Notes under the pieces: generated by a model
What the model was told of the DNA's origin: nothing
What the model saw: only the letters and a program-made list of their open reading frames with translations
The model's database searches: none
Translations under genes and position numbers: made by a program
DNA from: Candidatus Gastranaerophilales bacterium
GTDB lineage: Bacteria; Cyanobacteriota; Vampirovibrionia; Gastranaerophilales; Gastranaerophilaceae
Length of the DNA stretch: 41,516 nucleotides
Assembly: GCA_944326675.1 (NCBI GenBank)
Contig: CALVET010000051.1
Location: forward strand, 1-41,516
Direction: 5' to 3'
In this document: positions 1 through 41,516 of the stretch, in pieces
How the letters are laid out: each line of letters begins with the position of its first letter
How positions within the stretch are numbered: position 1 is the stretch's first letter

Positions 1-1
1 A

Positions 2-142
2 AAATATAACGCAGGTGTTTTGTTTCAAGATAGCAAACCTGGTACATATATAGAAAAATACGAAAATACCGAAAGTGATAAGTTTACATTTTCGCAATGT
101 TTTACTTTTGTCAATGGAGTGTGGAAAAAGCTCATTTCTTAA
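2..142 (+). CDS. 3' end of an unrecognised protein gene (partial)
   Basis: The reading frame starting at base 2 is open from the left edge and ends at TAA 140-142, giving 46 residues of a C-terminus that ends VWKKLIS. The visible part is polar and aromatic (FTFSQCFTFVNG) with no motif I recognise. The start lies outside the window. It is convergent with the oxidoreductase gene, whose stop is 40 bases away. No function is proposed. That it is real coding sequence rests only on the open frame running off the edge. Confidence 0.5.
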   Translation, partial: KYNAGVLFQDSKPGTYIEKYENTESDKFTFSQCFTFVNGVWKKLIS

Positions 143-181
143 CAAAATTAAACTTTATTATTATATTAAATAATTCAGGTT

Positions 182-1174
182 TTATTTTGAGCGAGAAACT
201 TTAAATTGATGATTGTCTAACTCTTCTTTTTTAGCGCCGAGCATAATATTTTCGGCACTTTCTAAAATTTTAACAATCATATATCCGTTTTCACCGTCAG
301 AACGAGGTGTTTTGTTGTGTTCTATACAATTTAGAAAATGTTGACATTCTAATTTCAAAGGTTCAATTTCTAAATAATCAAACACTTCAATATCTTTTTG
401 AGAATTTTTCTTGTTATCGTATACTTTTAATTTGCCTTCTTGTAAGGTGTCATCTAATATTGCGGTTGCTTTTGTACCTCTTACCAATAAAGCAACTCTT
501 TTTTGCGGATGTATCCAGCTGTCTGAAACTTGTCCTATTAAGCCGTCTTCAAATTCGATTGTAAGATGGGTAATATCGAAAATATTTTCAAATTCGCTTG
601 CAACACCTACCGCATTAAGAACTTTTAGAGGGGCTTTTCCTGTAACATGTGCTATCATTGAAACATCATGCGGAGCTAAATCCCACATAACACTTCTGTC
701 GTTTTTAAAGTAGTTAATATTCAATCTGTCTGATTGAGCATATTTTATTTCACCCAAAACCCCTTGAGCTATAAGCATTTTAAGCCTGTTAACCGCAGGA
801 TGATATAAAAGAAGGTGTCCTACAAGCAGCTTTACATCCATTTTTTGCGCTAGTTCTTTTAATTCCAGTGCTTCTTTGCTGGATGTTGAAATCGGTTTTT
901 CAACATAAACGTGTTTATGAGCTAAAAGCGCTTTTCTTACTAAAGAAAAATGTGTATGACTCGGAGTTACAATGCAAAAGGCCTTAACTTCAGGATTGTT
1001 TAATAATCCTTCAAAGTCGCTTGTTGTTTCAATATCAGAGTATAATTCGTTTATCATTTTAAGATTTTCTTTATCTAAGTCGCATACGCTGTGTAATGCG
1101 CCAAGATTGTAGAAATTTCTTACTATATTTTTTCCCCATATACCGCAGCCAACAACCGCTACACATTTTTTCAT
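182..1174 (-). CDS. Gfo/Idh/MocA family NAD(P)-dependent oxidoreductase
   Basis: This is a 330-residue cytoplasmic sugar-type dehydrogenase. The N-terminus carries the Rossmann motif VVGCGIWGKN (residues 7-16). The family signature EKPIS is near residue 93, where the Lys is the usual catalytic residue. A GHLLLYHP segment follows at about 118, and the conserved DLAPHD near 165 is typical of the C-terminal alpha/beta domain. Many close relatives oxidise UDP-HexNAc(A) or inositol/sugar substrates, so a role in making an envelope sugar is plausible, the more so because the divergent neighbour is a WecG/TagA glycosyltransferase. The exact substrate cannot be read from sequence. An AGGAAA ribosome site lies 6 bases before the ATG. 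It is divergent from the next operon across 115 bases. Confidence 0.8.
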   Translation of the reverse strand: MKKCVAVVGCGIWGKNIVRNFYNLGALHSVCDLDKENLKMINELYSDIETTSDFEGLLNNPEVKAFCIVTPSHTHFSLVRKALLAHKHVYVEKPISTSSKEALELKELAQKMDVKLLVGHLLLYHPAVNRLKMLIAQGVLGEIKYAQSDRLNINYFKNDRSVMWDLAPHDVSMIAHVTGKAPLKVLNAVGVASEFENIFDITHLTIEFEDGLIGQVSDSWIHPQKRVALLVRGTKATAILDDTLQEGKLKVYDNKKNSQKDIEVFDYLEIEPLKLECQHFLNCIEHNKTPRSDGENGYMIVKILESAENIMLGAKKEELDNHQFKVSRSK

Positions 1175-1289
1175 TTACTTTTTCCTATTCTTTATAATTT
1201 CCGTTGATAAAATTATAAAACAAATATTTTATAAATAAAATTATTGTTGCAAATTTTCAAAAATTTCAGATTTATGTTAGTATAAGTTT

Positions 1290-2021
1290 ATGGAAAAGAG
1301 AGCAACTGTTTTAAATTGTCCGATTGATTTATATGCTGCGGATGAAGCTTTAAATAAAGTTAGAAGCGCGCTTAGTGAAAAAAGAAATTTTCATGTAATA
1401 ACGATTAATCCTGAAATGATAATGAATGCGCAAAAAAATAAAGCTTTTTTTGATATTGTTAAAAATTCCGATATGAATATTATTGATAGCGTAGGTGTGA
1501 AGCTTGCGCTAAAATTTCAAGGAATTAATCAAAATCAAGTAAGAGGGGTTGATTTTGCAAGACTGCTTGTGAAAGAGGCTGCTCAAAAAAATCTCAAAAT
1601 TGCTTTTTTGGGGGCAAAAGAAGAAGTAATTAATAAAACTTGTGAAAATTTTTTGAAAAAGTATCCAAATCTTAATATTGTGTATTCAAGAAACGGATAT
1701 TTTAGCGATGACGAAAAAATTCTTAATGAAATCAAGGAAAAATCTCCCGACATTGTTCTTGTTGGGCTTGGTTCTCCAAGACAGGAGGAATTTATTGTTA
1801 AATTAAAAAACTATTTACAAGGTGCAACAATGGTTGGTATTGGCGGTGCTTTTGATGTTTTTTCCGGATTTGTTAAAGAATCGCCGAAAATCTATCAAAA
1901 ACTAGGGCTTGAGTGGCTATATAGGACAATTTTGCAGCCTGAAAGATTTAAAAGGATATTTCCTGTTTTGCCATTATTTTTGATAAAGTGTATAATTGAT
2001 ACTATAGCAAAGAAGGGCTGA
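1290..2021 (+). CDS. WecG/TagA/CpsF family glycosyltransferase (GT26)
   Basis: This 243-residue protein matches the GT26 family, which transfers a HexNAc-type sugar (ManNAc or ManNAcA in the known members) to an undecaprenyl-diphosphate-linked sugar at the inner membrane face, an early step of wall or surface polysaccharide assembly. Family landmarks visible in order are VITINPEMI near residue 36, GVKLALK near 69, RGVDFA near 84, the LVGLGSPRQEEF block at about 156-167, and GGAFDVFSG followed by the conserved C-terminal LEWLYRTILQPERFKR. No Shine-Dalgarno is seen before the ATG; a TATAAG lies 3 bases upstream. It is first of a tight run of six genes, with 4 bases to the transketolase gene. 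The donor sugar is not known. Confidence 0.88.
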   Translation: MEKRATVLNCPIDLYAADEALNKVRSALSEKRNFHVITINPEMIMNAQKNKAFFDIVKNSDMNIIDSVGVKLALKFQGINQNQVRGVDFARLLVKEAAQKNLKIAFLGAKEEVINKTCENFLKKYPNLNIVYSRNGYFSDDEKILNEIKEKSPDIVLVGLGSPRQEEFIVKLKNYLQGATMVGIGGAFDVFSGFVKESPKIYQKLGLEWLYRTILQPERFKRIFPVLPLFLIKCIIDTIAKKG

Positions 2022-2025
2022 TATT

Positions 2026-2829
2026 TTGAAAACTTTGACAAATGCCATAAGACGAGATATCTTAAAAATGATTCATAATGCAAAATCGGGTCATCCCGGC
2101 GGTGCATTTTCGTGTGTTGATATTTTGGCTGTTTTGTATAAAAAAATTATGAATGTTCCTTTGGATTGGGATAAAGATCCGAATTTTAATAAAAGGGACA
2201 GATTTATTTTATCAAAAGGTCATGCAAGCCCTGCTTTATATGCAACACTTGCTCATTGCGGATATTTTTCAGTTGATTTGTTAAGCGGTTTTAGGGTTTT
2301 AGGTTCAAAATTACAAGGTCATCCTTCTTCAAGAGTAAAATTACCCGGAGTTGAAGTTTCAACAGGTTCATTGGGTCAAGGGCTCTCAATCGGCGTTGGT
2401 TTAGCTTTAGCTCTTCGATTGGATAAAATTAATTCAAAAGTTTTTGTTTTAATGGGTGATGGCGAAATGCAGGAAGGAAGCGTTTGGGAAAGCTTGATGA
2501 ACGCTTATAGTAAAAAATTAAAAAATCTTGCAGTTATAATTGATAAAAATAATTTGCAAATAGACGGTTGTGTGCAAGATGTTAAAACTCTTGAACCGTT
2601 GGATGAAAAATTAAAAGCCTTTGGTTATGAAGTATATTCAATTGACGGACATAATTATGAACAGTTAGAAAATACTTTATTAGAGGTTAAAAATTCAGAT
2701 AAACTTTGTGCTGTTATTGCAAATACAATCAAAGGTAAAGGTGTGTCATTTATGGAAAACAATGCTTCTTGGCATGGAAAAGCTCCAAACGATGAACAAT
2801 TACAAAAGGCTTTGGAGGAATTATGCTAA
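2026..2829 (+). CDS. transketolase, N-terminal (TPP-binding) subunit
   Basis: This 267-residue protein is the first half of a split transketolase, which moves two-carbon ketol units between pentose-phosphate sugars and needs the partner encoded next. The N-terminus IRRDILKMIHNAKSGHPGGA is the family signature. LSKGHASPALYA, TGSLGQGLSIGVG and the thiamine-diphosphate/Mg motif GDGEMQEGSVWE...DKNNLQ are all present. The start is TTG 2026, with an AGAAGGG ribosome site at 2011-2017 inside the end of the previous gene. The stop overlaps the start of the second half by 7 bases, suggesting translational coupling and equal amounts of both halves. Split transketolases are common in anaerobes and archaea. 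Confidence 0.95.
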   Translation: MKTLTNAIRRDILKMIHNAKSGHPGGAFSCVDILAVLYKKIMNVPLDWDKDPNFNKRDRFILSKGHASPALYATLAHCGYFSVDLLSGFRVLGSKLQGHPSSRVKLPGVEVSTGSLGQGLSIGVGLALALRLDKINSKVFVLMGDGEMQEGSVWESLMNAYSKKLKNLAVIIDKNNLQIDGCVQDVKTLEPLDEKLKAFGYEVYSIDGHNYEQLENTLLEVKNSDKLCAVIANTIKGKGVSFMENNASWHGKAPNDEQLQKALEELC

Positions 2830-3776
2830 GTAAAACAGATGAAATTAAGTCTCCAAGAAATGTTTATGGCGATACACTTGTTGAGCTTGGAACAAAAAAT
2901 CCCAATATTGTCGTGCTTGATGCGGATTTGTCCTGTTCTACTCAGACTTGTAAATTTGCAAAGGCTTTTCCTGAAAGGTTTTTCAATTGCGGAATAGCAG
3001 AACAAGACATGATGGGAACAGCTGCAGGTCTTGCTTATGGCGGTAAAATTGCATTTGCAAGTTCTTTTGCAATGTTTGCAACCGCAAGGTGTCTTGATCA
3101 AATCAGAAATACAATTTGTTATTCCAAATTAAATGTTAAAATTGTAGCGACCCATGGCGGTATAACAGTTGGTGAAGATGGTGCTTCGCATCAGGCATTG
3201 GAAGATATTTCATATATGCGCTCTATTCCTGATATGAAAGTTATTGTTCCTGCGGATTGTACAGAAGTAAATCAAGTTATAAGATATGCTGCTGTAACTT
3301 CAGGTCCGATGTATATAAGAATCCCGAGAACTAATCTTAAAACCATTTTTGACCCTGATGAATATGTATTTAACCCTGTTTCAGGTGTAAAATTAAGAGA
3401 TGGAAAAGATTTAACTATTGTTTCAAACGGTGAAACATTGATTGAAGTTTTAAATGCTGCAAAAAAATTACACGAAGTCGGAATTGAAGCCGATGTTTTG
3501 CATTATCCTGTAGTAAAACCGTTCCATCATCTGGCACTTAAAGAAAGTGCAGCTAAAACAAAGAAGGTTGTTGTTGTAGAAAACCATAGCATTATCGGTG
3601 GTTTGGGTTCTACAGTTTGTGAGTCTTTATGTAAATATATGCCATCTAAGGTTTATAGAATAGGCACTGAAGACACATTTGGACAATCAGGAGAACAAAG
3701 ACAGTTAATGGAATTTTACGGCTTAACCGATGCAAAAATTTACGAGAAAATAATTAAATTTATGGATGTAAGATGA
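2823..3776 (+). CDS. transketolase, C-terminal (pyrimidine-binding) subunit
   Basis: This is the second half of the split transketolase (317 residues). The catalytic glutamate that activates thiamine diphosphate is in NCGIAEQDMMGTAAG (around residue 60). ATHGGITVGEDGASHQALEDI is the conserved phosphate/substrate loop region, and the C-terminal transketolase domain follows from about residue 190 (TIVSNGETL, VVVENHSIIGGLGS). It resembles 1-deoxyxylulose-5-phosphate synthase C-halves too, but the paired N-half has transketolase rather than DXS motifs. It overlaps the preceding gene by 7 bases and the following ftsE by 4 bases (ATGA), so the whole run is probably one transcript. Confidence 0.94.
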   Translation: MLSKTDEIKSPRNVYGDTLVELGTKNPNIVVLDADLSCSTQTCKFAKAFPERFFNCGIAEQDMMGTAAGLAYGGKIAFASSFAMFATARCLDQIRNTICYSKLNVKIVATHGGITVGEDGASHQALEDISYMRSIPDMKVIVPADCTEVNQVIRYAAVTSGPMYIRIPRTNLKTIFDPDEYVFNPVSGVKLRDGKDLTIVSNGETLIEVLNAAKKLHEVGIEADVLHYPVVKPFHHLALKESAAKTKKVVVVENHSIIGGLGSTVCESLCKYMPSKVYRIGTEDTFGQSGEQRQLMEFYGLTDAKIYEKIIKFMDVR

Positions 3777-4447
3777 TAGTTATAAGAGATTTAGTTAAAC
3801 AATATAAAAATAAATACGCTCTGAGAGGGATTAATCTTCATATACAGCCCGGTGAATTTGTTTTTCTGGTTGGTTCTTCGGGAGCCGGAAAATCAACCTT
3901 AATGAAAATGCTATATCTTGAAGAACGTCCGACAAGAGGCAGCGTTTATGTTGCCGGAATTGATATAGGCAATCTTGCGCCAAATAAAATACCTAGTCTG
4001 AGAAGATGCATGGGAATTGTTTTTCAGGATTATAAACTGCTTCAAAATCATACGGTATATGATAATATCGCTTATGTAATTCGTACAATGGGTATTTCAT
4101 CTCGTGAAATAGAATCAAGAGTAATGGGAGCTCTCAAGGTTGTCGGACTTGAGGATAAATATCGTTCAAAACCTTGCGAGTTATCAGGCGGTGAGCAGCA
4201 AAGGGTTTCAATTGCGAGAGCGATTGTTAACGGTCCTCCTTTATTAATCGCAGATGAACCTACGGGTAATTTGGATCCTAAGAATTCTCTTGAAGTTATG
4301 CAAATTTTAGAGCAGGTTAATCAAAGAGGAATTACGATTTTAGTTTCTACACATGACCAAGCAATGGTAAACTATTTTAGAAAAAGAGTTATAACCCTTG
4401 ATCATGGACAAGTAATCAGAGATATACAAGCAGGAACATATGACTAG
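3773..4447 (+). CDS. ftsE: FtsE, cell-division ABC-type ATPase
   Basis: This 224-residue ATPase is the cytoplasmic partner of FtsX. The FtsEX complex does not transport; it couples ATP hydrolysis at the division site to activation of periplasmic wall hydrolases. The Walker A motif GSSGAGKST is at 34-42, the Q-loop FQDYKLL at 84-90, the ABC signature LSGGEQQ at about 137-143, Walker B LLIADEP at 157-163, and the H-loop STHD near 195. Length and the MLYLEERPTRG segment are typical for FtsE rather than LolD-type ATPases. Its immediate partner ftsX begins 8 bases before its stop codon. The start ATG overlaps the transketolase stop, a common coupling arrangement. Confidence 0.95.
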   Translation: MIVIRDLVKQYKNKYALRGINLHIQPGEFVFLVGSSGAGKSTLMKMLYLEERPTRGSVYVAGIDIGNLAPNKIPSLRRCMGIVFQDYKLLQNHTVYDNIAYVIRTMGISSREIESRVMGALKVVGLEDKYRSKPCELSGGEQQRVSIARAIVNGPPLLIADEPTGNLDPKNSLEVMQILEQVNQRGITILVSTHDQAMVNYFRKRVITLDHGQVIRDIQAGTYD

Positions 4448-5354
4448 AAAAGCCAGAAATCAAAATCTTAAACAAAGAGTTAAATCTCATATTCCAAAAG
4501 ACTGGATGAGCGAGATAAGAATAACGTATAGAATTATAATGGAAACATTCAAAGGAATTGCCCAAACAGGACTTGTTAATATAGCAATAATTACAACAAT
4601 TGCTGCAATATTAACTATTTTTGGTTCTATCTTTAGGGTTACTCTTGCTGTTAATTCTTTTGTTAATTCTATGGGTTCAGCTTTAGAAGTAAGTGCTTAT
4701 TTATCTCCTGATGCTAATATAAATTCAACAATAGCAAAAGTAAGAGAGCTTGAGCATGTAAAGAAGGTTTCTTATATTTCAAAAGATACTTCTTGGGCTG
4801 AATTAAAAAAAGAAATTGATGTTCCTGATATTAATAATCCTTTGCCTGATACTTTGCATGTTAAACTTGATGACACTAAAAATATTAATTCTGTCATGAA
4901 TGATTTAAAGAAAATAGACGGAATTAATGATACAAGTTATGCAAAAGATTTGGTGCAAAAATTTGAAATGATTAACGCTATTATTAATACTGCAACTCTT
5001 GTATTTGTTGTTATAGTATGTATTTTGACAATAGCAATAATTAATAATACAATTGAATTAGTTATTCAATCCAGAAAAGAAGAGATTGAAATCATGCGCT
5101 TGATGGGCGTATCGAACTGGTATATCAAAACACCTTTAATACTGCAAGGAGCAATCTATGGCTTTTTAGGGGCTTTGGTTGCAATTATTCCTGTGGATAT
5201 TGTGCAAAAATATATCATAAAAATGCATGAATTTTTCATGATTTCGATTGACCCGATGGCACAATTTACCGTACTATTTAGTGTGTTAACTCTTGGAGTC
5301 GCATTTAGTTCTATAGGAAGTTTCTTAAGTATAAAGAAGCATTTGCAGGTATAA
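4440..5354 (+). CDS. ftsX: FtsX, cell-division membrane protein
   Basis: This 304-residue integral membrane protein has the FtsX layout: a cytoplasmic N-terminal tail of about 40 residues, a first membrane helix near 45-70, a large extracytoplasmic domain (about 75-175, including VSYISKDTSWAELKKE and the LPDTLHVKL segment), then three membrane helices. Between helices two and three is the conserved ETI-like NNTIELVIQSRKEEIEIMRLMGVS loop (about 200-222), which contacts FtsE. It works with FtsE to gate wall hydrolases during division. It overlaps ftsE by 8 bases; 4 bases separate it from the HDOD gene. Confidence 0.93.
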   Translation: MTRKARNQNLKQRVKSHIPKDWMSEIRITYRIIMETFKGIAQTGLVNIAIITTIAAILTIFGSIFRVTLAVNSFVNSMGSALEVSAYLSPDANINSTIAKVRELEHVKKVSYISKDTSWAELKKEIDVPDINNPLPDTLHVKLDDTKNINSVMNDLKKIDGINDTSYAKDLVQKFEMINAIINTATLVFVVIVCILTIAIINNTIELVIQSRKEEIEIMRLMGVSNWYIKTPLILQGAIYGFLGALVAIIPVDIVQKYIIKMHEFFMISIDPMAQFTVLFSVLTLGVAFSSIGSFLSIKKHLQV

Positions 5355-5358
5355 AATT

Positions 5359-6189
5359 ATGATGAACAATAATCCCAACAAACTTGACCCTCAACAATTG
5401 GCTGCGGAATTTAAAGAAATACCGCCTATGCCTAATGTTATGATTAAGGCTTTAAATATTATTAAAAATCCTTCAACAGGTATAGCGGAGCTTGCAAAAA
5501 TAATGCAAGTCGATCAGGCAATTTCAACCAAAACCCTAAGTTTGGTTAATTCTGCTTTTTACGGTTTTAGACAGCAAATAACTTCAATTAATAAAGCTTT
5601 GGTTGTGCTTGGCATGATGAAGGCAAAAAATATCATCATGAGTCTTGCTCTAAAACAAATGATGACAGCACAAGGAAGCAGGGAATTATGGGAACATTCC
5701 ATTAAATGTGCAGTTGCAGCTGAAATTTTAGCAAAGGAATATAAAGTTATTAACCCTGATGACGCCTTTGTAATTGCATTTTTGCATGATATAGGTAAGA
5801 TGCTTTTAAATTCAAAAAATCCTCTTAAATATTCTAAAGTAAGGTATTTAGCATCTCAAGGAAATGTTGATTTAGTTGAGATTGAAGATATGCAATTTGG
5901 TACAAATCACTGTGTTTTGGGTGCATTGATTTCTAAAAAATGGCAATTGCCTGTTATTCTGACAAATTGTATAAGATATCATCATTCTCCCTTGCAAAGT
6001 TCATTGCCCACTGTTTGCGGTATTATATATTGCGCTGACAGATTGGTTCAAAATAACATGCCTACCCCTCTTTTGGATCCTAAAATTATGAGTAAGATGG
6101 ACTTTACAATTAATGACCCTGTAGCTTTAAGAGAAACTATTTTAGCCAAAGCAACAATTTTCTTAAAAGAAATGGCAACTCCAAATTAA
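5359..6189 (+). CDS. HDOD domain protein
   Basis: This 276-residue protein consists essentially of one HDOD domain (about residues 15-215): the IPPMPNVMIKALNIIKNP entry, the VDQAISTKTLSLVNSAFYGF block, and an HD-like FLHDIGKMLL near 145. HDOD domains are relatives of HD phosphohydrolases often lacking full metal ligands and acting in signalling or regulation. Here the HDIGK part is intact, so catalysis cannot be excluded. No GGDEF, EAL or receiver domain is attached. It closes the six-gene run that includes ftsEX; whether it signals to division is only suggested by position. Its stop overlaps the convergent mutase gene by 4 bases. Confidence 0.88.
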   Translation: MMNNNPNKLDPQQLAAEFKEIPPMPNVMIKALNIIKNPSTGIAELAKIMQVDQAISTKTLSLVNSAFYGFRQQITSINKALVVLGMMKAKNIIMSLALKQMMTAQGSRELWEHSIKCAVAAEILAKEYKVINPDDAFVIAFLHDIGKMLLNSKNPLKYSKVRYLASQGNVDLVEIEDMQFGTNHCVLGALISKKWQLPVILTNCIRYHHSPLQSSLPTVCGIIYCADRLVQNNMPTPLLDPKIMSKMDFTINDPVALRETILAKATIFLKEMATPN

Positions 6190-7559
6190 ATATTGCTACT
6201 TATGAATTTTTTAATTTCATCTATATTTGAAATTTCATCTGACTCAATATAAAATCTTAAAAGCGGTTCTGTGCCGCTTTTTCTGATTAAAAGCGATGTT
6301 AGTCCGTCTTTTAGAAATAATTTTATGCCATCTGTTTCAAGTTTGTCTTTAACTTTGAGAGAAGCGATATTTTTAAAATTTTTAAATTTTTCTTGTATTT
6401 CTTTAACTTTTTTATCGTCATCAAGCATAATGTCAACTCTATCGGTGTGGAATATTGCGCCTATAAAGTCGTTTATTTCTTTAACGAGTTGATTTAGAGT
6501 TTTATTTTCTCTGGCCATCATTTCAATTATTAATAAATTCGCAAATAAACCGTCTTTTTCGGGTATATGGTCGCCTGTGGATAAGCCTCCTGAGTCTTCG
6601 CCTGCAAGTATTGTTTCATTTTTTCTCATTTGTTCTGATAACCATTTAAATCCAACAGGGGTGGTTATAGTTTTAATATTTAATTTTTTTGCAGCTACCT
6701 CAACAGCATTTGAAATGCCGACTGTTTTAATCATTGAGCCTTTTTTGCCTTTTGATACAAGGTATTTTAAAAGCATTGCAAGAATAATATTTGGGCTTAT
6801 ATAGTTTCCTTTTTCATCTATAACCCCGTATCTGTCGGCGTCACCGTCATTAGCTACAGTAATATAGCCTTCTTTTTTGTGTTTCATGAATTTTTCTTTC
6901 GGTTCGGGCAGGCCCCCTCCAAAATCTGATGAATGAAACAAATTAAAGGCTTCATATTTTATGTTGTGTTTATCTAAAATTTTGTCAAAATAACCCACTG
7001 AAGCACTGTATAAGCCGTCATAAATAATTTTTGGCTGGTTGTTTTTAATTGTTTCAAAGTCAATTATATTTTCAAGATGTTTAAAATAGTCATCTTCCAA
7101 GTTTTCTTCAATAATTTTACCTTGATTTTTAATTTCAATTTCTTTATCTAAATATTTTAAAATTTCATCTGTTATTTCTTTTGTGGCAGGTCCTGCGTAG
7201 TTGGGAATAAATTTAATTCCTTGATATTCTTTTGGATTATGAGAAGCGGTGAACATTATTGCACCGATTGAATTTGGGTAATATTTGGCACAATATGCAA
7301 CAATAGGAGTCGGAACAACTTTTTTAGATAAAATTACTTTAAAACCATATTTTTTAAGCAATTCTGCTGCAAACTGCGCAAAATCTCTTGCCATAAATCT
7401 TGGGTCGTATCCTACGATAATGGTGTTTTTATCGGAGTTTAAATTTTTTAAGTATAAACTTATTGCTTTTGTAATTCTTTCAACTGTTTCAAAAGTAAAT
7501 TCTTTGGCGATAATTCCTCTAAAGCCGTCTGTTCCGAATTTTATAATTGTTTTTTGCAT
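6186..7559 (-). CDS. phosphoglucomutase/phosphomannomutase family protein
   Basis: This 457-residue alpha-D-phosphohexomutase interconverts sugar 1- and 6-phosphates through a phosphoserine. The four family loops are present: the phosphoserine loop TASHNP with Ser106, the metal loop DGDADR at 238-243, the sugar loop GEDSGG at 320-325, and the phosphate loop RKSGTEPLLR in the last 35 residues. The start FGTDGFRG resembles GlmM and PgcA alike. The length matches GlmM/ManB-type enzymes but does not decide between Glc, Man or GlcN phosphate as substrate. It is transcribed alone, convergent with the HDOD gene and divergent from the activase gene across 80 bases. Confidence 0.9.
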   Translation of the reverse strand: MQKTIIKFGTDGFRGIIAKEFTFETVERITKAISLYLKNLNSDKNTIIVGYDPRFMARDFAQFAAELLKKYGFKVILSKKVVPTPIVAYCAKYYPNSIGAIMFTASHNPKEYQGIKFIPNYAGPATKEITDEILKYLDKEIEIKNQGKIIEENLEDDYFKHLENIIDFETIKNNQPKIIYDGLYSASVGYFDKILDKHNIKYEAFNLFHSSDFGGGLPEPKEKFMKHKKEGYITVANDGDADRYGVIDEKGNYISPNIILAMLLKYLVSKGKKGSMIKTVGISNAVEVAAKKLNIKTITTPVGFKWLSEQMRKNETILAGEDSGGLSTGDHIPEKDGLFANLLIIEMMARENKTLNQLVKEINDFIGAIFHTDRVDIMLDDDKKVKEIQEKFKNFKNIASLKVKDKLETDGIKLFLKDGLTSLLIRKSGTEPLLRFYIESDEISNIDEIKKFISSNI

Positions 7560-7601
7560 ATTTTCTCCTATGGTTAAATTATATCTTAAAATTAAAAGAT
7601 T

Positions 7602-7630
7602 TTGTTTTAAAATTATTTTTGTAATACAAT
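7602..7630 (+). promoter_or_regulatory. predicted promoter of the activase gene, very close to its start codon
   Basis: A -35-like TTGTTT (7602-7607) and a -10-like TACAAT (7625-7630) are separated by 17 bases. Only 9 bases lie between the -10 and the first ATG (7640), and no Shine-Dalgarno is seen there, so the message would have almost no leader. Confidence 0.45.
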
Positions 7631-7639
7631 TAGTTTGTT

Positions 7640-8650
7640 ATGATGAAAGTTTATTTAGGAATAGATGTAGGTTCCGTTACTACAAAAATCGCTTTGGTTG
7701 ATGAAAACGGTAAATATGTAGATAGTTACATGACTCGTACTGCGGGTCAGCCTGTAATAGCTGTTCAAAAGTGTCTTGATAATTTATTATCTCAAGCGCA
7801 AGATAGAGAATATGATGTTTGTGCGGTAGGTACAACAGGCTCAGGCAGAAATTTAGCAGGAGCTTTGGTTGGTGCTGATGTAATTAAAAATGAAATAACA
7901 GCCCATGCTGTAGCTGCAAGCTCGGCTATACCGAATGTTCAAACAATTCTTGAAATTGGCGGACAGGATTCAAAAATAATTATTTTAAGAGATGGTATTG
8001 TAACAGATTTTGCTATGAATACTGTTTGTGCTGCAGGTACAGGAAGTTTTTTAGACCATCAGGCACAAAGATTAAATGTTGATATTAAAGATTTTGGTGA
8101 TATTGCGCTAAAATCTAAATCACCTGCTAGGATTGCGGGAAGATGCGGAGTTTTTGCGGAATCTGATTTAATCCATAAACAACAATTGGGCTATGCTGTT
8201 GAAGATTTATTATATGGTTTGTGTCAAGCTTTAGTTAGAAACTACATTTCTAATCTTGCATTGGGTAAAGATTTATTGCCTTGTATATCATTCCAAGGCG
8301 GTGTTGCAACCAATAAAGGCATGGTTAAAGCGTTTGAAGAAGCTTTGGGTCATGAAATTATTGTTCCCGACCATCATCAAACCATGGGTGCAATAGGTGC
8401 TGCCATGCTTGCTATGGAAAATCATCAATTTACAAATCAGAAAACAAAATTTAAAGGTTGGCAAATAAAAGACCTTGAGTTCCACTCAATAACTTGCACT
8501 TGTAATGGTTGTTCGAATAATTGTGAAGTTATCACAATTTTAGAAGGTAAAGAACAGCAAAACAGAGATGAAATTAAAAAGATTTCTGATATTAAGGGTA
8601 ATATCATTGCTCGCTGGGGCGGTACTTGCGGAAGATGGGATATAGGATAA
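7640..8650 (+). CDS. BadF/BadG/BcrA/HgdC-type activase (2-hydroxyacyl-CoA dehydratase activator-like)
   Basis: This 336-residue ASKHA-fold ATPase resembles the activators that use ATP to push a single electron into 2-hydroxyacyl-CoA dehydratases or benzoyl-CoA reductases. GIDVGSVTTK (7-16) is the phosphate-1 loop, EIGGQDSK (105-112) is phosphate-2, and the two cysteines that hold the dimer-bridging [4Fe-4S] cluster are present (Cys130 in VCAAGTGSF, Cys169 in RCGVFAESD). A C-terminal tail of about 60 residues adds CTCNGCSNNC (Cys286, 288, 291, 295) and GGTCGRWD. That tail resembles the segment that, in very large (over 1000-residue) activase fusions, leads into the next domain; here the protein simply ends. 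No dehydratase subunit is adjacent, so the partner is unknown. ATG 7643 is an alternative start. Confidence 0.85.
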   Translation: MMKVYLGIDVGSVTTKIALVDENGKYVDSYMTRTAGQPVIAVQKCLDNLLSQAQDREYDVCAVGTTGSGRNLAGALVGADVIKNEITAHAVAASSAIPNVQTILEIGGQDSKIIILRDGIVTDFAMNTVCAAGTGSFLDHQAQRLNVDIKDFGDIALKSKSPARIAGRCGVFAESDLIHKQQLGYAVEDLLYGLCQALVRNYISNLALGKDLLPCISFQGGVATNKGMVKAFEEALGHEIIVPDHHQTMGAIGAAMLAMENHQFTNQKTKFKGWQIKDLEFHSITCTCNGCSNNCEVITILEGKEQQNRDEIKKISDIKGNIIARWGGTCGRWDIG

Positions 8651-8652
8651 AT

Positions 8653-9912
8653 TTAATTTCCGTATTTTGATATTATTTCGGCAGTGTGCTTGATTATATC
8701 CGTTGTGTGTGCAAAAGATATGAACATTGCTTCAAATTGTGAAGGTGCAACATAAATTCCGTTATTCAGCATGTAGTTGAAGTAATCGGCAAATTTTTCA
8801 ACGTTGCAAGCTAAAGAATCTTCATATTTGTTTATAGGTTTTTCGCTAAAAAATACTGACATTAAAGAGCCTACCCTATTTGTTTTAAGACCTATTTTAT
8901 TGTATGCTTCTTCTAAAATTGCACCTTTTTTATCCAGTTCGGAATAAATTTCTTCTTTGTTTTCAATGAGAATTTTTAGCGTTTCTATACCTGCGGTGGT
9001 TGCGATGGGATTACCTGAAAGGGTTCCTGCTTGATATACGTTTCCGAGGGGCGCAACTTTAGACATAATTTCTTTTTTGCCGCCATATACGGCTAAAGGC
9101 ATTCCGCCTCCTGCTATTTTTCCGAATGTTGTTAAATCTGGAATTACGTTATAATATTCTTGAGCGCCGCCCAAACTCAGTCTAAATCCGGTTATTACTT
9201 CATCAAAAATTAATAGTGCGCCATATTCTTCGGTTATTTTTCTTAAAAATTCCAAAAATCCATATTGCGGTAATACAACTCCCATGTTTGCCGCTACAGG
9301 TTCAACGATGATACAGGCAACATCTTTGCCGTGTAATTTCATGAGCTCTTTGACTGAATTTTTGTCGTTATAGTTAGCTAAAAGCGTATATTTTGCGTAG
9401 TCTTTTGGAATTCCGCCGCTGTTTGGTATTGAATTAGTTAACAAGCCCGAACCGGCTTTCATTAAAAGCCCGTCTGAGTGTCCATGGTAACAACCTGTGA
9501 ATTTTATTATTTTATCTCTTTTTGTGAAGCCTCTTGCAACTCTTATTGCGCTCATTGTTGCTTCAGTGCCTGAATTTACAAGGCGTATCATTTCCATGGA
9601 GGGAGCGCATTTTTTTATTAATTCGGCTAAAATTGTTTCTTTTTCTGTCGGTGCGCCATACGTTAGTCCGTTATCACAAGCTTTTTTAACTGCTTCAATA
9701 ACTCTGGGATGGGCATGACCTAAAATTTGAGGACCCCAAGAACAAACATAATCAATGTATTTATTTCCGTCCACATCGAATATATAAGCTCCTTTTGCCT
9801 TTTTAACAAAAAAAGGAGTTTTTTTAACTGCTCTAAATGCTCTTACAGGGCTATTTACGCCACCGGGCATATAGTTTTGTGCTTTTTTAAATAATTCATC
9901 TGATTTAGTCAT
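8653..9912 (-). CDS. hemL: glutamate-1-semialdehyde 2,1-aminomutase
   Basis: HemL converts glutamate-1-semialdehyde to 5-aminolevulinate, the second step of the C5 tetrapyrrole route. At 419 residues it is normal length. The PLP lysine is Lys265 in TTFGKIAGGG. The cofactor region includes NSGTEATMSAIRVARGFT (113-130), CYHGHSDG (141-148) and LLIFDEVITGFR (233-244). The N-terminus PGGVNSPVRAF is the HemL hallmark that separates it from other class III aminotransferases. It is the last gene of the siroheme operon, 9 bases after hemB. Its substrate is supplied by HemA from the same operon. Confidence 0.96.
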   Translation of the reverse strand: MTKSDELFKKAQNYMPGGVNSPVRAFRAVKKTPFFVKKAKGAYIFDVDGNKYIDYVCSWGPQILGHAHPRVIEAVKKACDNGLTYGAPTEKETILAELIKKCAPSMEMIRLVNSGTEATMSAIRVARGFTKRDKIIKFTGCYHGHSDGLLMKAGSGLLTNSIPNSGGIPKDYAKYTLLANYNDKNSVKELMKLHGKDVACIIVEPVAANMGVVLPQYGFLEFLRKITEEYGALLIFDEVITGFRLSLGGAQEYYNVIPDLTTFGKIAGGGMPLAVYGGKKEIMSKVAPLGNVYQAGTLSGNPIATTAGIETLKILIENKEEIYSELDKKGAILEEAYNKIGLKTNRVGSLMSVFFSEKPINKYEDSLACNVEKFADYFNYMLNNGIYVAPSQFEAMFISFAHTTDIIKHTAEIISKYGN

Positions 9913-9921
9913 GACAAGTCC

Positions 9922-10890
9922 TTATTCGTTTAACCATTTTGCCATATCAAGAGCGTGGTATGTAATTATTATATTTGCACCTGCTCTTTTCATTGCAGTC
10001 AGGTTTTCTGTTACTATTTTTCTTTCGTCAATCCAACCGTTTATTGCGGCTGCTTTAACCATTGAGTATTCACCGCTGACATTATAAACTGCAATCGGAT
10101 GATTAAATTTTTGGCAGGCTTCTTTTAAGATATCTAAATATATAAGAGCGGGTTTAATCATAACTATATCAGCGCCTTCTTCGATATCTGTTTCAATTTC
10201 TCTTAGTGCCTCTTTCGGATTGGAAAAGTCCATTTGATAACTTTTTCTGTCTCCAAAACAAGGTGCTGATTGTGCAGCATCTCTAAAAGGTCCGTAGTAT
10301 GCAGATGCAAATTTTGCGCTATATGCCATAATCGGAGTGTTTTTAAAGCCTGAATTGTCAAGAGCGGTTCTTATTGCTTCAATTCTGCCATCCATCATAT
10401 CTGACGGTGCAATTATGTCTGCTCCCGCTTGAGCAAGGCTTGTTGCTGTTTTGCACAGCAGCGGCAAGGTTTCATCGTTTAAGATTTCGCCGTTTTTTAC
10501 AAGTCCGCAATGTCCGTTTTTAGTGTATTCGCAAAGGCAAACGTCTGCTATACATATAATTTCAGGATAATGTTTTTTGATAAATCTTATTGCTTTTTGT
10601 GTAATTCCGTTTTCACTATAAGCCTGTGTTGCTAATTCATCTTTATCTTGCGGATTTGGAATTCCAAATATCATTATTCCTGATATTTTGCTTGATTTAA
10701 CTTCATCAAGTATTTCGGAAAGTCTGTCTATTGAATATTGGAAGATATTCGGCATGGATTTTATGGATGATTTAATGTTTTTGCCTTCTGTTACAAAAAT
10801 CGGGTATATGAAATCTTGGGGGCTTAATCTTGTTTCTTTAACTAAATTTCTTATTGCTTCATTTTGTCTCAGTCTTCTTAATCTTTTCAT
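9922..10890 (-). CDS. hemB: porphobilinogen synthase (5-aminolevulinate dehydratase)
   Basis: HemB joins two 5-aminolevulinate molecules into porphobilinogen. In this 322-residue protein the two Schiff-base lysines are Lys193 (MAYSAKFASAYYGPFRDA) and Lys246 (VMIKPALIYLD). The DVCLCEYTKNGHCG loop (Cys118, Cys120, Cys128) is the cysteine set of the zinc-dependent enzyme type. The N-terminus RLRRLRQNEAIRNLV is typical and supports ATG at 10890, although this places the start 32 bases inside the end of the preceding cobA-hemD frame. An AAAAGG ribosome site precedes it. Confidence 0.96.
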   Translation of the reverse strand: MKRLRRLRQNEAIRNLVKETRLSPQDFIYPIFVTEGKNIKSSIKSMPNIFQYSIDRLSEILDEVKSSKISGIMIFGIPNPQDKDELATQAYSENGITQKAIRFIKKHYPEIICIADVCLCEYTKNGHCGLVKNGEILNDETLPLLCKTATSLAQAGADIIAPSDMMDGRIEAIRTALDNSGFKNTPIMAYSAKFASAYYGPFRDAAQSAPCFGDRKSYQMDFSNPKEALREIETDIEEGADIVMIKPALIYLDILKEACQKFNHPIAVYNVSGEYSMVKAAAINGWIDERKIVTENLTAMKRAGANIIITYHALDMAKWLNE

Positions 10891-12409
10891 TTTTTGCCTT
10901 TTTAAAATCTTTTTCCATACATTCTATTATGCCATCAACATCATATTTTTTCGCAATTAAAATTTTCTTTGCAGGATATTTTTCTAATGCTTTAGCGCAA
11001 GTTTTGCCGATACAGACAAATTTTGTTTTGCTGTTAAAATCAAAATCAAAATTATCAAAAAAAGTTGTAACCCCTTTTGCGCTTCCAAATACTAAATAGT
11101 CAGTGTTAAAAGAATTAATATTTAAGCTTAAGAGGGTGTTTATTTTTTCTTTATTTTCTTTGAGTTCGTATAATTTAAAGTCTTTATATTTGTAATTATT
11201 TAGTCTTAATGTGTTTGTTAATGTCTCACTGCCTTCTTTTGCTCTTAAAATTAAGATTTTATCATCTTTTTTTGTTTTTAGAAGAAGTTCTTTAGCTAAA
11301 AATTCAGAGCTGTATTCTTTTGGAGTTAAATCAGAATAAAAACCGTATTCTTGGAGTTTTTTTTCTGTACCTGAGCCCATTGTTGCAAATTTTAGATGAA
11401 ATAATTGCCTGATATCGATTTTTTCTTTTTTTAGTTTTAGGAAAAACTGTTCAATTCCATTTTGGCTCGTAAAGACAATCCAACTATAGTTTTGTAATTT
11501 TGGTAGTTTAGTGTTTATTGAAATAACATCTAAAAAACTCAGGTCGATTGTTTTTGCTTTTTTTAATTTAATTAGAGAATTTAATTTTTCATAAAAATTT
11601 TTAGTTCCGCAAATTGCTATTTTTAAATTTTCAAAGTCATTTTTTTTATTATCTTTTTTGCCTGAATTTGCTTTGGTTTTCAAATCAAAATTACAACATT
11701 TTCCAATAACAATAACAATCGGGGTTTTGATGTTTTCTTTTTTTAGTTTTGAGACTATATTTTTGATGTTTCCTTTAATAATTTTTTGTTTTGAACTGCA
11801 ACCTTGCGATATTACAGCGCAAGGCATGTTTTTATCCATGCCTGCTTTTATAAAGCTTTCCATGATTTCATCTATATGATGATACGCCATTAATAAAACT
11901 ATTGTTCCATTTAGTTTTGTTAGTGAAGCGTAGTCTATCGGGGCTGTTTTTTCTTTATTATCTTCTGTTATTGAGCCTGTTAAGACGCAAAAATTACGGC
12001 TTAATTGCCTATGAGTTAAAGGAATTCCCGCTAATTCCGGAACTGCAACAGCAGAAGTTATGCCGGGGATAATTTCATAGGGAATATTTTCTTTTTTTAT
12101 TGCTTCAATTTCTTCTGCACCCCTTGCAAAAACAAATGCATCCCCGCCTTTTAAGCGAGCGATGGTTTTATTTTCTTTTGCAAGTTTTATTATTAATTTA
12201 TTAATTTCATCTTGTGAGATTGATTTTTGGTTGTGTCTTTTGCCTACAAATATTTTTTCAACATTATTTGAAAGGCTTTCTAATAATTTTTCGTCAATTA
12301 AAGAATCATATAATACAACATCTGCCTCTTGGAGTTTTTTAAATCCTCTAAGAGTTATTAAATCCATTTCTCCGCAGCCTGCACCAATTAAATATACTTT
12401 TTTAGTCAT
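10859..12409 (-). CDS. cobA-hemD: fused uroporphyrinogen-III C-methyltransferase / uroporphyrinogen-III synthase
   Basis: This 516-residue protein fuses two siroheme-pathway enzymes. Residues 1 to about 240 are a SUMT/CobA methyltransferase: VYLIGAGCGEMDLITLRG (5-22), RLKGGDAFVFARG near 85-97, and the PGITSAVAVPELAGIPLTHR block, which bind S-adenosylmethionine and the tetrapyrrole. Residues from about 265 to 500 form the poorly conserved HemD (U3S) part, recognisable mainly by position and by TSQNGIEQF and FGSAKGVTTFF. HemD closes and flips the bilane to uroporphyrinogen III and CobA methylates it twice to precorrin-2. The HemD half is very Lys/Asn-rich. The end overlaps hemB by 32 bases. Such fusions are known in clostridia and others. 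Confidence 0.92.
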   Translation of the reverse strand: MTKKVYLIGAGCGEMDLITLRGFKKLQEADVVLYDSLIDEKLLESLSNNVEKIFVGKRHNQKSISQDEINKLIIKLAKENKTIARLKGGDAFVFARGAEEIEAIKKENIPYEIIPGITSAVAVPELAGIPLTHRQLSRNFCVLTGSITEDNKEKTAPIDYASLTKLNGTIVLLMAYHHIDEIMESFIKAGMDKNMPCAVISQGCSSKQKIIKGNIKNIVSKLKKENIKTPIVIVIGKCCNFDLKTKANSGKKDNKKNDFENLKIAICGTKNFYEKLNSLIKLKKAKTIDLSFLDVISINTKLPKLQNYSWIVFTSQNGIEQFFLKLKKEKIDIRQLFHLKFATMGSGTEKKLQEYGFYSDLTPKEYSSEFLAKELLLKTKKDDKILILRAKEGSETLTNTLRLNNYKYKDFKLYELKENKEKINTLLSLNINSFNTDYLVFGSAKGVTTFFDNFDFDFNSKTKFVCIGKTCAKALEKYPAKKILIAKKYDVDGIIECMEKDFKKAKNEKIKKTETK

Positions 12410-12427
12410 TAATAAAGCCCTTTAAAT

Positions 12428-13294
12428 CTATGATTTTATTTCTGCAATTATTTTTGGTATTTTTTCAAAAATTTCTAAATAGTTATCCGTAATTTTTGTT
12501 TTTTTGCCTTTATACATTATAGTTATTTCGATAATATTTTCATTGTTAAACTTACTATAAATTGCGTTAATATCAGAACAATTAACTTCAAGCTGTTTCA
12601 GTATTTCTCTTTCGATCATAAATTGTTTAAAAGTTTCAGTGTCATTAATTTGCATAATTTCATTTTTAAATTCAAAATCTTTCTTTGCTTCAATTGCAAT
12701 TATTCCTTGACATGCGGCAGGAGTTATTTTATCGGTATCAAATATTTTAAAATCAAATTTGTCTTTTTCGGAATTTAAAATATTTAATCTGTCCAGTCCT
12801 GCTTTTGCAAGAATAATTGCGTCATATTGGTTTTCTTCAAGTTTTTTTAATCTTGTATCTATATTTCCTCTGATTGTTTTTATTTGCGCATTTGGGAAAA
12901 GCTGTTTGATATAAAATTCTCTTCTCGGGCTGCTTGTTCCTATTATTGTTATTTTTTTGGAATTTTTTCTTGTGATTAATACATCTTTTGCATCTGCTCT
13001 TTTTAATACGGAAACAATCTCAAGACCGTCTTTTAGCTTTGACGGTAAATCTTTTGCGCTATGAATTGCAATATCTATCTTGTTATCCTTTAGTGCATTT
13101 TCAAATTCGTTAATAAAGAGCCCTTTATCGTTAATTTCGCTGAGCGGTTTATCAAGAATTACGTCGCCTTTTGTTGTAATCGGAATGATTTCAATTTGGA
13201 GGTTTGAAAAATGTTTTTTTAGTTCTTTAATTACAAGGTTTGTTTGCGCAAGCGCAAGTTTGCTTTTTCTTGTTCCTATTTTTATTTTTTTCAT
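12428..13294 (-). CDS. hemC: porphobilinogen deaminase (hydroxymethylbilane synthase), somewhat divergent
   Basis: HemC polymerises four porphobilinogens into hydroxymethylbilane. Recognisable are KIGTRKSKLALAQTNLV (5-21), the catalytic Asp82 in HSAKDLPS, GTSSPRRE (119-126), IRGNIDTRLKKL (141-152) and PAACQG (192-197). The dipyrromethane cofactor Cys is kept (Cys239), but its setting is LEVNC rather than the usual LEGGC, and the protein (288 residues) is shorter than the typical 300-315. Placement between the siroheme dehydrogenase and CobA-HemD fits the pathway order. The divergence does not remove any residue known to be essential. Confidence 0.93.
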   Translation of the reverse strand: MKKIKIGTRKSKLALAQTNLVIKELKKHFSNLQIEIIPITTKGDVILDKPLSEINDKGLFINEFENALKDNKIDIAIHSAKDLPSKLKDGLEIVSVLKRADAKDVLITRKNSKKITIIGTSSPRREFYIKQLFPNAQIKTIRGNIDTRLKKLEENQYDAIILAKAGLDRLNILNSEKDKFDFKIFDTDKITPAACQGIIAIEAKKDFEFKNEIMQINDTETFKQFMIEREILKQLEVNCSDINAIYSKFNNENIIEITIMYKGKKTKITDNYLEIFEKIPKIIAEIKS

Positions 13295-13304
13295 TAAACA
13301 CCTT

Positions 13305-13937
13305 TTAATGTCTGTTGATTAAATTTTGCATTTTTTCTTTTAGATTATCATAGCTTAATTGGAAATTATTTTCTTTGTAATAATCTAAAATCCCATGGAT
13401 TATTTTCATTCTTTTTTCTTGAGATGAGATTTTTTCTTTTAATTCATTTCTCAAAAATTCAACATTTTTTATTACTTCTTCGATATTTTCAGGGATAGCG
13501 TTTTTTGTTATTTTTTTTAAATATGCCGAAATATAAGGTGCTTTTCCATAGGTACAAAAGCCTATAGTTAAATTATCTTTTTTTATTAATGCAGGAAAAA
13601 TAAAAGAGCAATTTTCTATATCGTCAACAGAATTGATAAATATATTATTTTCTTTACAAATTTTTGAAACAAAATGGTTTGTTGATTTGTCATTGGTTGC
13701 GCAAATTACCATGAAAGAATTTTTAATGTCATCAATATCGACTTTTTTATTTTTATAGGTTAAATTTTTATTTTCTTTTAACAGTTTTTTGATTTCGTCG
13801 ATAATTTTAGGTGCGACTATTGTTATTTTAGAATTAAAAGGAATTAACTTAATAATTTTTCTATAAGCAACTTTTCCTGCGCCGACTATTAAAATATTTT
13901 TATCTTTTATATCAACAAATAAAGGAAAATATGACAT
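13305..13937 (-). CDS. precorrin-2 dehydrogenase / sirohydrochlorin ferrochelatase (CysG N-domain, Met8-like)
   Basis: This 210-residue protein is a stand-alone version of the N-terminal half of CysG (also named SirC, CysG-B or Met8 type). It oxidises precorrin-2 to sirohydrochlorin with NAD and in bifunctional members also inserts iron to give siroheme. The start FPLFVDIKDKNILIVGAGKV contains the Rossmann motif. FVICATND-like VICATNDKSTNHF (about 73-85) and INSVDD near 97 follow, then FPALIKKDNLTIGFCTYGKAPYIS and a helical tail. No separate SirB/CbiK chelatase is in the operon, so it may do both steps. Its ATG overlaps the hemA stop by one base. Confidence 0.9.
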   Translation of the reverse strand: MSYFPLFVDIKDKNILIVGAGKVAYRKIIKLIPFNSKITIVAPKIIDEIKKLLKENKNLTYKNKKVDIDDIKNSFMVICATNDKSTNHFVSKICKENNIFINSVDDIENCSFIFPALIKKDNLTIGFCTYGKAPYISAYLKKITKNAIPENIEEVIKNVEFLRNELKEKISSQEKRMKIIHGILDYYKENNFQLSYDNLKEKMQNLINRH

Positions 13938-15088
13938 TATATTGTTTTGTTCCCTTCTTGGTTAATTGTGTTGATGATTTTTTCAAAAGAGCTCAAATCA
14001 AGCTTATCTTTTAAAAAATATAAAACTGTTTCAAGGGAGAAATTTTTATAGTTTTTGCTTTTTTCTTTAATTTTACCAAGCGCATTGTGATAGATTATAT
14101 TTTTATATATTTTTTGCAGTTCTGAATTTACAATGTTAACAGCAGTTTTTACGGCTTTTTCTTTTTTTATATTGTTATTTTTTGCTATTTTTTTAAAATA
14201 ATCGATTGTAATAAGACTGCAATTGGTTATTTTGGAGATTTCTCTATCTATATCAAAAGGAGAAGCTAAATCAATAAAAAGCATTTTTTTGGATGGTGTA
14301 TTTGAAATTGTATCATCGTAATTCATTGTGTAATGCGGGCTTTTTGTGGCTGAAACAACTATGTCCATTTGTTTCAGATATTCATATCTTTTGTTATAGT
14401 CTATTATTTCAATGTTTTTGGGGTAGTTAGCAGTTTTATTGTGTATTCTTTGAGTTGCATAAATTTTTATTTTTATTTTTTTATTTAAAAGGTTTTGAAT
14501 AATAGCTGAGCCTGTTTTACCGCTTGCGCCGATTATTAAAAGCTTTGGATTAGAAATAGCGTTTTCTTGTATGAATTTTTTTATTTCATTACAGGTTAAA
14601 GTTGCAAAAGATATTGCGGATTTTGAAATTTCTGTTTCTGTTTTTATTTTTTTAGCACAAGAAAGTGCACTTAAAAAAATAGTGTTTAGTTCGTATGATG
14701 TTCTTTTGTTGTTTAATGAATCAAAATATGCTTGTTTGACTTGAGAAAGTATTTCATTTTCTCCAACAATCATAGATTCCAAGCCGCTGGTTACTTTAAA
14801 AATATGTTCTATTGCGCTTTTATTTTCGTAATATCTTGCGTATTTTCTTATTTCGCTTAAAGATAGTTTTGTTTTTTCTTTCAGCAGGTTTTCAAGGATA
14901 GAAAAAACATTTTTCGGATTTTCAATGTATATTTCACATCGGTTACATGTAGATAAAATTATACATTTTGCGCTTTTTAAAAGTTTATTTAACTCAGATA
15001 TAAAAAGCTCTTTTTCTGAATTTGTGAAAGCAAATTTGTTTCTAATATTTTCGGGAGTATTTTTAAAATTTACGCTTATGCATTGCAA
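13937..15088 (-). CDS. hemA: glutamyl-tRNA reductase
   Basis: HemA reduces glutamyl-tRNA(Glu) to glutamate-1-semialdehyde, the committed step of the C5 pathway used by bacteria other than alphaproteobacteria. In this 383-residue protein the nucleophilic cysteine is Cys48 in LSTCNRCEIY. The catalytic domain continues with IEHIFKVTSGLESMIVGENEI and LSQVKQAY. The NADPH domain has LIIGASGKTGSAII (about 184-197, GAG motif as GASG). The C-terminal dimerisation helices are short compared with the usual 410-430 total. It overlaps the sulfite/nitrite reductase gene by 13 bases, implying coupled translation with the siroheme user enzyme. Confidence 0.95.
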   Translation of the reverse strand: MQCISVNFKNTPENIRNKFAFTNSEKELFISELNKLLKSAKCIILSTCNRCEIYIENPKNVFSILENLLKEKTKLSLSEIRKYARYYENKSAIEHIFKVTSGLESMIVGENEILSQVKQAYFDSLNNKRTSYELNTIFLSALSCAKKIKTETEISKSAISFATLTCNEIKKFIQENAISNPKLLIIGASGKTGSAIIQNLLNKKIKIKIYATQRIHNKTANYPKNIEIIDYNKRYEYLKQMDIVVSATKSPHYTMNYDDTISNTPSKKMLFIDLASPFDIDREISKITNCSLITIDYFKKIAKNNNIKKEKAVKTAVNIVNSELQKIYKNIIYHNALGKIKEKSKNYKNFSLETVLYFLKDKLDLSSFEKIINTINQEGNKTI

Positions 15089-16647
15089 ATTGAAAACTCC
15101 TTAACGATTTCTAAAAAGCGGTTGTTGTTGTTAGTTATCCAATCATCAAAAGTAAGATTGTTTTTTTCAACTTCATGACCTAATTTTTTAAACATTAAAG
15201 GAATATTATCAGCTGAAATTGTTCCTATAATTTCGCCAAATCGTTCATTGCCTTCAATTTCGCTTCCGTTAAAGAAAACATCAAAAACATCACACATAAC
15301 ATCGTTTATTTTTTTCTTACCGCCCTTAAAGCCGATTTTTGCCGTTTGATGAGCCGCACAAGAAGATTGACAGCCTGAAATACATATTTTTGGAAGAGTT
15401 CCGTCTTTAAAGTTTTCTTTTTTGTCTGTTTCGATAATTTTTTGCAAGAGCCCGCTTGAATTTGTAAGCCCTTGCTGGCAGATTGTTGCGCCGACACAAC
15501 TAATTGATTCCTGAAGTTCTGTTTTGGAGTTATCAAAATCAATTAAACTTGAAATTTCCTGCGTTTCATCTTTATTCAAATTAATAATAAACATTTCTTC
15601 TTTTGTTGAGAGCCTGATTTTTGCATCTTCTATTTTTGAAATTGCATTATATAATTTTTCTAAAGCCTCTAAAGATGGATTTCCCAGCATTGGATGATAT
15701 TTTATTGCATACAGGTTTTCTTGTTTTTGCTCGATTATGTTTCTTGTTTTTTGGGTAATTTTGCCGCTGCCTTTTTTTGTAATCTCTTGAGGATTTATAT
15801 TTAGGGTTAAATCTTCCGTATTTTTTATTTCATCTAATATTGCGCTAAATTCTGATAAATATTTTTCTTCGCCGATTGTTCTTGGGATATATCTTGTTCT
15901 TGCTTTTGCTCTATTTTCATAGTTTCCGTATCGCATGAATATTTGAACCATGGCCATTATGTAATATAAAATTTCGTTTGGTTCAATGTTTTCTTTTGTT
16001 TTAATGCCGAATTCAGGGTTAACCCCTAAACCTCCTGCAGTGTATAGGTCAAATTTTCCGCTTTCTTTTGCAACAAAGCCCATGTCTCTATATGTAGCGT
16101 GGACTATATTTTTTTTGGAATTAGAAAAGCTGACTTTTAATTTTCTTGGCAGTTTAATTTTTCCGATTAAACCGATTAAAAAATCAGAAGCCATTTTTGC
16201 ATAGGGCATAACATCGAAATATTCGCCTTTTTCAACGCCTGAAAGGGGTGAGCATAAAACATTTCTCGGGAAATCACCTCCGCCGCCCAGTGTTATTATG
16301 TTATTATCAAATGCTTCTAACATAAGCTGAGGAATGATTTCGGGGGCTAAATTGTGAAGCTGGATTGATTGATTTGTTGTAATATGAACTTTTTTAATAT
16401 TGTATTTTTTAATGCTGTCGATTATAAATTTGAATTGTTCAAGTGACAACTCTCCTGCAGGAATTCTGAGTCTTAGCATTCCTGTTTTGTGGTTTCTTTC
16501 TGAATATGTACCAAAACCGCTTGAAATAGACTTATATTCAGGAATTTTTAATTCTCCCTGATAAAATTTTTTGCAAGTGTCGGCAAAATTTTGAATTTTT
16601 AATCTTGCTTCTTGTTTATCAATTGACTTTTCTGATACCGTATTCAT
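15076..16647 (-). CDS. siroheme [4Fe-4S] nitrite/sulfite reductase (ferredoxin-type)
   Basis: This 523-residue protein is a member of the siroheme-containing nitrite/sulfite reductase family, which makes six-electron reductions of nitrite to ammonia or sulfite to sulfide in the cytoplasm. Cluster and siroheme ligands are the pattern Cys384-x5-Cys390 (SCVGATICQQG) and Cys426-x3-Cys430 (SGCQSSCAAHQ). Two ferredoxin-like half-domains (MLRLRIPAGELS near 57-68 and NLYAIKYHPMLGN near 311-323) and GGGGDFPRNVLCSP (120-133) complete the fold. Sequence alone does not decide nitrite versus sulfite. It is the first gene of an operon that otherwise only builds its cofactor. An AAGGG ribosome site precedes the ATG. 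Confidence 0.9.
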   Translation of the reverse strand: MNTVSEKSIDKQEARLKIQNFADTCKKFYQGELKIPEYKSISSGFGTYSERNHKTGMLRLRIPAGELSLEQFKFIIDSIKKYNIKKVHITTNQSIQLHNLAPEIIPQLMLEAFDNNIITLGGGGDFPRNVLCSPLSGVEKGEYFDVMPYAKMASDFLIGLIGKIKLPRKLKVSFSNSKKNIVHATYRDMGFVAKESGKFDLYTAGGLGVNPEFGIKTKENIEPNEILYYIMAMVQIFMRYGNYENRAKARTRYIPRTIGEEKYLSEFSAILDEIKNTEDLTLNINPQEITKKGSGKITQKTRNIIEQKQENLYAIKYHPMLGNPSLEALEKLYNAISKIEDAKIRLSTKEEMFIINLNKDETQEISSLIDFDNSKTELQESISCVGATICQQGLTNSSGLLQKIIETDKKENFKDGTLPKICISGCQSSCAAHQTAKIGFKGGKKKINDVMCDVFDVFFNGSEIEGNERFGEIIGTISADNIPLMFKKLGHEVEKNNLTFDDWITNNNNRFLEIVKEFSICNA

Positions 16648-16720
16648 CTTGACCCTTACCTATTGTGTAATACTATTTTACCTCAAATTTGCTTTTATTT
16701 AAAATAACTTAATTGAATGG

Positions 16721-16748
16721 TTAACAAAAATTTTAAAATCATTATAAT
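16721..16748 (+). promoter_or_regulatory. strong sigma-70-like promoter directly abutting the start codon of the small secreted protein
   Basis: TTAACA (16721-16726), 16 bases, then a perfect TATAAT (16743-16748). The ATG follows after 6 bases, so transcription should start at or next to the ATG. There is no room for a Shine-Dalgarno, which suggests a leaderless message. Confidence 0.6.
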
Positions 16749-16754
16749 GTTTTT

Positions 16755-17042
16755 ATGAGGGTAAGAATTTTAGCCGTATTTTTCTTTTTATTGCTTGCTT
16801 CTTCTTTGGGGGCAGAATTTGGAGAATATCAATATTCTCAATATTTAGGTATTCAACAGCAATTGCAAAACCAAAGGGCTAGAGCAATTAGAATGCAAAG
16901 AATGAGAAATATAAGCCCGACAAGGAATATTCAATTTCCTTCAAGGGATAATCCATATCCTAATATTAACCGTACAAGACCTTATGGATTATCTGCTAAA
17001 GAGCGCTATAGCCCTGAGTATTATAATAGATATTATAATTAA
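16755..17042 (+). CDS. small secreted basic Tyr/Asn/Arg-rich protein
   Basis: This 95-residue protein begins with a clear signal peptide (RVR start, hydrophobic ILAVFFFLLLASS, probable cleavage after LGA near residue 20). The mature part is polar and rich in Tyr, Asn, Gln and Arg (QQQLQNQRARAIRMQRMRN, then several Pro/Asn stretches and a YYNRYYN end). I recognise no family. It is transcribed from its own consensus promoter that abuts the ATG, and its TAA touches the A-run that serves as the T-run of the opposite-strand terminator. It may be an exported structural or adhesive peptide, but that is a guess from composition. Confidence 0.7.
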   Translation: MRVRILAVFFFLLLASSLGAEFGEYQYSQYLGIQQQLQNQRARAIRMQRMRNISPTRNIQFPSRDNPYPNINRTRPYGLSAKERYSPEYYNRYYN

Positions 17043-17064
17043 AAAAACGGGAGCCTTGGCTCCC
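17041..17064 (-). terminator. intrinsic terminator of the prepilin-like gene
   Basis: A G+C-rich hairpin with arms GGGAGCC (17049-17055) and GGCTCCC (17058-17064) is followed on the minus strand by C and then seven T (the A-run 17041-17047). This is the classical Rho-independent layout for minus-strand transcription arriving from the gene ending at 17094. Confidence 0.85.
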
Positions 17065-17093
17065 ATAATATCATACACAAAAAATATTAAATT

Positions 17094-19088
17094 TTAGTCG
17101 TAATCTATTGCTGTAACACAGCGAACAGATTGAGCGTTATTTTTGTCTCTGGAACTTCTACTCCATGAGCCACTAGATAATTGATAATAATACGCATTGG
17201 TGGTATTGTAGCTTTGAGCCCAAATCATAGAAGGATAATAACTGTTATCACGGCAACCTGTGACACCATATGATGAACCTGTTCCATACCAATCGCATAT
17301 CTGGGGCCCTGCTGCACCTAAAGAAATTGTGTACTTGTACCAATTTGCCATTTCGGAATAATTTGGTAATCTCCAGGTTTTGCCTCCTGCTTTATAGCTA
17401 TCACATATATCTTTTGCAGCATACCAATTGCACACTGTTCTTGTGCAGCCTGAATATCCTCCATTATCAGAAGTATTTACATTATTACAGTCACCTGAAG
17501 TTGTATTTCCCCTCCAACAGCATTTTCCTGATGTACAAGCTGAACCTGCATTAACAACAGAAACTGTTGAAGCAATAGGAAGACCACCATCACCCATATT
17601 AAACTTTGTTACATATAAATTATCAACAGGAACAGCATCTTCAATTACCTTATAACATTTATTGTTATATGGATGTAAGTCATATCCGCTCTCACATGTC
17701 GTACACTGGCTTGATGTACAAGCTTCGCAATGAGTAAATTTTGACGAACAATCTGTGCAAGTTGAATTATTACTATATTGGCCCTTGGGACAATCTGATA
17801 CAGTTGCAACGCATCTTACTGTTGCAGCACTTCCCATTGTGGTATTACTTGTTGACCAACTTTGATTATTTAAATATGAAACATATGCATAAAAATAATT
17901 GCCGCTTTCATATTTTTGATTACTCCATACGTAGCCTGGAATGCAATTTCTATTGTAACTACCATAACATCTGGTGCTTTGATAACAAGTTGCATAAGTA
18001 TTTTGTCTATCTTGGGTATAATTGCATAACTGCAAACCTGCAACATCTTGACCTACCGTATATGCGTTCCATCCGTTCATTTCAGCCTGAGTCGGTAACC
18101 TCCAGCTTTCCCCGTTTAAATCAAAACGAGCACAAATTTCTCTTGCTGCCTCCCAATTACAAACAGTTCTTGTACAACCGTTATAACCGCCGTTATAGGA
18201 ATTGCATGACTGACTTGTTGTTCCTTTCCAGCAGCATTTACCTGATTCGCAAGCGCCTGCAGAGCTTCCTGCTGTAAGCACCGTAACAGTTTGCGGAATA
18301 GTAAAATTTGGCTTATCTCCCATGTTAAACTTGGTTACATATAAATTTCCGATTTGTATAACGTCATCCATGCTTTCTATGCATCTACCTTCAGAAAGCA
18401 AAGTGCCTTCGGCACATTTGGTACACCCTGTTCCATTACAAATTTCACAATTTTTGAATTTATCAGAACATTTTTCTTCAACACCATCTTTACAATATGA
18501 CCCCTCTGGACAGGGAGCACAAATATGAGAACCGTTTTCAAGAGTAGGGGCAGTGTTTTCACTGCATTTTACCTGTGTATCTTGATTACATATATATCCT
18601 TTAGGACATTCTACACAAGCTGTTTTATCATCATTAGGCCAAAAACCGGGTTCGCAATACTTACATTCTTTTCCGTTATCTGAATATTTTCCGTTAGGAC
18701 ACGCTATACACGTACTATCAACCAACCTATAACCGTTTTTACATTGTATACAAGCAGTATTAGTAAATTTAATACAATTAGGATATTCACTTGTAGGACA
18801 TTCTTTACAAGAACAATTTGTTGAATCCTGACATTGACCATCAGGGCATGTTTTTGCACAACTTAAACACTCGCTTGATGTACATAATAAACAATCAGAT
18901 GAAAATTTTGAACTGCAATCAGCGCTTATTGAAGGGGTGCTTGTATTTCCGCCGCCTCCTCCAAAACCGAATACGCTGGATGAGAACTTTTTAGTAATTA
19001 AAGGTGCAAAAGCAGCCGTAATACAGCTTATTACGATAAGCGAAATCAGCAACTCCACCAAGGAGAAGCCCTTTTTTATGTTATTCAT
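17094..19088 (-). CDS. large Cys-rich prepilin-like surface protein with two similar C-terminal modules
   Basis: This 664-residue protein begins with a type IV prepilin/pseudopilin leader: a short basic stretch, the cleavage site G-FSLVE at residues 8-13, and a hydrophobic helix to about 33 ending ITKKFSSS. A Cys-rich region follows (about 55-240) with many CxxC and Cys-Pro pairs like furin/EGF-type repeats (CPNGKYSDNGKECKYC, CPKGYICN). Two related modules of about 180-190 residues come next, each starting NLYVTKFNMGD, containing SGKCCW, GCTRTVCNW and WRLP (DUF1566-like SWRLP/TWRLP), and ending in RCV. A second Cys-rich linker (about 435-480) separates them. It is probably exported and assembled or retained by a type II/IV pilus-like machine. 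AAAGG precedes the ATG. Confidence 0.8.
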   Translation of the reverse strand: MNNIKKGFSLVELLISLIVISCITAAFAPLITKKFSSSVFGFGGGGGNTSTPSISADCSSKFSSDCLLCTSSECLSCAKTCPDGQCQDSTNCSCKECPTSEYPNCIKFTNTACIQCKNGYRLVDSTCIACPNGKYSDNGKECKYCEPGFWPNDDKTACVECPKGYICNQDTQVKCSENTAPTLENGSHICAPCPEGSYCKDGVEEKCSDKFKNCEICNGTGCTKCAEGTLLSEGRCIESMDDVIQIGNLYVTKFNMGDKPNFTIPQTVTVLTAGSSAGACESGKCCWKGTTSQSCNSYNGGYNGCTRTVCNWEAAREICARFDLNGESWRLPTQAEMNGWNAYTVGQDVAGLQLCNYTQDRQNTYATCYQSTRCYGSYNRNCIPGYVWSNQKYESGNYFYAYVSYLNNQSWSTSNTTMGSAATVRCVATVSDCPKGQYSNNSTCTDCSSKFTHCEACTSSQCTTCESGYDLHPYNNKCYKVIEDAVPVDNLYVTKFNMGDGGLPIASTVSVVNAGSACTSGKCCWRGNTTSGDCNNVNTSDNGGYSGCTRTVCNWYAAKDICDSYKAGGKTWRLPNYSEMANWYKYTISLGAAGPQICDWYGTGSSYGVTGCRDNSYYPSMIWAQSYNTTNAYYYQLSSGSWSRSSRDKNNAQSVRCVTAIDYD

Positions 19089-19130
19089 TGTGTTTTACCT
19101 TTTAAATGATATTTTTAATCAAAATTTTAC

Positions 19131-19136
19131 ATTATA
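19131..19136 (-). promoter_or_regulatory. -10 element upstream of the prepilin-like gene
   Basis: A perfect TATAAT is read on the minus strand, 42 bases before the ATG at 19088, with a weak AT-rich -35 region. The inverted repeat at 19162-19180 lies just upstream of where polymerase would bind. Confidence 0.4.
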
Positions 19137-19161
19137 ATTCTATAAATTACAACTAAAAAAT

Positions 19162-19180
19162 AGAATTTTTTAAAAATTCT
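19162..19180. promoter_or_regulatory. perfect 9-bp inverted repeat between the prepilin-like and XRE genes
   Basis: AGAATTTTT-T-AAAAATTCT is a perfect dyad of 19 bases in the divergent promoter region, next to a gene for an XRE regulator. It is a candidate operator. It is nearly all A/T, so chance is possible. Confidence 0.35.
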
Positions 19181-19245
19181 CATTTAAAATAAGTTATTAT
19201 GTACCGTTTTTGAAATTAGAATTTTATCATCAACGGGGGGAGATT

Positions 19246-20887
<1,642 letters not shown>

Positions 20888-20903
20888 TTAATTAATTGAC
20901 TAT

Positions 20904-20939
20904 ATTATTTTACTATGAAAAATTTTATAGTAAAATAAT
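20904..20939. promoter_or_regulatory. 13-bp perfect inverted repeat in the purA-cysS divergent promoter region
   Basis: The arms ATTATTTTACTAT (20904-20916) and ATAGTAAAATAAT (20927-20939) are perfect complements around a 10-base centre, and 3 more pairs form inside after one mismatch. The right arm contains a TAAAAT (20931-20936) 6 bases before the cysS ATG, usable as a -10 with TTTACT (20909-20914) as -35. A protein bound here would cover promoters of both genes. Confidence 0.5.
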
Positions 20940-20942
20940 CGT

Positions 20943-22340
20943 ATGTTAAAAATATATAATACTTTATCAAATACAATTGAAGAATTTCATCCTATTGAAC
21001 AAAACAAAGTAAAAATGTATGTCTGCGGTCCTACCGTGTATGATAATGCGCATTTAGGGCATGCAAGATGTTATATAACTTGGGATGTTTTATATCGTTA
21101 TTTAAAATTTTTAGGTTACGAAGTTACATATTGCAGAAACGTAACCGACGTTGATGATAAAATTCTTAAAAAGGCGGATGAGCAAGGTGTTGAACCGTCT
21201 GTAATTACTGATAAATATTATAAATCTTTTATTAATTCAATGAACAATTTAAATGTTCTTAAACCCGATATTGAACCAAGGGCAACAAAAACTATAGGCG
21301 AGATGATTGCCATGGTTAAAAAATTGGAAGCCAATGGCTTTGCATACGCTGTTGACGGAGATGTTTATTTTAGAGTTGAAAAATATAAAAAATATGGTGA
21401 ATTATCTTCTCAACCGATAAAAGACTTATTAAACGGTGCTCGTGTTGAAGCAAACGACAAAAAAGAAAGCCCGCTTGATTTTGCATTGTGGAAAAAAGAT
21501 GAGCTCCACGGTTATAATTCTCCTTGGGGCAAGGGTCGTCCGGGGTGGCATATTGAGTGTTCTGCTATGAATAAAAAATATTTAGGTGAAACAATTGATA
21601 TCCATGCAGGCGGTGCTGATTTAGCTTTTCCTCATCATGAAAATGAAAGAGCTCAATCAGAATGTGCCAACGGGTGCATGTTCAGCAAATATTGGATGCA
21701 TAACGGCTTTGTTACAATTAACAAAGAAAAAATGTCAAAATCATTGAATAATTTTTTAACTATTGATGATGTATTAAAAAATTATGATACAAACGCTATA
21801 AGATTGTTTATTTTAACAAACCACTACAGAATGCCTGTTGAATTTAATGATAGCGGTTTAACAGCTGCTAAAAACGGCGCAAAACGTCTTATTAATTCGA
21901 TTGCAGGCATGGAAATTAAAGATGAATATAATAATGAAGCAGTTGAAGAATTTAAAAATGCCATGGATGAAGATTTAAATACTTCAAAAGCTTTGGCTGT
22001 ATTATTTTCTTTGGTTGACAAAATTAAAAAAGGAATAGATAAAAATATAAACGCAAATACTCTTGTATATTTGGGTTCTGTTTTAGGGTTTGATTTTTCG
22101 CTATCTCAAAAAGAAATTTCTATTGAAGAATTAAATGAAATTGTTAAACCTTTATATGATGAATTTAATCTTGATAAAGAGTTATCAGCTAAAGAAGCAA
22201 TTGATAAAATAATTGAACTAAGAAAACAAGCAAGAGAAAATAAAGATTGGCAAAAATCTGATGAAATTAGAGATAAGCTCTTGGCGCATAAAATTCAATT
22301 AAAAGATTCAAAAGAAGGTACAACTTGGCAAATTCTTTAG
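20943..22340 (+). CDS. cysS: cysteinyl-tRNA synthetase
   Basis: This class Ia synthetase (465 residues) charges tRNA-Cys. The zinc/substrate Cys28 is in MYVCGPTVYDNAHLGHAR, which also contains the HIGH-type motif HLGH. CRNVTDVDDKI, the GRPGWHIECSAMN zinc ligand segment and HHENERAQSECANG follow, and KMSKSLNN is the KMSKS loop. The C-terminal anticodon region is regular. No Shine-Dalgarno is visible; a -10-like TAAAAT ends 6 bases before the ATG. The stop lies 16 bases inside the following rsmI frame. Confidence 0.97.
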   Translation: MLKIYNTLSNTIEEFHPIEQNKVKMYVCGPTVYDNAHLGHARCYITWDVLYRYLKFLGYEVTYCRNVTDVDDKILKKADEQGVEPSVITDKYYKSFINSMNNLNVLKPDIEPRATKTIGEMIAMVKKLEANGFAYAVDGDVYFRVEKYKKYGELSSQPIKDLLNGARVEANDKKESPLDFALWKKDELHGYNSPWGKGRPGWHIECSAMNKKYLGETIDIHAGGADLAFPHHENERAQSECANGCMFSKYWMHNGFVTINKEKMSKSLNNFLTIDDVLKNYDTNAIRLFILTNHYRMPVEFNDSGLTAAKNGAKRLINSIAGMEIKDEYNNEAVEEFKNAMDEDLNTSKALAVLFSLVDKIKKGIDKNINANTLVYLGSVLGFDFSLSQKEISIEELNEIVKPLYDEFNLDKELSAKEAIDKIIELRKQARENKDWQKSDEIRDKLLAHKIQLKDSKEGTTWQIL

Positions 22341-23149
22341 AAACTGCTCTTTATTGTGTGGCTACGCCTATCGGAAATCTTGAAGATATAACCCTTAGGG
22401 CGCTTGATGTTTTAAAAAATGTTGATATTATAGCAGCTGAAGACACAAGAACAACTCAAGTATTATTAAATAAATATTCAATTACAACAAAGCTTGTAAG
22501 TTACCATAAGTTCAGCGAATCTTCAAGGGTTGATTTGTTTTTGAACTATTTAAAAGAAGGAAAATCAATTGCGCTTGTATCAGACGCAGGAACTCCTTTA
22601 ATATCTGATCCGGGGAATGTTTTGGTTGAGGCTGTTTTAAAAGAAGGTTTTAGAGTTATTCCGATTTCAGGAGCAAGTGCTGTAACGACTCTATTATCAG
22701 CTGTTTCAAGACAAGATGAAGATTTTAAATTTATCGGTTTTATTGATAGAACAAAAAACAAAATTAAAGAAACAATAATTAAAAATAACCATGAAAATCT
22801 AATTTTTTATGAAAGCCCCCTAAGGCTGATTGACACTCTTGAAGTAATTTTTGAAATTTATCCGAATAAAAAAGTAACAATTGCAAGAGAATTAACAAAA
22901 AAATTCGAAGAAATTATAACCGATAATATTAAAAATATTATTGAATATTACAAAAATAATACCCTAAAAGGTGAAATTGCGGTTTTGTTACATAAATCAA
23001 TTGAAGAAGATGAAATTGATATTGATGAAAAAATAAGAAAATTAAAAGCTCTGAAATTAAAAGATAAAGAAATATCATTGATTTTATCAGAGCTTTATAA
23101 TGTAAATAAAAATCTAGTTTATAAAAAGTGTTTGGATTTTAAGCATTAA
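22325..23149 (+). CDS. rsmI: 16S rRNA (cytidine-1402-2'-O)-methyltransferase RsmI
   Basis: RsmI methylates the ribose of C1402 in the decoding centre of 16S rRNA using S-adenosylmethionine. This 274-residue protein shows the tetrapyrrole-methylase fold: CVATPIGNLEDITLRAL (11-27), AAEDTRTTQVLLNKY near 38-52, VSDAGTPLISDPG (about 82-94), ISGASAV and FIGFIDR, then FYESPLRL. The start is TTG 22325, the only in-frame start before the conserved ATPIGNLED. It overlaps cysS by 16 bases, so the two are cotranscribed. It is convergent with, and overlaps by 11 bases, the Cys-rich protein gene. Confidence 0.94.
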   Translation: MANSLETALYCVATPIGNLEDITLRALDVLKNVDIIAAEDTRTTQVLLNKYSITTKLVSYHKFSESSRVDLFLNYLKEGKSIALVSDAGTPLISDPGNVLVEAVLKEGFRVIPISGASAVTTLLSAVSRQDEDFKFIGFIDRTKNKIKETIIKNNHENLIFYESPLRLIDTLEVIFEIYPNKKVTIARELTKKFEEIITDNIKNIIEYYKNNTLKGEIAVLLHKSIEEDEIDIDEKIRKLKALKLKDKEISLILSELYNVNKNLVYKKCLDFKH

Positions 23150-23555
23150 TTTTAATTTCAGCCAGCATTTCGTCTAAAATTTTAGCGCAATCATAAACCA
23201 TGTTTGAACAGTGCTTTTTTCTTTCCGGAGAATGAAAATCTTTAAAATCCTTTGTTAAGACTTTACAACAAGTTACTTTATGAATTTTAGTAAATCTTTG
23301 ATAAAATTCTTTTGCCAAGGCTCTTGCAGAATTATCTTGGTATTTTCCGTGTAAATATCCTAAAACAATCTGAGAACCTGCAATAGCGCCACATAAACAT
23401 CCTGAACCCATACCGCCTGAAAAAGAGGTTGCTGCACTGATTAGTTCTTTTGGAACAAGCCCCAATTCATAAGCCGATTTTACAATTGATTCAGAACAGG
23501 AAAAACCTTCCTCAAGAAAAAATTTTGGAGCTAAAGATTGAAAATTTTTATCCAT
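23139..23555 (-). CDS. C_GCAxxG_C_C family Cys-rich (redox-type) protein
   Basis: This 138-residue protein has the spaced-cysteine pattern of the C_GCAxxG_C_C family: EGFSCSE (Cys20), GSGCLCGAIAGSQIVLG (Cys53, Cys55), then CC near 90 and two more cysteines in KKHCSNMVYDCAKIL. The family is common in anaerobes, is probably redox-active or metal-binding, and has no settled function. It lies downstream of dgkA on the same strand (14 bases apart), and may share the transcript that begins at the 7TM-HD gene. Confidence 0.85.
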   Translation of the reverse strand: MDKNFQSLAPKFFLEEGFSCSESIVKSAYELGLVPKELISAATSFSGGMGSGCLCGAIAGSQIVLGYLHGKYQDNSARALAKEFYQRFTKIHKVTCCKVLTKDFKDFHSPERKKHCSNMVYDCAKILDEMLAEIKINA

Positions 23556-23569
23556 ATTTGCCTTTCTAA

Positions 23570-23950
23570 TTAATTATAATACAGTTGATAAATTTTACTT
23601 CCGTATATCAATAATGATATTATTGCGCTTGTGGTAGCCGATAATAAAACTGCACCTGCCGCAATATCTTTAGATAATTTTGCTAATTTTGCCCATTTGT
23701 TTTTGTAATATGCGTCAATCACAAATTCAATAACGGAATTCATCATCTCCATTACAAGCACAAAGGTGTTTGCAAATAATATAATACAAAATTCAACAAT
23801 ATCGACTCTTAGCAAAAAAGCTATTGAAAGAGTAAAAAAAGCAATTACAAGATGTTTTCTGAAATTTCTTTGCGAGCGAAAAGCAAGCCTTAAGCCGTTT
23901 AGTGCAAACATTAAACTTTTTTGAAAACTTCTTGACTGAAATTTATTCAT
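23570..23950 (-). CDS. dgkA: diacylglycerol kinase-type protein (undecaprenol kinase-like)
   Basis: This is a small trimeric-type membrane kinase of 126 residues. After a basic N-terminal amphipathic stretch (SFQKSLMFALNGLRLAFRSQRNFRKH) there are three membrane helices (about 36-52, 55-72, 97-118). The active-site segments are EMMNSVIEFVID (in place of the more usual E-N-T-A-I-E) and SKDIAAGAVLLSA. Gram-positive-type members phosphorylate undecaprenol rather than diacylglycerol. Gene order 7TM-HD, ybeY, dgkA is a conserved string in Firmicutes and others. It overlaps ybeY by 4 bases. Confidence 0.9.
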   Translation of the reverse strand: MNKFQSRSFQKSLMFALNGLRLAFRSQRNFRKHLVIAFFTLSIAFLLRVDIVEFCIILFANTFVLVMEMMNSVIEFVIDAYYKNKWAKLAKLSKDIAAGAVLLSATTSAIISLLIYGSKIYQLYYN

Positions 23951-24435
23951 AATTCCCCTAAGACTTTGTTTTGAATATTTACAACAAAATCGTAATCCTT
24001 TTTTTCTAAATGGTCAAATCCAAATAAATGTAAAATTCCATGGCAAATTAAAGTTAAAATTTCTTTTTCCAGAGTTTCTTTTTTTTGTTTATTTGCTGTT
24101 TCGATTGATATAATAATTTGACCTAAATCAGCCGTTTTTCTATAGATTATTGAATTAATATCATCAACAAATAATGAAAAAGTTATAACATCTGTCGGTT
24201 TATCTTTAAATCTGTATTCTTTATTTATTTGATGAATTGTTTTATCGCAGCAAAAAGAAATATCAAATCTTATTTTAGAAATTTTTTCATTAAAAATTTT
24301 GCTTGTTTTTAACTCTTTTAAATTAAGCATAATATCAAGCATTTCTTTGATTTTCGGTTTTAAGTTTTTGAAGGTTATATTGTATTTTTTTAAATTAATA
24401 TCATCAATTTTTGATATTGTAAAAGAGCTATTCAT
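23947..24435 (-). CDS. ybeY: endoribonuclease YbeY (rRNA maturation factor)
   Basis: YbeY is a zinc-dependent RNase needed for 16S rRNA 3' end maturation and ribosome quality control. The metal motif HGILHLFGFDH is near the C-terminus, preceded by the conserved KEYRFKDKPTDVITFSL and the DLGQIIIS strand. ATG 24435 (162 residues) is preferred over the upstream in-frame ATG 24492, because AAGGAT lies 8 bases before it and the longer form would add 19 uncharacteristic residues inside the preceding gene. It overlaps the 7TM-HD gene by 8 bases and dgkA by 4. Confidence 0.92.
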   Translation of the reverse strand: MNSSFTISKIDDINLKKYNITFKNLKPKIKEMLDIMLNLKELKTSKIFNEKISKIRFDISFCCDKTIHQINKEYRFKDKPTDVITFSLFVDDINSIIYRKTADLGQIIISIETANKQKKETLEKEILTLICHGILHLFGFDHLEKKDYDFVVNIQNKVLGEL

Positions 24436-26632
24436 TATTATCCTTGTTTGATTTATCTTGTAATTCCTGAATTTTTCTTTCAAATTCATCATCGGTTGTA
24501 TTTTGGATTGTTATTTTGTTTTTATCTGCTATTTCGTTCATAACTCTTTCTTGATATTTAATTCTATCATGCTGCATACCTCTTAGTATTTTATTAAAGG
24601 TCATGGCAATTATTTTAATATCTTTTAAAGTTAGAGGGCTGTCTGATAATTGACCGTCATTTAATCTTTCTGTGAAAATTTTATTAACTATTGCTTCAAT
24701 TTCTTCTTGAGTCGGCTTCTTAAGAGAACGAACAGCGCTTTCTAATGCGTCTGCCAGCATTAAAATAGCGGTTTCTTTTGTTTGGGGTTTTGGTCCGGGG
24801 TAGCGGAATTGATTTTCAGATACATTTTCAATTCCTTCTTGTTCTATTGCTTTATTATAAAAGTGTCCGGCAAGACTTTCTCCGTGGTGTTGTTGTATAA
24901 AATCAATAATAACTTGAGGAAGTCCGTATTTTTTAGCTATTTCGATACCGTCTTTAGTATGAAGTGTAATAACCATTTTGCTTTGTCTTGGCGTTAGTGT
25001 TGTGTGGGGGTTTTCAACTCCAAAATAAGATTGGTTTTCGATAAAGAATAACGGTCTTTGAAGTTTGCCGATGTCATGGTAAAAAGCACCTACTCTTGCT
25101 AAAATTGAATCTGCTCCAATGGCTGCAGCTGCTGCTTCACAAAGATTTGCAACCATTAAAGAATGATGAAAAGTTCCCGGAGCTGAGCTTCTCATTTTTG
25201 TTAAAAGCTCTTGATTTTGGTCTGCAAGTTCAATAAGTCCGTAGGGTGAAATGATTTTGAATACTTTTTCTATGATTGGTATCAAAAACATTGCTATCAT
25301 AGATGAAATTATACCGTTTAAGAGCCCCACAAAAGGATTTTGTGCCTGATATTGCAAAAATTTAGAAACGGCTTGTGTTTGAATTTCAAAACACAAAACG
25401 AAAAACATTGCAAAAAACATGATAATCCCGATTTGTACACCGCACCAGATTATATCAAATCTTTTTGAATATGAAATTCTTGATACAAGATAGCTTGAAG
25501 TTAATATTGCAATTATAAAAACATATACGTGTTGAGGGTCGAAAAATAGTGTTACCGCTAATATTGCAAGCATTAAAATGGAAACCAAAAAAGACAATAT
25601 GGGATTGGTAAAAATTGCAAGTATCATTGTAAAGGCAACAAAAGGCATAATATAGTTAGATATCAGGCTTGAGTTTGATATTAAAATGCAAATATACGTT
25701 AAAACTATGGAAGAGGCCGCAATGTATGCCATGTATCTTGGTGTATAGAATTTTTTTTCATATTTTTGTATATATAAAATCAGGCAATACATTGTTAAGC
25801 AAACAATGGCAAAAATCCCGAATACACCACCTTTGTTGAGTTCTAATACATTGTAGCCTGATTGTTTCAGCGCATCTTTTTTCAATTGAGTAACTTTTTC
25901 ACCCAGTTGAAGAATTTTATCTCCCTTTTTAAAAGATACAACATAAGGTTTAACTGCATTTTTGGCATTTTTTCTTGCAATTTCCGTTGCATATTCATCG
26001 ATTATTAAGTTTGGAATAACAGAGTGTTCGATTAAACCGGAAATTAGCGGATATTGACTTTTTTTAACGTGCAATCCGAGGGTTTTTTCGATAAAATCTT
26101 CGCTTAAAAAGTTTTTAACGTCTGTGTCAAACACACCTACGTTTAACAGTTCATTCAGGATGTATTTTGTATTTGTGAATGCTGAATTTAAATTGGTTTC
26201 AGATGATGTCAGAATATAGGTTATGGCTGTTTTTTTTCTTTCCGAGTCATTTATTTCCAATAAGTCAAAAAGTTCTTTTTGTTTGATTTGGTATGTCTTT
26301 TTTTCTTTTTTAATTTTTTCAATGTTGTCAATTGCTTTTTGTAGGTCTGTTTTGATGTAATCTCCTTCAACGGGAACAACAATAGGGCGGATTTTATTTG
26401 CAACCTCTCTTTTAATTAGTTCGGTTCTTTGTTTATCAATAACTTCAAAGTTGTTTTTAGCCAAGATTGTTTTTTGTGCAATTCCGTTTACTATTATGTT
26501 TTGGTACAGATAATATCTTACTGAAAGCAGCGATGTTATTATCAGTGCCACAAAAATAAAAGCAAAAACTCCTGCTGCTTTTGATGTTTGAAACAAGTCT
26601 TCGTTTTTAAATATATTAAAAAATTTTTTCAT
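24428..26632 (-). CDS. pgpH: 7TM-HD family cyclic-di-AMP phosphodiesterase (PgpH/YqfF type)
   Basis: This 734-residue membrane protein has the PgpH layout. One membrane helix lies at about 20-42 and an extracytoplasmic 7TMR-HDED domain at about 45-265. Seven helices follow (about 270-465), then a cytoplasmic HD domain (about 480-640) with HHSLMVANLCEAAA, FYHDIGKLQRPLFF and IQQHHGES as metal ligands. Known members hydrolyse c-di-AMP and so affect potassium and osmotic balance. It heads the minus-strand string with ybeY and dgkA. Whether this organism makes c-di-AMP is not shown within the window. Confidence 0.92.
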   Translation of the reverse strand: MKKFFNIFKNEDLFQTSKAAGVFAFIFVALIITSLLSVRYYLYQNIIVNGIAQKTILAKNNFEVIDKQRTELIKREVANKIRPIVVPVEGDYIKTDLQKAIDNIEKIKKEKKTYQIKQKELFDLLEINDSERKKTAITYILTSSETNLNSAFTNTKYILNELLNVGVFDTDVKNFLSEDFIEKTLGLHVKKSQYPLISGLIEHSVIPNLIIDEYATEIARKNAKNAVKPYVVSFKKGDKILQLGEKVTQLKKDALKQSGYNVLELNKGGVFGIFAIVCLTMYCLILYIQKYEKKFYTPRYMAYIAASSIVLTYICILISNSSLISNYIMPFVAFTMILAIFTNPILSFLVSILMLAILAVTLFFDPQHVYVFIIAILTSSYLVSRISYSKRFDIIWCGVQIGIIMFFAMFFVLCFEIQTQAVSKFLQYQAQNPFVGLLNGIISSMIAMFLIPIIEKVFKIISPYGLIELADQNQELLTKMRSSAPGTFHHSLMVANLCEAAAAAIGADSILARVGAFYHDIGKLQRPLFFIENQSYFGVENPHTTLTPRQSKMVITLHTKDGIEIAKKYGLPQVIIDFIQQHHGESLAGHFYNKAIEQEGIENVSENQFRYPGPKPQTKETAILMLADALESAVRSLKKPTQEEIEAIVNKIFTERLNDGQLSDSPLTLKDIKIIAMTFNKILRGMQHDRIKYQERVMNEIADKNKITIQNTTDDEFERKIQELQDKSNKDNNE

Positions 26633-26708
26633 TAAAAAACCCTAAATACTAAAAATTACATCTTAATTATTATACACTAAATTTATTTTTCCTATATACT
26701 TTTATATT

Positions 26709-28247
26709 ATGAAAAGAAAATTGGTTATCGGAGCATTAGTATTATCTTTATTGATTTCGCAAGCGGGAGCAAGAGAGAATTTAAGAGAAGTTTTTAAAGG
26801 TAATAAAGCGGTTATTTATACTCTAAATATAAGAAATTTTGCAGCAGTAGATAAAAATCTTGACGGTTTAATTGATGAATCCGATGGAGACATAAAAGGC
26901 ACATTTTTAAATGCTAAAGATAAATTAAAAACACTTAAAAATGACGGCATAAATACAATCTATGTTCTGCCTATTACTCCTTGCGGAAAATTAAAAGCTC
27001 TCGGAACGGCAGGTTCATTATATGCTATGGATTCATTTAATAAAATCAACCCTCAGCTTGATGATGAAAATAATCAAATTTCTTTGACTGATGAAGCCAA
27101 GGAGTTTATTAAAACGGCGCATAGCCTTGATATGAATGTAATTTTGGATTTGCCGAGCTGCGGGTCGTATGATTTTAGCATAAGAAAGCCAAGCTGGTTT
27201 TTATTGGATAAGAAACAAGAAGCTTTAATTCCCGCAGACTGGACCGATGTTAGATTGTTCAAAGTTTATAATGAAGACGGTAAAACTTTATATAAAGACA
27301 CCTTAGATAATTTTAAAAGCTTTGTTGATATGGCGCAGGAATTAGGTTTTGACGGTATAAGAGCAGATGTTGCAGCAATAAAGCCTAAAGAATTTTGGAA
27401 AGAGACTATAAGTTATGCCAGAAGTAAAAATAATAACTTTTTGTTTTTAGCAGAGGCAAGTCTTGAATGGGATAATCCGGCACCCTTGTCAATTAATAAA
27501 TACACTTCAATTGATGAACTTTTGGAAGCAGGTTTTGACTGTTATTATGGTTCTTGGAGTGATTTTAAAAACATTAAAACAAAAAAAGAGTTTGATAGAA
27601 AAATTCAAAATAATTTAAAGAATTTGAAGAAAAATAAAGGTAAATCAATCATGGCTTCGTTTGCAACCCATGATCAACAAGCACCCATTTTAAGAGGTAA
27701 AAACTACTGGGATATGATTTTATGGTTAACTACGACTTTACCTGTTAATTCATATTTCTTAGATGGTTTTTCTCAAGGTGACGATTTTACATATTCTTAC
27801 GAAAACAAAAAAGCCAAAAACAGTCAAACAGATGATGAATATTACTTTGTGCACAGCGGTATGTTTGATATTTTTAATATGACAGGACCAACAAGAAATA
27901 AACATCCTGAATTAAAAAAGAAATATTTAAAAGCAATCGGCTTCAAAGAAAGAAATATTGATTTAATTAATAACGGTAAATTTAAAATATTAAAAACAGA
28001 TAATGAAAAGGTTTTTGCTTATTCAATAACAGATAAAGACAGAGAACTTATTGTTGTTGGTTCTTTAGATGAAAACCAAAATCAAAGCGTGGATATAAAA
28101 TCAAAATACCTCAAAAAGGATTATTTGTTTTCATTGATTAATACTAAAAAACAGCCAAAAATTGAAAAAAATTACATAAAAACAACACTTGAACCATTGG
28201 AAATTCAGGTTTATATGGTTAGTCTAGCAAAGACTCGAGCAATGTAG
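26709..28247 (+). CDS. secreted alpha-amylase-family (GH13) protein
   Basis: This 512-residue protein has a signal peptide (about 1-21, ending SQAGA), then a GH13 TIM barrel. The catalytic set is complete: nucleophile Asp220 in GFDGIRADVAA, acid/base Glu249 in FLAEAS, and stabiliser Asp322 in FATHDQQAP. The DxNxDGxID stretch (48-56) and GDIKGT (60-65) match the calcium/substrate entry of the family. Region I is unusual: the typical D-x-V-x-N-H is VILDLPSCGS here. A C-terminal beta domain follows. It probably acts on alpha-glucans outside the cytoplasm; hydrolase versus transglycosylase is not resolved. No Shine-Dalgarno is seen; TATACT lies 8 bases before the ATG. Confidence 0.85.
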   Translation: MKRKLVIGALVLSLLISQAGARENLREVFKGNKAVIYTLNIRNFAAVDKNLDGLIDESDGDIKGTFLNAKDKLKTLKNDGINTIYVLPITPCGKLKALGTAGSLYAMDSFNKINPQLDDENNQISLTDEAKEFIKTAHSLDMNVILDLPSCGSYDFSIRKPSWFLLDKKQEALIPADWTDVRLFKVYNEDGKTLYKDTLDNFKSFVDMAQELGFDGIRADVAAIKPKEFWKETISYARSKNNNFLFLAEASLEWDNPAPLSINKYTSIDELLEAGFDCYYGSWSDFKNIKTKKEFDRKIQNNLKNLKKNKGKSIMASFATHDQQAPILRGKNYWDMILWLTTTLPVNSYFLDGFSQGDDFTYSYENKKAKNSQTDDEYYFVHSGMFDIFNMTGPTRNKHPELKKKYLKAIGFKERNIDLINNGKFKILKTDNEKVFAYSITDKDRELIVVGSLDENQNQSVDIKSKYLKKDYLFSLINTKKQPKIEKNYIKTTLEPLEIQVYMVSLAKTRAM

Positions 28248-28407
28248 CATCTTGTTGGGCTTTTTTGGGTGCTATTGTGTTGGCTTTTTTAATATAATTT
28301 CTGAGAGCTTCTCTGATTAATTCAGAGCGGGTTCTTTGTTCTTTTTGTGCCATTTCGTCTATGGTTTTTAGAAAATTATCTTTCATTGAAATTAATATTT
28401 TTGCCAT
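28219..28407 (-). CDS. ribbon-helix-helix (CopG/Arc-type) regulator
   Basis: This 62-residue protein has the RHH pattern: an N-terminal beta strand AKILISMKD, then helix FLKTIDEMAQKE, a turn, and RTRSELIREALRNYIKK. Residues 45-62 are a polar tail. AGAGGTG precedes the ATG. The 3' end overlaps the GH13 gene by 29 bases on the opposite strand. No toxin gene is adjacent, so it is better read as a stand-alone repressor than as an antitoxin. It is divergent from the superoxide-reductase-like and ferritin-like pair, with an imperfect dyad in the shared promoter region. Confidence 0.85.
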   Translation of the reverse strand: MAKILISMKDNFLKTIDEMAQKEQRTRSELIREALRNYIKKANTIAPKKAQQDATLLESLLD

Positions 28408-28426
28408 AATACACCTCTTTTTTTGG

Positions 28427-28455
28427 ATTATAACATTTTTTTCCTATTTTTTCAA
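28427..28455 (-). promoter_or_regulatory. promoter of the ribbon-helix-helix gene
   Basis: On the minus strand, TTGAAA (28450-28455), 17 bases, then a perfect TATAAT (28427-28432), with the ATG 19 bases further and an AGAGGTG ribosome site in between. Confidence 0.65.
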
Positions 28456-28488
28456 AAGAGTTAGCCTTGTTGACTAATTTCTTTTAAA
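28451..28488. promoter_or_regulatory. imperfect inverted repeat between the RHH and superoxide-reductase-like genes
   Basis: TTCAAAAGAGTTAG (28451-28464) faces CTAATTTCTTTTAAA (28474-28488), which read on the other strand is TTTAAAAGAAATTAG. The left arm covers the -35 of the RHH gene, and the span contains a TTGACT (28470-28475) oriented toward the superoxide-reductase-like gene. It is a candidate operator. Confidence 0.35.
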
Positions 28489-28532
28489 AAATTGCTATGT
28501 CAGAATTTTAAAAGATTAAGAAAGGAAAGATT

Positions 28533-28910
28533 ATGGTTAAAAAAATGGAAATTTACAAATGTGATGTTTGTACTAATGTTGTAGAAGTTGTTCACGAGGG
28601 AGCAGGAACCCTAGTTTGTTGTAATGAAAATATGAAATTATTGGAAGAACACATTGCAAATAAAGATAACGCTCATTATGCGCATATTGAACATATTAAT
28701 GATATTGAAAAGAAAGTTACATTTACCCATGGAGCTTCAATAGAACATCATATTGAATTTATTGAAGCAATTTCAAACGACGGCGTATATTTAAAAAGAA
28801 AATTTTTAAAAGAAACAGATAAACCCGAAATGATTTTTAAATGTAATTGCAAGGAAGGTTTCTATATAAGAATTTATTGTAATATCGACGGCGTTTGGGT
28901 AACTAAATAG
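28533..28910 (+). CDS. desulfoferrodoxin/superoxide reductase-like protein with an altered centre II
   Basis: This 125-residue protein has the two-domain desulfoferrodoxin layout. Residues 8-34 form the desulforedoxin-type FeS4 site (Cys10, Cys13, Cys29, Cys30). The rest is the SOR domain. Of the centre II iron ligands, His48, His66, His72 and Cys116 are present, but the last His of the usual CNLHG is Asp119 (YCNIDGVW), and the Glu-Lys pair before the first His (usual EKH) is Asn46-Ala47. SOR reduces superoxide to peroxide in anaerobes without making oxygen; with these changes the activity here is doubtful. AAGGAAAG precedes the ATG. The ferritin-like gene follows after 9 bases, so they are probably one operon. 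Confidence 0.85.
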   Translation: MVKKMEIYKCDVCTNVVEVVHEGAGTLVCCNENMKLLEEHIANKDNAHYAHIEHINDIEKKVTFTHGASIEHHIEFIEAISNDGVYLKRKFLKETDKPEMIFKCNCKEGFYIRIYCNIDGVWVTK

Positions 28911-28919
28911 GGGCAAAAA

Positions 28920-29405
28920 ATGGATTCAAAATTAGTTGATGCTTTTAACAAGCAAATTAATCATGAGTTTTACAGTGCATATTTATATTTTGCAATGTCA
29001 ACATATTTTGATGAAATTGCAATGAAGGGCTTTTGTGATTATATGAAACACAAAGCTTCTCAAAAATTAAACAATGCGCAAAAAATTTATGACTATATTA
29101 TTTTAAGGGATGAAAAATTAACCCTTTTGAAAATAGATGAACCTTCAATTGATTGGATAAATGTAACCGACTTATTTTCAAGTGCTTTGGCATGCGAAGA
29201 ATTGACGCTTACAAAATTAAATGAATTGTATAAAATTGCAAAAGATACAGATGATATAGCTGCAATTGAATATGTTGCGGGAATGATTTCGCAGCAGGTT
29301 ATATATGTTGGTAAAATGAGAAAATTAGTATTTAGAGTTAAAAATTCAAATATCATTTCTCCCAATATAGAAATTTTGGAGCTTGGTATCAAAGAAAGCG
29401 TTTAA
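28920..29405 (+). CDS. bacterial ferritin-like protein with degenerate ferroxidase site
   Basis: This 161-residue four-helix protein aligns end to end with bacterial non-haem ferritin (NHEFYSAYLYFAMSTYF at 14-30, IYDYIILRDE at 56-65, the second pair of helices from about 83). Against the usual ferroxidase residues, Glu16, Glu93 and Gln126 are kept. The E-x-x-H of helix B is instead Lys49...Asn52, and the site C glutamate is Tyr129. It may therefore be a storage-shell subunit that relies on other subunits, or a protein with a new role. It is cotranscribed with the superoxide-reductase-like gene. Its stop codon abuts that of convergent nth, inside a perfect inverted repeat. Confidence 0.85.
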   Translation: MDSKLVDAFNKQINHEFYSAYLYFAMSTYFDEIAMKGFCDYMKHKASQKLNNAQKIYDYIILRDEKLTLLKIDEPSIDWINVTDLFSSALACEELTLTKLNELYKIAKDTDDIAAIEYVAGMISQQVIYVGKMRKLVFRVKNSNIISPNIEILELGIKESV

Positions 29406-29420
29406 TTAAAACGCTTTCTT
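29392..29420. terminator. bidirectional terminator hairpin across the ferritin-like/nth stop codons
   Basis: A perfect 12-bp inverted repeat: AAGAAAGCGTTT (29392-29403), 5-base loop, AAACGCTTTCTT (29409-29420). The ends are A/T-rich on both sides as in convergent bidirectional terminators. Both stop codons are part of the structure. Confidence 0.65.
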
Positions 29421-30044
29421 GCAATATTTTGAAATTGGACAATTGGCGCAATTCGGTTTTTGGGGTTTGCAGATATTTTGCCCTAATGTTACAAGATAAG
29501 TGTTAAAATCTATCCAATATTTTTTGGGGAGAATTTTTCTTAATTCCATTTCTGTTTCGTCAGGTGTTTTTGTTTTAACATAGCCTAAACGATTAGAAAT
29601 TCGATGAACATGTACATCAACGCAAATTCCTAAAATACCAAATCCTTTAGTTAGAACAAGGTTGGCGGTTTTTCTTCCGACTCCTTTGAATTTTGTTAAT
29701 TCTTCAATGGTATTGGGGGTTTTTGAATTATATTTTTCAACAATAGTTTTAGATAATTCAATAATTTGCGATGCTTTGTTTTTGTAAAAGCCTACAGGAT
29801 AAATTGCTTTTGATAAAGTTTTAACATCAATTTTTATCATTGCATCGGGAGTGGAAGCTAATTCAAGCATTCTTTTAGATGCACCTATTGTAGTTTTGTC
29901 ATTTGTTCTTAGGGATAATATACAGCATATTAAAACAATGTAGGGGTCTTTTATGTTTTCCATAAAATCTACAAATTCACTGTGCGGCAGTATATTGTTA
30001 TCAAAATTGTATTTTAAAATTGAAAAAATGTTATCAATATCCAT
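29406..30044 (-). CDS. nth: endonuclease III
   Basis: Nth is a DNA glycosylase/AP lyase that removes oxidised pyrimidines. In this 212-residue protein the helix-hairpin-helix is [13 protein letters not shown] with catalytic Lys125. The catalytic Asp143 is in [14 protein letters not shown]. The C-terminal [4Fe-4S] cluster motif Cys192-x6-Cys199-x2-Cys202-x5-Cys208 is exact. The start ATG 30044 lies 36 bases from the divergent trxA start. Its position beside superoxide-reductase-like, ferritin-like, thioredoxin and glutaredoxin genes suggests a loose redox/repair neighbourhood. Confidence 0.95.
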
Positions 30045-30052
30045 GGTATAAT
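30044..30052 (+). promoter_or_regulatory. extended -10 promoter element of trxA
   Basis: TGGTATAAT is an extended -10 (TGn plus perfect TATAAT), 28 bases before the trxA ATG. It overlaps the nth start codon on the other strand. A strong AGGAGG ribosome site lies between it and the ATG. Confidence 0.55.
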
Positions 30053-30080
30053 TATATAAAAAAATAGTGAGGAGGCAAAG

Positions 30081-30404
30081 ATGGCAAATATTGAAGAAAT
30101 AACGGATAATAATTTCGAAAATGTTGTATTAAACTCATCTCAAATAGTTCTTGTAGATTTTTGGGCGCCATGGTGTGGTCCGTGTCGAAAGCTTGCTCCT
30201 GTATTGGAACAAATTCAAAACGAATTTATTGAAGAAATAAAAGTGGTTAAAATTGATGTGGATAAAAATCCTCAAAAAGCAAAAGAATACGGCATAGCAT
30301 CACTTCCAAGCGTGCTTATTTTTCAAAATAAAGAGGTAAAAGAAGTGATGGTAGGTATGATGCCAAAAAGTGCAATTGTATCTAATATTAAAAAATATCT
30401 TTAA
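30081..30404 (+). CDS. trxA: thioredoxin
   Basis: This is a standard 107-residue thioredoxin, a cytoplasmic disulfide reductase. The active site is WCGPC with Cys32 and Cys35 within [18 protein letters not shown], and the cis-proline is in [10 protein letters not shown] near residue 76. A GAGGAGG ribosome site sits 6 bases before the ATG, the strongest in the window, suggesting high expression. The stop overlaps that of the convergent glutaredoxin gene, inside an inverted repeat. Confidence 0.97.
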
Positions 30405-30416
30405 TCAAAAGATATT
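30394..30416. terminator. inverted repeat across the trxA/glutaredoxin stop codons
   Basis: The arms AATATCTTT (30394-30402) and AAAGATATT (30408-30416) are perfect complements with a 5-base loop. As at 29392-29420, both convergent stop codons lie inside it. The stem is A/T-rich, so termination strength is uncertain. Confidence 0.4.
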
Positions 30417-30658
30417 AAATTATTGTTGTATTTGTCGATTAAATCGCTATAACCGCCTATATTTTCGCCATCTATAATAATTTGAGGAAAAGTTGCCAAA
30501 GATTTAAGATTATATTCTTTGGTTAATTTTTCTCTCATTTCATCTTCGTTATCATCACAGGGAATTTCAGTAAAATTAACTTTGTGATTTTCTAAAAACA
30601 GTTTTGCTTTCATACAAAAAGGGCAGTAATCAAGAGTGTAAATTTCTACATTTTTCAT
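30401..30658 (-). CDS. grxC: glutaredoxin
   Basis: This 85-residue glutaredoxin of the class 3 (GrxC) size has active site Cys12-Pro-Phe-Cys15 (LDYCPFCMKAKLFL), the TFPQIIIDGENIGGYSDL segment with the cis-proline, and the GG glutathione-binding motif. It reduces disulfides or glutathionylated proteins using a low-molecular thiol. CPFC rather than CPYC is a common variant. Its start overlaps the end of the TPR gene by 4 bases, so it is the second gene of a minus-strand pair. Confidence 0.92.
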   Translation of the reverse strand: MKNVEIYTLDYCPFCMKAKLFLENHKVNFTEIPCDDNEDEMREKLTKEYNLKSLATFPQIIIDGENIGGYSDLIDKYNNNLISFD

Positions 30659-31116
30659 TTTTTAATCCTATCTAAAAGCTTAGTTATACTTATCTTTTCA
30701 TCTTCAGGTATATCTAATTTCAGATAGTCTTCAAAATATTCTATTGATGAAATTTTATCGTTTCTGCTTAAAAATAGCATTCCTAATTTTTTATAGGGAA
30801 GTGCAAATTTTTCATTAAGCATAATGGATTTTAAATATGCACCAATTGCTCTGTCTATTTGATTATCAGCTTGATAAGCTTCGCCAAGCATAAAATACAG
30901 CAAATGGTTTTTTGTTTTTTCAACAACTAATTCTAAATTAGAAATTGCGCTTGGCCAATTGCCCATCTCCATAAAAATTCGGGCTAATTCGTAGTTATAA
31001 TCCACATTGTCAGGTTCTTCTTCTGTTGCAATGTGTAGCATTTCCATAGCATCATCATATCTGCAATCAGCTATTAATTCTCTTATGTAGTCAATTCTTG
31101 ATAATTCATTCTGCAT
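30655..31116 (-). CDS. tetratricopeptide-repeat (TPR) protein
   Basis: This 153-residue all-helical protein has about three to four TPR units: DAMEMLHIATEEEPDNVDYNY, LARIFMEMGNWPSAISNLELV, LGEAYQADNQIDRAIGAYLKS and KKLGMLFLSRNDKISSIEYF, each with the W/L-G-Y-A-x-P-type spacing. It has no signal peptide and is probably a cytoplasmic scaffold for protein contacts. It is coupled to the glutaredoxin gene by a 4-base overlap. Nothing in the sequence identifies the partner. Confidence 0.82.
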   Translation of the reverse strand: MQNELSRIDYIRELIADCRYDDAMEMLHIATEEEPDNVDYNYELARIFMEMGNWPSAISNLELVVEKTKNHLLYFMLGEAYQADNQIDRAIGAYLKSIMLNEKFALPYKKLGMLFLSRNDKISSIEYFEDYLKLDIPEDEKISITKLLDRIKK

Positions 31117-31160
31117 ATGTTTTAATTATTACATAAAGAAAATAAAAAAGGAATTAAAAT

Positions 31161-31955
31161 ATGTCAGGACACTCTAAGTGGGCAAATATTAAACATAAAA
31201 AAGCAAAAGCAGACGCTGCTCGCGGTGTTAATTTTGCTAAGTTTTCAAGAGAAATAATTATAGCAGCAAAAATTGGCGGCGGAGATATAAACGGTAATTT
31301 TCGTCTTAGAACTGCCGTTGAAAAAGCAAAAGCCGGCGGACTGCCTAATGACACAATTAAGCGTGCAATTGATAAAGGATGCGGTAATTTAGCAGGTGAT
31401 AATTTTGAAGAAATAACTTATGAAGGTTATGGCGCCGGCGGTGTTGCGGTTTTTATTGAAGCTGCAACGGATAATAGAAACAGAACCGCAGGAGATATAA
31501 GAAGCTATTTTACAAAATTTGGCGGAAATCTTGGTGAAACAGGTTGTGTAGGCTGGATTTTTGAGCCATACGGAATAATTGCGATAGATAAGCCTCAAGA
31601 AAAATCAAAACGTTCAAAAGAAGAAGTTAAAATGTTTGATTTTGATAAATTATTTGAAGATTCAATGGAATTTGACCCAATTGATGTTTATGAAGATGAA
31701 GATGAAGATGATTATAAAATCAAAACTTCAACAGAAAATCTTGAGGCAACTGCAAAAGGACTGGAAGGATTGGGCTATACTATAAAAAGTGCGCAGGCAA
31801 CAAGAATTCCGTCTAATTCAAACGAAATAACTGATCCTGCTATAGCAAAAAAAGTTTTATTGCTGTTGGAAAAATTAGATGAACACGATGATGTTCAAAA
31901 TGTTTATTCTAATTTTGAAGCAAGCGATGAGGTTATGGCATCTGTTGACATGTAG
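31161..31955 (+). CDS. yebC: YebC/PmpR family protein (TACO1-type translation/transcription factor)
   Basis: This 264-residue protein starts with the diagnostic SGHSKWANIKHKKAKADAARG and continues with FAKFSREIIIAAKIGG, LRTAVEKAKAGGLPNDTIKRAIDKG and the EGYGAGGVAVFIEAATDNRNRTAGDIR block. YebC-type proteins bind nucleic acid; members are described as transcriptional regulators or as factors easing ribosome stalling at proline runs. An acidic insertion (about 150-190, with EDEDEDD) makes it a little longer than the usual 240-250. It is followed 17 bases later by the PiT-like gene. Confidence 0.94.
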   Translation: MSGHSKWANIKHKKAKADAARGVNFAKFSREIIIAAKIGGGDINGNFRLRTAVEKAKAGGLPNDTIKRAIDKGCGNLAGDNFEEITYEGYGAGGVAVFIEAATDNRNRTAGDIRSYFTKFGGNLGETGCVGWIFEPYGIIAIDKPQEKSKRSKEEVKMFDFDKLFEDSMEFDPIDVYEDEDEDDYKIKTSTENLEATAKGLEGLGYTIKSAQATRIPSNSNEITDPAIAKKVLLLLEKLDEHDDVQNVYSNFEASDEVMASVDM

Positions 31956-31972
31956 TGTAAAACGGAAAATGT

Positions 31973-32968
31973 ATGATTGAAATTACGTCAAGCTTTATAT
32001 TTATGATTATAGGGTTTTTACTTTCCCTATATGCTTGCGTTTCAAATGATGCAATACAAACATTGGGAACTTTTTTAAATACCACTAAAAATAGACCCGT
32101 ATGGCAAATTTGGCTATATGTCGGCTTAGTTATGGTTTTAACCTTTAGCATAGGCTGGTACATAAATGACGGCGATATGGCATTTGGGCGTTTAGATAGA
32201 ATACCGCATGCGCAAACTTTTTACTGGTGGCACGTTCTACCGCCTTTGGTATTATTATATTTAACAAAAAAAGGCATTCCTGTTGCAACTGCATTTTTAA
32301 TTGTGAGCGTTTTTTCATCATCAACAGTAGTCGGTCTAATGGTTGCAAAATCCTTCATTGGCTATGTTATGGCTTTAATTTGCTCTTTAGTGTTATATTT
32401 CTTCATAGCTCGCAGAGTTGAAAAAATCTTTTTGTATATGAAAAATAAGCCGATATCCACCCCTTGGATAGTTGCAAAATGGCTTTCTACCGCCTTTTTG
32501 TGGAGCGCATGGCTTCTACAGGACGGAGCTGTATTATTTATTTATTTGCCGAGAAAATTAACTTTAGCGCAACTGGTGTTAAGTTTATCTGCTTTTTTGG
32601 TTTTATTATATTTATTGTGTTATAAAAGAGGCGGTGAAATTCAAAACATCGTTAAATTAAAAACAAACACCCAAGACCCAAGAAGCGCAACTATTATTGA
32701 TTGTGTTTATGCAATGATTTTAATTTATTTTCAAACCGTAAATAATATTCCAATGTCTACAACTTGGGTATTTTTAGGAGTTTTGGCAGGTAGAGAAATT
32801 GCCCTATATAACAGATTGCGTTTTATAACCGAAAAAAAGGTTTATAAGCATTTAATAAAAGACTTAACAAAAGCGATAATCGGGCTGGTTGTGTCTATCA
32901 TTGTTGTATTTATTTTGAACAACCACAGACAAATAATTGATATTTTAATACACTACATTAGTCTATAA
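31973..32968 (+). CDS. multi-spanning membrane protein resembling PiT-family phosphate transporters
   Basis: This 331-residue protein has about nine hydrophobic segments. Two internal stretches recall the inverted repeats of inorganic phosphate transporters (PiT): ACVSNDAIQTLGTFL near 22-36 (PiT has G-A-N-D-V-A-N-A) with GIPVATAFLIVSVFSSSTVVG near 101-121, and NNIPMSTTWVFLGVLAGREIAL near 258-279 (PiT has V-S-T-T-H). The signatures are degenerate, so substrate is open. It is cotranscribed with yebC (17 bases). Its end overlaps the convergent Fe-S gene by 11 bases. Confidence 0.55.
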   Translation: MIEITSSFIFMIIGFLLSLYACVSNDAIQTLGTFLNTTKNRPVWQIWLYVGLVMVLTFSIGWYINDGDMAFGRLDRIPHAQTFYWWHVLPPLVLLYLTKKGIPVATAFLIVSVFSSSTVVGLMVAKSFIGYVMALICSLVLYFFIARRVEKIFLYMKNKPISTPWIVAKWLSTAFLWSAWLLQDGAVLFIYLPRKLTLAQLVLSLSAFLVLLYLLCYKRGGEIQNIVKLKTNTQDPRSATIIDCVYAMILIYFQTVNNIPMSTTWVFLGVLAGREIALYNRLRFITEKKVYKHLIKDLTKAIIGLVVSIIVVFILNNHRQIIDILIHYISL

Positions 32969-34001
32969 TAAGCTCATTTTCAATAAAATCTCTTAATTCA
33001 AGAGTTTTTTTGAAATTAGCTGAAATTAATTGATTGTATCTTAATCCTATTGTGCAAGAAGGGCATGAAGTCAGAATTAAATCAGCTTTTGAATTTTTAA
33101 TGGTAAGAGCTTTTTTAAGTGCAATTTTAGTTGATATAATCGGATGAAATACAAAATAGCTCCCGCCAAATCCGCAGCAAGAATCAAAATTATCAAGGCG
33201 TTTGTAGGTTAAATTTTCAATATTTGATAGAAATTTTTCAATATTTTCAAAGTCGCTTTTATCCATGTGACAAGGCTTATGGAAGGTAACTATTTTATTT
33301 TTATATTTTGAATTATTTTTAAGTTTAAATTTTTTATCTTTTAAAAGTTCTGAAAAAAATACAATTTTTTGTTTATCGTTTTCTGAAAGCTCGTCATAGT
33401 TAAGAATTGCGCTTTTGCAGCTTGCGCAATCAAAAACAACTTTTTTTGCTTTTTTGATTATTTCAATGTTGTTTTTTTTGGCTTTAGAATAATTTTTAAT
33501 ATCTCCGCTTGCTAAATAAGGCAAACCGCAGCACAAAAAATTGCCGTTTGTTAAAATTTCATCTAAAAAAGTTGTTTTGTGTTGAGCTTTTGCAACACAA
33601 CCTTTAAAATATAAAAGCTCGGATTTAAGTGCTGTTTTTTTGGTGGGTTTAAAAAAGTTTATAAAATATAAAAATTTAATCGGAAGCAATTTGATTGATA
33701 AAAACAATCTTTGACTTATCTTAGATGGGCTAAAACAGGCGTTTTTATAGGCAAATATTTTTGTTGTGTTAATTTTTGAAGGACAGTTTGAAGCGCATTT
33801 AGAACATTCAAGACATATTTTTAAGTCTTTTTTTATTTCTTTTTCGCTCAACAGACCCTTTTCTAGTCCTGATAATTTACAGATAAGCCCGCGAGATGTA
33901 TTGTTTTCATCTTTTTTAATTTCATATATAGGGCAATTTTGAACGCATAACGCGCATCGCGAGCATTTAGATATATTTTTTTTAATTTCATCATCAAGCA
34001 T
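32958..34001 (-). CDS. Fe-S oxidoreductase subunit, GlcF/LldE-like (CCG domains)
   Basis: This 347-residue protein has two [4Fe-4S] ferredoxin motifs at the N-terminus (Cys13, 16, 19, 23 and Cys63, 66, 69, 73), then two CCG domains (YFKGC...FLCCGLPY and FHKPCHMDK...DSCCGFGGSYF, with DCASC and TSCPSC). This is the layout of the electron-accepting subunit of glycolate/lactate-type dehydrogenases and heterodisulfide-reductase-like proteins. Its FAD partner (GlcD-like) is not in the window. It is divergent, 52 bases from the start of two zinc dehydrogenases, which suggests but does not show a shared pathway for a hydroxy acid or polyol. Confidence 0.85.
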   Translation of the reverse strand: MLDDEIKKNISKCSRCALCVQNCPIYEIKKDENNTSRGLICKLSGLEKGLLSEKEIKKDLKICLECSKCASNCPSKINTTKIFAYKNACFSPSKISQRLFLSIKLLPIKFLYFINFFKPTKKTALKSELLYFKGCVAKAQHKTTFLDEILTNGNFLCCGLPYLASGDIKNYSKAKKNNIEIIKKAKKVVFDCASCKSAILNYDELSENDKQKIVFFSELLKDKKFKLKNNSKYKNKIVTFHKPCHMDKSDFENIEKFLSNIENLTYKRLDNFDSCCGFGGSYFVFHPIISTKIALKKALTIKNSKADLILTSCPSCTIGLRYNQLISANFKKTLELRDFIENELIID

Positions 34002-34053
34002 AGTTTATAGTATAATTTAAAAGCTGTTATTTTTAAATAAAAAAGAGAAAAAT

Positions 34054-35034
34054 ATGAAAAGTGCTAAGTTAATAGAAGGAAAAGTTCAAATAATTAACCT
34101 TGATAAGCCTGTTTTAGATAATAAAGGGGCGATAATAAAAGTTCTTGGCTGCGGGTTATGTGGTTCTGATTTGGTTAAAATTAAGCATGCTACAAAAGAA
34201 ACAGAAAAAAATATTGTCTTAGGACATGAGGTTGTAGGTATAATCGATGAAATAGATTCAATTTCTGATTTTAAAAAAGGCGATATAGTTGCTCTAGGAC
34301 ATCATTATCCTTGTTTTAGCTGTGAATATTGCAAAAATCAATCATATTCAATGTGTAAAACTTTCAAACATAGTAATATTTTTCCTTCAGGTTTTAGTGA
34401 ATACATCAAAGTTGATGAAAACCATTTAAAATACACTGTTTATAAAATGAATGATGAATTAAAAAATGACGAAAAAGCTTTTTTAGAGCCTTTATCGTGT
34501 TGTATTAGGGCAGTAAGGCGTGCGGGGTTTGAAAAAGGAAAAGATAATTCGGATTTTAGTGCTTTAACAATCGGGCTTGGTTCAATTGGTTTATTGATGT
34601 TAAAAGCTTTAAGGGCATTTAAAGTCAGCGCTTATGGGTTTGATATTTCACCATCCAGAATGAAAAAAGCTGAAGATGACGGTTTTTCATTTGATGAAAA
34701 CAAAAAATATGATACTGTTTTCTTAACCGCAGGAAATTCTAAAGCAATAGAAACAGCACTAAAATATGTTATAGACGGCGGAAAAATTATTGTTTTTTCA
34801 TCTGTTGAAGATGATTTAAAAGGATTTACAAACAATGAAATATATTATAGAGAATTAAGCATTATATCAAGTTATTCGCCATCTCCTTATGATATCAAGT
34901 TGTCTTGTGAATTTTTGAATGCGAAAATTGTAAACGTTAAGGGCTTGAGTACTCATTATACCCTTGACAATTTAGCTAAAGCGGTTGATGATAGTTTTAA
35001 TAATAAAATTTTTAAGGCATATATTGAAATATGA
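34054..35034 (+). CDS. zinc-dependent medium-chain dehydrogenase (first of a tandem pair)
   Basis: This 326-residue MDR-superfamily alcohol/polyol dehydrogenase has catalytic zinc ligands Cys36 (CGLCGSD), His58-Glu59 (LGHEVVG) and a Glu in FLEPLSCC. The structural zinc set is Cys87, 90, 93, 101. The nucleotide fold has GLGSIGLL near 177. It lacks strong resemblance to any single characterised enzyme; sorbitol/threonine dehydrogenase-like is the nearest style. It is coupled to the next dehydrogenase by a 4-base overlap (ATGA). Confidence 0.85.
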   Translation: MKSAKLIEGKVQIINLDKPVLDNKGAIIKVLGCGLCGSDLVKIKHATKETEKNIVLGHEVVGIIDEIDSISDFKKGDIVALGHHYPCFSCEYCKNQSYSMCKTFKHSNIFPSGFSEYIKVDENHLKYTVYKMNDELKNDEKAFLEPLSCCIRAVRRAGFEKGKDNSDFSALTIGLGSIGLLMLKALRAFKVSAYGFDISPSRMKKAEDDGFSFDENKKYDTVFLTAGNSKAIETALKYVIDGGKIIVFSSVEDDLKGFTNNEIYYRELSIISSYSPSPYDIKLSCEFLNAKIVNVKGLSTHYTLDNLAKAVDDSFNNKIFKAYIEI

Positions 35035-36068
35035 AAATGAAAGCTGTGCGCTATTATGCACCAAACGACATAAGGTATGAAGAAGTAAAAATTCCTGAAC
35101 TAAAGGAAGGTGAGATTCTTGTCAAAGTTCAAGCAGCACTTACTTGCGGAACTGATGTTAAAACTTTTAGGAGGGGTCATCCTGTATTAATTAAAAAAGT
35201 GCCCTCAGGTTTTGGGCATGAGTTTTCAGGAATAATAGAAAAAATGGATGATGCTACTCAAGGTTTTAATATAGGCGATAGAGTAGTATGCGCAAATTCA
35301 GCGCCTTGCGGAGAATGTTTTTATTGCAAGCGAGGTGAATATGAATTATGTGAAAATCTTGATTTGTTAAATGGGGCTTATGCTCAATATATTGCTGTTC
35401 CAAGAAGAATTGTCGAAAAAAATACTCTAATTATTCCCAAAAATCTTTCCTTTGCGCAAGCAGCTTTTTGTGAACCGTTATCCAATGTTGTTCATGGCAT
35501 TGCAAAAACCCCCATTAACAAAGGGGATGTCGTAGGTGTAATGGGAATAGGACCGATTGGCTTAATGTTTGCAAAATTGGCAAAATTAAAAGGCGCAAAA
35601 GTAATTGCTATGGGCAGAAACCCTTTGAAGCTAAAAATGGCGCATGAATTTGCAGACGCCGACGTTGTTATTGATGTTAATAAATATCCTGACCCTAGCG
35701 AATTTATAATGAATTATACAAATGAACACAGAGGACTTGATGTTGCAATTGAGTGTGTGGGTTTACCTTCGATGTGGGAAAAAATGTTTTCTTTAGTTAG
35801 AAAAGGCGGTTACGTTCATTTCTTTGGCGGGTGTGCATCGGGTACGTCAGTTAATATTGATACAAAACGCTTGCACTATGACGAAGTGAAAATAATCAGT
35901 TCTTTTCATCATACACCTAAATATTTTAGAGAAGCGCTTGATTTGATTTCATCAGGCAAAATTGATGTAGAAAAATTAATAACTAAGCGCATGGATATGA
36001 AATATGCAAAAAAAGCAATAGAAATGCATAGAGATGGTGAAGCTATAAAGATTTTGCTTGAAAATTAG
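35031..36068 (+). CDS. zinc-dependent medium-chain dehydrogenase (second of the pair)
   Basis: This 345-residue MDR enzyme has catalytic zinc ligands Cys39 (TCGTD), His63-Glu64 (GFGHEFSG) and the Glu of FCEPLSNVVHG. The structural zinc set is Cys93, 96, 99, 107 (PCGECFYCKRGEYELC). NAD(P) fold GIGPIGLMFAKLA is near 172-184. Style is polyol (iditol/sorbitol) dehydrogenase. It is clearly related to, but well diverged from, its upstream neighbour, so the pair may be a heteromer or two successive oxidation steps. The stop overlaps the small convergent gene by 4 bases. Confidence 0.88.
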   Translation: MKMKAVRYYAPNDIRYEEVKIPELKEGEILVKVQAALTCGTDVKTFRRGHPVLIKKVPSGFGHEFSGIIEKMDDATQGFNIGDRVVCANSAPCGECFYCKRGEYELCENLDLLNGAYAQYIAVPRRIVEKNTLIIPKNLSFAQAAFCEPLSNVVHGIAKTPINKGDVVGVMGIGPIGLMFAKLAKLKGAKVIAMGRNPLKLKMAHEFADADVVIDVNKYPDPSEFIMNYTNEHRGLDVAIECVGLPSMWEKMFSLVRKGGYVHFFGGCASGTSVNIDTKRLHYDEVKIISSFHHTPKYFREALDLISSGKIDVEKLITKRMDMKYAKKAIEMHRDGEAIKILLEN

Positions 36069-36430
36069 ATGTATTTATCAAATACGCTTTTTTGCACCGG
36101 TTCTGACATGCTTGCTTTAATAACAGCTTGATTATAGGCATTGGTTATATCTTTACCATTAAGAGTTCTATAAAAAAGAGGTATGTTGGCAATACCTTCG
36201 TATCTTTTTTTTCCTTTGTTTTGTTTAACTTTTAGCGAAATGTTATCATCATCAGGACAAAGAAACACTTCCACAGTATCATCATTACCGTTGTTTTCAA
36301 GTTTTTTAAGTGCTCTTTTAATTATACCGATATCATTATCGTTAAAACCTTTTTCGGGATTTCTATATAAAGTATCAATAACTTTAACTTTTGACTTAAA
36401 ATTTACATTGGCTAAATTATTAATTTTCAT
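36065..36430 (-). CDS. small unknown protein with N-terminal NFK tag
   Basis: This 121-residue protein belongs to no family I recognise. ATG 36430 is chosen because AAGGAG sits 5 bases before it; the frame is open 6 codons further. The N-terminus INNLANVNFKSKVKV is followed by a helical segment (IIKRALKKLENNG), a beta-type stretch (TVEVFLCPDDDNISLKVKQ), and a C-terminal helix after PLFYRTLNGKDITNAYNQA. The layout resembles the 143-residue gene at 40499, which starts NSFKGIRK and has a similar strand-strand-LxKGT-helix end. The two could be distant relatives, but identity is too low to claim by eye. Confidence 0.65.
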   Translation of the reverse strand: MKINNLANVNFKSKVKVIDTLYRNPEKGFNDNDIGIIKRALKKLENNGNDDTVEVFLCPDDDNISLKVKQNKGKKRYEGIANIPLFYRTLNGKDITNAYNQAVIKASMSEPVQKSVFDKYI

Positions 36431-36530
36431 TTTTTCTCCTTGAAACAAAAAAATTATTGACTTGTGAGCTTGAACTGGTATTATTATTTTATCAGCATAA
36501 TATGAGTTGTGCTTGTTGACCGTTTAAATA

Positions 36531-36559
36531 TTTACACAGGTTAACAAATCAAATAATAC
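36531..36559 (+). promoter_or_regulatory. predicted promoter upstream of the tRNA-Phe region
   Basis: TTTACA (36531-36536), 17 bases, then TAATAC (36554-36559). Transcription would begin near 36566, inside the first partial copy of the tRNA 5' end, and run about 90 bases before the real tRNA. The same TAATAC block is duplicated directly before the tRNA (36647-36652) but lacks a good -35. Confidence 0.45.
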
Positions 36560-36574
36560 ATATGCCGCGTTAGC
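36552..36574. repeat. direct repeat copy 1: tRNA-Phe 5' end plus upstream 12 bases
   Basis: This 23-base stretch is identical to 36645-36667. It contains a TAATAC -10-like element and the first 11 bases of tRNA-Phe (GCCGCGTTAGC), after which it diverges. The spacing between copies is 93 bases. Confidence 0.9.
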
Positions 36575-36606
36575 CAAGGTGAGTTTACGAAACCAATATA
36601 TAAATC

Positions 36607-36621
36607 ACCAACTGAGCTAAC
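36607..36621 (-). repeat. inverted copy of the tRNA-Phe D-arm
   Basis: ACCAACTGAGCTAAC is the exact reverse complement of tRNA-Phe bases 36662-36676 (end of acceptor arm through D-loop). In a longer transcript it could pair with the tRNA, or with the first copy's GTTAGC (36569-36574), giving alternative folds. Confidence 0.9.
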
Positions 36622-36644
36622 AGGGAATTAAAGAATAAAAACAG

Positions 36645-36667
36645 AATAATACATATGCCGCGTTAGC
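36645..36667. repeat. direct repeat copy 2, overlapping the start of tRNA-Phe
   Basis: Second copy of the 23-base repeat found at 36552-36574. Its last 11 bases are the start of the functional tRNA gene. Confidence 0.9.
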
Positions 36668-36729
36668 TCAGTTGGTAGAGCAAGGGACTGAAAATCCCTG
36701 TGTCCTTGGTTCGATTCCGAGACGCGGCA
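36657..36729 (+). tRNA. tRNA-Phe (anticodon GAA)
   Basis: A complete 73-base cloverleaf. The acceptor stem is GCCGCGT (36657-36663) with ACGCGGC (36722-36728) and discriminator A. The D-arm is GCTC/GAGC, and the anticodon stem AGGGA/TCCCT holds loop CTGAAAA, reading GAA. The T-arm is CTTGG-TTCGATT-CCGAG. CCA is not encoded. It is the only RNA gene seen in the window. Fragments of it occur on both sides. Confidence 0.97.
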
Positions 36730-36771
36730 AATTTTTTGCATTAATTTTTTGGTTTGATTATAGGACAGGCG
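36719..36771. repeat. 53-bp direct repeat copy 1: tRNA-Phe 3' end plus downstream sequence
   Basis: This stretch is identical over 53 bases to 36842-36894. It begins with the last 11 bases of the tRNA (GAGACGCGGCA) and continues into a T-rich spacer ending GGACAGGCG. The copies are 123 bases apart. Confidence 0.95.
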
Positions 36772-37030
36772 CCTCGGAGCAACCGCTCCGCTTATGCCCT
36801 CTCAGAAAATGCTCAACGGTTCGCATTTTCTTCGGCAGAGTGAGACGCGGCAAATTTTTTGCATTAATTTTTTGGTTTGATTATAGGACAGGCGTTCCTG
36901 CGGAAATCAAAGATTTCCACGTCACATTGGTATGGTTTCGCTCTGTCCGCCTGACCTCAACGGTCAGGCGTCACGAGCTCACACACCATGGCTTTTTCAT
37001 TCTCGTCTAAGTCAAGTCTGACTAAGACTC
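36772..37030. other. G+C-rich, hairpin-rich non-coding stretch
   Basis: Base composition jumps (34 G+C in the 60 bases 36941-37000) against roughly 30% around it. Four perfect hairpins occur: 36775-36790 (CGGAGC/GCTCCG), 36804-36831 (AGAAAATGC/GCATTTTCT), 36902-36918 (GGAAATC/GATTTCC) and 36948-36970 (CGCCTGACC/GGTCAGGCG). An imperfect one lies around 36996-37025. An open frame crosses it from inside the tRNA but is not credible as a gene. It may be a structured tail of the tRNA transcript or a repeat-type element. Confidence 0.6.
36842..36894. repeat. 53-bp direct repeat copy 2, containing a tRNA-Phe 3' fragment
   Basis: Second copy of the repeat at 36719-36771. It carries the final 11 bases of tRNA-Phe without the rest of the gene. 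Confidence 0.95.
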
Positions 37031-37115
37031 GAATTTCAAAAGATGTGAATTTTATTGTTGATTTTGCGTTCTTATATTATCCGTAATTTTATGATAAACT
37101 TTATTTGAGGTGAAA

Positions 37116-38198
37116 ATGGATAAAGTTTTTTCAGATAAAATCAATATACTAAAAGCTCTGGCTATAATTTTAGTTGTGTCGGGACATCTTGAATTTCGTT
37201 TTTTTGATATGTTTCCGCCGTATTCTTTCCAATTATCATTATTTTTCTTTATATCAGGAATGTTGTTTAAAGATAAATATTTAGACAATGTTTTTGTTTA
37301 TATTAAAAGAAGAATAAAAAGCCTTTTGGTATTATATTTTGTTTATTCTGCATTTTATTGCCTAATAACAATTTTATTGGATAAATTAACAGGTAAATTC
37401 TGGGGCATGGAATTAAGTCTTAAAAACTTTTTTATAACGCCGTTTTTAAATGGACACCAGTTTGACCTTTCTTGTCCTATGTGGTTTGTGGTTCAATTGT
37501 TTATCACAATGATTTCTTTTTTGTATTTTCAAAGGATGTTGAGAAACACAAATGAAAAAACAAAATTTATAATATACGCCCTAATGGGTTTTAGTGCAAT
37601 CCCTTTATCCAAGGCTTTTGAGCTAACACCAATATTTTTGGTTGTTGTAAGAACGTTGTTTTCATTGTTTTTTGTTTATTTGGGTCATTTTTATACTAAA
37701 AAAATTGAAGGAAAATATAACATTTTTACTCCCAAAATTTTAGCTTGGGTGATATGTATTCAGGCGATTTTGTGGCATTTTAACAGAGATTTTATATCTG
37801 AACACGGCATTGGTCTTAGCTATGTGTTAGTTTGGGCAAGATTTGACAGTCAAATTGTAGTTCCTGTTTTAACAAGTATTACAGGTATTTGGTTTTCATT
37901 GTTTGTTATACATATAACCTATGAATATTTTAAAGATATTAAATTTATTAAGGTTATCGGGGAAAATACTTATCACATTATGGCTAATCATCTTTTCGTG
38001 ATGTATATAATAACTGCAATTATATTAAAAATAAATAATATCCCGATTTCAGTCAGAAATATGCACGATATTTATTGGATATATAATCCTGTGCAAAATA
38101 CGTATCTTTACTTTGTTTTAACTATGCTGATTACAACTTACTCAGGAGTTGTATTGAAATTTATAAAAAGCAAATTACCTTTAATTAAGGATTTGTAA
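37116..38198 (+). CDS. acyltransferase family 3 membrane protein
   Basis: This 360-residue, about ten-helix membrane protein has the acyltransferase-3 start: NILKALAIILVVSGHLEF, with the conserved His of the family, then FQLSLFFFISGMLFKDKY and IKRRIKSLLVLYFVYS. Such proteins O-acetylate or succinylate surface polysaccharides and lipids. ATG 37116 is preferred over GTG 37110, because GAGGTG serves as its ribosome site. It stands alone, 80-odd bases after the G+C-rich island, and 104 bases before the RelA/SpoT-domain gene. Confidence 0.85.
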   Translation: MDKVFSDKINILKALAIILVVSGHLEFRFFDMFPPYSFQLSLFFFISGMLFKDKYLDNVFVYIKRRIKSLLVLYFVYSAFYCLITILLDKLTGKFWGMELSLKNFFITPFLNGHQFDLSCPMWFVVQLFITMISFLYFQRMLRNTNEKTKFIIYALMGFSAIPLSKAFELTPIFLVVVRTLFSLFFVYLGHFYTKKIEGKYNIFTPKILAWVICIQAILWHFNRDFISEHGIGLSYVLVWARFDSQIVVPVLTSITGIWFSLFVIHITYEYFKDIKFIKVIGENTYHIMANHLFVMYIITAIILKINNIPISVRNMHDIYWIYNPVQNTYLYFVLTMLITTYSGVVLKFIKSKLPLIKDL

Positions 38199-38220
38199 GT
38201 ATATTTTAACATATTTAACA

Positions 38221-38249
38221 TTGTTTCTGAAAAATAGCAATTATATATT
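38221..38249 (+). promoter_or_regulatory. predicted promoter of the RelA/SpoT-domain gene
   Basis: TTGTTT (38221-38226), 17 bases, then TATATT (38244-38249), leaving a leader of about 45 bases before the ATG. The -10 falls within a perfect inverted repeat. Confidence 0.5.
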
Positions 38250-38274
38250 AATTATATACTTTATTAATATATAA
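38241..38274. promoter_or_regulatory. 12-bp perfect inverted repeat overlapping the -10 of the RelA/SpoT-domain gene
   Basis: TTATATATTAAT (38241-38252) and ATTAATATATAA (38263-38274) are perfect complements around 10 bases. It is a possible operator for autoregulation. All arm bases are A or T, so chance is a real alternative. Confidence 0.35.
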
Positions 38275-38302
38275 CGATACCAAGAGAAGAGATAAATGTT
38301 GA

Positions 38303-40489
38303 ATGGAAAATTATAGTTTAAATCCTGAATTATATAATTTTTTAAATTTATCAAAAGAAAATAATTCTGACGATTTTTCAAAATCATCAGAATTTGAAGA
38401 TAAAACTTCGGTCTTTTCTGAAAATTCGATTTCAAATAATACGGATTCTTTAAATAATATTTTTAAAAATGTACAAGATGAACAAGGTATAATAGGAAAG
38501 TTTTGGAACGGTTTTAAAGATTTAACAGGTCTTGGTTTAGGTTCATCTGATGTATTAAATAAAATTGAAGAATATGAACAAGGTAAAATCACATATTCAG
38601 AAGCATTGGAAGCTATTGAAAGTTATAAAAACAAGCAAGATGGTGCAGTAAGTTTGATTTCTAACACCGCAACAGGTCTTGCAACTGCCGGCTTTGCCTT
38701 TGCAACAGGAGGCGCAGGCGCTCTTTTAATGGGAGCTGTTGTCGGAGGTGCAGCTAATGCAGGTTTAAAAACGCTGGATAGAGCAACAAATGCCGTTGAA
38801 AATGATGCGCTTGATATTAAAGAGATTGCAAAAGACGGATTAACAGGTGCTGTTGATGGATTAGTTTCTGCTGCTACTGCAGGATTTGTTAAAGCTCCCG
38901 TTATGGGACAAACAATTAAGCAAGCAGTTAAACAAGGTGTAATCCAAGGTGCAAAATCAGGAGTTGTGACAGGTGCTGCTACAGGTGCTATGGATTATAC
39001 AATAAACACAACAGTAGACGGAAAAGATTTTAAATTGAGCGATTTAGCAGAAACAACCGTTCAAAATGCTTTATCCGGTGCTATATTTGGAGGTTTGTTC
39101 GGCGGTATATCAGGCGGGTTGTCTCAAAAAAAATTAAATATTGAAAATGAAACCGAATTTAAAATTACTCACAATAAAAATCTTGGAGCTGAGGTTGATA
39201 ATAAACTTCAATCAGAAAGATATTTGAACAATTTTAACAAAAATAATAAAGCCGATATGATAACAGGGCAAGAATATAATGCAAAAATTGATGAATTAAG
39301 TGCTTTGTCTCAAAAATCAGAAGTTTTAGAAAGAAAATTTGATTCTCAATTAGATGAAGCCGCAAATCAAGTAAGCAGTGTTTTTGAAGGAAATAGCGAC
39401 ATTAGAAAAATAACCGCCAGATCTAAAGGTCAAAATTCTATTTTTTCAAAATTAGCAAAGAAAAATATAGAAGACGGCAGAAGTTTAACCACATTAACGG
39501 AATGTTATGATGCAATAGGCGATGCTGTCGGCTTAAGAATTCAAATGAAAAATTTAAACAATGATGAAGCAACAGAAATAGTTGAAAGTGTATTTAAGGA
39601 TTTTGGAATTGATGCAACTTTTGATGATTTTGTTAAGTATATTCAAAATGGTCAAGCTTCATCTGATGAAATGAAAAATGTATTTGCAACAGTACAAAAT
39701 GAAATTATTAATGCTCTAAAAACAAAACAAGCACAAAGCGCGGTTGAACAGTTGTGCGAAGGTATTAAAACGGGTAACATTAAAATTACCGAATTAAATA
39801 ATTATGGAGATGATATAACTTCATATTTTACAAATAAACAAATCCATGAAATTTTAGATGCATACAGCTATGCTGTTAAAAATAATATTGTTGTTCAAGA
39901 TAAACCGTTTAAAATAGTTTCAAATTCAAGTTTAATGGATTTAAGCGAAACCGAAGTTTTGCCCGGTAATTTAGTAAAATGGGTAGAAACAACACAAGAT
40001 GGTGTTAATATTGAATTTAGTCAAACGACAAAAGGTGCAAATAAAGTTTCAGGCTATACCTCAGCTCAAATGAATACTAAACATGTTTTAAATAACGGTG
40101 AAATTGCAAACGGAGAATTGCAATTAAGAGGTCTTGAAGTTAATGCATTCGCGGATGTTGAACACATTCCTTATGATATTAGAAGAGGCAAAATATTTTC
40201 AGACGATTCTAAATATTCTGAAATTTACGGTTTAATTAAAACAATGAGTGAGGAAAATTATTCAAAATATAATGAATATCTTGCTGCGACATATAAAAAC
40301 TTAAGAATGAAAGAATTGGGGCTTTTGGATGTTAATGCGTCATTGCCTGATATTTCTGAGTTTATAAAAGAAGGAATTTCATCTAAGGATCTTAGAAAGC
40401 TTGATATAAACGGATTGACAAATATAAGCAAAAGCCAATCTTCAAAGGGCAATAAAATTTTTAGTTTTGTTTTAAATATGATAAAATAG
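38303..40489 (+). CDS. putative polymorphic-toxin-like protein with C-terminal RelA/SpoT (alarmone synthetase) domain
   Basis: The protein has 728 residues. Residues 1-60 are polar and probably disordered. Residues 60-115 form a small helical module (GIIGKFWNGFKDLTGLGLGS). Residues 115-275 are glycine/alanine-rich and hydrophobic (LATAGFAFATGGAGALLMGA, GLFGGISGG), like membrane-active or pre-toxin regions. From about 365 the RelA/SpoT synthetase motifs appear in order: Arg373-x-Lys375...Ser379-Ile (ARSKGQNSI), Asp407 in DAVGLRI, GYTS (584-587), Glu605-x-Gln607-x-Arg609 (ELQLR) and Glu620-His621. About 170 residues separate the DAVGLRI and GYTS motifs, far more than in RelQ/RelP-type enzymes, and the usual His after YxS is Gln589. 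No hydrolase, TGS or ACT domain and no signal peptide is present. The activity could be (p)ppGpp, (p)ppApp or tRNA pyrophosphorylation. A ribosome site GAGAAGAG precedes the ATG. Confidence 0.72.
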   Translation: MENYSLNPELYNFLNLSKENNSDDFSKSSEFEDKTSVFSENSISNNTDSLNNIFKNVQDEQGIIGKFWNGFKDLTGLGLGSSDVLNKIEEYEQGKITYSEALEAIESYKNKQDGAVSLISNTATGLATAGFAFATGGAGALLMGAVVGGAANAGLKTLDRATNAVENDALDIKEIAKDGLTGAVDGLVSAATAGFVKAPVMGQTIKQAVKQGVIQGAKSGVVTGAATGAMDYTINTTVDGKDFKLSDLAETTVQNALSGAIFGGLFGGISGGLSQKKLNIENETEFKITHNKNLGAEVDNKLQSERYLNNFNKNNKADMITGQEYNAKIDELSALSQKSEVLERKFDSQLDEAANQVSSVFEGNSDIRKITARSKGQNSIFSKLAKKNIEDGRSLTTLTECYDAIGDAVGLRIQMKNLNNDEATEIVESVFKDFGIDATFDDFVKYIQNGQASSDEMKNVFATVQNEIINALKTKQAQSAVEQLCEGIKTGNIKITELNNYGDDITSYFTNKQIHEILDAYSYAVKNNIVVQDKPFKIVSNSSLMDLSETEVLPGNLVKWVETTQDGVNIEFSQTTKGANKVSGYTSAQMNTKHVLNNGEIANGELQLRGLEVNAFADVEHIPYDIRRGKIFSDDSKYSEIYGLIKTMSEENYSKYNEYLAATYKNLRMKELGLLDVNASLPDISEFIKEGISSKDLRKLDINGLTNISKSQSSKGNKIFSFVLNMIK

Positions 40490-40498
40490 GAGAAACAA

Positions 40499-40930
40499 AT
40501 GAAAGTTTTACAAAATTATTATGGTTATAATTCTTTTAAAGGTATAAGAAAGGAAACAGGAGCTTCCAACGTGCAAGAAAACAAAAGCGATATGAATTAT
40601 TTTGTGAATAAAACTTTTGAAGTATTGGCTCAAAGAGTGGAAAAAGAAGTGCCTGAAAATGGAAAATACAGACCCATAGCAGTTTCATTTAAAATACCTG
40701 AAACAAATAACATGGCGAAATTTATAGTTGAATATGATGAAGTAAATCCAAAAGACTTTAGAAGGTTATTTATTGGGGTCCAACATGTAAACAGCGATAA
40801 GATGGTGTCATATCATTTATTGAAAGGTACCAAAAAAGAAATTCTTGAATATATAAATAATTCCGATAATATACCAAAAGCAATTGAATTTGTTGGAGAA
40901 TTATCAAAAAGTCTGGATAGTGATTATTAA
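40499..40930 (+). CDS. small protein downstream of the RelA/SpoT-domain gene; candidate immunity protein
   Basis: This 143-residue protein matches no family I know. It starts 9 bases after the stop of the RelA/SpoT-domain gene, with an AGGAGA ribosome site in the gap, so it is translated from the same message. The N-terminus contains NSFKGIRK. A helix follows (VNKTFEVLAQRVEKEV), then strands (PIAVSFKIP, KFIVEYDEV, RRLFIGVQHV, MVSYHLLKG) and a final helix. There is no signal peptide. Position and size fit an immunity or antitoxin partner. It has no HD-type hydrolase motif, so it would not act as an alarmone hydrolase. The role is inferred only from position. Confidence 0.6.
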   Translation: MKVLQNYYGYNSFKGIRKETGASNVQENKSDMNYFVNKTFEVLAQRVEKEVPENGKYRPIAVSFKIPETNNMAKFIVEYDEVNPKDFRRLFIGVQHVNSDKMVSYHLLKGTKKEILEYINNSDNIPKAIEFVGELSKSLDSDY

Positions 40931-40934
40931 TTTT

Positions 40935-41516
40935 TTATAGTTTAATTGTTTCTCCGTCTTCAGGAATTAATAAATTTTGAACATTATTTTCTTTTTTGAA
41001 TTTTTTTAAGTCCCCTCTTGTAATTGTTAGGTGGCTTACTGTATCCATGTGGCTTGCGATTAAGGTTGAATTTGGTGCATTTTTTATAACTTCTTTTATG
41101 TCTTCAATATTCATAATTAAGCGTTCGCCGTTTAAAACTGTAGCTGCACAAGCATTTAAAACAATAATATCGGGATTGTATTTATCAAGCGTCGTTTTTA
41201 CTTCTTCACACCAGATTGTATCTCCTGCGACATATAATGTTTTTTCGTTATCTGATTGAAAAATAACACCCATAGCGTCATACGGCATATTAATAGAATC
41301 GCATAAAGGCTTCATTATTTCTCTTTTGCCGTGTTGTGTCGGGGTTTTATATAAGGTTATGTTGTTAAATTTTGTTCCTTTGAAAGATAAAATCTCTACA
41401 TTTAAAAAGCCTCTAGATTTAATATATTGCTCATCAATTTCTGATTGAACAAAAACTTTCATATTTTTATCAATTGCATTTTGAGCATATTCATCCCAGT
41501 GGTCAGGATGAATGTG
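40935..41516 (-). CDS. MBL-fold metallo-hydrolase (5' end beyond the window)
   Basis: The frame is open to the right edge; 193 residues are visible. The first visible residues are HIHPDHWDEYA, the HxHxDH metal motif of metallo-beta-lactamase-fold hydrolases. An internal ATG (41462) would remove this motif, so it is not the start. The VAGDTIW segment holds the bridging Asp and IASHMDTVSH a further His. The style is that of UlaG-like/zinc-dependent hydrolases. The substrate is unknown. It is convergent with the candidate immunity gene, 4 bases apart. Confidence 0.85.
   Translation of the reverse strand, partial: HIHPDHWDEYAQNAIDKNMKVFVQSEIDEQYIKSRGFLNVEILSFKGTKFNNITLYKTPTQHGKREIMKPLCDSINMPYDAMGVIFQSDNEKTLYVAGDTIWCEEVKTTLDKYNPDIIVLNACAATVLNGERLIMNIEDIKEVIKNAPNSTLIASHMDTVSHLTITRGDLKKFKKENNVQNLLIPEDGETIKL

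Follow-up and report, generated by a model that had tools for sequence, protein, structure and literature searches.

Anatomy of the tRNA-Phe locus

The window, by which we mean the whole 41,516-nt stretch of a Candidatus Gastranaerophilales contig that was analysed, holds an intact tRNA-Phe(GAA) gene whose own ends and arms are copied on both of its sides. The features of the locus, with positions in the window, are as follows.

36457-36484, forward strand: promoter-like site TTGACT-16-TATTAT with a TG ahead of the -10 (10/12 consensus)
36552-36574, forward strand: D-unit direct part, a 12-nt leader copy (source 36645-36656) followed by tRNA bases 1-11
36575-36606, forward strand: D-unit spacer of the CAAGGTGAGTTTACGAAACC.. 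type, resembling spacers at tRNA-Phe of other species
36607-36621, reverse strand: D-unit inverted part, ACCAACTGAGCTAAC, exact reverse complement of 36662-36676 (tRNA 6-20, D-arm)
36622-36656, forward strand: leader from the D-unit to the tRNA, ending with the second copy of AATAATACATAT
36657-36729, forward strand: intact tRNA-Phe(GAA) gene (Rfam RF00005, 69.8 bits)
36730-36771, forward strand: trailer, first copy
36769-36778, reverse strand: T-unit inverted part, GCGCCTCGGA, 9/10 against the reverse complement of 36716-36725 (T-arm/acceptor)
36779-36841, forward strand: T-unit core, GCAACC..TTATGCCCTCTC-hairpin-TCGGCAGAGT, also present at many tRNA ends of the order
36804-36812/36823-36831: inner stem of the T-unit core hairpin
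36842-36894, forward strand: T-unit direct part, tRNA bases 63-73 plus 42 nt of trailer
36896-37058, no strand assigned: second, dispersed GC-rich palindromic repeat adjoining the T-unit

The initial annotation had described a copy of the leader and tRNA 5' end 93 nt upstream, an inverted D-arm and a 53-base downstream copy opening with the last 11 tRNA bases, and all three proved exact. The stretch 36552-36574 is identical to 36645-36667 over 23 nt at an offset of 93 nt upstream (a looser version of this match runs to 30 nt at 90%), the 15-nt inverted D-arm match was reached by 0/2000 spacer shuffles, and 36842-36894 repeats 36719-36771 at 100% identity over 53 nt at an offset of 123 nt downstream. 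Two pieces of the downstream unit had been overlooked, namely the reversed T-arm/acceptor piece at 36769-36778, for which a counterpart GCGTCTCGGA is found in relatives, and the hairpin core at 36779-36841, which is common to other tRNA loci.

The locus contains a single D-unit and a single T-unit, both from a family of palindromic tandem units of ~90-125 bp. Read 5' to 3', the D-unit runs from leader copy through tRNA 1-11, spacer and reversed D-arm to the leader and the tRNA, and the T-unit from trailer through reversed T-arm, core and tRNA 63-73 to the trailer copy. In both types the outward tRNA end and its transcribed flank are copied directly, the neighbouring, loop-side arm segment is reversed, a hairpin spacer is included and the functional tRNA is left intact, and both types exist singly or in tandem. 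No gene, integrase included, lies inside the 93-bp and 123-bp units of the window.

The promoter-like site is kept at the orthologous loci of three other genomes (G021, G018 and G008), and its position upstream of the D-unit would place that unit within the transcribed leader. A simple scan found no intrinsic terminator in the tRNA-Phe trailer, and the only Rfam matches at the locus were the tRNA itself and a sub-threshold match to Giardia U4. A 112-aa ORF with a TTG start that spans the tRNA, viewed against the released small RNA or protamine-like peptide by which rtT repeats are also recognised, is not credible.

Several further features of the window and its genome were seen in passing. A second, identical tRNA-Phe gene (G000:C4:2007-2079, L087) carries a D-unit too, whose spacer differs, and is without a T-unit. 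In this genome, a tRNA gene is found no farther than 600 nt from 6/11 clusters of the GC-rich repeat (P about 1e-7). The reverse-strand stretch 36065-36448 encodes a 127-aa protein with no Pfam match and the N-terminus NVNFKSK, resembling in style further short proteins of the window such as that at 40499-40930, and 38303-40489 encodes a 728-aa protein with a glycine-rich N-terminal half and a RelA/SpoT-like stretch just below the Pfam cut-off.

Spread over tRNA genes and genomes

Each sampled tRNA, as predicted by ARAGORN, was compared with the sequence flanking it, in which other tRNAs were masked. The resulting counts are lower bounds, since arrays break contigs and, for most genomes, the sample consisted of the 30 tRNAs with the best scores. 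In the genome of the window, a draft of 1.7 Mb in 87 contigs that we take to be metagenome-assembled, a direct copy of the tRNA's own end is present in the adjacent flank of 11/36 tRNA genes, upstream at 6/36 and downstream at 7/36. G028, a genome of another family, has such copies at 16/30 tRNAs (11/30 upstream, 11/30 downstream), with arrays of up to four units and perfect reversed arms of 15-17 nt, and G008 has them at 5/31. When a tRNA was instead set against the flank of another tRNA, the rate was 0-0.2%, and 0-0.1% for the counts kept apart by end; these controls and the shuffles rule out a chance origin of the repeats. Up to about half of the tRNA genes in some Gastranaerophilales are flanked by units. 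The view of the initial annotation, which had treated a single locus, is correct in that the tRNA-Phe locus is real, but the pattern is genome-wide and tRNA-Phe is one case of it.

The distribution is patchy. Direct end copies were found at 0/31 sampled tRNAs in G045, 1/33 in G029, 0/31 in G035 and 0/30 in G056, the last being a genome from elsewhere in the phylum that we take to be a photosynthetic cyanobacterium. One of the counts of 0/31 comes from another genus of the same family, and the other, together with the 1/33, from other families; the lone match in G029 stems from adjacent tRNA-Pro genes. At tRNA-Phe, units are present at 4/19 loci in other genera of the family and at 0/9 loci elsewhere in the phylum. 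The initial annotation had proposed a comparison with related genomes and an independent assembly as a check for an assembly artefact, and that explanation is ruled out, the same architecture being found in independent assemblies of at least a dozen related species.

Orthologous tRNA-Phe loci occur in empty and filled states, and their spacers turn over between relatives. For instance, G021 (L007) and G008 (L006) have the same tRNA-Phe leader without a D-unit, and in G018 the position that the D-unit takes in the window is occupied by two D-units, whose spacer is of another kind. Tandem repetition amounts to one extra unit in the window and to at least two in G003, G020 and G028, and the distal copies in such arrays are decayed. 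Upstream copies are of 5' ends and downstream copies of 3' ends, with rare exceptions such as tRNA-Ile. The copies track the sequence of their own tRNA, as with GAGACGAGCCA next to the variant tRNA-Phe of G007; the tRNA copies are self-specific, yet the spacers are common to different tRNAs and species.

We considered whether the units are decayed tandem copies of whole tRNA genes, formed by duplication and random loss. A degenerate, near-whole tRNA-Ile copy downstream of tRNA-Ile (L041) and a core flanked by direct T-arm pieces in L250 are consistent with this reading. It is contradicted by the inverted arms and the shared spacers and cores, which it does not explain, and it gives no reason why the upstream copies should be confined to 5' ends and the downstream ones to 3' ends. 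We regard it as very improbable.

Two side observations concern other inserts. Downstream of tRNA-Arg(acg), at L026 in the genome of the window and at L093, successive units carry differing, intact-looking terminator hairpins. In two families of the order, another insert family, ..GGCTCAT-A/T-TTCGCC..AAGCA or GTTTGTCGTG, stands directly 5' of copies of tRNA 3' ends (L034, L037, L043 and L050 in the genome of the window; L183, L185 and L202 in G028).

Shared cores and known repeat systems

A search of GTDB contigs with the core pattern TTGCCCTCTC-N(20-46)-TCGGCAGAGT returned 51 stretches in Gastranaerophilales records and five in unrelated records, the latter being no more than expected by chance; E. 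coli was absent among the matches. Altogether 64 core copies were compared. A tRNA stands no more than 750 nt away from 41 of them, a further 18 are close to where the available stretch ends, and 5 fall in neither class. The junction is an exact 9-mer of a tRNA end in 51/64 copies (31 sense 3' ends and 20 antisense 5' ends) as against 0/5 of the chance matches, and the 3'-side junction recurs three bases ahead of the acceptor strand. One core type is found at Phe, Arg, Leu, Met, His, Lys and Pro tRNAs, and several tRNA-Leu genes carry the core at their 5' end, turned the other way round. The acceptor stem being palindromic, a 5' end read in antisense looks like a 3' end, and this may explain the two orientations.

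Cores common to different tRNAs, species and orientations, junctions that recur and insertion polymorphism at orthologous loci together raise the possibility of miniature mobile elements, in which a dedicated enzyme (a recombinase, transposase or reverse transcriptase) would target tRNA arms and the duplicated tRNA end would be a target-site duplication. The units are without any gene, however, and a survey covering the Y1 transposase family found none in the genome of the window, in G028 or in nearly all of the genus. The inverted target piece and the duplicated flanks of varying length are also unlike simple target duplications, and we judge a mobile origin unlikely.

Known families of short repeats and insertions share some of these traits. 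Integrative elements at tRNA 3' ends, casposons included, likewise produce a second copy of the 3' end without damage to the tRNA gene. In contrast, the Gastranaerophilales units are ~100 bp long and without genes, include an inverted target piece and also occur in 5'-end forms, and a tRNA-targeting integrative element is rejected for want of an integrase or other genes between the duplicated ends. The SDR elements of Nostoc (cyanobacteria), very small mobile repeats of which some lie in structural RNA genes, are likewise tiny, gene-free, palindromic and nested; the Gastranaerophilales units differ in being built from the host tRNA's own ends and placed at tRNA ends. REP families (PMC3733652), as REP/BIME with RAYT (Y1), are alike in being short intergenic DNA palindromes of many copies. 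The units differ from them in their tRNA-end junctions, and the Y1 (HUH) transposase that defines REP/RAYT is absent from the genome of the window.

The closest likeness is to rtT (rttR, tpr) at E. coli tyrT/tyrV, which we inspected at NC_000913.3:1287066-1287236 and which, to our knowledge, has so far been treated as a single oddity. The order there is trailer, GGGGAAGGAT (a reversed T-arm piece), AAGGTTCGA (a direct T-arm piece), a hairpin spacer, AATCCTTCCCCCACCACCA and trailer, three times over. A resemblance to rtT suggested in the initial annotation is borne out, and it extends to the reversed T-arm piece, which the E. coli units also hold; there it is a 10-nt inverse match that was reached by 11/2000 shuffles and is moderately significant. 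Both systems have tandem units downstream of a tRNA, each rtT unit ending in the tRNA's last 19 bases, and the reversed piece and hairpin-rich spacer of rtT follow the T-unit layout. The downstream copy of the tRNA 3' terminus, the tandem repetition and the reversed T-arm piece (9/10) are all found here. By inspection, the rtT spacer is unrelated in sequence to the Gastranaerophilales cores. Whereas rtT occupies one locus at one tRNA family, downstream only, the Gastranaerophilales units occur at many tRNAs and at both ends, with mirror-image units upstream. The comparison is one of architecture, and we do not claim homology.

In the Gastranaerophilales, rtT-like units have multiplied in a lineage-specific way and include an upstream form that is the mirror image, the expansion being at tRNA gene ends in some lineages of the order. 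In another phylum, then, the rtT architecture together with a mirrored 5' form is found at as many as half of the tRNA genes, which makes it a comparable and recurrent phenomenon. The open literature, outside which most rtT papers lie, yielded no paper on tRNA-end units in Gastranaerophilales or on rtT, which is weak evidence of novelty.

Hairpin perfection, precursor folding and the origin of the units

The inner core hairpin occurs in 48 distinct forms with 39 different stem strands, and the stems change wholesale while staying perfect at the DNA level. Summed over the 48 hairpins there are 474 Watson-Crick pairs, 0 G-U, 2 A-C and 32 other. G-U pairs would be tolerated under selection on RNA, and a DNA copying process would leave none; with zero G-U pairs, an RNA-selected core structure is not supported. 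The perfect, G-U-free hairpins and the patchy distribution favour an origin at the DNA level.

The reversed D-arm is the best-conserved part of the D-unit. It is invariant in six related tRNA-Phe D-units in which spacer and leader have diverged, and 12/15 of its bases are kept at the second tRNA-Phe copy of the window's genome. This invariance fits either selection for pairing or a repair of the inverted repeat with the tRNA as the source.

A regulatory reading is that base-pairing of the nascent tRNA with the two reversed arms, that of the D-arm upstream in the leader and that of the T-arm downstream in the trailer, would slow or gate its folding and processing, and that the directly copied ends would compete as alternative partners. 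The location of D-units between the promoter-like site and the tRNA and the conservation of the inverted arm are consistent with it, as are the predicted folds. Over 21 D-unit loci the mean predicted cloverleaf probability falls from 0.83 to 0.34 when the unit is included, compared with a fall from 0.77 to 0.68 for 65 upstream flanks without units (P 1e-8). Over 17 T-unit loci it falls from 0.73 to 0.33, compared with 0.80 to 0.65 for 71 downstream flanks without units (P 0.004). The initial annotation had suggested alternative folds of the precursor or short tRNA-like RNAs, either of which may or may not have a function, and folding the precursor with and without the inverted D-arm. In silico that arm is indeed predicted to pair with the tRNA D-arm, with a drop in cloverleaf probability, and shuffling it in the window brings the predicted probability back to 0.73.

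We would like to note that these are equilibrium predictions for unmodified RNA that ignore kinetics, modification and tertiary structure, which tells against the regulatory reading. So do the absence of units at every tRNA sampled in another genus of the family, which speaks against a general requirement, the G-U-free stems, which indicate the DNA level, and the turnover of spacer types among relatives. Misfolding of the precursor by the reversed arms is predicted, and these may have a regulatory role, but we consider this account of the units rather unlikely. Its broader form, a genome-wide self-antisense system gating the folding and maturation of individual tRNAs and forming an undescribed class of regulation with rtT as its sole known distant counterpart, would be quite unlikely. 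The units do raise the question of how pre-tRNAs carrying 15-17 nt antisense to their own arm mature.

DNA template switching combined with tandem duplication beside an intact tRNA is the best-supported origin, and we put its chances at about even. Template switching has been proposed or reported to create and maintain perfect stems (PMC8794818); for these units it is inferred. Units would arise, and stay perfect, by quasipalindrome-type copying at the hairpin-prone D- and T-arms, and would expand by tandem duplication and unequal exchange, and the conserved sequences of the arms may let spacer cores move from one tRNA gene to another. Their persistence could reflect a safe harbour, in that gain or loss of a unit beside an intact tRNA would leave the gene unharmed. 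They are probably transcribed within the pre-tRNA and then removed by processing, and any effect on tRNA maturation would be secondary. Against template switching, the presence of one core at many tRNAs, in either orientation, and the recurrent junction look more like site-specific insertion, and the invariant reversed D-arm also fits selection on RNA pairing.

The units form a natural data set on how hairpins and inverted copies form at structured genes. They may also be a reason why contigs of gut metagenome assemblies sometimes break at tRNA genes. Contigs end in or beside tRNA arrays at L004, L010, L017, L055, L062 and L139, which suggests that the arrays break short-read assemblies.
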